Positions 1 to 64,000 of a stretch of 64,000 nucleotides of DNA are shown piece after piece. The notes beneath the pieces were generated by a model. It was not told the origin of the DNA. It did not search any database and saw only the letters and a list, made by a program, of their open reading frames with translations. Both the position numbers and the translations under genes were made by a program. How positions within the stretch are numbered: position 1 is the stretch's first letter; every line of letters starts with the position of its first letter. Origin of the DNA: an uncultured Pelagibacteraceae bacterium (GTDB lineage: Bacteria; Pseudomonadota; Alphaproteobacteria; Pelagibacterales; Pelagibacteraceae); contig CACNYD010000001.1 in the NCBI GenBank assembly GCA_902624635.1, positions 178,766 to 242,765 of the forward strand, written 5' to 3'.

Positions 1-422
1 CTATGATTGATCAGATGAACCCAGACGCTTCAGTAAAAGCATTGGCAAGTACTGAAGTTGATGTAAGTGCAGTTGATCCAGGAAAAACTATTACTGTATT
101 GTGGCGGGGAAAACCAGTTTTTATAAGAAGAAGAACTCAAGAAGAAATTGCTGAGGCTAAATCTGTGAAATTAGAAGAATTAAAACATCCAGAAAAAGAT
201 GAGGATCGTGCAAAAAATCCAGAGTGGCTTGTTATGCTTGGGGTATGCACACATTTAGGCTGTGTACCTTTAGATCAAAAAGGAGATTACAACGGCTGGT
301 TCTGTCCTTGTCACGGTTCACATTACGATATCTCAGGAAGAATTAGAAAAGGCCCAGCCCCAACAAATATGGAAATACCAGAATATAAATTTGTTGATGC
401 TAACACAATTAAGATTGGATAA
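1..422 (+). CDS. petA: Ubiquinol-cytochrome c reductase Rieske iron-sulfur subunit (5'-partial)
   Basis: This is the [2Fe-2S] subunit of the cytochrome bc1 complex, which passes electrons from ubiquinol to cytochrome c1 on the periplasmic face. The two cluster-binding boxes are intact: CTHLGC at residues 82-87 and CPCHGS at 101-106, counted from the first visible Met at base 3. About 139 residues are visible. The N-terminal membrane anchor found in this family is missing, so the gene almost certainly begins upstream of the window and the Met at base 3 is internal. It lies 5 nt before petB in a petABC operon. Confidence 0.93.
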
Positions 423-427
423 TTTTT

Positions 428-1693
428 ATGAGTGAACACGAATACATACCAAAATCTAAAGTTGGAAAATGGTTTAATGACAGACTTCCACTTTTAACTT
501 TAGCAAACCACCTAACAGATTATCCTACACCCAAAAATTTAAATTACTGGTGGACTTTCGGTGGAATTCTTACTTTTTGTTTAATTACCCAAATTGTAAC
601 CGGACTAGTTTTAGCAATGCATTATATTGCACATGCTGATATGGCGTTTCAAAGTGTTGAACACATAATGAGAGATGTAAATTATGGATGGTTAATAAGA
701 TACATACACGCAAATGGTGCTTCAATGTTTTTCTTAGCAGTATACATTCATATATTTAGATCTTTGTTTTACGGATCCTATAAATCACCAAGAGAAATTA
801 TATGGATTATTGGAATAATCATTTATCTTCTTATGATGGCAGCAGCTTTCCTTGGCTATGTTTTGCCATGGGGACAAATGAGCTTTTGGGGAGCTACAGT
901 TATTACAAATTTATTTAGTGCAATTCCTTTAGTAGGCGAAGGAATAGTAACATGGTTATGGGGAGGTTATTCAGTAGACAATCCAACTCTTACAAGATTT
1001 TTCACTTTACACTACCTAATTCCTTTTTTAATTTTAGGTTTAGTTGTTTTACATATCTGGGCTCTTCATGTGCCTGGAAACAACAATCCAATTGGTATTG
1101 ATATAAAAAAACCTTCAAAAGATACAGTTCCATTTCATCCTTACATAGTTATCAAGGATGGTTTTGCGTTATTAATGTTTATGATCGTTTTTGCTTTTTT
1201 TGTTTTTTATACACCAAATATTTTAGGTCATGCTGATAATTATATTGAAGCAAATCCTCTTGTTACACCAGCGCATATTGTTCCAGAGTGGTATCTATTA
1301 CCCTTTTATGCGATTTTGAGATCAGTTCCTGACAAACTTTTAGGTGTTATAGCGATGTTGTCTGCTATTCTAATATTAGCTGCATTACCTTGGTTAGACA
1401 CATCAAAAATTAGATCAGCAGTTTTTAGACCTTTGTATAAACAATTTTATTGGATCTTAGTGGCTGATGTTTTGATTTTAGGATACGTTGGAGCTATGCC
1501 AGCAGAGGGCCTTTACTTATTAATTGCAAGGATTGCTACAGCATATTACTTCCTTCATTTTTTAGTTGTGCTACCAATTTTAGGATTTAAGGAAAGGACT
1601 ACACCTGTACCTTTAAGTATAACCGAACCTATTTTGGGTGGATCACCAAATCTTGCGGCGGTAAAAAAAAAGGATGATTTTAAAAATCAGTGA
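428..1693 (+). CDS. petB: Cytochrome b of the bc1 complex
   Basis: This is the membrane core of the ubiquinol-cytochrome c oxidoreductase, carrying hemes bL and bH and both quinone sites. At 421 residues it has the usual alphaproteobacterial length. It shows many hydrophobic helices, the paired histidines expected for the two hemes (an early helix with MHYIAH followed by RYIHANG, and later TLHYLIPF followed by HIWALHVPG), and the Qo-site PEWY motif in the segment [14 protein letters not shown]. The ATG is 5 nt after petA. The TGA overlaps the GTG start of petC by 4 nt, which suggests translational coupling. Confidence 0.97.
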
Positions 1694-2469
1694 AAAATTT
1701 TTTTAGAATATCGTTTTTAATTGCACTTTTTTTTGGATTTCAATTTAACTCTAATGCAGCCGAAAAGGTTGAATATTTAAAAACAGATTGGAGTTTTAAG
1801 GGACCTTTTGGAAAGTTTGATAGAGCTGCACTTCAAAGAGGTTATCAGGTTTATCAAGAAGTATGTTCTTCATGCCATTCAATGAAATACTTAAGTTATA
1901 GAAACTTGGTAGAAGAGGGTGGACCTGAATTTTCAGTTGACCAAGCAAAAGCTATTGCAGCATCTTTCGAGGTAAAAGATGGACCAAATGCGGATGGTGA
2001 AATGTTTACAAGACCAGGAAGGTTGTCAGATAAATTTGTGATGCCTTACGACAATGAGAAAGCAGCTCAAGCAGCTAATGGTGGTGCATATCCACCTGAT
2101 ATGACTGTTTTAGTAAAAGCTAGAGGTGGTGGAGTTGATTATATCTATTCACTGCTTCAAGGATATGAGGATCCGCCGGCTGGAGTGACTTTAGATGATG
2201 GTGTTTATTATAATAAATACATGTATGGAAATAAGATTAAAATGTCTAATCAACTTTCTGATGGTTTAGTAGAATATTCAGATGGTACCAACGCATCTGT
2301 GGAGCAAATGGCAAAAGATGTTACAACTTTTTTAATGTGGACTGCAGAACCTCATTTGGAAACACGTCATAAAATGGGTTTTAAAGCAATAGTTTATCTG
2401 ATTATTTTAACAGTGTTAGTTTATTTTAGCATGAAGAGAATCTGGTCACGTATTGAAACGAAAGTTTAA
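1690..2469 (+). CDS. petC: Cytochrome c1 of the bc1 complex
   Basis: This is the membrane-anchored c-type cytochrome that accepts electrons from the Rieske protein. A GTG start overlaps the petB stop. An N-terminal signal peptide (about residues 1-23, ending SNAA) is followed by the heme attachment motif CSSCH at residues 59-63. A C-terminal membrane helix lies near residues 233-248, after [10 protein letters not shown]. At 259 residues it has the usual length. Its last 24 bases overlap the 3' end of ychF on the other strand, so there is no space for a terminator between the two genes. Confidence 0.95.
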
Positions 2470-3519
2470 AACATCACCGTCTTTCACAATATAATCTTTA
2501 CCCTCTAATCGCATTTTTCCATTTATCTTAGAATTTACCCATCCCTCATTCTCAACAAAATCATTATAAGAAATAGTCTCAGCTCTAATAAATCCTTTTT
2601 CAAAATCTGTATGAATTTCACCTGCAGCTTTTGGGGCTAAACAATTTCTTTCAATAGTCCAGGCTCTTGTTTCCTCAGGTCCTGAGGTAAAAAAAGTGTC
2701 TAATTCTAAAATTTTATAACCTTTTTCTATCAACATATCCAAGCCGGTATCCTTTAAACCAATCATTTCCATGTAGTTTTTTTTTTCATCATTATTTAAT
2801 TCATTTATTTGATTTTCAATATCAGCAGATACAATCAAAGTGTTTTTTAAACCAAATTTTCCTACAAACAACTTAGTATAATCATTGCCATTTTGGATGC
2901 TTTTCTCATCAACATTACAAACAAATATTTTAGGCTTTAAAGATAATAAACCACTTAAATTTAGTTGTTTTTTGCTAAATTCAGATTTTAAAATTTTTAA
3001 ATCTTGATCATTATTGATTAAGTCTAAAGAGCTTTGAAGAATTTTAATTTGATCTTCATCAATATTCTTCTTGTTATTTTTCTCAAGTCTTTTTTGAATG
3101 GATTCTAAATCTGCTAGCTTCATCTCTGTTTCAATTATTTCAAGGTCTCTCACAGGGTCAACTGTAGGATTTACATTTTGAATATCATCAGAGTCAAAAC
3201 ATCTGATCATATGTACTACAGCGTCTACTTCTCTAATATGAGATAAAAATTTATTTCCTAATCCTTCTCCTTTAGATGCACCTTTTACAAGACCGGCTAT
3301 ATCAACAAAAGAAATAGTAGTAGGAATAATTTTTTTTGATTTGGAAATTTTGGCTAAATTTTCTAATCGATAATCAGGTACGCTGACTACACCAATATTT
3401 GGATCAATAGTACAAAATGGAAAGTTAGCTGCTTGAGCTTTATTTGAATTAGTTAATGCATTAAAGAGAGTAGACTTACCTACATTTGGTAAACCAACAA
3501 TCCCGCACTTAAAACTCAT
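2446..3519 (-). CDS. ychF: Redox-regulated ATPase/GTPase YchF (OLA1 family)
   Basis: This is a ribosome-associated P-loop NTPase of the Obg/YchF group. The Walker A sequence GLPNVGKST is at residues 9-17, followed by the family phrase NFPFCTIDPN and the switch segment DIAGLVKGASKGEGLGN. A C-terminal TGS-like domain ends in [16 protein letters not shown]. At 357 residues it is close to the standard length. It is the last gene of a minus-strand run and follows pth with a 1-nt overlap; a pth-ychF pair is common in bacteria. Its 3' end overlaps petC. Confidence 0.96.
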   Translation of the reverse strand: MSFKCGIVGLPNVGKSTLFNALTNSNKAQAANFPFCTIDPNIGVVSVPDYRLENLAKISKSKKIIPTTISFVDIAGLVKGASKGEGLGNKFLSHIREVDAVVHMIRCFDSDDIQNVNPTVDPVRDLEIIETEMKLADLESIQKRLEKNNKKNIDEDQIKILQSSLDLINNDQDLKILKSEFSKKQLNLSGLLSLKPKIFVCNVDEKSIQNGNDYTKLFVGKFGLKNTLIVSADIENQINELNNDEKKNYMEMIGLKDTGLDMLIEKGYKILELDTFFTSGPEETRAWTIERNCLAPKAAGEIHTDFEKGFIRAETISYNDFVENEGWVNSKINGKMRLEGKDYIVKDGDVLNFRFNT

Positions 3520-4079
3520 TATTTATTGTTTACTGTACTAGAAAAAAGATCTAATTTTTTTTCAACCAGAATAGATATTGAGTCATTTATATGATTAGAT
3601 ATTTTTTCAATACCTTCTGACTCATCTTCATCAAAATTTTGTAAAACGTAATCTGCAACTTCGATATTTCCTTTTGGTTTACCAATACCTATTCTTACTC
3701 TAGAATAATCTTTGCCGATAAACTTATCTATTGAGGCAATTCCATTGTGTCCCGCACTTGATCCCCCAAATTTAGCTTTGATTTTTCCAAATTCAACATC
3801 AAGATCATCATGAAAAACTATTACATCTTGAGCATCAATTTTAAAGTATTCAATAAGTTCTCTGATACAAATTCCAGAATTATTCATAAAGGTCAAAGGT
3901 TTAATTGCATAAACTTTTACATTTCCTATATTACCAGTGGTTAATAAGCCTTTAAATTTTGGTTTTTGTTTTGATAAACTAAACTTTTTGTTAATAGCAT
4001 CTATAATTTTAAAACCAACATTATGTCGATTGTTCTCACTGTCTGGTGTTGGATTACCCAATCCTACAAATAAAAGCAT
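3519..4079 (-). CDS. pth: Peptidyl-tRNA hydrolase
   Basis: This enzyme releases peptides from prematurely dissociated peptidyl-tRNA so the tRNA can be reused. It starts with the family signature GLGNPTPDSENNRHNVGF, containing N9 and the catalytic H19. It then has FMNNSG (N66), HDDLD (D91) and GSSAGHNG (H111, N112), which correspond to the known active-site residues of E. coli Pth. At 186 residues the length is normal. It lies between rplY and ychF on the minus strand, and its stop shares one base with the ychF start. Confidence 0.96.
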   Translation of the reverse strand: MLLFVGLGNPTPDSENNRHNVGFKIIDAINKKFSLSKQKPKFKGLLTTGNIGNVKVYAIKPLTFMNNSGICIRELIEYFKIDAQDVIVFHDDLDVEFGKIKAKFGGSSAGHNGIASIDKFIGKDYSRVRIGIGKPKGNIEVADYVLQNFDEDESEGIEKISNHINDSISILVEKKLDLFSSTVNNK

Positions 4080-4110
4080 AGATCTATTGATTAATTTTCA
4101 ATTTAGTTGA

Positions 4111-4839
4111 TTATTTTTTTTCTTCAGAAGGTTTTTTATCAGCAGGTTTTTTATCATCACCTTCTTTTTTGTCACCCTCTGGAGCAGCTTTATCTCCATC
4201 GGCCGCAGCAGCGGTTGCACCCTCTGCACCTTCCTCACCCTCTGCAGTTTCAGCTTCAGCAGGTTTTTCAGGTTCTTTCATAACTGTTGGAGCTGCTAGT
4301 GTTGCTATTACAAAATCTCTTCCTTGAATTGTTGGAACAACTTCTGGATCTAATTTAACTGAAGAGATTTTAAAACTTTCACCAATATCAACGCCATCTA
4401 AATCTAACGTTAAATTTTCAGGTATCTTTTCACTTGGACATTTTAATTCTACTTTTCTTCTCACAATATTCAGCACTCCACCTTTTTTAAGACCGGGAGA
4501 TTTTTCGTGATTAATAAAATTTACTGGAATTTCTATTTTTATCTTTACACCTGGTAGCACTCTTAAAAAATCTACATGAATTGGTTCATCGGTTAAGATA
4601 TGATATTTTATTTCTCTTGGTAATACATTTTGATTGCTACCATCTACTTTCAAAGTAATTATGTTTGAGAAGAAATTTTCTTTTTCAATAAAAGTTTTAA
4701 GTAATTTTTTAGAAATAGATATCTTTTGATTTTTATCTTTACCACCGTATATAATAGCTGGAACATTTCCACTATTTCTTATAGTGTTTAACTGCCCTTT
4801 AGTAGAATTATCTCTAATGTTTGCTTCTAATGAATTCAT
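4111..4839 (-). CDS. rplY: 50S ribosomal protein L25, Ctc/TL5 type
   Basis: This is a 5S rRNA-binding ribosomal protein. The N-terminal L25 domain (about residues 1-90, with NVPAIIYGGKDKN and REIKYHILTDEPIHVDFLRV) is followed by the TL5 beta domain (about 95-185, with GVLNIVRRKVELKCPS). This makes it the long Ctc form. Residues from about 190 to 242 are a low-complexity tail rich in Glu, Ala and Lys that is probably disordered. The codons of the tail are noticeably richer in G and C than the surrounding genes. It is positioned next to prs and pth, the usual neighbours. Confidence 0.94.
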   Translation of the reverse strand: MNSLEANIRDNSTKGQLNTIRNSGNVPAIIYGGKDKNQKISISKKLLKTFIEKENFFSNIITLKVDGSNQNVLPREIKYHILTDEPIHVDFLRVLPGVKIKIEIPVNFINHEKSPGLKKGGVLNIVRRKVELKCPSEKIPENLTLDLDGVDIGESFKISSVKLDPEVVPTIQGRDFVIATLAAPTVMKEPEKPAEAETAEGEEGAEGATAAAADGDKAAPEGDKKEGDDKKPADKKPSEEKK

Positions 4840-4882
4840 AAAACAGAGCTTTTTAACTTATGTTTACAAATAATCAAGAAAT

Positions 4883-5815
4883 TTATTTAAATAAATCTGA
4901 TACGGATGTTGAATTTGAAATTCTTTTTATCGCTTCACCCATAAGACCCGATATTGGTAAAACTTCAATATTTTTAACATTTTTAGTTTTATGAACATTG
5001 TCTATCGTATCGGTTATAACTAAATTTTTAATTACAGAGTTTTTAATTTTTTTAATTGCATCTCCACTTAATACTCCATGAGTAATATAAACATATACAT
5101 CTTTTGCTCCACGAGATTTTAAAGCTTTTGCTGCATTAACAATTGTGCCACCTGAATCGATTATATCATCAACTATAATGCAGGTTTGACCTTTTACATC
5201 ACCGATGACGTTCATAACTTGTGATTGCCCAGGCTTAGGTCTTCTTTTGTCAACAATAGCTAGTCCTACATTTAAAAGTTTTCCAAGTGCTCTTGCTCTT
5301 TCTGTTCCCCCTACATCAGGTGCAACACAAATAATTTTTTTACTTTTAATTTTCTTTTTAGCGTGTCTTGCAAATATTGGAGTAGAAAATAAGTTATCAA
5401 CAGGAATATCAAAGAAACCTTGAATTTGACCTGCGTGCAAATCTACTGTTACCACTCTGTCAGCACCAGCTTTAGTAATTAAATTTGAAACAAGTTTTGC
5501 AGATATCGAAGTTCTTGGAACAACCTTTCTATCTTGTCTTGCATATCCAAAATACGGTATTACCGCTGTTATATTTTTTGCTGATGACCTCTTTAGAGCA
5601 TCAATGCATAACAATAATTCCATTAAATTATCATTTGCTGGAGAAGAGATAGATTGAATAATAAAAATACTGTTTCCTCTTATATTTTCATTTATTTCAA
5701 TATAAATTTCACCATCAGCAAATTTTCTAATACTTGAATTTACAAGTTTTGTTTTTAAGTATTTAGCAATGTTTTTACTTAAAACTTTATTGCTGTTTCC
5801 AGTTAATAATTTCAT
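4883..5815 (-). CDS. prs: Ribose-phosphate pyrophosphokinase (PRPP synthetase)
   Basis: This enzyme makes PRPP from ribose 5-phosphate and ATP for nucleotide, histidine and tryptophan synthesis. At 310 residues it matches class I enzymes. Diagnostic segments are YFGYARQDRK (ATP site), VDLHAGQIQGFFDIPVDNL (metal and ribose-5-P region) and the PRPP-binding loop IIVDDIIDSGGTI. The gene is 43 nt upstream of rplY and 9 nt downstream of the laccase-domain gene, in a continuous minus-strand run. Confidence 0.96.
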   Translation of the reverse strand: MKLLTGNSNKVLSKNIAKYLKTKLVNSSIRKFADGEIYIEINENIRGNSIFIIQSISSPANDNLMELLLCIDALKRSSAKNITAVIPYFGYARQDRKVVPRTSISAKLVSNLITKAGADRVVTVDLHAGQIQGFFDIPVDNLFSTPIFARHAKKKIKSKKIICVAPDVGGTERARALGKLLNVGLAIVDKRRPKPGQSQVMNVIGDVKGQTCIIVDDIIDSGGTIVNAAKALKSRGAKDVYVYITHGVLSGDAIKKIKNSVIKNLVITDTIDNVHKTKNVKNIEVLPISGLMGEAIKRISNSTSVSDLFK

Positions 5816-5824
5816 TGAAGAACT

Positions 5825-6583
5825 CTAATTAATCATAATTAAAGAAATATTTCTACCATAATCATCATGATTTAAATGTAAAGACCTCCTCGCGCTAAAA
5901 AAATTATTTTTTTTTGGAAAAGTATCAATATTTATCGTATCTAAATTTGTGATTCTCATTAATTTGAGTTGTAATTTAACATATTTTGATAAATCAAAAT
6001 AAATTAAGTTTTTTCTTTTTTTAAAAAAAACTTTATTTCTTTTATTTTTTTTTAGGAATTTTCTTTTAAAATCTTCTTTTACATTATAGCTTTTTTGGGA
6101 AATACAGGGACCTATAACAGCAATTATATTCTTTTTTTCACAGCCCTTTTTAATCATGAAATTTATTACTTTTGAAATTATTCCTTTATATGCACCTTTC
6201 CATCCAGCATGAATAGCTGCTACCATCTTTTTTTGTTTATCAAAAATTAATATTGGTGCACAATCAGCTGTAAGAATTCCAATTGGCAATCTTGGAATGT
6301 CAGTAATTACTGCATCTGCTCTCTTTTTTTTTAGGTACTTAGAATATTTATTGATGAAAACAAATTTATTACTATGTATTTGATGGAGTAAAAAAATATT
6401 TTTTGAATTTTTATCGATTTTCTTTTTTACGATTTTTAAATTTTTAATAACTTTTGTTTTGTAGTCGTTAGAGCCTGGTCCACAATTTAAGCTTTTATAA
6501 ATACCTCTTGAGCACCCACCTTTTTTATTAAAAAAACCATGACTAATCTCTTTAAATTTAGACAATTTTTTTGAAACTATCAA
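5825..6583 (-). CDS. pgeF: PgeF/YfiH-type laccase-domain protein (purine nucleoside phosphorylase-like)
   Basis: This is a cytoplasmic zinc enzyme of the LACC1/YfiH family. Members act on purine nucleosides and have been linked to peptidoglycan editing in E. coli. The metal residues are visible in HQIHSN, TADCAPILIF and HAGWKGAYKG, with the family's GPCIS and N-terminal SHGFFNKKGGCSRGIY segments. At 252 residues the length is normal. The protein is extremely lysine-rich, in keeping with the AT-rich genome. It overlaps the upstream methyltransferase gene by 4 nt. The substrate in this organism cannot be read from the sequence. Confidence 0.9.
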   Translation of the reverse strand: MIVSKKLSKFKEISHGFFNKKGGCSRGIYKSLNCGPGSNDYKTKVIKNLKIVKKKIDKNSKNIFLLHQIHSNKFVFINKYSKYLKKKRADAVITDIPRLPIGILTADCAPILIFDKQKKMVAAIHAGWKGAYKGIISKVINFMIKKGCEKKNIIAVIGPCISQKSYNVKEDFKRKFLKKNKRNKVFFKKRKNLIYFDLSKYVKLQLKLMRITNLDTINIDTFPKKNNFFSARRSLHLNHDDYGRNISLIMIN

Positions 6584-7629
6584 TTGAACCCCAACTTATA
6601 TTTATTGTGTTTGTTTTTGATAAACATTACCTTAAACAAATTTCCCATTTCTTTCTCATCTATTAATTTTTTTAATCTAAAATAAATATCTGCTTTTTTT
6701 GAAAAGCTTTGATTTTGAGATATTATTTCTGCTCTATTTTTTATTCCTAATTTTACCAAAAAGCTTCCTTGAGTTGTTATTAAATCATTTAAACCACCTA
6801 ATTTCTTTATTATTTTCTTAAATAAGAAAAAATTGATATTATGAGTAATATCTGAAGTACCGATATTTTTTAAGACACTGCTATGTTTATGATTTGAGAT
6901 CGATTTTAGAGTATTTTTCATCTTCCTTTCCATATATCCGTAATCTATCATTAGAAGACCACCATTATTTTTTTTAACTATTTCAGCAACTTTTTTTAAA
7001 TAATTTGTTCCAACTAAAGAGTATTCAATAAATTTTTGGTCTTTTGAAATATTATAATCAATTTCTTTTTCAAATTTTTTCATATTAAACTTTCTTTCAC
7101 AAAAAAAGGCTTTTTTTTGATTTTTAAAATTTACATATCTTTCAAACCAATGATCTTTTTTTTTAATAAATTGTTTTATTGCTATTGCATCAAAAAATTC
7201 GTTTGCAATAAAAATAGTTGGAAATTTTTTTATTTGTTTCAGATCAGAAATCCAAATAACTCTTTCTTTGTCTAATTTATTTTTTTGAATTTTCTTTAAT
7301 TTTGGACTTTTTTCATGAATTAGAATATCACATGAGCTTAAAAATGATGGAAATTTTTTAAAAGTTTCTAAAAATATTTTCATCATTTCGCCATTTCCTG
7401 CACCAAGTTCCACTAAATTAATTTTTTTTGGGGTTCCTAGATTTTCCCAAAAACCTAAAATCCAAACAGCTATCATTTCAGAAAACATTCTAGAAATATT
7501 TGGAGCAGTTATAAAATCACCTCTTAAACCGAAAGGGTTTTTTTGCATATAATATCCTTTTTTTTTATCATATAGAGCAAAATTGATAAATTTATCCAAA
7601 GAGATTTCAAAATTATTTTTGTTGGTCAT
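6580..7629 (-). CDS. SAM-dependent methyltransferase, MidA/NDUFAF7 family (DUF185)
   Basis: This is a class I SAM methyltransferase of the family that includes mitochondrial NDUFAF7, which methylates an arginine of a complex I subunit. The SAM-binding glycine motif is NLVELGAGNGEMMK near residues 70-83, preceded by the family segment GDFITAPNISRMFSE. IFIANEFFDAIAI and LLMIDYGYMER are further conserved blocks. At 349 residues it is of family length. It overlaps lgt by 17 nt and the laccase-domain gene by 4 nt. The neighbouring lgt-MidA-YfiH order recurs in alphaproteobacteria. A complex I role is inferred from the family only. Confidence 0.88.
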   Translation of the reverse strand: MTNKNNFEISLDKFINFALYDKKKGYYMQKNPFGLRGDFITAPNISRMFSEMIAVWILGFWENLGTPKKINLVELGAGNGEMMKIFLETFKKFPSFLSSCDILIHEKSPKLKKIQKNKLDKERVIWISDLKQIKKFPTIFIANEFFDAIAIKQFIKKKDHWFERYVNFKNQKKAFFCERKFNMKKFEKEIDYNISKDQKFIEYSLVGTNYLKKVAEIVKKNNGGLLMIDYGYMERKMKNTLKSISNHKHSSVLKNIGTSDITHNINFFLFKKIIKKLGGLNDLITTQGSFLVKLGIKNRAEIISQNQSFSKKADIYFRLKKLIDEKEMGNLFKVMFIKNKHNKYKLGFN

Positions 7630-8389
7630 ATTTTTTTAAAGTCAAATAAGAACCAAATATAAAAAAAACTAAACATAAAATTTGCCCCATACTTAAATTA
7701 AATAGAACATAACCTAATTGTTCATCCGGCATTCTTAAAAATTCTATAAAAAATCTGAAAACAGAGTAAAATATTAAAAATATTCCAGATAAGAAACCAG
7801 AATTTTTAGCTGAGGACGCTTTTCGAAAATATATCAATATAAAAAATAATAACAGTCCCTCAAAAAAAGCCTCATAAAGTTGAGATGGATGACGATATAT
7901 TTCATCAATTTTTTCAAATTTAATTCCCCATGGCAAAGTTGTTTCTTTGCCATAAAGCTCTGAATTTATAAAATTTGCAATACGCCCAAAAAAGATTCCT
8001 ACAGGAGCGACTAAAGAGACAACATCAAGATAATAATATGAATTATGACCATGCTTTTTTGCAAACCATATACTCATCACAATTACACCCAATAGCCCAC
8101 CGTGGAACGACATTCCCCCATTCCAAATTTTAAAAATTTCAACAGGGTTTACCAAATAGTAATCTAAATTATAAAAAATTACGTAACCTAATCTACCGCC
8201 AATTATAATACCCAAGATTACAAAAGTAATGTAATCGTCGAATTTTTCTTTTAATCTATCGTCTTTTATAAAAATTCTTTTTGCCAAAAACCATCCAGCA
8301 AGAATCCCAAATATATACGATAAAGAATACCATCTAAACTCTAAAGAAAACAAACTAAATGCAACTGGGTCAAAATTATTAATGAACAT
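7613..8389 (-). CDS. lgt: Prolipoprotein diacylglyceryl transferase
   Basis: This inner-membrane enzyme transfers diacylglyceryl from phosphatidylglycerol to the lipobox cysteine of prolipoproteins. It has about seven hydrophobic segments, the HGGLLGV motif with its essential histidine, the signature GRIANFINSELYGKET with the conserved Arg/Asn/Glu, and the later RHPSQLYEA segment. At 258 residues the length is usual. It heads the minus-strand run. The 51-nt gap to the divergent ubiK must hold promoters for both directions. BamD, encoded elsewhere in this window, is a predicted substrate. Confidence 0.95.
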   Translation of the reverse strand: MFINNFDPVAFSLFSLEFRWYSLSYIFGILAGWFLAKRIFIKDDRLKEKFDDYITFVILGIIIGGRLGYVIFYNLDYYLVNPVEIFKIWNGGMSFHGGLLGVIVMSIWFAKKHGHNSYYYLDVVSLVAPVGIFFGRIANFINSELYGKETTLPWGIKFEKIDEIYRHPSQLYEAFFEGLLLFFILIYFRKASSAKNSGFLSGIFLIFYSVFRFFIEFLRMPDEQLGYVLFNLSMGQILCLVFFIFGSYLTLKKYDQQK

Positions 8390-8439
8390 TTTTAATTATA
8401 ATAATAGAGTAAAGATATATTAACTTATTTAATAAATAT

Positions 8440-8688
8440 ATGAAAAACTCAAAATTTGTATTTGATAAATTTACTAAACTTTTAGAACAAGGATTAGTCT
8501 CATCCAGAGACTTAAAAAATGAGATAGTAAACATTTTAAAATCAAAAAGAGATGAAATTGTATTTAAAATGAAATTAACTAGTAAAGATGAATTTGATAT
8601 TCTTTCCAAAAGAGTCGAAAATTTGGAGAAAAAACTTGAAAAAAAAAAGGTTTTAAAAAAAAAGATTAAACGGGCAAAAAAATCTTAA
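8440..8688 (+). CDS. ubiK: UbiK-like accessory factor (BMFP domain protein)
   Basis: This small 82-residue protein has the BMFP/YqiC layout: an N-terminal helix ending in LVSSRDLKNEIVNILKSK, then a C-terminal coiled coil (DEFDILSKRVENLEKKLEKK) and a very basic tail. Homologues (UbiK) bind UbiJ and support aerobic ubiquinone synthesis, and they have membrane-fusogenic activity in vitro. The phrase KDEFDILSKRVENLEKKL matches the strongly conserved C-terminal signature of the family. The 3' end overlaps the convergent histidine-kinase gene by 23 nt. Confidence 0.82.
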   Translation: MKNSKFVFDKFTKLLEQGLVSSRDLKNEIVNILKSKRDEIVFKMKLTSKDEFDILSKRVENLEKKLEKKKVLKKKIKRAKKS

Positions 8689-9985
8689 CCTCAAGTCCGT
8701 TTAAATTAGATTTATTTAATTTTATATTACCACCGTGAGAACGGACGATATCGGATGCTATCGATAGACCAAGACCCACACTAGATTTTGAGTCTGCTCT
8801 TCCTTTGTCTATTTTATAGAAAGGTTTAAATACATTATCGTATTCACTATCTGGTATTCCCGGACCATCATCCTCAACTTTAATTAATAAGTTTGTTTTA
8901 TTTTTTAGAAGTTCGATATTTATTTTGTTCCCATATTTAATAGAATTTTCTATAAGATTATTCAGACATCTTTTAATTAAATTTTTTCGCCCATTTAAGT
9001 AAACTCTTGGTGGTATTTCTTTCGTGATATTTTCGTTATTATATTTGATTATAATTTCATCCATTAAATGACTAAGATTGAAAAGTTCATCTTTTTCAAT
9101 AAATGAAGAGCTTGTAAACTGTAAATACTCATTAAGCATTTTTTCCATTTCATTGATATCCTCAGTCAACTTCCCAGCCAAGGATTTATCTTCTATAAAC
9201 TCAGTTTGTAATTTCATCCTTGTTAAAGGTGTTCTTAAATCATGACTAATCCCAGATAGCATTTCAGATCTTTGATTTAAATGTCTCATTATTCTTTTTC
9301 TCATTCTATCAAATTCATAGCCCGCCTGACGTATCTCAGCTGCGCCTGAAGGCTTAAATTCATCAACATTTTCTCCTCTCCCAAATTTTTCAGCAGCTTT
9401 AGCCAGAGCTGTAATTGGTCTTGTTTGATTTTTTAAAAATATTAGTGAGATAATGACAACAATAAATGCTGGAACTGTTATCCACAGTCCAAACAATCTT
9501 GCAGATGTACTTGTTAGTCTATCTTTAGGAACAATGAATTTGAAATATCCATTTCGATATTTTATTCTTAAATCAACCAGCTCTTTATAACTTGTTGTAT
9601 CAAACCAAAATATTTCTAATGCAAACCTAGATTTTAATTCTCTCCTCAATGTTCTATCAATTGGACTAAACCATCTTTCATTGTAAGAAAAATTAAAATC
9701 ATCATCTTCAATAAATTCAATATTCAAATCTTGATATAATGAAAAAATATTTTTAATGTCTTCTTTTTCGTAGTTATCATTACTATAAACTTCAATAAAA
9801 GTTTGAATTTCACTAACTAATGCTCGTGTCATTCCTTTATTAGTTTTTATCCAAAGACTATCAAAAAAAACTATTGTAATTATTAATTGAATTAAAATCA
9901 CTGGAATAGCAACTATCAATAAAGCTCTGTAGAATAATCTTTTTGGCAATAAATTTTTTACTAATCTATTCAATCCATAAAACAT
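8666..9985 (-). CDS. EnvZ-type sensor histidine kinase
   Basis: This is a membrane sensor kinase of 439 residues. It has TM1 at about 20-41, a periplasmic loop of about 120 residues, TM2 at about 163-184, a HAMP linker (about 186-238) and the phosphoacceptor box GISHDLRTPLTRMK with H248. The ATP-binding domain follows, with an N-box near NNLIENSIKYG, the G1 box VEDDGPGIPD and the G2 box SSVGLGLSIASDIV. It overlaps the response-regulator gene by 20 nt, so the two are almost certainly a cognate pair. The H-box and architecture are those of EnvZ. Osmosensing is inferred from the family and not shown. Confidence 0.93.
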   Translation of the reverse strand: MFYGLNRLVKNLLPKRLFYRALLIVAIPVILIQLIITIVFFDSLWIKTNKGMTRALVSEIQTFIEVYSNDNYEKEDIKNIFSLYQDLNIEFIEDDDFNFSYNERWFSPIDRTLRRELKSRFALEIFWFDTTSYKELVDLRIKYRNGYFKFIVPKDRLTSTSARLFGLWITVPAFIVVIISLIFLKNQTRPITALAKAAEKFGRGENVDEFKPSGAAEIRQAGYEFDRMRKRIMRHLNQRSEMLSGISHDLRTPLTRMKLQTEFIEDKSLAGKLTEDINEMEKMLNEYLQFTSSSFIEKDELFNLSHLMDEIIIKYNNENITKEIPPRVYLNGRKNLIKRCLNNLIENSIKYGNKINIELLKNKTNLLIKVEDDGPGIPDSEYDNVFKPFYKIDKGRADSKSSVGLGLSIASDIVRSHGGNIKLNKSNLNGLEVKIFLPV

Positions 9986-10643
9986 AGCCAGCTCCCCTTA
10001 TAGTTTGAAGAAATTTAGGATTTTTTGGATCTATTTCAATTTTTTTTCTCAATCTTGTTATAATAACATCAATTGATCTTTCTTTGTCTAAGTCAATTAA
10101 TTTTCCAATTTCTTCTCTCTCAAATACTTTTCCTGGGTTGTTAATCATTTTTTCTAATATTGTTTTTTCAGTATTATTTATTTTGAATTCTGAATTACCA
10201 TGAAATATTATTTGTTTATTCAAATCAATTTGAACGTTTTCAAATTTTATAATCTTTTTTAAATTATTTTTTTTTGTTTTATTAATTATATTTTTAATTC
10301 TTAAGTCCAGTTCTTTGGGTTCGAACGGTTTTGGCAAATAATCATCTGCTCCCATCTCAAGCCCCTCTATTCTTTCATTTGGCTCACCTTTTGCTGTCAA
10401 TAATATTATTGGAGTATTAATATTTTCTTTATGTTCTTCTAAAAAATCTAATCCACTTTTTCCTGGCATCATTATGTCTAAGATTATTAAATCAAATTTT
10501 ATGATGCTTATTTTTTCAGATGCATTTTCTGCATTATCAGCTGTGGTAACTAAATATTTTTTCTCATTTAAATATTTTTTAACTAATGATCTTATACCCT
10601 CATCATCATCGACTACTAAAATATGAGCTTGAAAATTATCCAT
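9966..10643 (-). CDS. OmpR-type response regulator
   Basis: This is a DNA-binding response regulator of 225 residues. The receiver domain has the acidic pocket VDDDEG (residues 11-16), the phosphoacceptor D56 in LIILDIMMPG, and the conserved Lys in ADDYLPKPFEP. The C-terminal winged-helix domain ends in VDVIITRLRKKIEIDP-like sequence and GAGYVLW. It overlaps the MarR gene upstream by 8 nt and the kinase gene downstream by 20 nt, so the three are one transcription unit. By context it is the partner of the EnvZ-type kinase. Confidence 0.94.
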   Translation of the reverse strand: MDNFQAHILVVDDDEGIRSLVKKYLNEKKYLVTTADNAENASEKISIIKFDLIILDIMMPGKSGLDFLEEHKENINTPIILLTAKGEPNERIEGLEMGADDYLPKPFEPKELDLRIKNIINKTKKNNLKKIIKFENVQIDLNKQIIFHGNSEFKINNTEKTILEKMINNPGKVFEREEIGKLIDLDKERSIDVIITRLRKKIEIDPKNPKFLQTIRGAGYVLWIE

Positions 10644-11076
10644 TTATTATTCTATTTAAAACTTCATCAAAATTAAGAACTTCCTGAGAGCTTGAATTTA
10701 GTAATGCGTTATAAATCCTTTTTTTTTGTATTTCAAAAATCTCTTTAAAAATTTTTTTTCCTTTTTCATTCAGAAAAATATGCTTAATTCTTGTGTCATT
10801 ATCATCTTTATTAAAAAAAATTATCTCAAGTTTTATTAAGTCTTTTAAAACTCTATTTAAACTTTGCTTTGATACTTTAAGTTTTTTCATAAGTTCTGAA
10901 ATCGATATCCCCTCATACAAAGATATTAAATGAATAGTTTTTTGATGGGCTAAGCCAATATGATATTTATTGAGAATTTTTTTTGAGTCCGAAAAAGTTT
11001 CTCTATAACTGATAAATAATTTTTCAATTAAATGTTTCAATTGTTCATCTTTTAAATATAAAAGCTCTTTCATCAC
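10636..11076 (-). CDS. MarR-family transcriptional regulator
   Basis: This 146-residue winged helix-turn-helix protein has the MarR layout. The recognition region is ISISELMKKLKVSKQSLNRVLKDLI, followed by the wing NKDDNDTRIKHIFLNEKGK, which includes the conserved D-R of the wing. MarR proteins usually repress neighbouring genes and respond to small ligands or oxidation. No ligand can be inferred. It is the first gene of an operon with the response regulator and kinase, and it is divergent from ilvE across a 66-nt spacer, so autoregulation of that spacer is possible. Confidence 0.88.
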   Translation of the reverse strand: MMKELLYLKDEQLKHLIEKLFISYRETFSDSKKILNKYHIGLAHQKTIHLISLYEGISISELMKKLKVSKQSLNRVLKDLIKLEIIFFNKDDNDTRIKHIFLNEKGKKIFKEIFEIQKKRIYNALLNSSSQEVLNFDEVLNRIING

Positions 11077-11088
11077 AGGTAAGTTATA

Positions 11089-11117
11089 TTGACATATTAT
11101 ATATACATAGATATTTT
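11089..11117 (+). promoter_or_regulatory. Probable sigma70 promoter for ilvE
   Basis: A perfect -35 hexamer TTGACA (11089-11094) is followed after 17 nt by TATTTT (11112-11117). It lies in the 66-nt divergent spacer, 25 nt before the ilvE ATG. The -10 is only partly consensus and the region is generally AT-rich, so the call is moderate. Confidence 0.45.
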
Positions 11118-11142
11118 TCAGTAATAATTTTATATTTCATAC

Positions 11143-12024
11143 ATGATACCTTACGATAAAAGATCTGGTAAAATATGGTACAATGGCGAATTAGTAGATT
11201 GGTCAGATGTTAAAGTACATGTTCTAAGTCATGGATTACATTATGCTAGCTGTGTTTTTGAAGGAGAAAGAGTTTATGATGGCTCAATCTTTAAACTAGA
11301 GGAACATACTTCAAGATTTTTTCATTCAGCTAGACGAATGGGATTTGAAATACCTTATTCTGAGGCAGAAATTAATGCTGCTTCAAACTCTATAATCAAA
11401 AATCAAAAAGTTGAAAATGGGTACGTGAGACCAGTAGCCTGGAGAGGAAGTGAGATGATGGCAATCTCTGCTCAACAAACAAAAATTCACGTTGCAATAG
11501 CGACTTGGGAATGGGGCTCCTATTTTGACCCAAAATTAAAAGTTGAGGGAATTAGATTAAATATTTCAAATTGGAGGAGACCAGCTCCCAATACAATTCC
11601 ATGGGATACAAAAGCTTCAGGTCTATATATGATATGTACACTTTCAAAACATGAAGCAGAAAAAAATGGTTATACAGATTCTTTAATGTTAGATCATGAG
11701 GGCAACATTGCTGAGGCAACTGGTGCTAATATTTTTTTTAAAGATAAGAATGGTGACCTTCATACACCTGTTCCAGACTCTTTTCTGGATGGAATTACAA
11801 GAAGGACAGTAATTGAGATTGCAAAATCAAAAAATATTAAAGTTCATGAAAGAAAAATTAATCCAAAAGAATTAAAAAATTTTGTTGGATGTTTTTTAAC
11901 TGGAACTGCAGCTGAAGTAACCCCAGTATCGTGTATTGCTGAAAATGAATTTAAAGTTTGTGATTTAATAATTGGCTTAAATGAAAGTTATCAGCAACTA
12001 GTTAGAAAAAAAAAGGCAGCTTAA
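11143..12024 (+). CDS. ilvE: Branched-chain amino acid aminotransferase
   Basis: This PLP-dependent class IV aminotransferase interconverts valine, leucine and isoleucine with their 2-oxo acids. Diagnostic segments are KIWYNGELVDWSDVKVHVLS near the start, FEGERVYDG, the lysine-containing NTIPWDTKASGLYM, the ANIFFKDKNGDLHTP block and the C-terminal FLTGTAAEVTPV. At 293 residues the length is normal. It stands alone on the plus strand, between the divergent MarR operon and the convergent pgsA, whose 3' end it overlaps by 4 nt. Confidence 0.95.
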   Translation: MIPYDKRSGKIWYNGELVDWSDVKVHVLSHGLHYASCVFEGERVYDGSIFKLEEHTSRFFHSARRMGFEIPYSEAEINAASNSIIKNQKVENGYVRPVAWRGSEMMAISAQQTKIHVAIATWEWGSYFDPKLKVEGIRLNISNWRRPAPNTIPWDTKASGLYMICTLSKHEAEKNGYTDSLMLDHEGNIAEATGANIFFKDKNGDLHTPVPDSFLDGITRRTVIEIAKSKNIKVHERKINPKELKNFVGCFLTGTAAEVTPVSCIAENEFKVCDLIIGLNESYQQLVRKKKAA

Positions 12025-12605
12025 TCTTTGCTGTCTTCTGAAATTGCGTGATCAATTCCTTTTCTCATATATTCATACCCAGTAAATAGTGTTAATGCAG
12101 CTGAAAGCCATAAAAGAATTATTCCTATTGTTTGAGCATTATAGTCTTGAAAATTAATAATTTTGTTTCCAGTATCACCTGATAACAAAAGAGCTATAGA
12201 AACCATTTGTAATACAGTTTTCAATTTTGCTAAATTTGAAACTGGTAGTTTAATTTTTCCTTTAGCTAAAAATTCTCTTAATCCTGAGATTAGTATTTCT
12301 CGAGTTAAAATAATAATCGCAGCAATTACTTCATAGTTTCTAATAGTTCCATCCATTACCAAAAGTATAAGAGCAGTTGCAACGATAATCTTATCTGCTA
12401 TCGGATCGAGTAATTCCCCAAGTTTTGACTCTTCCCCAAGAAATCTGGCTAACATTCCATCTAAAAAATCCGTAAAAGATGCAACAATAAATAAAATTAA
12501 AGCTGTTAAATCACCATAAAATCCAGGCAAGTAAAAAGCCAATACAAAAAAAGGAACAATTAAAATTCTTCCAACAGTTAAAATATTTGGTATTTTTTTA
12601 AGCAT
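12021..12605 (-). CDS. pgsA: CDP-diacylglycerol-glycerol-3-phosphate 3-phosphatidyltransferase
   Basis: This inner-membrane enzyme makes phosphatidylglycerol phosphate, the committed step to PG and cardiolipin. It contains the CDP-alcohol phosphotransferase motif DxxDG(x2)AR(x8)G(x3)D(x3)D, visible as DFLDGMLARFLGEESKLGELLDPIADK in two parts (DFLDGMLARFLG and GELLDPIADK). It has several hydrophobic helices and 194 residues, the usual length. It ends the operon that starts with uvrB and lies 8 nt downstream of uvrC; a uvrC-pgsA linkage is frequent in proteobacteria. Confidence 0.94.
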   Translation of the reverse strand: MLKKIPNILTVGRILIVPFFVLAFYLPGFYGDLTALILFIVASFTDFLDGMLARFLGEESKLGELLDPIADKIIVATALILLVMDGTIRNYEVIAAIIILTREILISGLREFLAKGKIKLPVSNLAKLKTVLQMVSIALLLSGDTGNKIINFQDYNAQTIGIILLWLSAALTLFTGYEYMRKGIDHAISEDSKD

Positions 12606-12613
12606 ATTTTTTT

Positions 12614-14449
12614 TTATTCATGAAAAAAGTTATATATCTTTTTTGCGACTTTTGCCTCAACACCCTCAACTGATTTTATCTCATCAAGACTAGCAGACTC
12701 AACAGCCCGTGCTGAGCCAAAATGATTTAATAGAGCTCTTTTTCTAATAGAACCAATACCCTCAATTTGATCTAGCAATGACTGACTGATGCCCTTTTTT
12801 CTTTTTGCTCTATGTGCACTAATAGCAAATCTATGGGCTTCATCTCTAACTCTCTGTAAAAAAAATAAAGTAGGATCATTCTTTACAAATTTAAATTCTT
12901 TACCGTTGTGAAAAAAAGTCTCATTCCCACTATTTCTAAATTTTCCTTTGGCAATAGCAATTACAGGAATTTCATTCAAGCCCAGTGAATTAAGCGTTTC
13001 TCTTGCTGAAGAATATTGCCCTTTTCCGCCATCTATAAGTACAAGATCAGGAAAAGATAAGTAATTGCCTTTTTCTTGAATTGCGCGCTTAAATCTTCGA
13101 CCCAAAACTTCTCTTATCATGCCATAGTCATCTTGTTTAAAATTCTCATTCTTAATATTAAATTTTCTATATCTTTTTTTAATAAAACCCTCTTCTCCAT
13201 ATGTAATTAAAGCACCAACACTGTTTGTTCCTTGGATATGACTATTATCGTAGATTTCAATCAAACTTAAACTATTTTCAATTTTAAATTTTTTTGCGAT
13301 CTTGTCTAATAACTCTTTATTATTTTGGTTTTCATAAAGATTTCTATTTAAACTATTTTTAGCATTCTTTATCGCTAGATTTATAACTTTAAGTTTTGAT
13401 CCTTTTTTAGCAACAGAGATGTTCACTTGTTTCCTCTCTTTTTTTGAAAGAGTAGCTTCTATCAATTTTTTTTCTTTAATTTCTTCACTAAGAATGATCG
13501 ATCTAGGAACAGCTTTGTTTTCATAAAACTGAGATATAAAAGAATTTAAAATATTATTTAATTTTTCATCAGGGTCATGTTTAGGAAAAAAAGCTTGGTT
13601 ACCCCAATTTTGTTTTGACCTATAGAAAAATACCTGAATACATGTTTTTCCAGACTCTTTATATCCAGCAATTACGTCTGCTTCAGTTAAATTTACGTCA
13701 CTTATTGTCAAAGAGGATTGAATTATGTTCAAAGATTTTATTTTATCTCTAATTATTGCAGCTTTTTCAAAATCTAATTCCTCGCTAGCATTTTCCATTT
13801 GTGATGAAAGTGTTTGTTGTATTTTCCTTGATCTTCCTCTGCTTAAGAATTCATCAGCTGCTTCGACTAATCTAGCATAATCTTCCTGATTGATTTTGCC
13901 CCCACATGGACCAGCACATCTTTTTAAAAAATAATTAAAACAAGTTTTATCTCCAGACTCTACTTGTTTGTCTGTACATGATCTCAACAAAAAAATTCTT
14001 TGAATAGTTTTGATTGCACTATTAACAGCAAGTGAACTTGCAAAAGGTCCGTAATATTTCCCAGACTTATTTTTTGCACCTCTGTGCCTTTCTATTCTCG
14101 GAAATTTGTGATTTGAAATAAAGATGTAGGGAAAAGATTTGTCATCTTTAAGCAAGATATTAAATTTTGGTTTATGTTTTTTAATTAAATTGGCCTCTAA
14201 CAATAAGGCTTCACTTTCATTTGTAGTTGTAGTGATTTCGAGTTTTTCAGTCTGAGACAACATTCTTTCAGTACGAATGATATGATTTTTTTCAGAGACG
14301 TAGCTTTTCAACCTGTTGGGTAAATTTTTTGCTTTTCCAACATAAAGGATATCACCTTTTGCATTGAGCATTCGATAAACACCTGGCAATTTAGGAATTA
14401 AAGGAAGTTCTTTTTTAATTACTTCTTTTCCAGACTCAGGGTTTGACAT
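12614..14449 (-). CDS. uvrC: Excinuclease ABC subunit C
   Basis: This is the dual-incision nuclease of nucleotide excision repair. The N-terminal GIY-YIG nuclease domain ([20 protein letters not shown], about residues 24-43) is followed by a cysteine cluster ([13 protein letters not shown]), a UVR motif around residues 200-235, an RNase H-like nuclease domain ([21 protein letters not shown]) and a C-terminal helix-hairpin-helix pair ([35 protein letters not shown]). At 611 residues it is full length. It overlaps folB by 14 nt and shares the operon with uvrB. Confidence 0.97.
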
Positions 14450-14861
14450 GGGTTCTTATCTTGGAAATTTGTATTCCAACTGATGAGCAGTCTTTTAAAA
14501 TTTCTAATTTTTCAATTTTTAGCATAATTTTACCAATTCTTTTATCTTTGAATAGTTCGTCAAAAACTGCCTCTGCTAAAGTCTCTAAAAAGTTATAATG
14601 TTTCTTTTTTACTAGTTTTTTTATTAGTTTCACAATAGTTCCATAATTTACAATTGATCTTAGATCTTTGTCATTTGATGGCTTTTTATCTTGATAATCT
14701 ATTTCAAGACTAAATTTAATTTTCTGAGAATTTTTTTTCTCAAAATCGTAATATCCAAGTTTTAAGTCTAAAATTAACTCATTAATTAAAATTTTTTTCT
14801 CGTAATTAAATAAAGTTTTATTTTTATCTATTTTTACAATTTTAAAACTATTCTTTTTCAC
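14436..14861 (-). CDS. folB: Dihydroneopterin aldolase-like protein (FolB)
   Basis: This 141-residue protein has the tunnelling-fold FolB pattern: [30 protein letters not shown]-like [10 protein letters not shown], then the helix [17 protein letters not shown] and [10 protein letters not shown]. FolB cleaves 7,8-dihydroneopterin in folate synthesis. It is translationally coupled to the SDR gene (4-nt overlap), whose closest family resemblance is to pteridine reductases, and both point to pterin or folate metabolism. The sequence is divergent, and an epimerase or related pterin role is possible. Confidence 0.82.
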
Positions 14862-15613
14862 TCTTTTCCCTTCGTAATGTCAGGTGTTTGCCAATTCAAG
14901 TTTTGACCACTATCTATTGCTAAAACTTGTCCCGTAATAGAACTATTTTTTATAAAAAAGTCAACCGCATTACAAATCTCATTTACATCTACTTGCTGTT
15001 TTAGTGGGGTTGCTAAATATTGGCTTTTAAAATGTTTTTCTGATTGTCTTTTATTTTTAATTGTAGGTCCAGGAGCTATTCCATTAACCCTAATCCTTGG
15101 TGAAAGGCTCATAGCGCTAGTTTTAGTCAAAGTATATAGACCTGCTTTACTTAATGTATATGAAAAAAAAAATGGAGTTAATTTAAACACCCTTTGATCA
15201 ATTATATTTATAATATTATTATTTTTTCCTCTGATATTTTTTGAAAACTCTTTTGATAAAAGAGCAGGGGCTTTAAGATTAGTAGAAATATGTTTCTCCC
15301 AACTTTTAGAGCTAAAATTTTCTAGTTTATCATTTTCAAATAATGAGGCATTATTTATTAAGCAGTCAAAAAATTTCATTTTTGATTTTGAGAATTTGAT
15401 TATCTTATGAATATCTTTTTCTTTATTTAAATCTGCACTTATCAAATAAACTTTTGTTCCCAATTTTTGTAAATTTTTTTTTAAATTTTCTGCCTTAGAT
15501 TTTGATCTATTAAAATGGATAGTAATTTCTATATTAGGACCGGATAATTTTTCAGCAATAGCAGCACCTATTCTAGTAGCTCCACCTGTGATTATTATCT
15601 TCCGTGCTTCCAC
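14858..15613 (-). CDS. SDR-family oxidoreductase, pteridine-reductase-like
   Basis: This is a short-chain dehydrogenase of 251 residues. It has the NAD(P) motif [16 protein letters not shown] near the N terminus, the NNAS structural motif in [11 protein letters not shown], and a catalytic YxxxK in [14 protein letters not shown] followed by [15 protein letters not shown]-x-RIG start is typical of pteridine reductase and FolM-like SDRs. It sits next to folB with a 4-nt overlap and overlaps uvrB by 19 nt. I infer a dihydropterin or dihydrofolate reductase role from this context; the substrate is not proven by sequence. Confidence 0.75.
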
Positions 15614-17769
15614 TTTTTATCTCTTTTTTTTGTAACTCTGGTGCCAGGCATACCAAGAGTAGACCTTCCTTTTGGGTAAATTTTATTTTTTACATCATAC
15701 TGTCTTATTTTTGGGTTTAAAGTTATTTCAAGTTCAGTGCTCTGTAATTTTCTAATTTCATCTCTTATTTTAGCAGCTTCCTCAAATTCTAAGTTAGATG
15801 CAGATTCTTTCATTTTTTTATCTAAAGCTTTCAGATGTTTTTTTAGATTTCCACCTACATTAGACCCTTCACTTATTTTTACATAATCTTTTTCATAAAC
15901 ACTTTCTAAGATATCACTAATTTCTTTTTTTACAGTTTTAGCATCAATTTTATGTTTTTTATTATAGGCAAGTTGTATAGATCTTCTTCTATCAGTTTCT
16001 TGCATAGCTTTTTTTATACTTTTAGTTTCTTTATCAGCATATAAAATCACTTTGCCCTCAACATTTCTTGCTGCTCTTCCAATAGTTTGAATTAAGGAAG
16101 TTTCAGATCTTAAAAAACCCTCTTTATCAGCATCTAAAATACCAACTAATGCACATTCAGGTATATCTAAACCTTCTCTTAAAAGGTTTATTCCAACTAA
16201 AACATCAAACACTCCCATTCTTAAATCTCTCATTATTTCAATTCTCTCTAAAGTGTCTATGTCTGAGTGCAGGTACCTAACTCTAACACCATTTTCATGA
16301 AGATATTCTGTAAGATCTTCAGCCATTTTTTTTGTAAGTGTAGTGACTAATACTCTATGATTATTTTCTATAACTTTTTTACATTCATGCATTAAGTCAT
16401 CAACTTGATTTTTGGCTGGTCTAATTTCTACTGGTGGATCAATTAATCCTGTTGGTCGGATAACTTGATCAATGAATTTACCTTTCGTTTGCTCTAATTC
16501 CCAAGGACCTGGTGTTGCAGATACAAAAACAGTTTGTGTTCGCATTAAATCCCATTCCTCGAATTTTAGAGGTCTATTATCCATGCATGATGGAAGTCTA
16601 AATCCGTATTCAGCCAAAGTACTTTTCCTTGATCTATCACCTTTATACATACCATTAAGCTGAGGAACCGTTACGTGACATTCATCAACAAAAATTAAAG
16701 TATTGTCTGGAAAGTATTCAAATAAAGTTGGAGGTGGTTCACCTGGTTTTCTACCTGACAAAAATCTTGAGTAATTTTCAATTCCAGCACACGAACCAGT
16801 TGCTTCTATCATTTCAAGGTCAAATTTAGTTCTTTCCTCAAGTCTTTGTGCCTCTAATAATTTATTCTCTGATTTATGTTTTTTTAGAGTAATTTCTAAT
16901 TCTTTTCTTATGTTTAAAACTGCTTGTTCTATAGTTGGTTTAGGAGTTATGTAATGACTATTTGCATAAACTTTAACTAAGTTTAATTCTCTTACTTGAT
17001 CACCCGTTAGTGGATCAAATTCCTCAATTTTTTCAAGTTTATCACCAAACAAGCTTAATCGCCATGCTCTATCTTCTAAATGAGATGGAAAGATTTCTAA
17101 ATATTCACCACGAGCTCTGAAAGTACCTCTGTAAAAATTTTGATCATTTCTTTTATATTGTAACGCAACTAAAGAATTAATTATTTGTTCTCTATTGTAA
17201 TCGTAATTTTTTTGTAGTGTTAGAGTCATTTTGCTATAAGCCTCAACTGAGCCTAAACCATAAATACATGATACACTGGCTACAATTAAAACATCATCTC
17301 TTTCCAAAAGAGATCTTGTTGCCGAATGTCTCATCCTGTCTATTTGCTCATTGATTGATGCTTCTTTTTCTATGTATGTGTCAGATCTTGGCACGTAAGC
17401 TTCTGGAGTATAGTAATCGTAGTAAGACACAAAATACTCAACAGCATTATCAGGAAAGAATGCCTTCATTTCTCCATAAAGTTGAGCTGCGAGAGTTTTG
17501 TTAGGAGCAAGAATTAAGGCTGGTCTATTTGTGGCCTCTATTACCTTTGCCATTGTAAAAGTTTTTCCAGACCCAGTAACGCCAAGTAATACTTGATTAA
17601 ATTCCTCTTTATTTGCACCCTTAACTAATTTTTTAATAGCCTCCGGTTGATCACCCGCTGGTTTAAAATCAGATTTAATTTTAAATTTTTTACCACCTTC
17701 AAGTTTTCCACTGATTTTTGGGTTTTTACTCTGAATATCCGTAATTAAATCTTGATATGTATTTTCCAT
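15595..17769 (-). CDS. uvrB: Excinuclease ABC subunit B
   Basis: This is the damage-verifying helicase-like subunit of nucleotide excision repair. At 724 residues it is full length. Visible features are Walker [13 protein letters not shown] (about residues 62-73), the beta-hairpin region [18 protein letters not shown], the DEAD-like box IFVDECHVT, helicase motifs in the C-terminal half ([26 protein letters not shown]) and a C-terminal UVR motif near residue 660. It heads a five-gene minus-strand operon (uvrB, SDR, folB, uvrC, pgsA) and is separated from the divergent aminotransferase by only 36 nt. Confidence 0.98.
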
Positions 17770-17805
17770 ATATTAAAGAAAGTAGTAGAATTAATTTATA
17801 TTTCA

Positions 17806-18996
17806 ATGAGCATAATATCAGACAGTTTAAAAAGAATTAAGCCATCCCCAACTATTGCTGTAACTCAGAAAGTAAGGGAATTAAGAGCGGCTGGCAAAGA
17901 TGTAATTGGTTTAGGAGCTGGAGAGCCAGATTTTGACACTCCAGAAAATATAAAAAATGCTGCGATCAAAGCCATAAAAAGAGGAGACACAAAGTACACT
18001 GCTGTTGATGGTACACCTGAACTTAAAAAAGCTATTATCAAGAAATTTAAAAGAGAAAATAAACTAAACTATTCTCTAGATCAAATAACTGTTGGTACAG
18101 GAGGTAAACAAGTCCTTTATAATACTTTCATGGCAACTCTTAATAAAGGAGATGAAGTAATTATACCAGCACCTTTTTGGGTATCATACCCAGATATGGT
18201 TCTTTTAGCTGGAGGAAAACCAAAAATAATTAAATGTACTGAACAGGAAGGTTTTAAACTTACTCCAAAAAAATTAAAAAAAGCAATATCTAAAAAAACT
18301 AAATGGATTATTCTTAATTCTCCATCAAATCCAACAGGAGCAGGTTATTCAAAAAAAGAAATTAATGATTTAGCAAAAATTTTAATCAGAAATAAAAAAA
18401 TTTTTATTTTAAGTGACGATATTTATGAACATGTTAGGTATGATAACTTTAATTTTTTTACAATTGCTCAAATTTCTAAACTAAAAGATAGGACACTTAC
18501 AATGAATGGAGTTAGTAAATCATATGCTATGACCGGTTGGAGAATAGGTTATGCTGCTGGTCCAAAGGAAATAATAAAAGCTATTAGAAAAATCCAATCA
18601 CAATCAACTTCAAATCCATCCTCAATAAGTCAAGCAGCAGCTGTCGAAGCATTAAATGGAAAACAAGGTTTCGTAAAAACTAGGGCTAAATCATTCAAAG
18701 ATAGAAGAAACTTTGTTGTAAAAAGCCTCAATAGTATAAAAGGTATAAATTGTTTAACTCCAAATGGAGCATTTTATGTATTCCCAAGCTGTAAAGGATT
18801 ATTAAATAAAAAAACAAAATTAAAAACAGATACTAATTTTGTTCAAAGATTACTTGAAAAAGAAAACGTTGCAGTTGTCCAAGGTTCTGCTTTTGGTTTA
18901 GATGGCTATTTTAGGATTTCTTATGCTACATCGATGAAAAATTTAGAAAAAGCAATGTTAAGAATTAAATCTTTCTGCGAAACCCTAAATAAATAA
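17806..18996 (+). CDS. aspC: Class I aminotransferase, aspartate aminotransferase (AspC/AatA) type
   Basis: This PLP enzyme most likely transfers amino groups between aspartate and 2-oxoglutarate. The ORF is open further upstream to 17752, but family alignment supports the ATG at 17806 (MSIISDSLKRIKPSPT), giving 396 residues. Diagnostic segments are GLGAGEPDFDTPENI, NSPSNPTGAGYS, and SKSYAMTGWRIGYAAGP with the PLP lysine at K238. A related substrate such as prephenate cannot be excluded for the Ib subgroup. The stop is directly followed by the convergent ADP-ribosylglycohydrolase-like gene with no spacer. Confidence 0.9.
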   Translation: MSIISDSLKRIKPSPTIAVTQKVRELRAAGKDVIGLGAGEPDFDTPENIKNAAIKAIKRGDTKYTAVDGTPELKKAIIKKFKRENKLNYSLDQITVGTGGKQVLYNTFMATLNKGDEVIIPAPFWVSYPDMVLLAGGKPKIIKCTEQEGFKLTPKKLKKAISKKTKWIILNSPSNPTGAGYSKKEINDLAKILIRNKKIFILSDDIYEHVRYDNFNFFTIAQISKLKDRTLTMNGVSKSYAMTGWRIGYAAGPKEIIKAIRKIQSQSTSNPSSISQAAAVEALNGKQGFVKTRAKSFKDRRNFVVKSLNSIKGINCLTPNGAFYVFPSCKGLLNKKTKLKTDTNFVQRLLEKENVAVVQGSAFGLDGYFRISYATSMKNLEKAMLRIKSFCETLNK

Positions 18997-19944
18997 TTAC
19001 TTTTGATTAAGTATCTTTTTTGCTGGAATTGTTTTTTTAATCCAATCATTTGGAATAGAATTTGCACCTTTTAAAGCAGCAAAATATGCTCCGGTAAAAT
19101 TTGCTCTTGAACAATTACATCCGCCAGCTTTTATTGTTTTTAAAATAGCATCTTTATAATTTTTTGAATTAATAATTGTATATATAGAGCTATTAAAAGT
19201 CCCTGGATAGCTACAAGCCATACCCAGTTTCTTTATAACAGTTGGATCAAAATTTGATTTAAATTTTTTTATTTTTTTAATGTCGTTAACAATTGTCTTA
19301 AAAAAAGAATTTCTGTTGAATTTCTTAACAAATCCCTTGATTGGGTCTTTAGCACCCTTTAATGCAAAATCTATTAAATATAATTTTGCCAGAGCATATT
19401 TAAAACTTATTTTTGAAACTGTTATAATTTTGAAAATTTTTTCTAAACTTTTAAAATTAAAGCCATATAGAAAATAAGGAAGAATAGCACAAAAACCATC
19501 TGACTCATTAACCTTTATACCACCAGAAATTTTCTTTTTTAATTTAATGTTTTTTACCGTTTCAATAATATTCTGATGTATCCATGGTCCCTTAATCATA
19601 CCACGCCAGTCTTTGACTTTTTTATATTTAGATCTCAGTTTTAAATTCTTCCAATATTTACTTCCCGGGCCAAAGTCTTTAAGGATATTTTTTTTAAAAC
19701 GTTTATCTATATTTTCGTGACTCTCCAGAAGTGTTCGAAACATCACTTGACCAATTTCATTGTAACCAGAAACTTTTCCAGTTTTAATACTATAGAAAGG
19801 GCTTTTATTTTTTTTCAAGAAAGCAAAGTCGCTCTTCCCCTTAATATAAATACTTAATTTTTTTTGATTATACACCCAATGTAATGGCCTGGCTGCAGCA
19901 TCAGCAACTGTAGCGCCTAAGAAAACATGAAGATTATTTTTCAC
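18997..19944 (-). CDS. ADP-ribosylglycohydrolase-fold protein lacking canonical metal-binding aspartates
   Basis: This 315-residue protein has the all-helical ADP-ribosylglycohydrolase (ARH/DraG, crystallin J1) layout. It starts with FLGATVADAAARPLHWVYN, equivalent to the family's G-x-x-x-GDA block, and ends with GGCNCSRANFTGAYFAA, equivalent to the GGDTD block. The usual metal ligands are not present: the DDT position reads YNEIGQVM (residues 61-68), and the two late aspartates are cysteines (residues 274-281). It may belong to a divergent subfamily with another chemistry or have lost hydrolase activity. It lies 1 nt from trxB's stop and is probably co-transcribed with it. Confidence 0.7.
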   Translation of the reverse strand: MKNNLHVFLGATVADAAARPLHWVYNQKKLSIYIKGKSDFAFLKKNKSPFYSIKTGKVSGYNEIGQVMFRTLLESHENIDKRFKKNILKDFGPGSKYWKNLKLRSKYKKVKDWRGMIKGPWIHQNIIETVKNIKLKKKISGGIKVNESDGFCAILPYFLYGFNFKSLEKIFKIITVSKISFKYALAKLYLIDFALKGAKDPIKGFVKKFNRNSFFKTIVNDIKKIKKFKSNFDPTVIKKLGMACSYPGTFNSSIYTIINSKNYKDAILKTIKAGGCNCSRANFTGAYFAALKGANSIPNDWIKKTIPAKKILNQK

Positions 19945-19945
19945 T

Positions 19946-20890
19946 TTAATGAGATAAAAACTTTTCAGCCTCTAGTGCTGCCATACATCCCATACCAGCA
20001 GCAGTTACCGCTTGCCTAAATGTTTTATCCTTTACGTCTCCAGCAGCATAAACACCTGGTACATTAGTTTCTGTTGAATCTGGTTTTGTTATTAAATAAC
20101 CTTCATTATCCATACTAAGTTGATCTTTAAATAATTGAGTGGCAGGGTCATGACCAATAGCAATAAAAACACCGTCTAATTTTATTTCATCAATTTTATT
20201 TGTTTTCACATTTTTAATTTTTATTCCTTTTACATTCTTTGGATCTTTATCTCCAATTACATCCTCAACAACTGTATTCCAAATAATTTCAATTTTTTTA
20301 TTTTCCATAAGTTTTTTTTGAAGCATTTTTTCAGCTCTCAAACTATCTCTTCTGTGAATTAATTTTACTTTTGACGCAAATTTTGTGAGAAACATTGCTT
20401 CTTCAACAGCCGCATTACCTCCACCTACAACAGCAACTTCCTTATCTTTAAAGAAAAAACCATCACATGTTGCACATGCAGATACACCAAATCCTCTAAA
20501 CTCTTGCTCAGATTTAATATTTAACCATCTAGCTTGAGCACCTGTGGAAATTATAATGCTTTCAGCAGTATATTTTTGGCCAGCATCACCCACAGCCTCA
20601 AAAGGTGTTGTTTTTAAATTTACTGAACTAATATGATCTTCAATCATTTCTGTCCCAACTGATTTTGCTTGCTCTTTCATTTGATCCATAAGCCATGGAC
20701 CTTGAATAACATCAGCAAATCCTGGAAAGTTTTCAACATCTGTTGTTGTAGTTAATTGGCCTCCAGGTTCTGACCCATAAACCAAAATTGGATTTAACAT
20801 TGCTCTCGCTGCATAAACTGCAGCAGTGTATCCAGCAGGACCAGACCCAATTATTAACACTTTTGTGTGTTTAGTTGGATTTTGACTCAT
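19946..20890 (-). CDS. trxB: Thioredoxin-disulfide reductase
   Basis: This is an NADPH-dependent flavoenzyme that reduces thioredoxin. At 314 residues it has the low-molecular-weight bacterial form. The FAD motif GSGPAG is at residues 15-20, the redox-active CATC at 139-142, the NADPH motif in VVGGGNAAVEEA, and the C-terminal FAD-binding segment GVYAAGDVKD. It reads from a spacer of only 21 nt shared with the divergent ELM1-like gene, so promoters for the two directions must overlap each other or the coding sequences. Confidence 0.97.
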   Translation of the reverse strand: MSQNPTKHTKVLIIGSGPAGYTAAVYAARAMLNPILVYGSEPGGQLTTTTDVENFPGFADVIQGPWLMDQMKEQAKSVGTEMIEDHISSVNLKTTPFEAVGDAGQKYTAESIIISTGAQARWLNIKSEQEFRGFGVSACATCDGFFFKDKEVAVVGGGNAAVEEAMFLTKFASKVKLIHRRDSLRAEKMLQKKLMENKKIEIIWNTVVEDVIGDKDPKNVKGIKIKNVKTNKIDEIKLDGVFIAIGHDPATQLFKDQLSMDNEGYLITKPDSTETNVPGVYAAGDVKDKTFRQAVTAAGMGCMAALEAEKFLSH

Positions 20891-20911
20891 ATCAAAGCTA
20901 TATAGTGATAA

Positions 20912-21862
20912 ATGACTAAATTAAAAGGTTTATTATTGACCGAGGGTATGCATGGCATGATTAGCCAAGTTGAGGGGCTTGCTAAAGCTCTCAATCTTGA
21001 ATTTATACACGAAAAAATTGAACTAAATAATTTTTGGAAAATGATTCCTCCAAAATTAACACCTGTAAAAGATTTTGTTTTCAAAAATGACATATCAAAA
21101 AAATTTAATGTAGTGATTTCATGCGGAAGAAAAAGTGTAGTTCCATCTATTTTTTTAAAAAAAAAATTTGGAAGCAAAATAATGAATATTCATATTCAGG
21201 ATCCAAAAGTATCATTAAATAATTTTGATTTTGTTATTGCGCCAGAGCATGATGGTCTTGAGGGTATAAATGTTCTACAAACCAAAGGAGCAATTCATTA
21301 TCTCACTGAAAAAGAATTAGAGGAAAATATTGACTATCTAAAACCCAGAATTAAAAAAGAAAAAGTAATAGTGTTTATTGCCGGTGGTCCAAATAAGTAT
21401 TATGATTTTAATGATGAGATAATCGAAAATATTTTTGTTAAAACTAGAAATAATTTTATCAATCAAGGTTATCAGCTAATTTTTATACCCTCCATGAGAA
21501 CACCTCAAAGAATAATAAATAAAGCTCAAAATTTTTTTGATGAAGACCAGATTATAATTCAAGATATCGACAAAAAAGCCTATTTATCGTCACTCAAGCT
21601 AGCTAATTATATTATTGTAACCTGCGATTCTACATCTATGATATCTGAAGCAGCTATGTCAGGAAAACCAATATATGTGGCTCAAATGCCAGCTATTAAA
21701 AAAAATAATCGTTTCAAAAAATTTTTTGAACTTTTTAAATCCCTAAATATAATTAAAAACTTAGAGGACACATTGGAAGAATGGAATTATCAAAAACTTA
21801 ATGAAACTCATAGAATATCGGGATATATAGAGAAACAATTTAAAAATTATGACTTTTCTTAA
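20912..21862 (+). CDS. ELM1/DUF1022 family protein
   Basis: This 316-residue protein resembles the family named after plant ELM1, a mitochondrial fission factor, which is widespread in alphaproteobacteria and has a glycosyltransferase-B-like fold. Recognisable segments are TEGMHGMISQVEGLAKAL at the start, CGRKSVVPSIF, IVTCDSTSMISEAAMSGKPIYVAQM and FFELF near the end. The D-S-x-S-M-I-S-E-A segment resembles the nucleotide-sugar region of GT-B enzymes. It overlaps the following oxygenase gene by 14 nt. Function in bacteria is not established. Confidence 0.82.
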   Translation: MTKLKGLLLTEGMHGMISQVEGLAKALNLEFIHEKIELNNFWKMIPPKLTPVKDFVFKNDISKKFNVVISCGRKSVVPSIFLKKKFGSKIMNIHIQDPKVSLNNFDFVIAPEHDGLEGINVLQTKGAIHYLTEKELEENIDYLKPRIKKEKVIVFIAGGPNKYYDFNDEIIENIFVKTRNNFINQGYQLIFIPSMRTPQRIINKAQNFFDEDQIIIQDIDKKAYLSSLKLANYIIVTCDSTSMISEAAMSGKPIYVAQMPAIKKNNRFKKFFELFKSLNIIKNLEDTLEEWNYQKLNETHRISGYIEKQFKNYDFS

Positions 21863-22511
21863 TTCTATACAAAAAAACTCAAAAAAGTATGAATTTCCAT
21901 TTAATCACTGGGAATATAATAATGCTTTAAGTGAGTCGGCTATTAAAGAAATAGAGAGTGCAGACATTCCCGATGTAAGCAAACATAATCTCAATTACGA
22001 TGGTACAAGAGCAATTGATGGTGGTGCTGCCGAATTTAGAGAAGGTATAGCCTCAGGTGGTAAGGCAATAAAATTTAGATGTTTTATTACAAAAGAAAAT
22101 GCTTCCCAATTTCCAAATTTAGTAAAATTTATTAATGAACTCCAATCTAAAGAAACATACGAAACGATTTCAAAAATGATAAATAAAGATTTATCTGGAT
22201 CATATGTCAGACTTGAAGTTATATGTGATCGTGAAGGTTTTTGGTTAAAGCCGCATTGTGACATTAAAGAAAAATTAATGTCAGGACTTATATTTGTTAA
22301 TAATGCAAATGAGTCAGAAGAATTAGGCACTGATTTTTATAATGAAAAATTAAAAAAAGTTAAAACAGTTCCCTACAAGCATAATTATGGTTATTTATTT
22401 ACAAGTGGCCCCAATACATGGCACGGAATGGAAAAGAAAAAAATTGTTAAAGAAAGAAGGTGTATCCAAGTCAATTATGTTACATTTAAAACTGATTGGA
22501 AAGTTGATTAA
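21849..22511 (+). CDS. Putative Fe(II)/2-oxoglutarate-dependent dioxygenase
   Basis: This 220-residue protein carries the facial-triad pattern of 2OG-Fe(II) oxygenases: H136 and D138 in [11 protein letters not shown]192 in [10 protein letters not shown], and a basic residue about 12 positions later (R204 in ERRCIQVNY) that could bind the 2-oxoglutarate carboxylate. The double-stranded beta-helix core runs from about residue 117 to 212. Substrate is unknown. It is translationally coupled to the ELM1-like gene, and its 3' end overlaps the convergent carB by 4 nt. Confidence 0.75.
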
Positions 22512-25500
22512 ATACTTTGTAAAGATGTCACCTCTAATTTTTTTGTTTTGAGTGATTTAATACCCTCAATACATGCAAGTGCTGTTGACATATTTGTGCA
22601 GTACGGCACTTTATTTTTAAGTGTTGCTCTTCTTAAAGCAATAGCATCGTTTAATCTATGTTCTGTGTTGCCACCACCTGTATTAATTACTAAAGCTATT
22701 TTTTTAGAGTCAAGAACATCAACGATATGAGGTGATCCACTACTTACTTTATTAATAATTTTACAATTCATGCCATGTTTTTGAATATATTCGGCAGTTC
22801 CTTTTGTGGCACATAAATGAAACTTTAGTTTTAAAAGTTCTTTTGCGAGCCATAAACCTTCATCTTTATGAGAGTCTTTTAATGATAAAAAAGCTAGTCC
22901 ATTTGTAGGTAATGAATTAGACGATGCTATCTGGCTTTTCGCGTATGCCATCCCAAAATTTTTGTCAAATCCCATCACTTCTCCAGTTGATTTCATTTCT
23001 GGACCTAACAATAAATCACTATTAGGAAATTTATTAAACGGAAAAACAGCCTCTTTTACGGCAAACATTCCTTTAGATTTATCTTTTAAATTAAATTTTG
23101 AAAGTTTTTCACCAGCCATAACTCTCGAGGCTATCTTTGCTAATGGTATTCCCTTAGCTTTTGAAACAAAAGGAACAGTCCGACTAGCTCTTGGATTTAC
23201 CTCAATTACAAAAATTTCATCTTTCTTAATTGCAAATTGAACATTCATAAAACCTTTTACTTTAAGGGCTATAGCTAAATTTTTTGTTTGCCTTTCAATT
23301 TCTTTTATTAAAAAAGGTTTTATGGAAACAGGTGGTAAGCTACAAGCAGAGTCGCCAGAATGAATTCCTGCTTCCTCTATATGTTGCATTATCCCAGCTA
23401 CATGCACTTCTTTACCATCAGATATAGCATCAACATCTACCTCCATTGCATGATCTAAAAATTTGTCAATAAGAATTGGATTTTTTTCTGCTGCTTTAAA
23501 GGCTTCTTCTACAAATTTTTTTAATTGGCTTTTTTCATATACAATTTCCATCGCCCTACCTCCAAGAACATAAGAGGGCCTAACCATTAAAGGTAAACCT
23601 ATTTTTTCAGATATTACGATTGCTTGTTTAAAATTTTTTGCAATTCCACTCTCAGCTTGATTTAAATCTAATTTTTTTAAAAGTTTTCTAAATCTATCTC
23701 TATCTTCTGCTAGATCAATAGAAGAGTATTGAGTTCCTAAAATTGGAAGATTATTATCATGTAAAAATTTTGCCAATTTAATTGGAGTTTGACCACCAAA
23801 TTGCGTAATAATACCGACTAAATTCCCTTTATCTTTCTCCCTCTTTATGATGTTGAAAACATATTCTTCCTTTAAAGGCTCAAAATATAATCTATCGCTA
23901 GTGTCGTAATCTGTTGAGACAGTCTCAGGATTGCAATTAACCATTATAGTCTCAAAACCAGCAGTCTTTAAGGCAAAACTTGCTTGACAACAGCAATAAT
24001 CAAATTCTATTCCTTGTCCTATTCTATTAGGCCCCCCACCTAATATTATAATTTTTTTCTTTACAGACGGGTAAGCTTCACACTCTGAATTGATTGAGAA
24101 ATTTCTTTGATATGTTGAATACATGTATGGTGTAAAGGATTTAAATTCTGCCGCACAAGTGTCAACTTTTTTAAATACAGGTAGAATTTTAAGTGCAGTT
24201 CTTTTTTTTCTCACAAGATCCTCAGATAAATTTGATAGCTCAGAAAGCTTTTTATCTGAAAAACCTATTGATTTTATTTGGTTAAAATCATCAAAATTTT
24301 TAGGTAAGCCATTTTTTTTTATCTTAATCTCATTTTCTATTATTTCTTTAATTTGGTTTAAGAACCACGGATCAATTTTTGATAAATTATGAATTCTTTT
24401 AAGCTTGATTTTTTTTCTCATTGCTTCAGCAATAAGTAAGATTTTATTAGGAATATTTTCTTTTAGTTTTTTTTCGATTTGTCTTTTATTTAAATCAAAT
24501 ATTCTGTCTAATCCTGAGAAACCAGTCTCAAGAGAAACCAATGCTTTCTGAAGAGATTCTTTAAAGTTTCTTCCAATTGCCATTGCTTCCCCTACCGATT
24601 TCATTGATGTGCCTAAAATTGCTGGAGAGGTTGAAAATTTTTCAAAAGTAAATCTTGGAATTTTGGTTACCACATAATCTATACTTGGTTCAAATGATGC
24701 TGGAGTAACTTTAGTAATTTCATTTTTTAATTCATCTAACGTATATCCAACTGCAAGTTTTGCAGCAACTTTTGCAATGGGAAATCCAGTTGCTTTTGAT
24801 GCAAGCGCTGAAGATCTTGATACTCTTGGGTTCATCTCAATTATTACCATTCGCCCATTTTTAGGATTTATTGCAAATTGAACATTTGAACCACCTGTTT
24901 CAACTCCAATTTTCCTCAAACACGCAATAGAGGCATTTCGCATTACTTGATATTCTTTGTCAGTTAATGTCAATGCAGGAGCAACTGTAACCGAGTCTCC
25001 TGTATGTATTCCCATTGGATCTACATTTTCTATTGAACAAATAATTATACAATTATCCTTTTTATCCCTTACAACCTCCATTTCAAATTCTTTCCAACCT
25101 TCTAAACACTCTTCTACAAGTACTTGACTCACCGGAGACTCGTGCAAACCATTTTTGATAATTTTTAGGTAATCTTTTTTGTTTTTTGCTATTCCTCCTC
25201 CTAAACCCCCAAGAGTAAAAGCTGGCCTAATTATTGCTGGCAAACCAATTTTACTCAAAACTTTTGATGCTCGATTTATATTGTTTACGATCTCAGATTT
25301 TGGAAGATCTAAACCAATATCAATCATGTTTTTTCTGAATTTTTTTCTATCTTCCGCATTGGAAATAGCTTTTGAATTTGCACCAATTAACTCAATTTTA
25401 TATTTTTTTAAAATTCCTTTCTTCTCTGCTTCCATTGCAAGGTTAAGAGCAGTCTGGCCACCCATGGTTGGAAGAATTGCATCTGGGTTTTCTTTTTTGA

Positions 25501-25732
25501 GAATTTTTTCTAAAACCTCTAAAGTAATAGGCTCAATGTAAGTTTTATCAGCAACATCCGGATCTGTCATAATTGTTGCTGGATTTGAATTAATTAAAAC
25601 AACTTTATAACCTTCATCTTTTAATGCCTTACAAGCCTGGGTTCCTGAATAATCAAATTCACAAGCTTGACCAATGATAATTGGTCCAGCACCTACAACT
25701 AAAATTTTTTTAAGATCTTTTCTTTTTGGCAT
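22508..25732 (-). CDS. carB: Carbamoyl-phosphate synthase large subunit
   Basis: This is the synthetase subunit that makes carbamoyl phosphate for pyrimidines and arginine. At 1074 residues it has two homologous ATP-grasp halves. The first starts near [22 protein letters not shown] and the second near [20 protein letters not shown]. The C-terminal allosteric domain includes [15 protein letters not shown] and VINTGGGN. The gene is directly downstream of carA, which it overlaps by 23 nt, and is convergent with the oxygenase gene. Confidence 0.98.
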
Positions 25733-26903
25733 TTTTTTTCATGTTGTTAATAAATTCTTTGAATAAATAGACACTATCTTGTGGTCCAGGGTTTGACTCT
25801 GGGTGATATTGAACTGAGAATACAGGATTATTCTTTAATTTTATTCCCTCAATACTATTATCGAACAAAGATTTATGAGTAATCTGAATGTTTTTTGGTA
25901 AATTTTCTCGCACAACTTCAAAGCCATGATTTTGGCTAGTGATTTCTACATTACCATTAATTAAATTTTTAACAGGATGATTTGCTCCCCTGTGACCTAA
26001 TTTCATTTTTTTTGTTTTACCACCTAATGCAAGTGCGAGTATTTGATGACCAAGGCAGATACCAAATAATGGCATTTGATTTTTAATAAGATTTTGAATT
26101 ATTTGAATTGCATATTTTCCTGTTGCAGCCGGATCCCCAGGTCCATTAGATAAGAAGACACCACTAGGTTTGAGAGATAAAATTTTTTCTGCAGGTGTTT
26201 TACAAGAAACCACAGTAACTTTACATTTAAAATTAGAAAAATATCTCAAAATATTTTTTTTTATTCCATAATCTATAGCGACTACATGAAACGAATTTTG
26301 ATTATTTTTTCTATAGCCATGTTCTTTTCTCCAAGTTTTAAGTCCTTTCCAAATATAATTTTTTTGGGTGGTAACTTTTTCTGCTAGATCTAAATTTTTT
26401 AGCCCACTCCATTTAATCGTAGAATTAATAAGTTTGTTGATATGAAATTTACTTTTCTTTGAGTAAACAATGGTTCCTTTTGGAGCACCTTTATCTCTTA
26501 TAAAATTCGTTAAACTTCTTGTATCAAGTCCAGTAATTCCAACTATTTTATTTTTTCTTAACCAAGCATCTAAATGTTGAAAAGATCTATAATTTGATGG
26601 CGATGTTATCTCAGAATTAAAAATAACTCCTTTAGTCCATATCTTATCAGACTCGTAATCTTCTTTATTTGTCCCTACATTTCCAATGTGAGGAAAAGTG
26701 AAGTTTATTATTTGTCCGGCATAAGATGGATCAGATATTATCTCTTGGTATCCCGTTAACGAGGTATTAAAGCAAACCTCACCAGTTGCTTCTCCCTGAT
26801 ATCCAATCCCGATACCTTTAAAAATCTTTTTGTTTTCTAAAACTAAAATACCTGTGTTTTTTTGAGAATTTTTTACGCGAGCTTTTTTTACTTTTTTGAT
26901 CAA
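25710..26903 (-). CDS. carA: Carbamoyl-phosphate synthase small subunit
   Basis: This glutaminase subunit supplies ammonia to CarB. At 397 residues it has the N-terminal CPSase small-chain domain ([22 protein letters not shown]) and the class I glutamine amidotransferase domain with the nucleophile C283 in [16 protein letters not shown] and the catalytic H/E in [10 protein letters not shown] lysine-rich N-terminal stretch of about 15 residues precedes the conserved domain, and a start at a later position is possible. It is separated from the divergent yqeY-like gene by 126 nt, in which no riboswitch or convincing attenuator was seen. Confidence 0.97.
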
Positions 26904-27029
26904 TTACAACTCATAAGTTAAAGGTTAATACAATAATTGATTTATTATCGCAACAGAGATGTATTATAAAATTGTAAAAAAACAATTTTTCTTTTGAAGA
27001 ATTTTTTCATTAAAGTAGATTAAAAAATT

Positions 27030-27491
27030 ATGTCTTTAAAAGAAACAATTGAAACAGAATATAAAAATGCTTTAAAATCTAAAGATAAAATTAAAATCTC
27101 AACTTATAGGTTAATTTTATCATCAATTAAGGATCTCGATATCTCGAACAGGTCCGGCCCTAACAAAAAAGAAACAGATGATGAAGATATAAAAAAATTA
27201 TTAAAAAAGATGATGAAGCAAAGAACCGAATCAATTGATATTTATAAAAAAAATAATCGCTCTGATCTTCTAGAAATTGAGCGAAACGAATTTAATATTC
27301 TATCAAGTTTTCTTCCCAAACAATTAAATGACGAAGATACTAAAAAAATATGTGAGGAAATTATTTCTAAATTAGGTGCAAATTCTATTAAAGAAATGGG
27401 AAAAGTAATGGGTGAATTAAAAAAAAAGCATGCTGATGAAATCGATTTTTCAAAAGCTGGCGCCTTGTTAAAACAATTATTAAATAAATAA
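27030..27491 (+). CDS. GatB/YqeY domain-containing protein
   Basis: This 153-residue helical protein has the YqeY pattern: LKETIETEYKNALKSKDKIKISTYRLI, LKKMMKQRTESIDIYKKNNRSDLLEIERNE (seen in two parts), FLPKQLNDED and GKVMGELKKKHADEIDFSKAGALLKQLL. The family shares the C-terminal domain of GatB, which contacts tRNA, but its own cellular role is not settled. It sits just upstream of dnaG and rpoD, the common alphaproteobacterial order, and its stop overlaps the dnaG ATG by one base. Confidence 0.88.
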   Translation: MSLKETIETEYKNALKSKDKIKISTYRLILSSIKDLDISNRSGPNKKETDDEDIKKLLKKMMKQRTESIDIYKKNNRSDLLEIERNEFNILSSFLPKQLNDEDTKKICEEIISKLGANSIKEMGKVMGELKKKHADEIDFSKAGALLKQLLNK

Positions 27492-29266
27492 TGAAATATC
27501 CAAAAGAATATCTAGATGAAATCAAAACTCGTCTAAAAGTTTCTAGTGTTGTTTCAAAAGTTGTAGCTTTAAAAAAAAGAGGAAAAGAGTTTGTTGGACT
27601 ATCACCATTTAAAAACGAAAAGACACCTTCTTTTACAGTCAACGATGAAAAAGAATTTTATCATTGCTTCGCAACCTCAGAGCACGGAAATATTTTTGAT
27701 TTTGTTATGAAAACTCAAAACTTAAGGTTTGGAGAAGCAGTAAAATATCTTGCTAATATTGCAGGAATGCAACCATATCTATTTACAAAACAAGATGAGG
27801 AGAGAGAAAAAAATTGGAAAGAGTATTTATCAGTTTATAGAAGTTATGTTGATTATTATCATGATCAGCTATTAAAAAATGAAAAACTTTCAAACGCTAG
27901 AGATTATTTGAAGAATAGATCATTAGGCAAAGACGAAGTAAAAAAATTTAAGATTGGTTTTGTTGAAAAAAATCCAAGTTTTTTTGATGAACTAAAAAAA
28001 AATTTTAGTGAAAAAACATTATTAGAAAGTGGTTTATTTTATTTTGATGAAAAGAAAAAAAACTGTGTGGAGAGATTCAAAGGAAGATTAATATTTCCAA
28101 TAAATAATATTTCAGGTCAACCTATTGCTTTAGGTGGAAGAATAATAGAAAATTCCGACTACCTAGCAAAGTATATTAATTCACCGGAGACAAATTTTTT
28201 TAAAAAAGGTTCAAATCTTTATAATTTAGATTTAGCTAGAAAATTATCTAACAAGTTAGATCATATTTTTTTAGTTGAAGGTTATATGGATGTAGTTGGA
28301 CTAAGTAAAAATGGAATTGACAATGTAGTAGCAAATCTTGGCACTTCTTTAACTGATAAACAAATTTTGACATTAAACCAGTTTTTTAATGATATTATTA
28401 TTTGTTTTGACGGAGATGAAAGTGGCTATAAAGCTGCATTAAGAGCAGCAGAGAATTCTATAAAAGAACTTAAACCCGAAAAACAAATATCTTTTTTATT
28501 TTTACCAGATAAAGAAGATCCTGATAGTTTTATAAATAAAAACGGCAAAAACTATTTTTTAGATTTTACAAAACAGAATAAATTACCGATTCATCAATTT
28601 ATTTTTAGTCATTATAGAAAACAGACTGAAAATAATCCATCTTCTATGGCAATATTTGAAAAAAATTTAAGGTTTATTGCAAATACAATTAAAGATAATT
28701 TTATAAAAAAATATGTTCTTGAGTATTTTTTAGAGAAAATAACAGAACTAACACCACATTCTAATCAAAATAAAAATAAATTTTTTGTAAAAAAAACAAA
28801 ATCACTTGAATCAACTAAAAAAATTTTCAATGAAAGCCAAGCAATTACTAGTGTTGAATTAAAAGAGTTTTCTTTATTATATTTATTGTGTGATAATTTA
28901 TCTCTCTTTCAAAAAAACCTACATTTAGTTGAAAACATAAAATTATTTACAGAAATAAATAAGCAAATATTCCATTCAATTATTGGTAAACTAAAAATGG
29001 ATGAATCAATACGTGTTGAAGATCTTGATTTGGATAAACAACTCTTAAATAAGATAAATAGGTTCGCTCCAATTAAACATATCATCAAGAATAAACCTAA
29101 AAATGAAAATCGAGTCATAGAGTTGTTGGATGATATTTCAAAAGATTTATTTAATCATGATTTAGAGTTGCGAATTCAAGAATTAGAATCGAAGTTTTCA
29201 AAAGATTTAAGTGAAACGACATTTAATGAGCTAAAAGAGCTCAAAAACGAAAGAAAAACTAACTAA
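27491..29266 (+). CDS. dnaG: DNA primase
   Basis: This enzyme synthesises RNA primers at the replication fork. At 591 residues it has an N-terminal zinc-finger-like domain, a TOPRIM catalytic core (FLVEGYMDVVGL with the catalytic Glu, and IICFDGDESGYKAA with the Asp pair) and a C-terminal helicase-binding region. Three of the four CHC2-type zinc ligands are replaced: positions 38, 41, 59 and 62 read Ser, Lys, Cys and Thr. From memory this loss is shared with other alphaproteobacterial primases, so it is not decay. The gene precedes rpoD, as in the classical macromolecular-synthesis operon. Confidence 0.96.
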   Translation: MKYPKEYLDEIKTRLKVSSVVSKVVALKKRGKEFVGLSPFKNEKTPSFTVNDEKEFYHCFATSEHGNIFDFVMKTQNLRFGEAVKYLANIAGMQPYLFTKQDEEREKNWKEYLSVYRSYVDYYHDQLLKNEKLSNARDYLKNRSLGKDEVKKFKIGFVEKNPSFFDELKKNFSEKTLLESGLFYFDEKKKNCVERFKGRLIFPINNISGQPIALGGRIIENSDYLAKYINSPETNFFKKGSNLYNLDLARKLSNKLDHIFLVEGYMDVVGLSKNGIDNVVANLGTSLTDKQILTLNQFFNDIIICFDGDESGYKAALRAAENSIKELKPEKQISFLFLPDKEDPDSFINKNGKNYFLDFTKQNKLPIHQFIFSHYRKQTENNPSSMAIFEKNLRFIANTIKDNFIKKYVLEYFLEKITELTPHSNQNKNKFFVKKTKSLESTKKIFNESQAITSVELKEFSLLYLLCDNLSLFQKNLHLVENIKLFTEINKQIFHSIIGKLKMDESIRVEDLDLDKQLLNKINRFAPIKHIIKNKPKNENRVIELLDDISKDLFNHDLELRIQELESKFSKDLSETTFNELKELKNERKTN

Positions 29267-29306
29267 TCTTAATAAATTAGCAATGGATTTTTTCTTATTT
29301 GATATT

Positions 29307-29329
29307 ATATAAGTCTTTCAAACTTATAT
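29307..29329 (+). repeat. 8-bp inverted repeat just upstream of rpoD
   Basis: ATATAAGT (29307-29314) and its exact complement ACTTATAT (29322-29329) are separated by 7 nt. The second arm ends 4 nt before the rpoD GTG. In RNA this would form a hairpin covering the region where a ribosome binding site would be expected. It could also be a protein operator. The arms are AT-rich, so a chance occurrence is possible. Confidence 0.4.
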
Positions 29330-29333
29330 TGCT

Positions 29334-31160
29334 GTGGAAAGAATTATTACTAAATCATTTGCTAGGTTAATGGGTCGTGGAACCCATAGGGGATTTATAA
29401 CTTATGAAGAGTTAAGTAAATCCCTAGGAAAAAGAAATCTCTCAGATGAGAATCTGTCTCAAGCTTTTATTCATATTTTAGATGGTGGAATAGTTCTTGT
29501 TGAAAAGAAATCTGATTTTAAAGTATTAAGAAAAAAAGAAAATTCCTCTAAAGATGAAGGCAAAACTATTGAGAAAAGTGATGACCCAATAAGAATGTAC
29601 CTTAGAGAGATGGGGGGTGTTGAGTTACTTTCCAGAGAAGGTGAGATAGCAATTGCAAAAAGGATAGAAGCTGGAAAAGATGTTATGTTAATTGCTTTAT
29701 CACAAAGTCCTATTACCGCTCAGCAATTTTTTGATTGGGATGAAAAATTACAAAAAGATGAGATATTAGTGAGAGAAATTATAGATATTGATACAAATTA
29801 TATGGAGGATGAAAATACTGGACCAAGTGCGAAACAAAAAAATGCTGGTGAAGATGACAAAGAGGATAGTTCAAACGATGAGAGTGATGATGATTTCAAC
29901 CCAACACTTGCTGCCATGGAGTCAGAAATTAAGCCAAAAGTTTTAAAAACAGTTAATTTATTAACCAAAGAGTACCGAAAATTAATAAAATATCAAAAAG
30001 AGAAATTATATTGCGTTCTGAATTCTCAGACTTTTTCAACTTCTAAAGAAAAAGGTTATGAAAAGGTTGTTAATGAAATATTAGAGAATATAAAATCTTT
30101 ACAGTTATCTCCTTCAGTATTAGAGGAGCTAGTGCAAAAACATTATGTGGAAAATAAGAAAGTTATCTCTTTAGAGGGTAATCTCTTAAGATTAGCTATG
30201 GATCAAAAAATACCACGGAATGAGTTTATCAAATTTTATATAGGTAATGAGATTAATCCTAACTTAAAAAAGTTTTTAGATACTAACACTTTGTGGAAGC
30301 AATTTTTTAGTAAGAATAAAGAAGAATTTAAAAATATAAGAGAAAGATTGATTGAAATCAGTCACAAGCTTGGAATGTCAGTAACTGATTTTAAAAAGTT
30401 AGTGAGCAGAGTTCAAAAAGGTGAAAAGGAGTCGAGAATTGCTAAAAAAGAAATGGTGGAAGCTAATTTAAGACTAGTTATCTCAATAGCGAAAAAATAC
30501 ACAAACAGGGGACTTCAGTTTTTAGATTTAATTCAGGAGGGAAATATTGGTTTAATGAAAGCAGTTGATAAATTTGAATATCGAAGAGGTTATAAATTTT
30601 CAACTTATGCAACTTGGTGGATAAGACAAGCAATAACAAGGTCAATTGCCGATCAAGCAAGAACTATTAGAATTCCAGTCCATATGATTGAAACAATAAA
30701 TAAAATTGTAAGAACACAGAGACTTATACTTAGTGAGTTTGGTAGAGAAGCTACACCTGAAGAATTAGCAAAAAAACTTCGAATGCCTTTAGACAAGGTA
30801 AGAAAAGTTCTAAAGATTTCCAAAGAACCGGTATCGTTAGAAAAACCAGTTGGTGATGAAGAAGATAGTAGTTTGGGAGATTTTATTGAAGACACAAAAG
30901 CATTAGCGCCATTAGAACAAGCAATCAAATCAAATCTAGGCGAAGCAACAACAAAAATATTGTCTACTCTTACTCCTAGAGAGGAAAGAGTTTTAAGGAT
31001 GAGATTTGGAGTTGGAATGAATACTGATCATACATTAGAAGAAGTAGGTTTACAATTTTCAGTAACAAGAGAAAGAATTAGACAAATAGAAGCTAAAGCT
31101 CTGAGAAAGCTTAAACACCCGAGTAGATCAAAACAATTAAAAAGTTTCTTAGAAAGTTAA
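29334..31160 (+). CDS. rpoD: RNA polymerase primary sigma factor (sigma70/RpoD)
   Basis: This is the housekeeping sigma factor, 608 residues. It has a region 1.1-like start ([19 protein letters not shown]), the region 1.2 motif [23 protein letters not shown], a long non-conserved acidic region (about residues 160-190), region 2 ([35 protein letters not shown]), region 3 and region 4 ([35 protein letters not shown]). The start is a GTG; an in-frame stop lies 24 nt upstream, and no strong Shine-Dalgarno sequence is visible. It follows dnaG by 67 nt and is followed by tRNA-Val after 3 nt. Confidence 0.97.
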
Positions 31161-31163
31161 TCT

Positions 31164-31238
31164 GGGCCGTTAGCTCAATAGTAGAGTACTGCATTGACAT
31201 TGCAGGGGTAGTTGGAGCGTAACCAACACGGCCCACCA
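31164..31238 (+). tRNA. tRNA-Val (anticodon GAC) with atypical D- and T-loops
   Basis: A complete cloverleaf can be drawn. The acceptor stem pairs GGGCCGT with ACGGCCC, then discriminator A and an encoded CCA. The D-stem is GCTC/GAGT, the anticodon stem CTGCA/TGCAG with loop TTGACAT (anticodon GAC at 31196-31198), a 5-nt variable loop, and T-stem GTTGG/CCAAC. The T-loop reads AGCGTAA instead of the near-invariant TTCRANN, and the D-loop AATAGTA lacks the GG pair, so the normal D/T-loop contacts cannot form. All stems are well paired, so I favour a real but unusual tRNA over a pseudogene. It begins 3 nt after the rpoD stop and is probably processed from its mRNA. Confidence 0.8.
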
Positions 31239-31257
31239 ATTTAAAATCTATCTTTAT

Positions 31258-31284
31258 TTGAGAATTTTTAATAAATGATATAAT
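31258..31284 (+). promoter_or_regulatory. Probable promoter for the CAT-anticodon tRNA
   Basis: A perfect -10 box TATAAT lies at 31279-31284, 15 nt before the tRNA 5' end at 31300. A -35-like TTGAGA is at 31258-31263 with a 15-nt spacer; TTTGAG one base earlier gives 16 nt. The position fits initiation about 7-9 nt before the mature tRNA, so the second tRNA need not depend on rpoD transcription. Confidence 0.55.
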
Positions 31285-31299
31285 ACTTAGAATAATTAA

Positions 31300-31376
31300 G
31301 GGCCTGTAGCTCAGTTGGTTAGAGCAGTACACTCATAATGTATTGGTCCCAGGTTCGAGTCCTGGCGGGCCCACCA
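31300..31376 (+). tRNA. tRNA with CAT anticodon, probably tRNA-Ile2 (lysidine type)
   Basis: This is a standard cloverleaf of 77 nt with encoded CCA: acceptor GGGCCTG/CGGGCCC, D-stem GCTC/GAGC with GG in the loop, anticodon stem GTACA/TGTAT with loop CTCATAA (anticodon CAT at 31334-31336), and T-stem CCAGG/CCTGG with loop TTCGAGT. The paired 1-72 position (G-C) argues against initiator tRNA. The acceptor, D-arm and TTGGTC variable-loop region resemble bacterial tRNA-Ile2, whose C34 is converted to lysidine by TilS. Elongator tRNA-Met remains the alternative. It ends 8 nt from the convergent mlaC stop. Confidence 0.95.
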
Positions 31377-31384
31377 CAAAAATT

Positions 31385-31975
31385 TTAATTATTAGAAAAT
31401 TCTTTTAAAACTTTAAATAAAGCCTCAATATTGTTTTCATTGGAGCTCAAAACAGATGCAAATTCCTCTTTTTGAGTTCTTGCTAAACTCAGTCCTTCTA
31501 TTATTAAATCTCTTATTAAAGGGTTATTAGGATCTTTTGTATAAATCCTCCAATCAATATTTATTTCAGGCCTCTCTTTTGTTGCTTTTAGAACACTATT
31601 TACAATCGTGTAATTATCATTTAACTTTTCTTTGTTAGTAACGTCAATTTCAGGATTAGTGTATTCTGCCAATCTACTAGAGAAACTTTTTAAAAAGTAT
31701 TCTTCAAATAAATTTAAATATATGTTTTTTTCCTCTTCACTTAGATTTTTTCTTTTTGCACCTAGCGTATAAAAACCAATACCTTTAATATCTACTGTTT
31801 CCTTAGCAATTAATTTCAATTTTTCAATTTTTTCATTTTTAGAAATATTTTCACCCAGTAATTTTGAAGCTCTGTTAACTGTAGACTGAACAAATATATC
31901 TGGCTCAATAGAAAATGAAGTTGATGAAATTGAAAAAAAAATTATTATAAATATCAATAATTTTTTTTTTATCAT
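31385..31975 (-). CDS. mlaC: Phospholipid-binding periplasmic protein MlaC (Ttg2D family)
   Basis: This 196-residue protein has a signal peptide (about residues 1-22, basic start and hydrophobic core ending TSFS). The mature domain carries the MlaC pattern, with DIKGIGFYTLGAKRKNLSEEEKNIYLNLFEEYFLKSF in pieces and the late segment DWRIYTKDPNNPLIRDLIIEGLSLARTQKEEF in pieces. MlaC shuttles phospholipids between the outer-membrane MlaA complex and the inner-membrane MlaFEDB transporter. It lies 12 nt downstream of mlaA. The ABC-transporter genes are not in this window. Confidence 0.9.
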   Translation of the reverse strand: MIKKKLLIFIIIFFSISSTSFSIEPDIFVQSTVNRASKLLGENISKNEKIEKLKLIAKETVDIKGIGFYTLGAKRKNLSEEEKNIYLNLFEEYFLKSFSSRLAEYTNPEIDVTNKEKLNDNYTIVNSVLKATKERPEINIDWRIYTKDPNNPLIRDLIIEGLSLARTQKEEFASVLSSNENNIEALFKVLKEFSNN

Positions 31976-31987
31976 GTTTTAGCAAAA

Positions 31988-32776
31988 TTATTGAGTTTCT
32001 ATCTCTTCCCAATCACTATCATCTTGAGTTTCAATAATTTTCTTATTATTCAAGATTTTTTGTTGTCTATCTTGTAGATAAAGACTCTTTACCGAAGCAT
32101 AAAAGTCCAGTGAATTCTTCTCTAGGTTTTCAATAGAGTCAAAATTTTTTGCTCTAAAATCTACTCCAGCAGTTACCCTCGATATATAATAGTCACTATC
32201 TCTAAAATAATTAGTATCATTTCGCACAGTTACATTGTACCAAGCATCTCCACCAACAAAATTAGTTAAAGAGGCAAAGGTATCTCTAGCAGTTGTAGGG
32301 CCTAAAACAGGTAACACTAAATAGCAACCAGGCCCAACACCAAGAGAGGCTAAACTTTGTCCATAATCCTCTTTTACATATTCACTGAACCCAAGATATG
32401 TAGCAACATCAATTAAGCCCAGAACACCAATGGTGGTGTTAATTAAAAATCTTCCTGTATTTACACCAGCCATAGCAAAATCGCCCTGAAGAATATTGTT
32501 AGGTATAGTTACAACGTTTGATAAATTATTTAATGAATTACTTACTCCAGATTTAACTGGAGAGGGCAAGACTCTGTAAACACTTGAAACTGGTTTAAAA
32601 ATTACCTTATCTAAACCTTGATTAAGAGCAAAAGAAGCTTTGTTAAAAGTTTCAGAGCAATCTCTGATTTCAGACGGTTCATTTTTTTTTAGTACAAGTT
32701 CACCGTCTGAACCCGCGTGAACATTCACGATTAACGTAAAAGTTGTAATTATAATTACTACAATTTTCTTCATCAT
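31988..32776 (-). CDS. mlaA: MlaA/VacJ family outer-membrane lipid-asymmetry protein
   Basis: This 262-residue protein removes mislocalised phospholipid from the outer leaflet of the outer membrane, by family. It shows an N-terminal signal sequence (about 1-21, ending NVHA), then the MlaA core: ETFNKASFALNQGLDKVIFKP in pieces, NNLSNVVTIPNNILQGDF, RFLINTTIGVLGLIDVA, and YLVLPVLGPTTARD. No lipobox cysteine follows the signal peptide, unlike E. coli MlaA, which is a lipoprotein. The only nearby Cys is in IRDCSETFNK within the conserved domain. It is operonic with mlaC. Confidence 0.9.
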   Translation of the reverse strand: MMKKIVVIIITTFTLIVNVHAGSDGELVLKKNEPSEIRDCSETFNKASFALNQGLDKVIFKPVSSVYRVLPSPVKSGVSNSLNNLSNVVTIPNNILQGDFAMAGVNTGRFLINTTIGVLGLIDVATYLGFSEYVKEDYGQSLASLGVGPGCYLVLPVLGPTTARDTFASLTNFVGGDAWYNVTVRNDTNYFRDSDYYISRVTAGVDFRAKNFDSIENLEKNSLDFYASVKSLYLQDRQQKILNNKKIIETQDDSDWEEIETQ

Positions 32777-32841
32777 TTACTATTCTGTATAATACAATGT
32801 TATATAAAATAAAATAAGAATAAATCATTTTTATAGCTTAA

Positions 32842-33564
32842 ATGTGGCCTAAAATATCACTAAATTATTCACCAAACTTTAAAACAATTAAAAGATCTCA
32901 AAAAGATATCAAATTTATAATTATTCACTACACAGGCATGAACAAAGAATTATCAGCTATTAATAGACTTTGTAACTTCAAATCAAAAGTTAGTGCACAT
33001 TTCTTTATAAAAAAAAATGGCTTAGTGTTAAATCTTGTTCCTCCACTCTATGAAGCTTGGCATGCGGGAAAGTCTAGTTGGAAAAATTTTAAATCTCTTA
33101 ATAAGTATTCTATAGGTATTGAAATTCAAAATTCTGGTCATGATAATAGATATGAAAATTTTTCTAAAAAACAAATTATTTCAATAAAAAAATTATTAAT
33201 GTTTTTGATAAAAAAATACAATGTAAGTCCAAAAAATGTTTTGGGTCATTCTGATATTTCTCCAGATCGTAAAAAAGACCCTGGAGAAAAGTTTCCTTGG
33301 AAAAAGTTGGCTAAATCTAGATTATCTCAATGGCATAATTTAGACGAACAAAAACTCAGAAAAAAAAGATTGATTAAATTAAATTTTGATGAAGAAAGTA
33401 GATTTTTGACCAATTTAAAAAAAATTGGATATCCTAAAATATCTCATAAATTTTCAAATTTAAAAAAAAGAATAATAATTAGAGCTTTTCAAAGGCATTT
33501 TAGACAAGAGTTGATTAACGGAATTTCCGATCAAGAATGCTTAATAATAAGTAAGAATCTATAA
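32842..33564 (+). CDS. N-acetylmuramoyl-L-alanine amidase, AmpD/AmiD type
   Basis: This zinc amidase cleaves the bond between MurNAc and the peptide stem. The Amidase_2 domain shows the metal ligands in FIIIHYTGM and in VLGHSDISPDRKKDPGEKFPW, plus the HFFIKKNG and GIEIQNSG segments. The C-terminal segment (RAFQRHFRQELINGISDQECL, about residues 213-233) resembles the peptidoglycan-binding domain of AmiD. No signal peptide or lipobox is visible at the predicted start (MWPKISLNYSPNFK), so location is uncertain: cytoplasmic muropeptide recycling, or export by an unrecognised route. At 240 residues the length fits AmiD. The gene directly precedes rnpB. Confidence 0.88.
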   Translation: MWPKISLNYSPNFKTIKRSQKDIKFIIIHYTGMNKELSAINRLCNFKSKVSAHFFIKKNGLVLNLVPPLYEAWHAGKSSWKNFKSLNKYSIGIEIQNSGHDNRYENFSKKQIISIKKLLMFLIKKYNVSPKNVLGHSDISPDRKKDPGEKFPWKKLAKSRLSQWHNLDEQKLRKKRLIKLNFDEESRFLTNLKKIGYPKISHKFSNLKKRIIIRAFQRHFRQELINGISDQECLIISKNL

Positions 33565-33581
33565 AAATTTGTTAATTATTG

Positions 33582-33609
33582 TTGAAAAAAAATAATTAAA
33601 TTATAGATT
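33582..33609 (+). promoter_or_regulatory. Probable rnpB promoter
   Basis: TTGAAA (33582-33587) and TAGATT (33604-33609) are separated by 16 nt. The -10 ends about 6 nt before the predicted RNase P RNA 5' end at 33615, the expected spacing for a stable RNA. Confidence 0.5.
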
Positions 33610-33614
33610 ATACA

Positions 33615-33969
33615 TGCCAGATAAATGACTTATCGCTTTGAGAAATTAAAGAGGAAAGTCCGGGCTCCGCAAGGATACAGTGCCAGGTAATTCCTGGCGG
33701 GGGTAACCCTAGGGATAGTGCCACAGAAAATAAACCGCCATAACATGGCAAGGGTGAAAAGGTGTGGTAAGAGCACACCGGTTCTATTGGTAACAATGAA
33801 CGCTGGAAAACCCCACTGGGAGCAAGACTAAGTAGAGATGACATTGTTTATCAACTAAAAGCCATCCTTGGCTAGTCATCAGGGTTAGTCGCTTGAGTTT
33901 GAAAGTGATTTCAAACCTAGAGAAATGATATGTTTAAATGACAGAACCCGGCTTATAGTTTATCTGGCA
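33615..33969 (+). ncRNA. rnpB: RNase P RNA, type A
   Basis: This is the catalytic RNA that trims 5' leaders from pre-tRNAs. The universal blocks are present: GAGGAAAGTCCGGGCTCC near the start, ATAGTGCCACAGAAA, the GAGCAAG-type segment in GGGAGCAAGACTAAG, and the 3' block ACAGAACCCGGCTTAT. The P1 helix is exact: TGCCAGATAAA at 33615-33625 pairs with TTTATCTGGCA at 33959-33969, which sets the ends and gives about 355 nt. It is the least AT-rich stretch in the neighbourhood, as expected for a structured RNA. It has its own upstream promoter-like sequence and no clear rho-independent terminator. Confidence 0.95.
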
Positions 33970-34041
33970 AAATTTTCCTTTTTCAACACTTTATATATAT
34001 AAATTTTTTAAATTACTGATTTAAACTATAAATTGTATGTA

Positions 34042-34070
34042 TTGACACTTTATGTAAAAACCCATATGAT
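34042..34070 (+). promoter_or_regulatory. Near-consensus sigma70 promoter of the mraZ-ftsZ division cluster
   Basis: TTGACA (34042-34047) and TATGAT (34065-34070) are separated by exactly 17 nt. This is the best promoter match I found in the window. Transcription would begin near 34077, about 37 nt before the mraZ ATG. The -10 box lies inside the MraZ-type repeats, so occupancy by MraZ would block RNA polymerase. Confidence 0.75.
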
Positions 34071-34085
34071 CCCATAAATTCCCAA
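34061..34085 (-). promoter_or_regulatory. Predicted MraZ operator, three direct repeats
   Basis: Three CCCA(T/A) units start at 34061, 34071 and 34081, exactly 10 nt apart. On the minus strand they read TGGGN-type repeats with 5-nt spacers, the site type described for MraZ upstream of mraZ in other bacteria. They overlap the -10 box and the start of transcription, which fits autorepression of the division cluster. Confidence 0.7.
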
Positions 34086-34113
34086 ATAAAAGGGATATAA
34101 GGATTTATGGTTT

Positions 34114-34557
34114 ATGTTTTTATCAACCTACGAAAACAAAATAGACAAAAAAGGAAGGGTGTCAGTGCCGGCAAACTTTAGATCTTATTTATCTAATTTA
34201 GGTTACAATGGAGTGATTTGTTATCCATCATTTAATAATCAATCAATAGAGGCATGGCCTCAAGACAGAGTTGAAAAAATCTCTAATTCAATTGATACTT
34301 TAAATCCATTTGAGGAAAAAAGAGATTTTTTTGCTACTTCAATATTATCAGAAAGTATAAATTTACAATTTGATAGTGAAGGAAGAATTTCTCTTACACC
34401 AAAATTATTAAAACACGCGAAAATCAAAAATAGCATGTTGTTTGTTGGTCAAGGCAAAACTTTTCAGATATGGGAACCAACAATTTTTGAAAAATTTAAG
34501 GTCACTGCAAGAAAAAAAGCAAATTTAAATCGTGCCGGTCTTAAATGGGAGCATTAA
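34114..34557 (+). CDS. mraZ: Transcriptional regulator/division protein MraZ
   Basis: MraZ is a double-AbrB-like DNA-binding protein that controls the division and cell wall cluster. At 147 residues it has two copies of the characteristic loop: STYENKIDKKGRVSVPANFR at the N terminus and LQFDSEGRISLTPKLLKHA near residues 89-107, followed by FVGQGKTFQIWEP. The ATG at 34114 follows an AAGGA ribosome site at about 11 nt. Predicted MraZ boxes overlap its promoter. It is followed 26 nt later by ftsZ and not by rsmH, the usual partner. Confidence 0.95.
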   Translation: MFLSTYENKIDKKGRVSVPANFRSYLSNLGYNGVICYPSFNNQSIEAWPQDRVEKISNSIDTLNPFEEKRDFFATSILSESINLQFDSEGRISLTPKLLKHAKIKNSMLFVGQGKTFQIWEPTIFEKFKVTARKKANLNRAGLKWEH

Positions 34558-34583
34558 TAAAATAAAAAACGGGGGATATCAAA

Positions 34584-36050
34584 ATGACAATTAATTTTAA
34601 AACGCCAGAGATAAAAGAGTTACAACCTAGACTTTTAGTAATGGGAGTTGGTGGTGCAGGGGGAAATGCAATTAATGAAATGATTGAAAACGGAATGCAG
34701 GGAGTAGAATTTATTGCTGTCAACACTGATGCACAAGATTTAAAACATAGTAAAGCAAAATCAAAAATTCAAATTGGCTTAAATTTAACCAAGGGTTTAG
34801 GTGCAGGTGCAAAAATCGATATTGGTCAAGCAGCAGCAGATGAGTCTCTAAACGACATAGTAAATGTTTTACAAGGTGCAAACATGGTTTTCATAGCTGC
34901 TGGTATGGGTGGTGGAACAGGGACTGGTGCAGCACACGTAATAGCAAGAGCTGCAAAAGAATTAAATATTTTAACAGTTGGTGTTGTTACACTACCATTT
35001 TTATATGAAGGCCCATCAAGAATGAGAAGAGCTCAAACCGGTCTTGAGGAATTAAGAAAACATGTAGATACTATTATTGTAATTCCCAATCAAAATTTAT
35101 TTAAAATAGCAAATGAGCAAACTACATTTGAGGAGTCTTTTAATCTATCAAATAACGTTTTAATGCATGGCGTTCAAAGTGTAACAGATCTTATGGTAAG
35201 ACCTGGAATCATTAATTTAGATTTTGCTGATGTTGAAACAGTTATGGCATCTATGGGTAAAGCTATGATGGGTACAGGAGAAGCAGAAGGTGAGGGTAGA
35301 TCTATGAAAGCTACAGAAATGGCAATTAGTAACCCTTTAATTGATGATTATACCCTCAAAGGTGCGAAAGGTTTGCTTGTTAATATTACAGGCGGTAAAG
35401 ATCTTAAGTTATTTGAAGTTGATGAGGTGGTTAATAAGATAAGATCTGAAGTTGAGGCCGATGCAGAGGTCATTATAGGAGCAATAACTGATCCATCTCT
35501 TGAGGGTAAAATAAGAGTATCAATTGTTGCAACAGCTTTAGATGGACAACAACCTGAAACAAAATCAGTTATCAATATGGTACATAGGATTCAGAATAGA
35601 AATCCTGGATACTCTGATTTTTCAAATTTAGGATCTAATACTTCTTTTAATTTTTCAACTAGCGCACCAATCTCAAGCGGTGCTAATGCACTAAAATTAG
35701 AGAATGAAATAACAACTGAAGATGCTAGTGAAACTGTCATTAATGATAATATTAATCAAATTAATGATCAATATCATGAGGAATTATTAAAAAATCAGCA
35801 AGCTGAAAGCTTGGTTGAAAACACCAACGAGGATGATGAAAGTTCTTTTACTCAAGAGGCTATTGGTGATTCAGCTCAAGATGATGAAGCAAAGAATGAC
35901 TTAAAAGAGTTTGGAGTTGATAGTGATGCGCCAGACTTGTTTAGTTCTGAAAACGAAAAGTCTTCTTCTGAAAATTTATTATCCCAAGAAAATGAGGATC
36001 CAGAGGACGATTTAGAGATACCAGCATTTTTAAGAAGACAAAAAAATTAA
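34584..36050 (+). CDS. ftsZ: Cell division protein FtsZ
   Basis: FtsZ is the tubulin-like GTPase that forms the division ring. At 488 residues it has the GTP signature GGGTGTG at residues 109-115, the upstream [10 protein letters not shown] loop, NTDAQDL, and a T7-loop-like segment around [12 protein letters not shown] long acidic linker (about residues 340-470) leads to the conserved C-terminal peptide IPAFLRRQ at 479-486, which normally docks onto FtsA and other partners. A purine-rich stretch ending GGGGGA lies about 7 nt before the ATG. Its position between mraZ and rsmH is unusual, because in most alphaproteobacteria it follows ftsA. Confidence 0.98.
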
Positions 36051-36068
36051 TGCTCTTCGTAAAAATAA

Positions 36069-37079
36069 ATGGAAGCCACCATAGTACAGGATAAAACAAA
36101 ACATTATCCAGTACTGCTAAAAGAAATTATTAGCATTATTACCCCTCAATATGGTGGCACATTTATTGACTGTACTTTTGGTCAAGGCGGGTACACTCGA
36201 GAAATTCTTAAGAATAAAGACAACAAAGTAATTGGATTTGATAGAGACTCTGAAAGTTTAAAAATTGCAAAAGGAATTGAAAAAGAATTTACAGATCGAT
36301 TTATTTTTAAGAATTTAAATTTTAGTAAATTAGGAAATTTAAAACTCAGAAATGAAAATATCAGAGGTGTGTTATTTGATTTAGGTTATTCATTTACACA
36401 AATTAAAGATCCAAAAAAAGGATTATCCTTTAATTCTAGCGGATCATTAGATATGAGAATGGGTTTAAATGAATTTTCAGCTAAAGAAGTAATAAATAAA
36501 TTAGATGGAAAAAGCCTTATTAAAATTTTCAAATCTTTTGGTGATGAAAGAGACGCAAAACTAATCGTTAAGAATATTCTTAAAGACAGATTGGTAAAAG
36601 AAATAGATACCCCTCATTTAGTAAAAATTATTGAAAAATCAAAAAAAGGAAATAATAGAAAAATTCACCCTGCAACTAAAGTTTTTCAGGCATTAAGAAT
36701 TTTTGTTAACAAAGAAATAAGTGAATTAATTCATGGAATGATCTATGCAGCTAAAGTTTTAAAAAAAGATGGTCTTTTGGTTATTGTAACTTTTCATTCT
36801 TTAGAAGATAAAATTGTAAAGTATTTTTTTAGAAGTCTCTCAGAACACAAAAGTGTATCTAGATACCAACCTGAGGAAATACAAGAGGAAATCTTATTTA
36901 AATTACATCAAAAAAAGCCAATAGTGCCATCAAATCAAGAATTAAAAGAAAACCCTCCTTCTAGGTCTGCAAAATTAAGATGTTTAATTAAACAAGAAAA
37001 TTTTTACGATTTTAAAACTGATATTTTAGAGAAATTTAAAGATTTAATAGAAATTGAAAATTTTGGACTTAATTTATGA
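36069..37079 (+). CDS. rsmH: 16S rRNA (cytosine1402-N4)-methyltransferase
   Basis: This enzyme (MraW) methylates C1402 in the ribosomal decoding centre. At 336 residues it has the N-terminal [10 protein letters not shown], the SAM-binding [57 protein letters not shown] and the C-terminal [12 protein letters not shown]. It keeps its usual place before ftsL and ftsI. The stop overlaps the ftsL ATG by 4 nt. Confidence 0.97.
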
Positions 37080-37387
37080 AAAAAATTCTAACTATTAGTT
37101 TAATTTTTTCACTTATCGTAATTACCTCTTTTATAAAAAATTCTACGAAGAAAATTGATGAGGAATTGTTTAGTTTAAAAGAGAATATATCAGATTTAAA
37201 TTTAGAATTAGATAATGTGAAACTTGAATTCGATTATTTAAGCTCCTCAGAAAAACTGATTAGTTATCAAAATCTTTATTTTGAAAATAAGTTGACTCAA
37301 AAGAGTATAAATGAAATTGAAATTATTGACCTCACACGAGAAAAAATTCTTACAAACGATGTTAAAATTATGAATAGCGAAAAATAA
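37076..37387 (+). CDS. ftsL: FtsL-like cell division protein
   Basis: This 103-residue bitopic protein has one N-terminal membrane segment (about residues 4-19) followed by a helical, heptad-like region ([21 protein letters not shown] in pieces) of FtsL type. FtsL joins FtsB and FtsQ and activates septal synthesis by FtsW-FtsI. The sequence itself is poorly conserved. The call rests on size, topology and the rsmH-ftsL-ftsI order, with 4-nt overlap upstream and a 4-nt gap downstream. Confidence 0.78.
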
Positions 37388-37391
37388 TGAT

Positions 37392-39062
37392 ATGAAGTTT
37401 ATTCTCCAAGAAAACAAAGAGGAATTTGAACTTAAAAGTGACAAAAAAAATTTTGATATTAGATTTAATAGAATTGCATTTATTTTTTTTATTTTTTTCC
37501 TTATTTCTATAATTTATTGTATTCATCTTACTCATCTTGGTTCTAGAGATTTGAATTCCAATATTTCAAAGAATTATGGCTCTTTTAATAAAATTCAAAG
37601 AGCAAATATTTTAGACCGAAACAATCATTTTTTAGCAAAAACTGTTAATTCTATTGATATTGGAATAAATCCGGTTGAAGCGATAGATAAAAAAAAATTG
37701 CTACTTAATCTAAAATATATTTTTCCTGATAAAGATTTTAAATTAATTAATTCAAAACTTTCTAAAGATAAATTTTTTTGGTTTGAAAAAAAAATTTCAG
37801 AGGAGAACTATGAGAAAATTATGATGTTGGGTGATAAATCAATAAAACCACATGAAAATCTTATAAGAGTTTATCCACAAAAAAATTTATTTAGTCATAT
37901 AATAGGACAAATAGATGATGATAACTTGGGGATTTCTGGGTTAGAGAAATCATTAGATCTAGATTTAAAAAAAAATGATAAATCTATTCAACTTACTGTC
38001 GATAAAGATATTCAGTTCCTGATAAGAGAAGAGTTAATAAAGTTTAATAAAATATTTAAAACTAAAGGTAGTGCCTCAATTTTAATGGATATTAATAATG
38101 GTGAGATATTATCGATTATTTCGCTGCCTGATTTTGACCCTAATCAAAGAGAAAATATTACAGATGTGAATTATATTAATAGAGCAACAAAAGGTGTTTA
38201 TGAATTAGGTTCTGTTTTTAAAACTTTTACCTTGGCAGCAGCCTTAAATGAAAAGATAATAGAGCCTAATACTGAATTTAAAAATTTAGAAAAAAATATT
38301 ACTTGTGGAAAAAATAAAATAAGTGAATATGACAAAAAAATTCCCTCCAACTTAACTGCCGAAGAAATATTAATCCGCTCAGGCAATATAGGTTCGGTAA
38401 GAATCGGCCAAGCAATTGGGATTGAAAAATATAAAAAATTTTTAAATGATCTTAACTTAATTAACTCAATACAATTTGACATAGAGGAAATGGGTAAACC
38501 AATACCCTTTAATTGGGGAAAGTGTAAGCTTGCAACAACTTCATATGGACATGGAATAACTACTACAATTTTACAATTAACTAGCGCTTACTCTACTATT
38601 GCTAACGGTGGTTTTAGGATCAATCCAACTCTTATAAAAAAAGAAAAATATGTTAAAGGAGAAAGAATTTTAGAGGAAAATGTTTCATCAAATCTTGTTT
38701 CAATATTAAGAAAAATTGTAACTACAAAAGAAGGTACAGCAACTCTAGCTAATGTAGAAGGTTATGAGGTTGCAGGGAAAACTGGTACCGCAGAAAAAAT
38801 TTTAGAGGGTGGATATTCCCGAAAAAAAATTAATACTTTTGCTTCAGTATTTCCAGCCTCAAATCCCAAGTATAGCTTAGTTGTGATGTTGGATGAGCCT
38901 AAAACAAATAGTGAGTACGTTTATAATTATAGAGATGGATCAGGAATAAAATACAAAGGAACTCCTTTTAATACTGCGGGTTGGACTTCAGTTGAAGTTG
39001 TTGGTCAAATTATAGAAAAGATTGGGCCTATTTTAGCCACAAAATACGCGCAAATTAATTAA
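37392..39062 (+). CDS. ftsI: Penicillin-binding protein FtsI (septal transpeptidase)
   Basis: FtsI cross-links peptidoglycan at the septum. The 556-residue class B PBP has one N-terminal membrane helix (about residues 28-46), a pedestal domain, and the transpeptidase motifs S274-V-F-K277, S330-G-N332 and K463-T-G-T. GSVFKTFT and EVAGKTGTAEKI are typical of PBP3. It lies between ftsL and the murE-murF fusion in the dcw cluster. Confidence 0.96.
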   Translation: MKFILQENKEEFELKSDKKNFDIRFNRIAFIFFIFFLISIIYCIHLTHLGSRDLNSNISKNYGSFNKIQRANILDRNNHFLAKTVNSIDIGINPVEAIDKKKLLLNLKYIFPDKDFKLINSKLSKDKFFWFEKKISEENYEKIMMLGDKSIKPHENLIRVYPQKNLFSHIIGQIDDDNLGISGLEKSLDLDLKKNDKSIQLTVDKDIQFLIREELIKFNKIFKTKGSASILMDINNGEILSIISLPDFDPNQRENITDVNYINRATKGVYELGSVFKTFTLAAALNEKIIEPNTEFKNLEKNITCGKNKISEYDKKIPSNLTAEEILIRSGNIGSVRIGQAIGIEKYKKFLNDLNLINSIQFDIEEMGKPIPFNWGKCKLATTSYGHGITTTILQLTSAYSTIANGGFRINPTLIKKEKYVKGERILEENVSSNLVSILRKIVTTKEGTATLANVEGYEVAGKTGTAEKILEGGYSRKKINTFASVFPASNPKYSLVVMLDEPKTNSEYVYNYRDGSGIKYKGTPFNTAGWTSVEVVGQIIEKIGPILATKYAQIN

Positions 39063-39064
39063 CA

Positions 39065-41908
39065 ATGTTATTAGGCAATTATTTCACGAATATAGATAAT
39101 AGTAAAAAAAAAATTTTTTTCTCAGGGATTTCATTCAATTCAAAAGATATTAAAAAAGATAATATTTTTTTTGCTATAAAAGGTAATAATTTTGATGGAA
39201 ATAAATTCATTTCTATTGCAATAAAAAAAGGCTCTAAAGTTATTATAAGCGAGAAAAGAATTACAAATCTTCAAAAGGATATTTTATTCATTCATACTAA
39301 AAATGTAAGAAAACTTTTAGCAGAAATCGCTTTTAAAATTTATAAGAATAAACCTAATAATTTAATTGCTGTAACTGGAACAAATGGAAAATCATCTGTT
39401 TCAGATTTCTATTTTCAATTGTTAAAACTTAATAAAATAAAAGTCGCCTCAATCGGAACATTAGGTGTGAAATCGAAAAATATAAGACGAAATTTACAAA
39501 ATACTACGATAGACCCAATTCGAATGGGACAAATATTATCTAAATTAAAATCTCAAAAAATTAATAATGTAATTATGGAAGCATCCAGCCATGGTCTAAC
39601 TCAACATAGGTTGGATGGTCTAAAGTTTTCATCTGGTATTTTCACAAATTTATCTCAAGATCACCTAGATTATCATAAAAATTTTAAAGAATATTTTAAA
39701 GCAAAACTGTACCTCTTTGAAAATTTGATAGGAAAGAAAGGAAATGTAATAACAGATGAAACATTACCAGAATTTAAAAGAATAAAAAAAATCGCAATTT
39801 CTAGAAAATTGAAATTGCAGGTTTTAAATAATAGCAAAAATCAATTTCAAATTTTATCTCATAGTTATAGAGGTGAGAAACAAATATTAAAAATTAGATA
39901 CTATAATCTAACAAGAGAAATAAATTTAAATCTTATTGGAAAAATACAATTAAAAAATATTTTAATGGCGATTATTGCAGCAAAAAATAGCAATATAAGT
40001 TTAATCAAGATTCTAAATGTTTTATCACAACTTAAGCCAATAGATGGAAGACTTGAAAAAATAGGTAAAATACAAAATAAGTCTAAAGTAATACTTGATT
40101 ATGCACATACACCAGATGCACTTAGAATATGTCTTTCAAACCTTAAAGAGCAATTTCCAAATAAAAAAATAATTTTACTCTTCGGTTGTGGTGGAAATAG
40201 AGATCAAAATAAAAGATTTAAAATGGGAAAGATTGCATGTGATTATTCTAACGAAATTTATTTAACAGATGATAATCCTAGATTTGAAGATCCAAGAAAA
40301 ATAAGAGATGATATTAAAAAGGGTATTCAAGACACTTCGATAAAAGAAATTCCTGATAGAAAAAAAGCTATTTCTGAGGCCATCAAAAATTTAAATACAG
40401 GTGATATTTTGTTGGTTGCTGGAAAAGGTCATGAGAAAACCCAAGATTTTGGTAAAAAGAAAATTTATTTTTCAGACAAAAAAATTATTTTAGATTGTAT
40501 TAAACTTAAGAATACAAACTTATCAAAAAACTTTAAGATAAATATTATTAAAGAATTGTCGAAAATCAAAAACAAAATTCCTTTAGTAAAAGCAGATAAA
40601 GCAAGAATTAACTCCAAAGAGGTAAATAAGAATGATATTTTTTTTGCTATTAAAGGAAAAAAAAATGATGGAAATAAATATATTGGAGAGGCATTTAAAA
40701 ATAAAGCATCATTAGTTGTAGTAAATAAAGTTCAAAATAAATTTAATAGCAAACGTCAGATAAAAGTAAAAAATACATTAAAATTTATGACTGAAATTTC
40801 AAAAATATTTAGACAAAATATCGATACAAATATTATAGCTATTACAGGAAGTTGTGGAAAAACTACTCTCAAAGAATTATTGGGCAATGTATTAGGAAAG
40901 ATTTCTAGTGTTAGTATTTCTCCAAAATCATATAACAATAAATTTGGAGTTCCATTAAGTTTACTTAATTTAAAACATAGTGATGAATTTGGAGTTTTAG
41001 AGGTTGGTATGGATAAAAAAGGGGAAATAGATAATTTAACAAATATTATAAAACCGAATGTTGGCTTGATAACTAACATAAATTATGCACATGCAAAAAA
41101 TTTCAAAAATATCAAACAAATTGCTTTAGCTAAAGCAGAGATAATTAAAAATATATTACCCAATGGTTTTGTTGTCTTGAATGCTGATGATAGTTTTTTC
41201 AAATTACATAAAAAAATTGCTGAAAATAATAATATTAATGTGATTTCCTTTGGGATTAAAACTAAAAAAGCAAATGTTAAGTTGTTTAATATTAAAAAAG
41301 TTAAAAAGGCATTTAAAATTAAAGTTAAACTTAATGATAAGTTTAAATATTTTATAATTTCTAATAATTTTCAAAGTAATATTTATAATATTTTAAGCGC
41401 TTTAAGTGTAATAAGTATTTACAAAAATGTGCTTAAACTTAATGAAAATATTTTCTTAGATTTTAGAAGTCCAGCAGGAAGAGGAGATCATTCTACAATA
41501 AAGATAGGTAAAAAAAAAATAAACTTAATTGATGAAAGTTATAATTCTAATCCTCTATCTTTAAAATCAGCCTTAAAAAATTATGACAATATAGATACAA
41601 AAAAATATCGTAAATATCTTTTGCTTGGAGATATGATGGAACTTGGTTCACATTCAAAAAAACTTCACCAATCAATAGTTCCTTTAATAAACGAGACAAA
41701 TATTGATAAAGTATTTGTTATGGGAAAAATGGTAAGAGAAATATTCGATAATATTGTGAAAGTAAAAAGAGGAAGAATTTTAGAAAATAAATCAGGAATT
41801 TTTGAATTAATTAAGAAAGATTTCAATAATAATGATTATTTAATGATTAAAGCCTCAAATGCGACAGGTTTCAACAGTATAGTAAATAACTTGAAGGGTT
41901 TAAATTAA
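39065..41908 (+). CDS. murE/murF: Fused MurE-MurF: UDP-MurNAc-tripeptide and -pentapeptide synthetase
   Basis: A single 947-residue frame contains two complete Mur ligases. Residues 1 to about 485 are MurE, which adds meso-diaminopimelate: P-loop TGTNGKSS at 104-111, SSHGLTQHRLDG, YAHTPDAL, the DAP-recognition motif DNPR at 403-406 and AGKGHE. Residues from about 495 to 947 are MurF, which adds D-Ala-D-Ala: P-loop TGSCGKTT at 594-601, YNNKFGVPLSLL, EVGMDKKGEI and NATGFN near the end. No stop or frameshift separates them. Fused MurE-MurF proteins are known in a few other bacteria. It sits in the place where separate murE and murF usually stand, 2 nt after ftsI and 1 nt before mraY. Confidence 0.96.
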   Translation: MLLGNYFTNIDNSKKKIFFSGISFNSKDIKKDNIFFAIKGNNFDGNKFISIAIKKGSKVIISEKRITNLQKDILFIHTKNVRKLLAEIAFKIYKNKPNNLIAVTGTNGKSSVSDFYFQLLKLNKIKVASIGTLGVKSKNIRRNLQNTTIDPIRMGQILSKLKSQKINNVIMEASSHGLTQHRLDGLKFSSGIFTNLSQDHLDYHKNFKEYFKAKLYLFENLIGKKGNVITDETLPEFKRIKKIAISRKLKLQVLNNSKNQFQILSHSYRGEKQILKIRYYNLTREINLNLIGKIQLKNILMAIIAAKNSNISLIKILNVLSQLKPIDGRLEKIGKIQNKSKVILDYAHTPDALRICLSNLKEQFPNKKIILLFGCGGNRDQNKRFKMGKIACDYSNEIYLTDDNPRFEDPRKIRDDIKKGIQDTSIKEIPDRKKAISEAIKNLNTGDILLVAGKGHEKTQDFGKKKIYFSDKKIILDCIKLKNTNLSKNFKINIIKELSKIKNKIPLVKADKARINSKEVNKNDIFFAIKGKKNDGNKYIGEAFKNKASLVVVNKVQNKFNSKRQIKVKNTLKFMTEISKIFRQNIDTNIIAITGSCGKTTLKELLGNVLGKISSVSISPKSYNNKFGVPLSLLNLKHSDEFGVLEVGMDKKGEIDNLTNIIKPNVGLITNINYAHAKNFKNIKQIALAKAEIIKNILPNGFVVLNADDSFFKLHKKIAENNNINVISFGIKTKKANVKLFNIKKVKKAFKIKVKLNDKFKYFIISNNFQSNIYNILSALSVISIYKNVLKLNENIFLDFRSPAGRGDHSTIKIGKKKINLIDESYNSNPLSLKSALKNYDNIDTKKYRKYLLLGDMMELGSHSKKLHQSIVPLINETNIDKVFVMGKMVREIFDNIVKVKRGRILENKSGIFELIKKDFNNNDYLMIKASNATGFNSIVNNLKGLN

Positions 41909-42994
41909 ATGCTTTATCAATTTTTACTAAATTTTGTTGATAGTTTTAGTTTTTTAAATGTATTTAAATATCTAACATTTAGGACTGGTTTATCTTTTTT
42001 TACTTCATTAATCATTGTTTTAATTATTGGAGGAACTTTTATAAGATTTTTTTCAAAACAAAAAATTTTAAATCCTATCCGTAATGATGGTCCAGAAGAT
42101 CATATATTTAAGAAAATAGGAACTCCGACTATGGGTGGAGTAATTATTTTGATTGGGTTGTTAATATCAGTACTATTCTGGGCTGATTTATCGAATTTAA
42201 ATGTTTTATTTTGTTTATATATCGCAATTTCTTTTGGTTTGCTTGGGGCATTCGATGATTATAAAAAAATAAAGTACAGTAACTCTTCAGGTATCTCATC
42301 AAAGTTAAAATTAACCTTTCAAATAATACTAGCAATAATTGGTGTTAGTTTTTATGTTTACTTTAATGACTATCAAGATTTAACTAATCTATACTTTCCT
42401 TTTTTTAAAAACCTCATCATTAATCTCGGATGGTTTTTTATACCTTTTTCAATATTTGTAATTATTGGTTCATCGAATGCTGTAAATCTCACTGATGGAT
42501 TAGATGGGTTAGCAACAGTGCCTGTTATACTTGTTGCAGCTTGTTTTGCATTTATAAGTTATGTTACAGGAAACATTGTATTCTCAAATTATTTGCAAAT
42601 TCCTTACATAGAGGGAACTGGGGAAGTTTCAATTTTTTGTGGAGCAATCATTGGCTCTTGCTTAGGCTTTTTATGGTTCAACGCACCTCCAGCAAAAATT
42701 TTTATGGGAGATACTGGATCTTTGTCTTTGGGTGGCTCTCTAGGAGCAGTTGGTATAATAACAAAACATGAAATAGTTTTAGCAATTACTGGAGGTTTAT
42801 TTGTTCTTGAGGCAGTTTCAGTGATTGTGCAAGTAATATCATTTAAACTTACTGGTAAAAGAGTTTTTAAAATGGCACCAATCCATCATCATTTTGAGAA
42901 GAAAGGTTGGCCTGAATCAACAGTTGTAATTAGATTTTGGATAATTTCTATTATTTTAGCAATGATAGGACTTGCTACATTAAAACTAAGATAA
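41909..42994 (+). CDS. mraY: Phospho-N-acetylmuramoyl-pentapeptide-transferase
   Basis: This integral membrane enzyme forms lipid I by transferring phospho-MurNAc-pentapeptide to undecaprenyl phosphate. At 361 residues with about ten membrane segments, it shows GTPTMGGVIILIG, the catalytic region GAFDDYKKI, NAVNLTDGLDGLA, MGDTGSLSLGG and the histidine-rich HHHFEKKGWPE. The stop TAA shares one base with the murD ATG. Confidence 0.98.
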   Translation: MLYQFLLNFVDSFSFLNVFKYLTFRTGLSFFTSLIIVLIIGGTFIRFFSKQKILNPIRNDGPEDHIFKKIGTPTMGGVIILIGLLISVLFWADLSNLNVLFCLYIAISFGLLGAFDDYKKIKYSNSSGISSKLKLTFQIILAIIGVSFYVYFNDYQDLTNLYFPFFKNLIINLGWFFIPFSIFVIIGSSNAVNLTDGLDGLATVPVILVAACFAFISYVTGNIVFSNYLQIPYIEGTGEVSIFCGAIIGSCLGFLWFNAPPAKIFMGDTGSLSLGGSLGAVGIITKHEIVLAITGGLFVLEAVSVIVQVISFKLTGKRVFKMAPIHHHFEKKGWPESTVVIRFWIISIILAMIGLATLKLR

Positions 42995-44304
42995 TGAGTG
43001 ATAATTCACAAATTTTCTTTAATAAAAAAATCTTAATTTATGGATTAGGAAAAAGTGGACTTTCGTCATTCAATTTTTTAAGAAATAAAAATGATGTTTA
43101 TTTATTTGATGATAACCCAAATCTTAAAATAAATAAGTCGATTAAAAAAAAAATTCTCAATTTTAAAAAATTATTAAAAACCAAATTTGATATAATTATA
43201 TTAAGCCCAGGAATTGATATAAAAAAATGTAAGTTAAAAAATTTACTTAGAAAAGAAAATAAGAATATCTATACAGATCTAGATGTTTTTTATTCATTTT
43301 ATAAAAATGTCTTATTAACAATAACTGGCACAAACGGAAAGTCCACCACATGTAAACTTCTATATGATATCTTAAAAGATCAAAAAAAAGACGTAAGATT
43401 AGCAGGGAATATTGGTACACCAATACTATCTATAAATAAGATCTCAAAAAAAACAATTTTCGTTATTGAGGCTTCATCCTACCAATTAGAATATAGTAAA
43501 ATTTTTTCATCAAAATTTGCCGCTATCCTTAATATTGCACCAGATCATTTGGAGAGACATGGTAATTTAAAAAATTATATAGAGGCAAAATTTAAAATTT
43601 TTAATAATCGAAAAAGGGGAGCAATTGGATTTGTAAATAAAAATGATCATTTAATTCAAAAAAGAATTAAAACAATAAAGCCTAAATTAAAACTGGTAAA
43701 TGTAGATACAAAATTGAACAATCTAATTTTGGAAAAAATTAGAAATAAATATTTTTTATCAAGATCAAATCAAGCAAATCTCTCATTTGTTTTAGAAATG
43801 ATAAAAAAATTTAATGTAAAATCAAATAAATTATTTGAAAGCGTAAATAAATTCAAAGGATTGAATTATAGGCAGAAAATTATTTATAACAAAAATAAAT
43901 TAATCATCATTAATGATTCTAAATCAACAAGTTATTCTTCTTCAAAAGAATTATTAGAAATGTACAAGAATATTCATTGGTTAATTGGCGGTATTCCAAA
44001 AAAAGATGACAAAATATCGTTATCAAAAAAATATTTTAGAAATATTAAGATTTATGTCTTTGGTAAAAACTTTAAAAAATTTTCAAAAGATTTAAAGAAA
44101 AAAGCGGAACTTAAAAGTTTTAAAAATTTAAATCTTGCAGTATCAGCAATTTTTAAGAATATTCATAAAAAGAAACACTCAAATAATACAATCTTATTTA
44201 GTCCAGCCTCTGCATCATTTGATAGTTTTAAAAATTTTGAGGAAAGAGGTTCATATTTTAATAAGTTGATAAAAAGATATATTAATGAAAGAAAAATTAT
44301 TTAG
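42994..44304 (+). CDS. murD: UDP-N-acetylmuramoylalanine-D-glutamate ligase
   Basis: MurD adds D-Glu to UDP-MurNAc-L-Ala. The frame is open upstream within mraY, but the ATG at 42994 (MSDNSQIFF), which overlaps the mraY stop by one base, gives the natural N terminus and 436 residues. Features are the N-terminal Rossmann ILIYGLGKSGLSS, P-loop TGTNGKSTT, EASSYQLEY, NIAPDHLERHG and SPASASFDSFKNFEERG near the end. It overlaps ftsW by 20 nt. Confidence 0.96.
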   Translation: MSDNSQIFFNKKILIYGLGKSGLSSFNFLRNKNDVYLFDDNPNLKINKSIKKKILNFKKLLKTKFDIIILSPGIDIKKCKLKNLLRKENKNIYTDLDVFYSFYKNVLLTITGTNGKSTTCKLLYDILKDQKKDVRLAGNIGTPILSINKISKKTIFVIEASSYQLEYSKIFSSKFAAILNIAPDHLERHGNLKNYIEAKFKIFNNRKRGAIGFVNKNDHLIQKRIKTIKPKLKLVNVDTKLNNLILEKIRNKYFLSRSNQANLSFVLEMIKKFNVKSNKLFESVNKFKGLNYRQKIIYNKNKLIIINDSKSTSYSSSKELLEMYKNIHWLIGGIPKKDDKISLSKKYFRNIKIYVFGKNFKKFSKDLKKKAELKSFKNLNLAVSAIFKNIHKKKHSNNTILFSPASASFDSFKNFEERGSYFNKLIKRYINERKII

Positions 44305-45412
44305 TTATATTTCTTTTTATCAATGGTGGAAAAGTATTGATAAACCTATTTTATCATTGATCTTAATTTTATTTTTGGCGGGTTTATTCTTCTCATTAGT
44401 ATCAACTTCCCTAATCGCATCTGATAAATTAGATACGAATACTTATTTCTTTTTTTTTAAACATACAGTTTTTGTTTTTTTTGGCTTTTTTTTAATTTTT
44501 ATTTTATCTTTTATACCTGAAAAAGAAATTTATAGAATTTCACTAATATTTTTCTGTTTATCATTAGTTTTGTTGTTCCTCGTTCCTATAATTGGAGTAG
44601 AGATTAAGGGTTCCAAGAGATGGATTGATTTGTTGGTATTGCCAAGAATACAACCTATTGAGTTTGTAAAGCCTTTTTTAATAGTAATAATAAGTATGAT
44701 AATTTGCTCTCACAAATATAGTAATTTTAATCTAAAATATTTTTTAACTTTTTTGATAACTATCTTGGTATCTGGTCTTTTGATACTTCAACCAGATGTT
44801 GGTCAAACTCTTTTAATTGGTTTTAGTTGGTTAGTTTTGATTTTTATTTCCGGTATTAGTATATTTTTTTTGAGCTTAGTTTTTTTTATCTCTCTAGCCA
44901 CGATAGCATCTATCATTAGTTACCTTCCACAATTTAAATACATAAAAGATAGATTATTTTCTTTTTTTAATCCTGAAATGGGTACTCATAACTTTCAATC
45001 AGATAAAGCATTAGAAGCTATAATAAGTGGAGGTTTTTTTGGAAAAGGCATTGGAGAGGGAACATTAAAAAACAGAGTCCCTGAAGCTCATACAGATTAC
45101 ATTATTTCAGTAATTTCGGAAGAGTTTGGAGTAATCTTCATAATGTTAATTTTATTAACCTACCTAGTATTAATATTTTCAGTTCTGAAAAAAGTTTACA
45201 AAGAAAATGACAAAAAGATCAAACTAATCCTAACTGGATCTATTAGCTTAATAATCATGCAAGCAATGATTCACATAGGAGTAAATATTAGATTATTCCC
45301 AACTACAGGAATGACTTTACCATTTTTAAGTTATGGGGGTTCATCGATTATAAGTATTTCTATAATGTCTGGTATAATTTTGAATTTAACAAAAAGAAAA
45401 ATAATTGAATGA
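44285..45412 (+). CDS. ftsW: Septal peptidoglycan glycosyltransferase FtsW
   Basis: FtsW is a SEDS-family polymerase that works with FtsI at the septum. At 375 residues it has about ten hydrophobic helices, with GSKRWIDLLVLPRIQPIEFVKP in pieces, LQPDVGQTLLI, AHTDYIISVISEEFG and the C-terminal FPTTGMTLPFLSYGGSS. The position between murD and murG fixes it as FtsW and not RodA. It overlaps murG by 4 nt (ATGA). Confidence 0.96.
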   Translation: MKEKLFSYISFYQWWKSIDKPILSLILILFLAGLFFSLVSTSLIASDKLDTNTYFFFFKHTVFVFFGFFLIFILSFIPEKEIYRISLIFFCLSLVLLFLVPIIGVEIKGSKRWIDLLVLPRIQPIEFVKPFLIVIISMIICSHKYSNFNLKYFLTFLITILVSGLLILQPDVGQTLLIGFSWLVLIFISGISIFFLSLVFFISLATIASIISYLPQFKYIKDRLFSFFNPEMGTHNFQSDKALEAIISGGFFGKGIGEGTLKNRVPEAHTDYIISVISEEFGVIFIMLILLTYLVLIFSVLKKVYKENDKKIKLILTGSISLIIMQAMIHIGVNIRLFPTTGMTLPFLSYGGSSIISISIMSGIILNLTKRKIIE

Positions 45413-46473
45413 AAAATATATTAATTTCAACAGGAGGATCAGGGGGACATGTAGTGCCAGCAAAAATTCTAAGTGAACATTTGCATTCAAATTTTAATGT
45501 TTTTATTTCTACTGACTCAAGAGGGCTGAAATATCTAGATGATGAAAAAAATGATATTATTTTGATAAATACTCCTAAATTAAATCTTAATATATTTTTT
45601 ATATTTAAAATATTCCAAGTAATTTATTTAGTGATTAAAACAGTTTTATTATTAAAAAAAAATAAGATTAATGTCGTTTTTTCAACAGGAGGATATATGT
45701 CATTACCTGCTTGTTTTGGTGCAAAATTATTAGGAATAAAGATATACCTACTTGAACCCAATATTGTTTTAGGTAGAGCAAACAGACTCTTTTTAGGTTT
45801 TTGTAAAAAAATTTTCACTTATACAGAAAGTTTAAAAAACTTTCCTGAAAAACTTAAACATAAAATTCAAATAATAACTCCACTAGTTAAAAAAAATTTT
45901 TATGAGAAAAGAGAAATTAAATCAGAAAATAAAGCATTCTGTCTTTTGGTTGTTGGTGGCAGTCAAGGAGCAAAGATTTTTGACAATGTGGTAAAAAACG
46001 TAATCGTTAACTTATCGAAAAAAAATAAAATTAAAATCATTCAACAAACTCATAAAAGTAATACTGATCAATTAAGAAGTATTTATAATGAGGCTAAAAT
46101 TGAAAATACCATTTTTGATTTTGAGGAAAATTTGGCGGATTTGATAAATCAATCAGACCTATGTATTACGCGTGCCGGTGCATCCACCTTAGCAGAATTA
46201 TCAATCATGAATAAACCGTTCCTAGCAATCCCTTTAGTTTCAGCAAAAGATAATCATCAATTTGAAAACGCGAATTTTTATCAAAATTTAGGTTGCTGCT
46301 GGATTATGAATCAAAAAGACTTTAATGACGTTAATTTAGAAAAATTTTTAAATCATATAATTATGAATAAGTCCGAATATAATATTAAAAAAAATAATTT
46401 AGAAAAACATAATTCCCAAAACTCATGGAATAATATAAATCAAAAAATATTAGAAATTATAAATGAAAATTGA
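45409..46473 (+). CDS. murG: UDP-N-acetylglucosamine-lipid I GlcNAc transferase
   Basis: MurG adds GlcNAc to lipid I to make lipid II on the inner face of the membrane. At 354 residues it has the GT-B pattern: STGGSGGHVVPA at the N terminus, FSTGGYMSLPACFGA, EPNIVLGRANR, LLVVGGSQGA, and the UDP-GlcNAc site CITRAGASTLAELS followed by PFLAIPLVSAKDNHQFENA in pieces. It overlaps murC by 11 nt. Confidence 0.97.
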   Translation: MKNILISTGGSGGHVVPAKILSEHLHSNFNVFISTDSRGLKYLDDEKNDIILINTPKLNLNIFFIFKIFQVIYLVIKTVLLLKKNKINVVFSTGGYMSLPACFGAKLLGIKIYLLEPNIVLGRANRLFLGFCKKIFTYTESLKNFPEKLKHKIQIITPLVKKNFYEKREIKSENKAFCLLVVGGSQGAKIFDNVVKNVIVNLSKKNKIKIIQQTHKSNTDQLRSIYNEAKIENTIFDFEENLADLINQSDLCITRAGASTLAELSIMNKPFLAIPLVSAKDNHQFENANFYQNLGCCWIMNQKDFNDVNLEKFLNHIIMNKSEYNIKKNNLEKHNSQNSWNNINQKILEIINEN

Positions 46474-47857
46474 ATTAGCTAAAAAAGAGATTATCCATTT
46501 TATAGGTATTGGTGGAATAGGTATGAGTGGTCTTGCATTGATTATGAAGTCAAAAGGTTTTCAAATTCAAGGTAGCGATATTAATAAGAACAAAAATATC
46601 GAAAAATTAAAAAAACAGGGTGTTAGAATTTTTATTGGTCAAAAAAAACAAAATATAAAAGATGTTACAATTGTAGTGACTTCCTCTGCGATAAAAAAAA
46701 GTAATCCAGAATTACTAGAAGCTAAAAGAAAAAAATTACCAGTAATTAAAAGAGGGAAGATGTTAGCAAATCTTGTTTCTTTAATGAAAAATATTGTAGT
46801 AGTTGGATCTCACGGCAAAACAACAACGACATCTTTAGTAAGTTCTATTTTTGAAAATACAAAGTTAGATCCTACAATAATCAATGGAGGCATAATAAAT
46901 TCGATAAAGAGCACTGCAAAATTAGGTAAGAGTGACTGGTCTATATTAGAGGCAGATGAGTCAGATGGAAGTTTTATTCATATTTCTCCAACATACTCAA
47001 TTATTACAAACATAGATAGAGAACACATGGATTTTTATAAATCAATGAAGGATTTAAAAAATCATTTTCTACACTTTATAAAAAAAGTTCCATCATTTGG
47101 AAAAACTTTTATTTGTATTGATGATAAAATTAACAATGAATTAAGTAAAGATATTAAAAGTAAAAATTTTTTTACATATGGAATCAAATCTAATGCTAAT
47201 TTTCTTATCAAAAATATAATTCAAAATAAACTTTTCTCAAAATTTGATTTATCTATAAATTTACCAAATAAAAAAAGAACAATCTTAAAAAACTTTCAGA
47301 TTCCATTATTAGGTGTTCATAATATAAGAAACTCTACAGCAGCAATTGCAGTTGCTCTTACCGTTGGAATACCAGTGTCTAATATTAAAAAAGGTCTAAA
47401 AAACTTTAAAGGTGTCCAGCGAAGATTTAATAAAATATTTACATTTAATGGAGTTGATTTTTATGATGATTATGCACATCATCCAACAGAGATAAAATCT
47501 GTGTTAGAGGGAGTAAAAAAAGTTTTTGATAATTGTGAAAAAGTCTGTGTTTTTCAACCACATAGAATATCAAGATTAAAAGATTTAAGAAATGAATTTA
47601 CTCACTGTTTCAGAGATGCAGACACAATTATATTGTGTCCCATTTTTACAGCTGGAGAAAAAATTAAATTAGGTTTTCATTATAATGATTTTGCAAAAGA
47701 AATAATTAAAAATTCGAAAGTAAAACTATTTATGATTAAAAATAATATTGAATTAGCAAAATTTCTTAAACAAAATATTTATGGAAATAAAATCGTCATA
47801 GGAATGGGTGCTGGTTCAATCTCAAATTGGATGAAAAAATTACCTGAATTAATGTAA
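46463..47857 (+). CDS. murC: UDP-N-acetylmuramate-L-alanine ligase
   Basis: MurC adds the first amino acid, L-Ala, to UDP-MurNAc. At 464 residues it has HFIGIGGIGMSGLA near the N terminus, GSDINKN, the P-loop VVGSHGKTTTTSL, EADESDGSF, FYDDYAHHPTEIKSV and FQPHRISRL. The stop overlaps the murB ATG by one base. Confidence 0.97.
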   Translation: MKIELAKKEIIHFIGIGGIGMSGLALIMKSKGFQIQGSDINKNKNIEKLKKQGVRIFIGQKKQNIKDVTIVVTSSAIKKSNPELLEAKRKKLPVIKRGKMLANLVSLMKNIVVVGSHGKTTTTSLVSSIFENTKLDPTIINGGIINSIKSTAKLGKSDWSILEADESDGSFIHISPTYSIITNIDREHMDFYKSMKDLKNHFLHFIKKVPSFGKTFICIDDKINNELSKDIKSKNFFTYGIKSNANFLIKNIIQNKLFSKFDLSINLPNKKRTILKNFQIPLLGVHNIRNSTAAIAVALTVGIPVSNIKKGLKNFKGVQRRFNKIFTFNGVDFYDDYAHHPTEIKSVLEGVKKVFDNCEKVCVFQPHRISRLKDLRNEFTHCFRDADTIILCPIFTAGEKIKLGFHYNDFAKEIIKNSKVKLFMIKNNIELAKFLKQNIYGNKIVIGMGAGSISNWMKKLPELM

Positions 47858-48765
47858 TGCAGAAACATCAACTTAAAGATTTATTAAAAGCCTTTGATAA
47901 AAATGTAATTTACGATCAAGATTTAAAAAAAAAAAATTGGTTTAATATTGGAGGAAAGTCCAAAGTTTTTTACAAGGCAGAAAATTTGAGGGATTTAGTT
48001 AAATTTCTCAAATTACTCGATAATAAGGAAAAAATCTTTATCATTGGCGCAGGGTCTAATACTTTAATCTCGGATAATATTTTTGATGGTGTTGTGATAA
48101 AATTAGGTAAAAATTTTAATAGAATATCTTTATTAAGAGAGGATGTAATAATTTCTGGAAGTGGCGTTTTAGATAATAGCTTATCTAGGTTCGCTGCTCA
48201 AAACAATTTGAGTGGATTTGAGTTTTTATCCTGCATCCCAGGATCTATCGGTGGAGGAATTAAAATGAATGCCGGATGTTTTGGAAGAGAATTTAAAGAT
48301 ATTCTTCTTTCTATCCAAGCTATAGATCAAAAAGGTAATTTAATAACAATTTCATCAAAAGAAATAAATTTTGATTATAGAAACAATGATTTACCTGAAG
48401 ATTTGATTTTTTTAAGTGCTTCTTTTAAAGGAACAAAAAGCACCTTTAACAAAGTAAATAGTGAAGTAATTAAAATGAAATCTTTAAAAGAAAAAAATCA
48501 GCCAATGAGAATTAAAACAGGTGGAAGCACTTTTAAAAATCCAATAAATCAAACAGATAAAAAAGTTTGGGAACTGATAAGAGATTCAGTTTCAATTGAT
48601 ACCAAGTTCGGTGATGCATATATTTCAGAAAAACATTCAAATTTTTTTGTAAATAAAGGTAACGCAACATTTAATGATATGAAAAAATTAATTGATTTTG
48701 TTTCAAAAAAAGTTTTAGAAAAAACTGGTATAAAACTAGATAAAGAAATTAAAATATTGGAATAA
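47857..48765 (+). CDS. murB: UDP-N-acetylenolpyruvoylglucosamine reductase
   Basis: MurB reduces UDP-GlcNAc-enolpyruvate to UDP-MurNAc. At 302 residues, type II-like, it has the FAD-binding NWFNIGGKSKVFYKAE, GAGSNTLISD, GSIGGGIKMNAGCFG, IKTGGSTFKNP with the proton-donor serine, and SEKHSNFFVNKG. Codons 23-27 contain a run of 12 adenines (47925-47936), an unusually long slippage-prone tract close to the start. It lies between murC and ddl. Confidence 0.96.
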   Translation: MQKHQLKDLLKAFDKNVIYDQDLKKKNWFNIGGKSKVFYKAENLRDLVKFLKLLDNKEKIFIIGAGSNTLISDNIFDGVVIKLGKNFNRISLLREDVIISGSGVLDNSLSRFAAQNNLSGFEFLSCIPGSIGGGIKMNAGCFGREFKDILLSIQAIDQKGNLITISSKEINFDYRNNDLPEDLIFLSASFKGTKSTFNKVNSEVIKMKSLKEKNQPMRIKTGGSTFKNPINQTDKKVWELIRDSVSIDTKFGDAYISEKHSNFFVNKGNATFNDMKKLIDFVSKKVLEKTGIKLDKEIKILE

Positions 48766-48766
48766 A

Positions 48767-49681
48767 TTGAAAAAAAAAATTTTAATAATTTCAGGTGGTA
48801 TTTCTAAGGAAAGAATTATCAGCTTAGAGACAGGAGGGCAGGTTGCCAAAGAATTAAAAAAAAATAATTATATAGTAAAAACATGCGAGCCAGGCAAAGA
48901 TTTAATATCTGTAACAAAAAGTTTCAAACCCCATTTGATTTTTAATGCTCTACACGGGCAGTTTGGTGAAGATGGATACATACAAACAATCCTTGAGACA
49001 ATAGGTATACCTTATACCCATTCAGGCGTGATTGCCTCTGCTAAAGCAATGGATAAAGAAATTTCTAAAAAAATTTTTATTAAAAATAAAATTTTGACAC
49101 CCAAATATTTTATTTTTACTTTTAATAAAACTAATAAAGAACTTATAGGTTTAGTAAAAAAAAAGTTAAACTTTCCTGTTGTGATTAAACCTATAAATGA
49201 AGGTTCTAGTGTAAATGTTTATATTTGTAATAAGAATAATTTATCGAGAAAAATAAAATTGTTAAAAGATTATAAAAGAATATTGATAGAACAATTTATT
49301 CCTGGGAGAGAAATTCAGTCAGCTATAATTGGAAAGAAGAAGCTTGGAGCAATTGAGCTTAAACCAAAGAGGAAATTTTATGATTATCAGGCAAAATATA
49401 ATTCTAATGCCAAAACGGAACATATAATTCCTGTAGACTTACCAAAAAAAAAATTCAAAATTCTCATGGATACATCTTTAAAAGCACATAATCTAATGGG
49501 GTGTAGAGGAGTTACAAGATCAGATTTTAAATATTTTAAAGGAAAATTTTACCTTTTAGAAATTAATACACAGCCTGGAATGACAAAACTATCTTTAGTC
49601 CCAGAGATATCAGCCTATATTGGAATTGATTTCATAAATCTAATAGAATTAATTTTAAAAGATGCATCTATTAATAAGTAA
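48767..49681 (+). CDS. ddl: D-alanine-D-alanine ligase
   Basis: Ddl is an ATP-grasp enzyme that makes the D-Ala-D-Ala used by MurF. At 304 residues it has GGISKERIISLETG, NALHGQFGEDG, PYTHSGVIASAKAMDK, VIKPINEGSSVNV and LLEINTQPGMTKLS. The start is a TTG one base after the murB stop, followed by 10 adenines; no alternative start gives the complete N-terminal strand. It overlaps ftsQ by 20 nt. Confidence 0.94.
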   Translation: MKKKILIISGGISKERIISLETGGQVAKELKKNNYIVKTCEPGKDLISVTKSFKPHLIFNALHGQFGEDGYIQTILETIGIPYTHSGVIASAKAMDKEISKKIFIKNKILTPKYFIFTFNKTNKELIGLVKKKLNFPVVIKPINEGSSVNVYICNKNNLSRKIKLLKDYKRILIEQFIPGREIQSAIIGKKKLGAIELKPKRKFYDYQAKYNSNAKTEHIIPVDLPKKKFKILMDTSLKAHNLMGCRGVTRSDFKYFKGKFYLLEINTQPGMTKLSLVPEISAYIGIDFINLIELILKDASINK

Positions 49682-50336
49682 AAAAATTATAATTTACTTA
49701 TTACTGTTTTGTTTTCTTGTATCAATAAATAATACCTCGTTAATGAATATCAGTTTTCCAAAAATTAATAAGATAGAGATCAGTGGTTTAAAACTTGATG
49801 AAAGAAAGAAAATTGAAGATATTATTCATGATTCTAATTTTAAAAGTATATTTCATTTAGATAAGCAATATTTAAAAAGAAAAATTAGTTCAATTAATAT
49901 TATTGAACAATTTGAAATATTCAAAAATTATCCATCAACCTTAAAAATTTCTATAAAAGAAACAAAAACACTTGCACAAGTGAAAAGAAATGGTTTTGAT
50001 TATTTTATTGGATCAAATGGAAAACTAATTAGAAATAATTATTTAGTGTCTAATCTACCATTTGTATTTGGTGATTTAGATCTTGATGAATTTTTAAATT
50101 TTAAGAAAGAAATTGATAAATCAAATTTTGATTTTAAAAACATAACAAAATTATATTATTTTAAATCAAAAAGATGGGATATTGAAACATCCAAAGGATA
50201 TTTAATAAAGTTATCTAAAGATAACGTTGAAAAAGATCTTAACATGTTTGTTCGTTTATATAATGAAGATAAAATTATAAATGAGTTAGTAGTTGATTTT
50301 CGTCAAAAAAATCAAATAATAATAAATGACAAATAA
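49662..50336 (+). CDS. ftsQ: Cell division protein FtsQ
   Basis: FtsQ is a bitopic scaffold of the divisome. The 224-residue protein has an N-terminal membrane helix (about residues 9-22), a POTRA domain (INKIEISGLKLDERKKIEDII in pieces, IIEQFEIFKNYPSTLKISIKE in pieces) and a C-terminal beta domain (WDIETSKGYLIKLSKDNVEKDL in pieces). It keeps the family order ddl-ftsQ-ftsA. It is shorter than typical alphaproteobacterial FtsQ. It overlaps the ftsA-like gene by 11 nt. Confidence 0.9.
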   Translation: MHLLISKKIIIYLLLFCFLVSINNTSLMNISFPKINKIEISGLKLDERKKIEDIIHDSNFKSIFHLDKQYLKRKISSINIIEQFEIFKNYPSTLKISIKETKTLAQVKRNGFDYFIGSNGKLIRNNYLVSNLPFVFGDLDLDEFLNFKKEIDKSNFDFKNITKLYYFKSKRWDIETSKGYLIKLSKDNVEKDLNMFVRLYNEDKIINELVVDFRQKNQIIINDK

Positions 50337-51027
50337 TTCAGAAAATAAAATATTTCTTCTTTTAGGTTTTGATAAATTTGTAATAGTAGTACTTAATTCA
50401 AATAATGAGTTTGTTTATAAAAAAGAAACTTTAACTAATAACAAAAGTAATCAAATCGATTTAGATTTTTTAGATAATTTTTTAAGTGAAAATATTTTTA
50501 AAATTGAAAAAGAACTTAATGAATTTGTTGAAAATATTTTTTTGATTATTGCTCACCAAAATATTTTTTCAATTTATTTGTCTGTTAAAAATAAATTTGA
50601 CAATATTATTATAAATTCAAATTCTATTAATAAATTACTATTAGAGGCAAAAAATTGCTGTAAGAAAACATTAGAAAATTTAGAAATTCTTCACATGAAG
50701 ATTGATCAATTTTATATTGATGGAACTTATTTCAAGACTTTACCAGAAAAAAAAAATTATAAAAATCTTTCTATTGAGATTAGTTATATATGTTTACCTA
50801 AAAAGATTTCAAAAACTATCGAAGATGTTCTTGGTAAGTACCAAGTTTCTATAAATAGAATATTGAGTTTTGATTATCTGGATAGTTTTTTAAATAATAA
50901 AAGTGATAATTTGTATTCAATTGCACTAAAAATTTTAAATGGTTTTAATGAAAATGAGGTGCACATCACTAATAAAAACATAAAAAAATTGAGTTTTTTT
51001 GAGAAATTCTTTAATTTTTTTAATTAA
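50326..51027 (+). CDS. ftsA: Shortened FtsA-like protein without the actin-type ATPase half
   Basis: The gene is in the ftsA slot between ftsQ and lpxC but encodes 233 residues, against roughly 400-420 for FtsA. Residues 10-80 align in pattern with subdomain 1A, without a recognisable phosphate-binding loop. Residues about 80-188 match the SHS2 (1C) subdomain: QFYIDGTYFKTLP followed by YICLPKKISKTIEDVL and VSINRILSFDYLDSFL parallels the E. coli stretch from QEYAIDYQ to LIFAGLASSYSVL. The protein then jumps to YSIALKIL and ends in KKLSFFEKFFNFFN, like the FtsA C-terminal amphipathic membrane anchor. Subdomains 2A and 2B, which hold most of the ATP site and the FtsZ-tail pocket, are missing. 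No stop or frameshift is seen. The alignment is by eye. Confidence 0.72.
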   Translation: MTNNSENKIFLLLGFDKFVIVVLNSNNEFVYKKETLTNNKSNQIDLDFLDNFLSENIFKIEKELNEFVENIFLIIAHQNIFSIYLSVKNKFDNIIINSNSINKLLLEAKNCCKKTLENLEILHMKIDQFYIDGTYFKTLPEKKNYKNLSIEISYICLPKKISKTIEDVLGKYQVSINRILSFDYLDSFLNNKSDNLYSIALKILNGFNENEVHITNKNIKKLSFFEKFFNFFN

Positions 51028-51084
51028 CTTGTATTTTCTCGTAATATTTCTTGTTTTTGGTTTTATCTCTTTAAGGATTAAAAG

Positions 51085-52011
51085 TTGTATGTGTCTTTAC
51101 TAAATCAAAAAACAATCAAAGAAATAGTCTCTTTTAGTGGAGTTGGTCTTCATAGTGGTAAGCTAGTAAAAGTGAATGTAGTCCCTTCAGAACCTGATAC
51201 TGGAATCGTTTTTAAAAGATTAGACATAAAAAAAAATAATCTTATTTACCCAAATTTTATGAACGTTAGTAATACTGATCTTAATACAACCATATCGAAT
51301 GATTCGGGTGTCAAGGTTTCAACTATTGAGCATTTAATGGGTGCATTATTTGGTATCGGAATTGATAATGCTTTAATTGAAATTGATAACGAAGAAGTTC
51401 CAATTTTGGATGGTTCAGCTAAGGTATTTATTGATAAAATGTTATCAGTAGGATTAGAATTTAGTAATAAGCCAATTAAAATAATTAAGATCAAAAAAAG
51501 AATAGAATTTCAAGATGGTGATAGATATATTTCAATTGAACCTTCAAAGTTGAGTTTAGATATAGATTTTGAACTTAAATATAAAAATACACTTATCGGA
51601 AATCAAAAAAATAAAGTTAATGTTTATGAGGATAATCTAACATCAATTTTTGAGTCTAGGACTTTTTGTTTATATGAGGACATTGAAATGATCAAAAAAA
51701 ATGGATTAGCAAAGGGGGGCAGCCTAGAAAATGCAGTAGTTGTTAAAGGAAAGGACATATTGAATCCGGAAGGATTACGAAATCCAAAAGAGTTTGTAAA
51801 TCATAAAATACTAGATTGTATTGGAGATCTTTACACAACTGGCTACAGAATGTTAGCTAGTGTTAATTGTTCACAGGGTGGTCATTATCTTACAAATGGT
51901 TTATTAAGAAAAGTATTCGATAATAATGAAAATTTTTCAATTATCGAAATTCAAGAAAGAACTCTTCCACATACATTAATAAATAGAAGTTTGCTTAGAT
52001 CAATAGCATAA
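51085..52011 (+). CDS. lpxC: UDP-3-O-acyl-N-acetylglucosamine deacetylase
   Basis: LpxC is the zinc deacetylase that commits to lipid A synthesis, so the cell is expected to make LPS. At about 308 residues it has FSGVGLHSG near the start, the zinc ligands in TIEHLMGALFGIGIDN (His) and NHKILDCIGDLY (His, Asp), and GGSLENAVV. The start is taken as TTG at 51085, 7 nt after AGGA; a GTG at 51091 would remove two residues, and the ATG at 51089 is out of frame. It follows the ftsA-like gene by 57 nt. Confidence 0.96.
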   Translation: MYVSLLNQKTIKEIVSFSGVGLHSGKLVKVNVVPSEPDTGIVFKRLDIKKNNLIYPNFMNVSNTDLNTTISNDSGVKVSTIEHLMGALFGIGIDNALIEIDNEEVPILDGSAKVFIDKMLSVGLEFSNKPIKIIKIKKRIEFQDGDRYISIEPSKLSLDIDFELKYKNTLIGNQKNKVNVYEDNLTSIFESRTFCLYEDIEMIKKNGLAKGGSLENAVVVKGKDILNPEGLRNPKEFVNHKILDCIGDLYTTGYRMLASVNCSQGGHYLTNGLLRKVFDNNENFSIIEIQERTLPHTLINRSLLRSIA

Positions 52012-52044
52012 TTTATATTCATAATAATAATTTTTTTAAAATAG

Positions 52045-52890
52045 ATGTCAGCAAAAATGCTTAAGTATAGATTTACAATATTTTTCATTTTTTTTATATT
52101 TTTATATTCGTGTAGTAAAGATCAAGAAAAAATTATTTTAGTTAAAGAAAAAAATCAAAAACAAGAAATGATTTCAAATTACGAAGAAGGCATGAAATTA
52201 ATTGAAATTGGTGATTATTTTTTAGCTAGTAAAAAATTTCTAGAGGCTGAGATTTTGTTTCCCCAGTCTCAATGGGCTCCCAAATCTGTCTTGATGGCAT
52301 CTTATTCATATTATATGCAAGATTACTATTCTCTGGCAATAGATAATCTTAAAAGATACTTAAACACTTACCCAAACGATAAAAATAAAGCATATGCTCA
52401 TTACCTTTTGGCCATGTGTTACTATGAAACAATCGAAGGTGAAAAAAGAGATTTAGCTCCACTAATTTTATCTAAGAATGAACTCAATTTTATTATAAAA
52501 AATTATCCTGAAACTGATTACGCTTATGATGCTAGATTTAAAATTGATTTAATAAATGATATTTTAGCTGCAAAAGAGGTTTATATAGGTAGACACTACA
52601 TTAAAAAGAAAAAATGGATACCTGCTCTTAATAGATTTAAAAATGTCTTACAAAATTATGATACGACAGTACATGTAGAGGAAGCAATTCATCGGTTAGT
52701 TGAAATATATCATTTTTTGGGAATGGAAGATGAATCTTTAAAATATGCTTCCTTACTGGGTTATAATTATAATTCTAGCGAGTGGTACGAGGAGACATAT
52801 AAAATTTTTAACAAAAAATATGAAAAACCTATTCCACAGATCAAAAAAGAAAATAGTAAAATTTTAAGTAAAATAAAAAGTTTATTTTAA
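52045..52890 (+). CDS. bamD: Outer-membrane protein assembly lipoprotein BamD
   Basis: BamD is the essential TPR lipoprotein of the BAM complex that inserts outer-membrane beta-barrels. The 281-residue protein has a lipoprotein signal ending LYSC, with the acylated Cys near residue 23, then TPR-like helices (YEEGMKLIEIGDYFLASKKF, AIDNLKRYLNTYPNDK, AHYLLAMCYYE). The order lpxC-bamD-(recN)-ligA is typical of alphaproteobacteria. Here recN is absent and ligA follows after 1 nt. Confidence 0.92.
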   Translation: MSAKMLKYRFTIFFIFFIFLYSCSKDQEKIILVKEKNQKQEMISNYEEGMKLIEIGDYFLASKKFLEAEILFPQSQWAPKSVLMASYSYYMQDYYSLAIDNLKRYLNTYPNDKNKAYAHYLLAMCYYETIEGEKRDLAPLILSKNELNFIIKNYPETDYAYDARFKIDLINDILAAKEVYIGRHYIKKKKWIPALNRFKNVLQNYDTTVHVEEAIHRLVEIYHFLGMEDESLKYASLLGYNYNSSEWYEETYKIFNKKYEKPIPQIKKENSKILSKIKSLF

Positions 52891-52891
52891 A

Positions 52892-54913
52892 ATGACTGAT
52901 GAAAAGATTAATCAAAAATATCAAAAAAAAATAAAATTATTTCAGAAATATAATAAATATTACTATAATTTAAATGAACCAATAGTTTCGGATAATGATT
53001 TTGATCTATTAAAATTAGAAATTATTAAATTAGAGAATAAATATAAATTTCTTAATAGTGCTAATTCTCCGTCTAATTCAGTGGGTTTTAAACCATCTAA
53101 AGTTTTTAAAAAAGTAAAACACACAGTTCCAATGCTTTCTTTGGGTAATGCTTTTGATGAAAATGATTTGATAAATTTTGAAAAAAAAATTCTAAATTTT
53201 TTAAATGAGGATAAGAATTTCAATATAAAATACAGCGCTGAGCCTAAAATTGATGGCATATCAGCGTCCTTAATTTACGAAGATGGAAAATTTATCACTG
53301 GTTTATCTAGAGGTGATGGAAAAGAAGGAGAGGATATAACAGAAAATTTGAAAACTATAAAAGATATTCCATATTTTATTAAATCAAAAAATTTTCCAAG
53401 AAAAATTGACATAAGAGGTGAGGTATTTATCCAAAATAGTGATTTTGAAAAATTAAAAAATAAGTTTGCAAATCCAAGAAACGCTGCCTCTGGCTCCTTA
53501 AGACAAAAAGATCCAAAAGAGACAAAAAAAATTCCATTGAAATTTATTGCTTATACGTTTGGTTTTGAAAAAGGTTTGAAAGCAGCATCACAAAGTGAGT
53601 TTTTGAATAATTTAAAAGAATGGGGTTTTAAAACTAATCCATTGAATAGAACTTTGGAAAAAGTAAAAAATTTAATGAACAATTATAAAGAAATTGAAAA
53701 AAAAAGGGGTGATATTGATTTCGATATTGATGGGATCGTCTATAAAATTAATGATTTTCGCTTACAAAAAAGGTTGGGTAATGTTGCTAACGCTCCAAGA
53801 TGGGCAATTGCTCATAAATTTTCTGCTAATAGTGGAATATCAAAAATAAAAAATATTGAAATTCAAATTGGCAGAACTGGTGCTTTAACACCAGTAGCAA
53901 AAATTAATCCTGTAAATATTGGAGGAGTAGTTGTTTCGAATGCAACTTTACATAATGAAGAAGAAATCAATAGAAAAGATATTAGGGTGGGTGATACAGT
54001 TTTAATTGAAAGAGCCGGAGATGTAATCCCGCATGTTATTTCTGTTGATAAAAAGATGAGGATTATAGACACAAAAAAATTTAATTTTCCTCATAAATGT
54101 CCATCTTGTGGATCAAAAACAATTAAAGATTTTAATTATACAACTAGGAAAGAAGATGCAGTTAGAAGATGTTCAAGTGAAGGTTACGAGTGTGAAAAAA
54201 TGTCTATAGAAAAAATCAAACACTTTGTATCAAAAGAGGCTTTTAATATTGAGGGTTTTGGTAAAAAAATAGTTGAAAATTTTTGGAATTTAAATTTGAT
54301 AAAACTCCCACAAGATATATTCAGACTTGATTTTAAAAAAATAGAAAGTTTGGATGGATGGGGAAAACAATCAGTTGCAAATTTAAAATATTCAATAAAT
54401 TTAAGAAAAACAATTTCCTTTGAAAGATTTATATATGCACTAGGTATTAGACATATTGGTTTAGAAAATGCTAAGATTATATCTAAAAATTTAAAATCGT
54501 TAAAAAATTTTATAGCTCTCTCAAAAAAAAGCAATTTTGATGATCTAATAAATATTGATGGAATAGGTGAAACTCAGATCAATTCAATAAAAAATTTCTT
54601 TAGAAACAATACAAACTTAAATGTTTTAAAAAGTTTGAATGATTTACTAAAAGTAAAAGATGCAGAAACACCTAAGGTTGGTGGATTATTATCTAATAAA
54701 ACATTTATGTTTACTGGTAAACTTTCTAGCATGAGCCGTTCGGAGGCAAAATCTTTAATAGAGCAAAATTCAGGCTCAATAGTGAGCAATGTTACAAAAA
54801 AACTTGATTATCTTATTATTGGTGAAAAACCAACTAATAGGAAAATTGACGCTGCAAAAGGTTTGGGAGTAAAAATTTTAGACCAGTCTTCTTGGTTAAA
54901 GATGCTTAAATAA
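52892..54913 (+). CDS. ligA: NAD-dependent DNA ligase
   Basis: LigA seals nicks in replication and repair. At 673 residues it has the full domain order: the Ia region (YYYNLNEPIVSDNDFD), the adenylation site with lysine K119 in EPKIDGISASL, GRTGALTPVAKINPV in the OB-fold, a four-cysteine zinc finger (CPSCG, then CSSEGYEC), helix-hairpin-helix repeats, and a C-terminal BRCT domain (MFTGKLSSMSRSEAKSLIE). Its 3' end overlaps the convergent aminopeptidase gene by 8 nt and closes the 20-kb plus-strand division cluster. Confidence 0.97.
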   Translation: MTDEKINQKYQKKIKLFQKYNKYYYNLNEPIVSDNDFDLLKLEIIKLENKYKFLNSANSPSNSVGFKPSKVFKKVKHTVPMLSLGNAFDENDLINFEKKILNFLNEDKNFNIKYSAEPKIDGISASLIYEDGKFITGLSRGDGKEGEDITENLKTIKDIPYFIKSKNFPRKIDIRGEVFIQNSDFEKLKNKFANPRNAASGSLRQKDPKETKKIPLKFIAYTFGFEKGLKAASQSEFLNNLKEWGFKTNPLNRTLEKVKNLMNNYKEIEKKRGDIDFDIDGIVYKINDFRLQKRLGNVANAPRWAIAHKFSANSGISKIKNIEIQIGRTGALTPVAKINPVNIGGVVVSNATLHNEEEINRKDIRVGDTVLIERAGDVIPHVISVDKKMRIIDTKKFNFPHKCPSCGSKTIKDFNYTTRKEDAVRRCSSEGYECEKMSIEKIKHFVSKEAFNIEGFGKKIVENFWNLNLIKLPQDIFRLDFKKIESLDGWGKQSVANLKYSINLRKTISFERFIYALGIRHIGLENAKIISKNLKSLKNFIALSKKSNFDDLINIDGIGETQINSIKNFFRNNTNLNVLKSLNDLLKVKDAETPKVGGLLSNKTFMFTGKLSSMSRSEAKSLIEQNSGSIVSNVTKKLDYLIIGEKPTNRKIDAAKGLGVKILDQSSWLKMLK

Positions 54914-56603
54914 AACTTGCTAACCATTTTTTTTCATTTTTATTTAAAAATGGTGATATTTTTGAGTAAACTTTTAAATGATAATTGAAAAGATATTTTT
55001 TTTCTTGCTTTGTTAAAAGGTTAAAGTTGATCAATTCTTTTTCTATTGGAGCTAAAGTTAAATTTTCGAACGCTAGTTTTCTACCAATTTTTTTTACATA
55101 TACAAGGTTTTCAATACGAATTCCAAATTTACCCTTTTTATAATAGCCTGGTTCATTACTAAGTATCATTCCATTTTTAATTTTTATTGAATTAGATTTT
55201 GAGATAGCCTGCGGACCTTCATGAACATTTAGAAAAAAACCAACTCCATGCCCAGTACCATGATTATAATCAAGGTGATTTTTTTTAAGAAATTTTCTTG
55301 CGTATTTGTCAATAATTTTCCCAGTTTTTTTTCTGTTAATTTCAGTTTGCGCAACAGCAATGTGTCCCTTCAAAACGTATGTAAAAATATTTTTTATATT
55401 TTTATTTTGATTTTCAAAGCAGATGGTTCTTGTTACATCAGTTGTACCAAATTTATATTGACCACCAGAATCACATAGAAATATCTCGTTTCTTTTTAAA
55501 AGTTTTGTATTATTTTTAGTAGCCCTATAATGAACTATTGCTCCATTTTTTCCACTACCAGCAATTGTATTAAAACTTGGGAATAGATATTTTGGATTCA
55601 TTCTTCTAAATTTCTCTAATTTATTTTGAGCATCAACTTCAGTTATATTGAATTTTTTTAAATTTTTTATCCAATAGATAAATTTTGTTAATGCAACCCC
55701 ATCGATAATATGAGTGTCAATCATATTTTTGATTTCAATATTATTTTTGATTGATTTTAGAATATAAATAGGGTCTTCTTTTTTTTTTATTTTAAATTTT
55801 TTTTCTAGTGCTTTTTCTAAATATAAAGAACAAGTTTTTTTATCTAGTAAAATAGTTCCTTTTTTTAATTTATCAAAGAAATCTAAAATATGCTTTGGAT
55901 TAATTACCTGATCTTGTTTAAGTTTTTTTTCTTTTACAAGTTTAGTTGTCTTATTTTTATCAACAATTAAAAAAAAATGTTTTTCTTTAGTAAGCAAAAG
56001 ATTACTATTTGGTATCGGACTGGTCGGACAATCGTATCCTCTTATATTTAATAACCAGGCGATATTTTCTGGCGCTGTTATAAATAAATAATCATATTTT
56101 TTTTTTTTTAAAAAAGATGAAACTCTTGAAATTTTTTTGAGATGACCCTCGCCAGCTACTTTTTTGTCTAATGAATAAAAAGAAGATGCTCTCTTACTCT
56201 GAATTTTGGAAATTTTATCTATAAGATTTTCTTTAATGATGGTAATTTTATTATGTTTTAAGAAAAAATTTTTTATTTGATTTGAGGTAAATAATGAAGG
56301 ATCAATTCCCAAATTTAAATTTTTAAAAACATTTGTATTAATAATCTTTAAATAGTCTAAAATTTTATAGTCCTTACCACTTTCAATTTTACTTTGGATT
56401 GTATATCTTCCATCAACAAATAAATAATTTTTATCTTTTAAAATTACTGCATAACCTGCGGACCCTGAAAAATTTGAAATGAACTTAAGCCTGTCTTTAT
56501 TCGAGTATTCAGAAAAAAATTCATCATTTTTTGGTATGATATATCCATCAATTCCATGTTTCACAAATTGACTTCGAAGTTTATTTATTCTTTTTTTAAT
56601 CAT
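54906..56603 (-). CDS. pepP: Xaa-Pro aminopeptidase (M24B family)
   Basis: This is a metallo-aminopeptidase removing residues before proline. The 565-residue protein has two creatinase-like N-terminal domains (INKLRSQFVKHGIDGYIIPK at the start, FVDGRYTIQS) and a pita-bread catalytic domain with the metal ligands in LCDSGGQYKFGTTDVTRT, NHGTGHGVGFFLNVHEGP, LSNEPGYY and GIRIENL. It resembles the long cytosolic APP1 type. Codons near residue 165 contain 13 consecutive adenines (56097-56109 as T on the plus strand). It overlaps uvrD by 4 nt. Confidence 0.93.
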   Translation of the reverse strand: MIKKRINKLRSQFVKHGIDGYIIPKNDEFFSEYSNKDRLKFISNFSGSAGYAVILKDKNYLFVDGRYTIQSKIESGKDYKILDYLKIINTNVFKNLNLGIDPSLFTSNQIKNFFLKHNKITIIKENLIDKISKIQSKRASSFYSLDKKVAGEGHLKKISRVSSFLKKKKYDYLFITAPENIAWLLNIRGYDCPTSPIPNSNLLLTKEKHFFLIVDKNKTTKLVKEKKLKQDQVINPKHILDFFDKLKKGTILLDKKTCSLYLEKALEKKFKIKKKEDPIYILKSIKNNIEIKNMIDTHIIDGVALTKFIYWIKNLKKFNITEVDAQNKLEKFRRMNPKYLFPSFNTIAGSGKNGAIVHYRATKNNTKLLKRNEIFLCDSGGQYKFGTTDVTRTICFENQNKNIKNIFTYVLKGHIAVAQTEINRKKTGKIIDKYARKFLKKNHLDYNHGTGHGVGFFLNVHEGPQAISKSNSIKIKNGMILSNEPGYYKKGKFGIRIENLVYVKKIGRKLAFENLTLAPIEKELINFNLLTKQEKKYLFNYHLKVYSKISPFLNKNEKKWLASFI

Positions 56604-58636
56604 TTAATTCTTTTCTGATATCGAAGCCAACCAGGACTTCTTTTAGTGTCATCTTCTAATTCAAAATCTTGATTGAATTCAAATTCCTCAAATGAATCCT
56701 TACTTTCATCAAAATATGAATTTTTTTCTAAATTATTTTCTGGAAGCTCATCAATAAATCTTGAAGCCATACTATCTATCCAATCACCTTGATAAAATCT
56801 ATTCATTGAAAATGAAATAATTGCATTTCTTTTAGCCCTAGTGATACCTACGTATGCTAATCTTCTCTCCTCCTCCAAACCATTGTGTCCTTTTTCTTCT
56901 ATTGATTTTTGATGTGGAAATAGTCCTTCTTCCCAACCAGGCAAAAAAACTACATCAAACTCTAATCCTTTTGCAGCATGCATCGTCATCATATTAATTT
57001 TTTCACCTTCCCAATCTTGATCAATAGAGGTTGCAAGAGATACATGATCTAAAAAGCTCTCTAAGTTATCAAATTCTTTCATTGCACTTAGTAATTCTTT
57101 AATATTTTCTAAACGATTTTCATTTTCAAGATCTTTTTTATTTTTTAACATTGCAGAATATCCAGACTCATCCAAAAGAATTTGTAATAATTTCACATGA
57201 TTAAATTTTTTAATTTTTAAATCATTTCTCCACTTAGAAATTAAATCTAAAAATAAATTTAAGCCTATCTTAGCCTTTGGTTTAATTAAATTTTCTTCTA
57301 TCATTTTTCTCGATGAACTTTCTAAACTAATTTTATTTTTTTTTGAGTATTCGTGTATTGTTTTAATTGTGCTTTCACCGATAGACCTTTTAGGATTGTT
57401 GACTATTCTCTCAAAGGCTAAATCATCTTTTTCTTGATTAACTAATCTTAAATAGGCTACACAATCTTTAATTTCAGCTCTCTCGTAAAATTTAATTCCC
57501 CCTAAAATTCGATAGGGCATGCCAATTTTTAAAAATCTTTCCTCAAATTCTCTTGTCTGAAAAATAGCTCTGACTAAAATTGCAATATTATTAAGAGAAT
57601 ATTTTTTTTTAATATTCTCCACTTCATCTGAAATCCCTGTCGCTTCATCTTTTCCATTTTTAAAACAATTTAATTTTATTAGATCGCCATCATCCATTGT
57701 TGATATTAGTTTCTTGCCAACTCTATTTTCATTTTTAGAAATTAATGACGATGCAACAGATAAAATATTTTTTGAGGATCTATAATTTTCTTCAAGCCTT
57801 ATTATTTTAGTATTTTCATAAATTTTATCAAATTCTAGGAAATTTTTAATTTCCGCTCCCCTCCAACTATAAATTGATTGATCATCATCTCCTACGCAAC
57901 AAATATTCTTATTTTTTTCTGCTAATAGATTAAGCCATCGACTTTGTATAAAATTTGTATCTTGATACTCATCGACTAGAATATATTTGAAATTTTTTGA
58001 ATAAATGTTTCTTATATCTTTATTTTTTTCTAAAATTTTAACTGAGTGCAAGATCAGATCTCCAAAATCACAAGCATTTAACCCAATCAATTTTTGTTGA
58101 TAAATTTTGTAAACAGGTAAGATTGTTTTTTCATAAATATCTTTAGAATTTATTTTTACCTCACTTGGATAGAAACCTTTATTTTTCCATTTATCTATAA
58201 TCGCAATAATATATTTTGGAGCTAGCTGTTTGATGTCAATATTTTCTGCCTTGCAAATATTTTTAATTAATCTGATTTGATCATCAGTATCGATGATTGT
58301 AAAATTTGAATTTAAATTAACTGCTGATGCATGTTTTCTCAACAATTTTGCACATATTGAGTGGAATGTTCCTAGCCAAGATAAGCCTACAGCAGAAGAC
58401 CCCAAAATTTTACTTACTCTGTTTTGCATTTCTTTTGCTGCTTTATTCGTGAATGTCACAGCAAGAATTTGATTAGGATAAGCGTTTTTATTTTTTATTA
58501 TGTGCGCAATTCTACTTGTTAAAACCCTTGTTTTCCCAGATCCAGCACCTGCAACTATTAATAAGGGTCCATCTATAGACATGACAGCTTTTTTTTGGGC
58601 TTCATTTAGATTTTTTAGATAATCAGAGTTTACCAT
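56600..58636 (-). CDS. uvrD: UvrD/PcrA-type superfamily 1 DNA helicase
   Basis: This is a 3'-5' helicase of excision and mismatch repair. The 678-residue protein has Walker A AGAGSGKTRVL (about residues 30-40), AVTFTNKAAKEM, GTFHSICAKLLRKH, the DEYQDTN box, GDDDQSIYSWRGA, NYRSS, MTMHAAKGLEFDVVFLPG and RRLAYVGITRAK. It completes a repair set in this window with uvrB, uvrC and ligA. The 32-nt spacer to the divergent AsmA-like gene is very short. Confidence 0.96.
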   Translation of the reverse strand: MVNSDYLKNLNEAQKKAVMSIDGPLLIVAGAGSGKTRVLTSRIAHIIKNKNAYPNQILAVTFTNKAAKEMQNRVSKILGSSAVGLSWLGTFHSICAKLLRKHASAVNLNSNFTIIDTDDQIRLIKNICKAENIDIKQLAPKYIIAIIDKWKNKGFYPSEVKINSKDIYEKTILPVYKIYQQKLIGLNACDFGDLILHSVKILEKNKDIRNIYSKNFKYILVDEYQDTNFIQSRWLNLLAEKNKNICCVGDDDQSIYSWRGAEIKNFLEFDKIYENTKIIRLEENYRSSKNILSVASSLISKNENRVGKKLISTMDDGDLIKLNCFKNGKDEATGISDEVENIKKKYSLNNIAILVRAIFQTREFEERFLKIGMPYRILGGIKFYERAEIKDCVAYLRLVNQEKDDLAFERIVNNPKRSIGESTIKTIHEYSKKNKISLESSSRKMIEENLIKPKAKIGLNLFLDLISKWRNDLKIKKFNHVKLLQILLDESGYSAMLKNKKDLENENRLENIKELLSAMKEFDNLESFLDHVSLATSIDQDWEGEKINMMTMHAAKGLEFDVVFLPGWEEGLFPHQKSIEEKGHNGLEEERRLAYVGITRAKRNAIISFSMNRFYQGDWIDSMASRFIDELPENNLEKNSYFDESKDSFEEFEFNQDFELEDDTKRSPGWLRYQKRIK

Positions 58637-58668
58637 TTGAATAATTTAATTATAAGTTTCAACAATTT

Positions 58669-60252
58669 ATGTTTAATTTAAGTTTTTATAAAAAAAAGTT
58701 AAAAAAAATATTATTACCAATAAATAGAATTATAGAAAGATTTTTTACTGAGATAGATAGATCTAAGCCTCAATCAAATAGGCAAACATCTATAAAGAAA
58801 AAAATAAGTCAGCTAGATGGTAGGATCGAAAGTTTTTTTGATAAATTCAAAAATTTAAGAAAATTCAATCAGAGCAAGAAAAACTTTTACTATTTAAATA
58901 ATAAGATAGGCATCACAATTGCTTCTTTGATTGTAATTTTTTTTGGTTACTTCGTAATTCCTGCATTTTACAAAGAGGATATAATTAAAACAACTTTAAT
59001 AAATCAAATTTCAGATAGATATGAAATGGAAATTGAATTTAATGAAAAAATTAAGTATGGAATGTTTCCCAAACCATTTTTTTATACTAAAAATTTAGAT
59101 ATTAAACATAATGAGAAAGTTATAGCCAATTCAGGTTATGTTAAATTTTACATTTCTTTTAAAAATTTCTTTTTGTCAGAAAATATCTCACCAAAGGATT
59201 TAGTATTTCAAGATACAGACTTTAATGTCAACTCAGAAAATATTAATTTCTTTTTAAAAGCATTAAATAGTTCTGATAAAGAAAATCGGTTTACATTTAA
59301 AAGATCTAAATTTTTTTATAAGGATCAAAATGACGATTTATTGTTTCTTTCAAAAATAAAAAATTTCAGTTTTTTTTATGATGATGTAAATAACTTTCAA
59401 AAAGTAAAAACAAATTTTGAAGTATTTAATATTCCATTTAAATTAGATATTTCAAAAAATGTTATAAATGAAAATAAAAACATTAAATTATTCTCAAAAA
59501 AAATTAGATTAGATATTGAAACCTCTATTGATTATAGTGAAGAAAAAATAAGTGGTTTTTTTGATATAAAATCAATGAATAAAAGAAATTTATTTACTTA
59601 TGTAATTAAAGATAATTCCTTAAATTTTTTATCATCAGAGAAAGATTTTAAGGGCGAGGTAAGCTTTAAACCATTTTATTTTTCAACAGATCTAAATTTT
59701 AATTTCGTAAGTCAAAAAAAAATATTTCAAAGTGAGTCATTACTTATAGATTTACTTGATTCAGAATTGCTTAATAACCCAAATTTGAATGCATCAGTAA
59801 ATATAAAAATTAATAAAATTGATAAATTTGAATATTTAAAAGATTTTTTTTCTAAAATACATTTTGGTGAGGGAAGAATTTTAATGAAAAATTTTAATAC
59901 TCAATGGAATGAGTCTGTATTAATTAAATCTGATGAGATAGAATTTTTGAATGACGTAGATGGTAAAAAATTGGTTGGTGAAATAATTTTCAAATTTGAG
60001 GATATAGAAAAATTTTTTAGATACTTTCAAATAAAAAGAAATTATCGAGATGTATTCGAAACAATAAGACTAGATTTCGTATATGATTTTACATTAGATA
60101 AAATAACTATGAATAATTTTAGAATTGATAATAAATCTTTACAAAAAATAGATAAGTTTTTAAATCAATATAATAAAAGCGAAAATAATTCACTTAATAA
60201 ATTTACTATAAGAAATTTTATAAGAGAATTCTTTAAAGTTTATGCAGGATAA
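58669..60252 (+). CDS. AsmA-like protein
   Basis: This 527-residue protein has a cytoplasmic, coiled and basic N-terminal part (about residues 1-80), one membrane helix (about 83-101, IGITIASLIVIFFGYFVIPA), and a large beta-rich periplasmic region starting with YEMEIEFNEKIKYGMFPKPFFYTKNLDI. That last segment is typical of AsmA N-terminal domains. AsmA-like proteins are thought to carry lipids between membranes or help outer-membrane assembly. It stands alone between uvrD and fumC, and its last 13 nt overlap fumC. The exact family is uncertain beyond the AsmA clan. Confidence 0.72.
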   Translation: MFNLSFYKKKLKKILLPINRIIERFFTEIDRSKPQSNRQTSIKKKISQLDGRIESFFDKFKNLRKFNQSKKNFYYLNNKIGITIASLIVIFFGYFVIPAFYKEDIIKTTLINQISDRYEMEIEFNEKIKYGMFPKPFFYTKNLDIKHNEKVIANSGYVKFYISFKNFFLSENISPKDLVFQDTDFNVNSENINFFLKALNSSDKENRFTFKRSKFFYKDQNDDLLFLSKIKNFSFFYDDVNNFQKVKTNFEVFNIPFKLDISKNVINENKNIKLFSKKIRLDIETSIDYSEEKISGFFDIKSMNKRNLFTYVIKDNSLNFLSSEKDFKGEVSFKPFYFSTDLNFNFVSQKKIFQSESLLIDLLDSELLNNPNLNASVNIKINKIDKFEYLKDFFSKIHFGEGRILMKNFNTQWNESVLIKSDEIEFLNDVDGKKLVGEIIFKFEDIEKFFRYFQIKRNYRDVFETIRLDFVYDFTLDKITMNNFRIDNKSLQKIDKFLNQYNKSENNSLNKFTIRNFIREFFKVYAG

Positions 60253-61628
60253 ATCATTTTTTTTGGGTCAACAATTTTATTGTAATCTTTTTCACTGATA
60301 AGTTTAGATTTTAACGCCTCATGTTTTAAAGTGGTTTTATTTTTAAGAGCTAACTTAGCTATTTTAGCAGAGTTATCGTAACCAATATGTGGTGCTAGTG
60401 CAGTAACTAACATTAGAGAATTATCTAAATATTCTTTAATTTTACTTTTATCAGCCTTTAATCCTCTTATGCAATAAAGTGAAAAATTTTTTATACTGTC
60501 AGATAAAAGATTAATGGATTGTAAAATATTATGTGCAATTAAGGGCTTAAATACATTTAGCTCAAAATGACCATGTGATCCTGCCATTGTTATCCCGTTA
60601 TGGTTACCTATTACTTTTACGCATACCATAGTGACAGCTTCTGATTGAGTGGGATTAACTTTTCCTGGCATTATTGATGAACCTGGTTCGTTCGCTGGTA
60701 ATATTAATTCTCCATAACCTGCCCTTGGACCAGAGCCAAGAAATCTTATATCATTAGCAATTTTCATTAAGCTAACTGCGGTGGTATTTAATGTACCCGA
60801 GAAATTGACGATTTCGTCATGTGCAGCAAGAGCCGCAAATTTGTTTTTTGTTGGTTTAAATGGAAGTTTTGTAATTTTTTTAATTTCGTTAATTATTTTT
60901 TTATCAAAATTTTTTTTACTATTTATTCCAGTTCCCACAGCAGTTCCACCTTGCGCAAGTGAATAAATTTCTTTTAGAGCTATATTAACTCTATTAATGC
61001 AATCATTAATTTGAGTCTGATAACCCGAAAATTCTTGACCTAAAGAAAGAGGTGTTGCATCTTGTAAATGAGTTCTACCTACTTTTATTATATTTTTAAA
61101 TCTAGATATTTTTTTTTTAAGTTCTTGATCTAGCAATTTAAGAGATGGTAATAATTTATTTTTGGTTTCTATTGCAATAGCAATATGCATTGCAGTTGGA
61201 AAAACATCATTTGTGGATTGAGATTTATTTACATGATCATTTGGGTGAACTGGGTTTTTAGAACCTTTTTTTCCTCCTAATTTTTCAATAGCTCTATTGG
61301 CAATAACTTCATTAACATTCATATTAGTCTGTGTGCCAGAGCCAGTTTGCCAAACCTTTAGTGGAAAGTGTTCATCAAGTTTTCCAGTTATAACTTCGTT
61401 AGAGGCTGCAATTATCGCTTTCGAAATTTTTGGTAGTAGCTGTTTTTCCTTTGTGTGTACTATTGCAGCTGCTTTCTTAATGATAGCTATAGATTTAATT
61501 AAAATTGGTCTAACTAAAAAATCACCAATATCAAAATATTTTTTTGACCTTTGAGTAGAAGCACCCCAATATTTATTATCTGGAACATTTATTGATCCAA
61601 TACTGTCAAATTCTTTACGAAATTTCAT
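60240..61628 (-). CDS. fumC: Fumarate hydratase class II
   Basis: This is the iron-independent TCA-cycle enzyme interconverting fumarate and malate. At 462 residues the length is standard. Landmarks are the N-terminal DSIGSINVPDNKYWGASTQRS in pieces, QTGSGTQTNMNVNEVIANRA in pieces, GRTHLQDATPLSLGQEFSGY in pieces, and the superfamily signature GSSIMPGKVNPTQSEA. No iron-sulfur cysteine pattern is needed for class II. It overlaps the convergent AsmA-like gene. Confidence 0.96.
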   Translation of the reverse strand: MKFRKEFDSIGSINVPDNKYWGASTQRSKKYFDIGDFLVRPILIKSIAIIKKAAAIVHTKEKQLLPKISKAIIAASNEVITGKLDEHFPLKVWQTGSGTQTNMNVNEVIANRAIEKLGGKKGSKNPVHPNDHVNKSQSTNDVFPTAMHIAIAIETKNKLLPSLKLLDQELKKKISRFKNIIKVGRTHLQDATPLSLGQEFSGYQTQINDCINRVNIALKEIYSLAQGGTAVGTGINSKKNFDKKIINEIKKITKLPFKPTKNKFAALAAHDEIVNFSGTLNTTAVSLMKIANDIRFLGSGPRAGYGELILPANEPGSSIMPGKVNPTQSEAVTMVCVKVIGNHNGITMAGSHGHFELNVFKPLIAHNILQSINLLSDSIKNFSLYCIRGLKADKSKIKEYLDNSLMLVTALAPHIGYDNSAKIAKLALKNKTTLKHEALKSKLISEKDYNKIVDPKKMIYPA

Positions 61629-61681
61629 TGATAATTTATTGACGTTTATATATTAAAACAAAGATAACTAACAGGAGCAAA

Positions 61682-62053
61682 ATGACAAATTTCGAAAAAG
61701 TAGGCACTTTTATGAAAACTTTTGGTCAAGACGTCAAGCATAATTCCTCATTTAGCACTGATAAGATCAATGAATTAAGAGTAAGTCTTATTAAAGAGGA
61801 ACTTGATGAATTAATTGAAGCAATTAATAAAAAAGATTTAGTCGAAGTAGCTGATGCATTAACAGATATTCTCTATGTAACTTATGGAGCAGGACATGCA
61901 TTTGGTATAAATCTTGATGAATGTTTTGAGGAAGTTCAAAATTCAAACATGAGCAAATTAGATAATAATGGTAAACCTATTTATAACGACAAAGGTAAAG
62001 TAATGAAGGGTCCAAATTATTTTAAGCCGGACTTAAGTAAATTTATAAAATAG
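61682..62053 (+). CDS. MazG/PRA-PH-like nucleotide pyrophosphohydrolase
   Basis: This 123-residue all-alpha protein has the metal-binding pattern of the MazG/HisE NTP-pyrophosphohydrolase superfamily: E-E-x-x-E in SLIKEELDELIEA followed by E-x-x-D in EVADALTDILYVTYGAGHAFG. Related proteins hydrolyse (d)NTPs or phosphoribosyl-ATP. The C-terminal part (PIYNDKGKVMKGPNYFKPDL) is typical of the dUTPase-like/DR2231 group of these proteins. A good ribosome site AGGAG lies 4 nt before the ATG. Substrate is unknown; a house-cleaning role is an inference. Confidence 0.82.
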   Translation: MTNFEKVGTFMKTFGQDVKHNSSFSTDKINELRVSLIKEELDELIEAINKKDLVEVADALTDILYVTYGAGHAFGINLDECFEEVQNSNMSKLDNNGKPIYNDKGKVMKGPNYFKPDLSKFIK

Positions 62054-62089
62054 TTAAAGAAGCGTTCGGTTGTCTATTGCTAAAATATA

Positions 62090-62461
62090 TTATTTTTTTA
62101 ATTTTAAGGGTGATCCATGGACATTTTTCTTATTTTCACCAACAGTTGCCCACCAAATAATTAATAAAATTATTCCAATCAAAGTTAGTGTAATTAACTG
62201 CCACCAACCTGATCTGTTGATATCATGAAGTCTTCTAGCTCCTACAGCAAGATAAGGTAGGAAAGTTATTACATTAAATATTATATTTGTAGGTCCATAT
62301 GCTTCAGAAGAATATGCTAAAATCATTACATCTATTATTGTGGTGACTATTCCACCCACCAAACCAAAAAGCGCAAACCACCAAAATTCAGATCTAGATG
62401 CCCTTCCAGAAAAAGTAGCATATTTAGAAAAACATGTTTTAATAGATGTTCCAAAATCCAT
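62090..62461 (-). CDS. DUF805 membrane protein
   Basis: This 123-residue inner-membrane protein has the DUF805 signature: an N-terminal YATFSGRASRSEFWWFALF, three to four hydrophobic segments, and AVGARRLHDINRSGWW between the second and third. Function is unknown. It is oriented opposite to its neighbours, with a 182-nt spacer to the next plus-strand gene. That spacer contains one of the repeats described for this region. Confidence 0.9.
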   Translation of the reverse strand: MDFGTSIKTCFSKYATFSGRASRSEFWWFALFGLVGGIVTTIIDVMILAYSSEAYGPTNIIFNVITFLPYLAVGARRLHDINRSGWWQLITLTLIGIILLIIWWATVGENKKNVHGSPLKLKK

Positions 62462-62517
62462 AATTGCTTATAAACCAGATCAATTGAAATTTAAATAATT
62501 ATTTTAAGGATCGTTTT

Positions 62518-62577
62518 GTTGCTCGGCATTTGATTAAAAACTATTATAATTCTTACTTATTAAAACTACTTTGTTGA
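62518..62577 (+). repeat. Intergenic repeat, copy A
   Basis: The segment starts GTTGCTCGGCATT and ends with TTATTAAAACTACTT followed by GTTGA. A related segment occurs at 63934-63994 at the window's right end with the same start, order and end. It lies in the spacer before the superinfection-immunity-like gene. Similarity was judged by eye. Confidence 0.5.
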
Positions 62578-62643
62578 GAGATCTACTCTTATTGTCTTTA
62601 ATTTTCCTTTGAACTTCATTGAAAATTTAGTTAAATAAAATTT

Positions 62644-62892
62644 ATGAGCGTAGGTTTTTGGCAATTATTTATATTATTATTATTCATCGCAGCATATTTT
62701 ATTCCATTTATAATTGCATTGATTAGAGATGTTCGTAATAAAGTTTCTGTATTTTTTTTGAACCTTTTTCTAGGATGGACTGTTGTTGGTTTCCTTGTTT
62801 TACTTTTTTATGCAAGTCTTACAAATGCAACTTCAAATGTTTCTGTCGTTGAATTTGTAAAAGGAAAATCAAAAAAAAAAAATAAAAAATAG
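62644..62892 (+). CDS. Superinfection-immunity-like small membrane protein
   Basis: This 82-residue protein has two hydrophobic segments (about residues 6-24 and 36-58) separated by IRDVRNKVSVFFLNLFLGWT. The R-N-K-x-x-x-x-F-x-L-N-L-x-L-G-W-T pattern is that of the bacterial family named for phage T4 Imm superinfection-immunity protein. Most chromosomal members have no demonstrated phage function. The C-terminal tail is lysine-rich. It stands in a run of small genes with repeat-bearing spacers. Confidence 0.72.
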   Translation: MSVGFWQLFILLLFIAAYFIPFIIALIRDVRNKVSVFFLNLFLGWTVVGFLVLLFYASLTNATSNVSVVEFVKGKSKKKNKK

Positions 62893-62910
62893 TTTAATAA
62901 ATGCGTACTG

Positions 62911-62970
62911 TTGCCATGTGTCCTAATTTATATTTGTGCTATTAAAGATATTTAAACTAATGCTAATACA
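62911..62970 (+). repeat. Intergenic repeat, degenerate copy
   Basis: The spacer before the secreted-protein gene at 62996 holds TTGCCATGTGTCCTAATTTA followed by TTTGTGCTATTAAAG and a TAATGCTAATA end. The TTGCC start matches copy B, and CCTAATTTA recurs in the next spacer (near 63472). The relationship is weaker than between copies A and B. Confidence 0.3.
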
Positions 62971-62995
62971 TAGTAATTTTGATTAAATTTATTTT

Positions 62996-63442
62996 ATGAA
63001 AAAACTATCTCTATACATCTTTCTAGTTTTGATGTGGTGCAATATCGGGTTTGCTGCAAATTATGAAGAATTATTAAATAAAGCTAAAACTGTAAATAAT
63101 AAAAAAACTATTGAAATAATGGATGAAGTAATTTTAGGATTTGAATTTGAAAATGGTTTTTTAGAAGACTGTGTAAATGAAATAAAGTATTTTAAAAAAT
63201 GGGGTGATAAATGTAAAAAAGTTGCTTTAAGAATGGATGGCCAACAAAATTTAATGAACGTATTTGCTAGTGAAAATTTACAAATTAATTTATTAGAAAT
63301 AGGAAAAAAACTTGATAATGGAGAAAAATTAGATTTTATAGATAAAACTAAATTACAAACTAAAATGGATAAAATAATAGAATTATACACCAAACATGGT
63401 TCTCTATTAAAAAAGATTAATTTTCTAAAGGATAATTTATAA
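62996..63442 (+). CDS. Small secreted protein of unknown function
   Basis: I do not recognise this 148-residue protein. It has a clear signal peptide (about residues 1-20, MKKLSLYIFLV start and GFA end), so it is probably periplasmic. The mature part is helical and lysine-rich, with two cysteines (in EDCVNEIK and GDKCKK) that could form a disulfide. Its signal peptide is nearly the same as that of the next gene, in protein and in DNA. Confidence 0.7.
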   Translation: MKKLSLYIFLVLMWCNIGFAANYEELLNKAKTVNNKKTIEIMDEVILGFEFENGFLEDCVNEIKYFKKWGDKCKKVALRMDGQQNLMNVFASENLQINLLEIGKKLDNGEKLDFIDKTKLQTKMDKIIELYTKHGSLLKKINFLKDNL

Positions 63443-63515
63443 CTTAAGAAGGGGTTTTATGTGTCAAGATTCCCTAATTTACTTTTTATATTTAACAATA
63501 GAAAAGTGAAAAGTG

Positions 63516-63547
63516 TCTGCTTTTTTATTAAAATCTGCTAATGTAAA
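63516..63547 (+). repeat. Intergenic repeat, partial copy
   Basis: TCTGCTTTTTTATTAAAATC followed by TGCTAATGTAAA lies just before the ATG at 63551. It resembles the 3' core of copies A and B (T-T-A-T-T-A-A-A-A-C-T-A-C-T-T). Because it abuts the start codon it could hold the promoter or leader of the gene. Confidence 0.35.
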
Positions 63548-63550
63548 ATT

Positions 63551-63904
63551 ATGAAAAAACTGTCTCTATATGTCTTTCTTTTTTTTAGTTTATTTATTAA
63601 TGAGCATTCTCTCTCTAAAGAAATGGCGACATGGGGACCAACAGGTTCAACTTGTAAGGATTTAGATCCATTTTTAGATTCTGAAGAGGGAAAACTTCTA
63701 GTGCAATCTGAAATACGCGGTTTTTTGAATGGTCTTAATGTGCAATCATTATTAATGGATGAAAATGCAACATTAAAAATCATAAATCATAATTCGACAG
63801 AATTTGCTTTAGCATACTTAATAAATTTTTGCAGAAAAGACTCTGATGCTGCTGCTGTAATAGGTATAATAAGTTATTATAGAACTCTCCCATCATTTAA
63901 GTAA
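63551..63904 (+). CDS. Small secreted protein of unknown function
   Basis: This 117-residue protein starts with a signal peptide (about residues 1-23, MKKLSLYVFLFFS). The mature part opens with MATWGPTGSTCKDLDPFLDS and has two cysteines (in GSTCKDL and INFCRKD) spaced far apart, with ISYYRTLPSF at the end. I do not recognise a characterised family. A resemblance in size and layout to small acid-chaperone or Rap1a-type periplasmic proteins is possible but not supported by specific motifs. The leader duplicates that of the gene at 62996. Confidence 0.68.
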   Translation: MKKLSLYVFLFFSLFINEHSLSKEMATWGPTGSTCKDLDPFLDSEEGKLLVQSEIRGFLNGLNVQSLLMDENATLKIINHNSTEFALAYLINFCRKDSDAAAVIGIISYYRTLPSFK

Positions 63905-63933
63905 AGATTAATTTTTTTGAGCATGGACTTTCT

Positions 63934-63994
63934 GTTGCCCAGCATTATATAAGAAAATAGGATATTTGCTTATTTATTAAAACTACTTCAGTGA
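63934..63994 (+). repeat. Intergenic repeat, copy B
   Basis: GTTGCCCAGCATTATATAAG begins the element, and TTATTAAAACTACTTCAGTG ends it. The same beginning and end are found in copy A at 62518-62577, about 1.4 kb away. It lies after the last gene, at the window edge, and may precede another small gene outside the window. Confidence 0.5.
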
Positions 63995-64000
63995 AAACTT

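Follow-up and report, generated by a model that had tools for sequence, protein, structure and literature searches.

Introduction

Few bases of tRNA are as conserved as U55 and G18, which are taught to be near-invariant. Doyon, Zagryadskaya, Chen and Steinberg (2004, J Mol Biol) reportedly found, in E. coli suppressor tRNAs obtained by selection, that residue 18 is G if residue 55 is U, and A if residue 55 is G, a rule referred to as the 'specific purine trap'. In the canonical elbow of class I bacterial tRNAs, built on G18-psi55, G19-C56, and T54-A58, G18 is inserted between residues 57 and 58 and is paired to U55, the residue at which the T-loop turns (PMC4810234, PMC7912444), and the G19-C56 pair forms the flat elbow face on which other molecules stack (PMC4810234). 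Departures from the G18G19 and T-psi-C signatures are encountered in archaeal and bacterial tRNA-Pyl and in mammalian mitochondrial tRNAs (PMC7609411). Moreover, the abstract of Westhof et al. 2020 describes eukaryotic tRNA-Ala with R15/A48 together with A54/A58, a combination stated there to be unseen in bacterial or archaeal tRNAs (PMC7566577).

Here, a tRNA-Val(GAC) gene with A18 and G55 is described that is located in a window of 64,000 nucleotides (the whole stretch of DNA that was analysed) from an uncultured bacterium of the SAR11 family Pelagibacteraceae. Comparison with SAR11, phage, and other tRNA sequences indicates, with a probability of about 0.86, that this gene encodes a functional elongator tRNA-Val of which the elbow has an alternative, compensated inner contact.

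Materials and Methods

tRNA genes in the window were called with ARAGORN and scored against the Rfam model RF00005 (cut-off 29 bits), and the rpoD frame of the window was used as tblastn query to recover the locus from other genomes. All tRNAs of the genome itself (a draft, 79% complete) and of the complete relative G012 were read, and the tRNA-Val(GAC) gene was compared in 61 related genomes. A pattern demanding both A18 and G55 was used to scan 297 Pelagibacterales genomes, with the reversed pattern as control, and the Val(GAC), Phe(GAA), and Thr(GGT) genes of 80 Pelagibacterales genomes were gathered by patterns neutral at positions 18 and 55. Outside the family, the scans covered a class-wide sample of Alphaproteobacteria, a phylum sample of 398 genomes, and 85,000 species, the last for A18/G55 in tRNAs with an anticodon that does not start in G. 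Phage counts comprise the non-seed class I tRNAs in the listed phage stretches, each of which was chosen for one swapped (A18-G55) tRNA. A second phage set was obtained through a DNA-polymerase-like protein; this query was taken from a swap-carrying phage, and the second set is likewise not neutral.

Results

The tRNA-Val(GAC) gene starts 3 bp downstream of the rpoD stop codon (31158-31160; Table 1), and rpoD and the tRNA are found on the same stretch in 28 other genomes. The gene matches RF00005 over its full length with 53.6 bits, and displays the 7/4/5/5 bp arms, 5-nt variable loop, and CCA of an elongator class I tRNA. A preliminary description of this DNA had noted that all four stems pair and that CCA is encoded, that the T-loop lacks T54, T55, and A58, and that the loops of the adjoining CAT tRNA are standard, all of which is borne out by the gene calls, the scores, and the sequence. 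The absence of GG from the D-loop was also correctly noted, but a single G, overlooked at the time, stays in the position-19 slot. As this G19 and C56 are both retained, the outer G19-C56 pair can form, and it is kept in diverged copies of the gene.

Table 1. Coordinates of the tRNA-Val(GAC) gene, its parts, and its neighbours within the window
Feature	Position	Strand	Evidence or remark
tRNA-Val(GAC) gene	31164..31238	+	ARAGORN and Rfam RF00005; CCA encoded
D-loop AATAGTA: A14, A15, T16, A18 (31180), G19 (31181), T20, A21	31177..31183	+	sequence; loop also present in stem-diverged copies
Anticodon GAC	31196..31198	+	ARAGORN
Variable loop GGGTA, A48 (31210) facing A15 (31178)	31206..31210	+	sequence
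T-loop AGCGTAA: A54 (31216), G55 (31217), C56 (31218), G57 (31219), T58 (31220), A59, A60	31216..31222	+	sequence
Acceptor stem of tRNA-Val(GAC)	31164-31170/31228-31234	+	
Adjoining tRNA, anticodon CAT, standard loops; for comparison only, without the variant	31300..31376	+	72.7 bits
rpoD (sigma-70) ORF, gives the tRNA locus its synteny	29313..31160	+	tblastn with the window frame

The cloverleaf, arm lengths, G19, C56, and purine 57 are thus shared with the canonical elbow, and the differences concern the inner contacts: 18/55 is A/G for G/U, 54/58 is A/T for T/A, 15/48 is A/A, and A60 occupies the place of a pyrimidine. The term 'missing elbow signature' that was initially applied to the gene overstates the case, as G19-C56 and R57 persist and the inner pair is replaced instead of lost. 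The suggested 'mitochondria-like' evolution finds no support in the stems, arm lengths, and covariance score, which are all ordinary. A tRNA without any contact between D-loop and T-loop, as in mitochondrial type II tRNAs with their variable loop sizes, would account for the standard bases being absent at positions 18, 54, 55, and 58, but is highly improbable given that the tRNA has kept G19, C56, R57, and loops of normal length, and that residues 18 and 55 covary (see below), for which there would be no need if the contact had been lost.

All 75 bases of the gene are unchanged in 20 other genomes of the genus, and two further genomes differ by one base. In more diverged Val copies the acceptor (GGGACTG/CAGTCCC versus GGGCCGT/ACGGCCC), anticodon (CCTCG/CGAGG versus CTGCA/TGCAG), and T (GTAGG/CCTAC versus GTTGG/CCAAC) stems are all altered by compensating pairs, with constant AATAGTA and AGCGTAA loops; a swapped Val with the alternative acceptor stem occurs in G066. 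The Val genes of G190 and G105, which belong to other genera, have D-loop AAAAGTA and T-loop AGCGTTA. Identity over 75 bases and matched stem changes around fixed loops show that the gene is under purifying selection and not decaying. Sequencing error was rejected on the same grounds, the same 75 bases being found across species and the stem changes being compensatory.

These observations contradict the earlier suggestion of a pseudogene. A decaying tRNA-Val(GAC), with its GUY codons served by Val(TAC), would fit the covariance score, which is lower than that of the CAT neighbour (53.6 versus 72.7 bits), the presence in G012 of a Val(TAC) that could decode all GUN codons, and the possible lack of Val(GAC) in some relatives; it is nevertheless very unlikely, since relaxed conservation and broken stems are not seen, the sequence being identical across species and the stem changes compensatory with fixed loops, CCA is retained, and swapped and canonical forms replace each other at one locus. 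The presence of a second, standard Val(GAC), proposed earlier as a check, was not observed in the draft genome itself (79% complete) or in the complete G012, of which the tRNA set holds one Val(GAC) and one Val(TAC).

Reading of all tRNAs of the two genomes revealed two more tRNAs with A18/G55: Thr(GGT) in the genome itself (D-loop AGGTAGTA, T-loop TGCAAGT) and Phe(GAA) in G012 (D-loop AGGAGTA, T-loop TGCGAAT). These swapped Phe and Thr tRNAs also retain T54-A58 and G15-C48 of the canonical elbow, and their residues 55-58 read GCGA and GCAA, respectively. The A18+G55 pattern was matched in 219 of the 297 Pelagibacterales genomes and the reversed control in none; at least one of the listed matches (in G263) is chance-like. 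The sister family f2 gave no A18+G55 match, and Val(GAC) and Phe(GAA) have the canonical form there.

Among the genes gathered with neutral patterns, 41 distinct Val, Phe, and Thr cores were distinguished, 18 with A18/G55, 23 with G18/T55, and none mixed. Every A18/G55 form of Val has A/T at 54/58 and A/A at 15/48, and the standard Val forms have T/A at 54/58 and G/T, T/G, or C/A at 15/48. Both elbow forms are found at syntenic Phe and Thr loci, and for Val beside rpoD; the neighbours of the Phe gene are shared by swapped and standard genomes, in most cases to within some 10 bp. An rpoD tree of 53 genomes requires a minimum of three switches for Val, four for Phe, and one for Thr. In G081, G082, and G209 a standard Val gene occupies the same site after rpoD, and these genomes are nested among those with the swapped form, by which a switch back to standard Val appears to have happened. 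As to the earlier question of canonical loops in relatives at this locus, nearly the whole family has the odd loops, but these three genomes, which belong to the genus itself, and the sister family f2 have canonical ones.

The Phe gene of G081 (genus g1) is identical to that of G247 (genus g9), and some of the switches look, from such sequence comparisons, like the exchange of a whole tRNA allele and not like a fresh double mutation; the switch counts are therefore not equal to numbers of independent mutations. The two identical tRNA-Phe alleles (L500 of G081 and L496 of G247) are at the same locus in different genera, which suggests either the exchange of short chromosomal tRNA alleles in SAR11 or misbinning.

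In a separate observation, Val(GAC) was unmatched by the search pattern in most g8 and all g9 SAR11 genomes examined, which suggests either loss of this tRNA, with all GUN codons read by Val(TAC), or a D-stem that falls outside the pattern. Since some family members appear to be without a recognisable Val(GAC), this tRNA may be dispensable.

In phage contigs (L369-L448) the A18-G55 combination is very frequent among the matches listed, in stretches selected for it, and occurs in tRNAs for many amino acids. The non-seed phage tRNAs among these matches comprise 49 with A18-G55, 271 with G18-T55, two with A18-T55, and none with G18-G55 (Fisher p about 5e-56 among the matches listed). Because every stretch was chosen for holding one swapped tRNA, this set is biased in frequency, but it is unbiased for the pairing rule. 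In the second phage set, 9 of 25 distinct tRNAs were swapped. The joint switching of 18 and 55, seen in phage tRNAs as well as in three tRNAs of SAR11, supports the compensated evolution on both sides that the preliminary description had offered as one possibility.

The rarer, Val-like T-loop with A54 and T58 is present in phages too, and in the tRNA-Met(CAT) of phage L366 both the D-loop and the T-loop are those of SAR11 Val(GAC). The latter, together with the identical Phe alleles in distant SAR11 genera, could mean that the swapped tRNAs do not go back to repeated compensated change but to a phage source, or to a single lineage that spread through duplication and change of anticodon. Such an origin is unlikely, as the best phage matches either cover part of the gene or, where they span most of it, reach no more than about 83% identity, the Val gene is matched by no phage record, and some swapped and standard Phe genes at one locus share their anticodon stem and variable loop. 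A phage source was on these grounds considered unsupported, and no close phage donor for the swapped SAR11 tRNAs was found in the phage records searched.

Several phage tRNAs (L364, L384, L399, L418, L419, L441, and L444) display a T-loop ATCGTNN, in which 54/58 is A/T and 55 is still T, mostly with GG in the D-loop. The 54/58 swap can therefore occur without the 18/55 swap.

Outside the family, about 380 genomes of the class-wide Alphaproteobacteria sample contained no tRNA-like A18+G55 match; the single match, in G615, was without tRNA stems as judged by eye and was discarded. In the phylum sample of 398 genomes, A18+G55 was found in the genome under study alone. The scan of 85,000 species yielded at least 119 stretches with A18/G55 tRNAs, by which an origin of the swap in SAR11 only was rejected. 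The matches listed include, in archaea, Thr of Bathyarchaeota and Ala of Micrarchaeota and others, and, in bacteria, Gly(TCC) of Streptomyces, frequently as tandem copies, tRNAs of Nostoc, Pro of Clostridia, and Thr of both Omnitrophota and Taylorbacteria. A18-G55 recurs independently in Streptomyces Gly, archaeal Thr and Ala, and bacterial Pro and Thr.

Discussion

The rule of the 'specific purine trap', by which base 55 sets purine 18, also holds in SAR11, with G18 accompanying U55 and A18 accompanying G55: the 41 SAR11 cores are unmixed, and the phage tRNAs among the matches listed are distributed 49/271/2/0. The E. coli tRNAs were selected, whereas those of SAR11 are natural and near-fixed in a bacterial group. 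The U54-A58 pair above the trapped purine is present in the swapped Phe and Thr, and is replaced by A54/T58 in Val. We know of no demonstration that A54/T58 is isosteric with T54-A58, which counts against the preferred reading of an elbow with a compensated inner contact.

Similar to the eukaryotic tRNA-Ala of Westhof et al. (PMC7566577), SAR11 Val displays a joint shift of 15/48 and 54/58 that involves A48 and A54. The tRNA-Ala retains A58, and the abstract describing it holds no change at 18/55, whereas SAR11 Val has A15/A48 with A54/T58; set against that abstract, SAR11 Val shows that 15/48 and 54/58 change together in a bacterium as well, here with U at 58. Unlike tRNA-Pyl and mammalian mitochondrial tRNAs, which lose G19-C56 or alter arm lengths (PMC7609411), the SAR11 tRNAs replace the inner contacts only.

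The inner pair is best regarded as replaced rather than lost, since 18 and 55 change as a unit while G19-C56 and R57 stay the same. In the proposed geometry A18 would be inserted between 57 and 58 and would contact G55 through a pair of A N6/N1 and G O6/N1, and G55 would take over the backbone turn usually made by U55, offering extra donors for the T-loop turn in a manner similar to the first G of GNRA loops. In Val, the interior of the elbow would be rebuilt as a set, with 54-58 changed from T-A to A-T and 15-48 to A/A along with 18/55. The corner would still form, and RNase P, the ribosome, and other partners would meet the flat face of G19-C56. Moreover, tRNA-Val(GAC) is predicted to be without the T54, pseudouridine 55, and Gm18 modifications, since with A54 and G55 neither T54 nor pseudouridine 55 can be made.

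The swap could also be an adaptive trait, in that the 18/55 exchange (in Val also that of 54/58) would put the tRNA out of reach of enzymes that modify the elbow, or of tRNA-cutting toxins and phage or host effectors by which the standard elbow is recognised. A54, G55, and A18 indeed leave no base on which T54, pseudouridine 55, or Gm18 could be formed, and such a benefit would explain the use of A18-G55 by phages, in which it is often encountered (including 9 of 25 tRNAs in the set fetched with the DNA-polymerase-like protein), but this explanation is unlikely, as most SAR11 tRNAs of the same cell have the standard elbow, and the phage set was chosen for carrying one swapped tRNA. In its widest form it is a similarly unlikely proposal: two interchangeable natural elbow types would exist, of which A18-G55 is selected in SAR11 and many phages, drops the pseudouridine 55 site (in Val also that of T54), and aids escape from elbow-reading enzymes.

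The 18/55 pairing rule is reportedly already known from the laboratory. In the openly accessible literature searched, there was no report of natural A18-G55 tRNAs, SAR11 and phages included; the use of three such tRNAs in SAR11, switching at the same locus, abundance in phages, and the version with A54/T58 and A15/A48 are likewise unreported in the papers searched. Under the preferred reading, a compensated inner contact, the swap shows a second natural way of building the tRNA corner. The natural exchange between two states in the most abundant bacteria of the ocean and in phages makes a clean case, by covariation, that conservation concerns the 18-55 contact as such, and swapped and standard tRNA-Phe at one locus are natural test objects for the need of pseudouridine 55, T54, and Gm18.

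The A18-G55 combination also affects genome annotation, as some Streptomyces tRNA-Gly genes that carry it escape ARAGORN. In Streptomyces and relatives (L170, L206, L213, L216, L237, and L245) these are extra tRNA-Gly(TCC) genes, present in two to three tandem copies per locus; by eye they have a bulged T-stem base, and many of them are missed by ARAGORN. They could have a role other than translation. Finally, the tRNA-Thr(TGT) of Bathyarchaeota (L176, L178, L181, L210, L221, and L242) combines A18 with the T-loop AGCAAGG (A54, G55, and A58), which is a third combination of inner elbow contacts.
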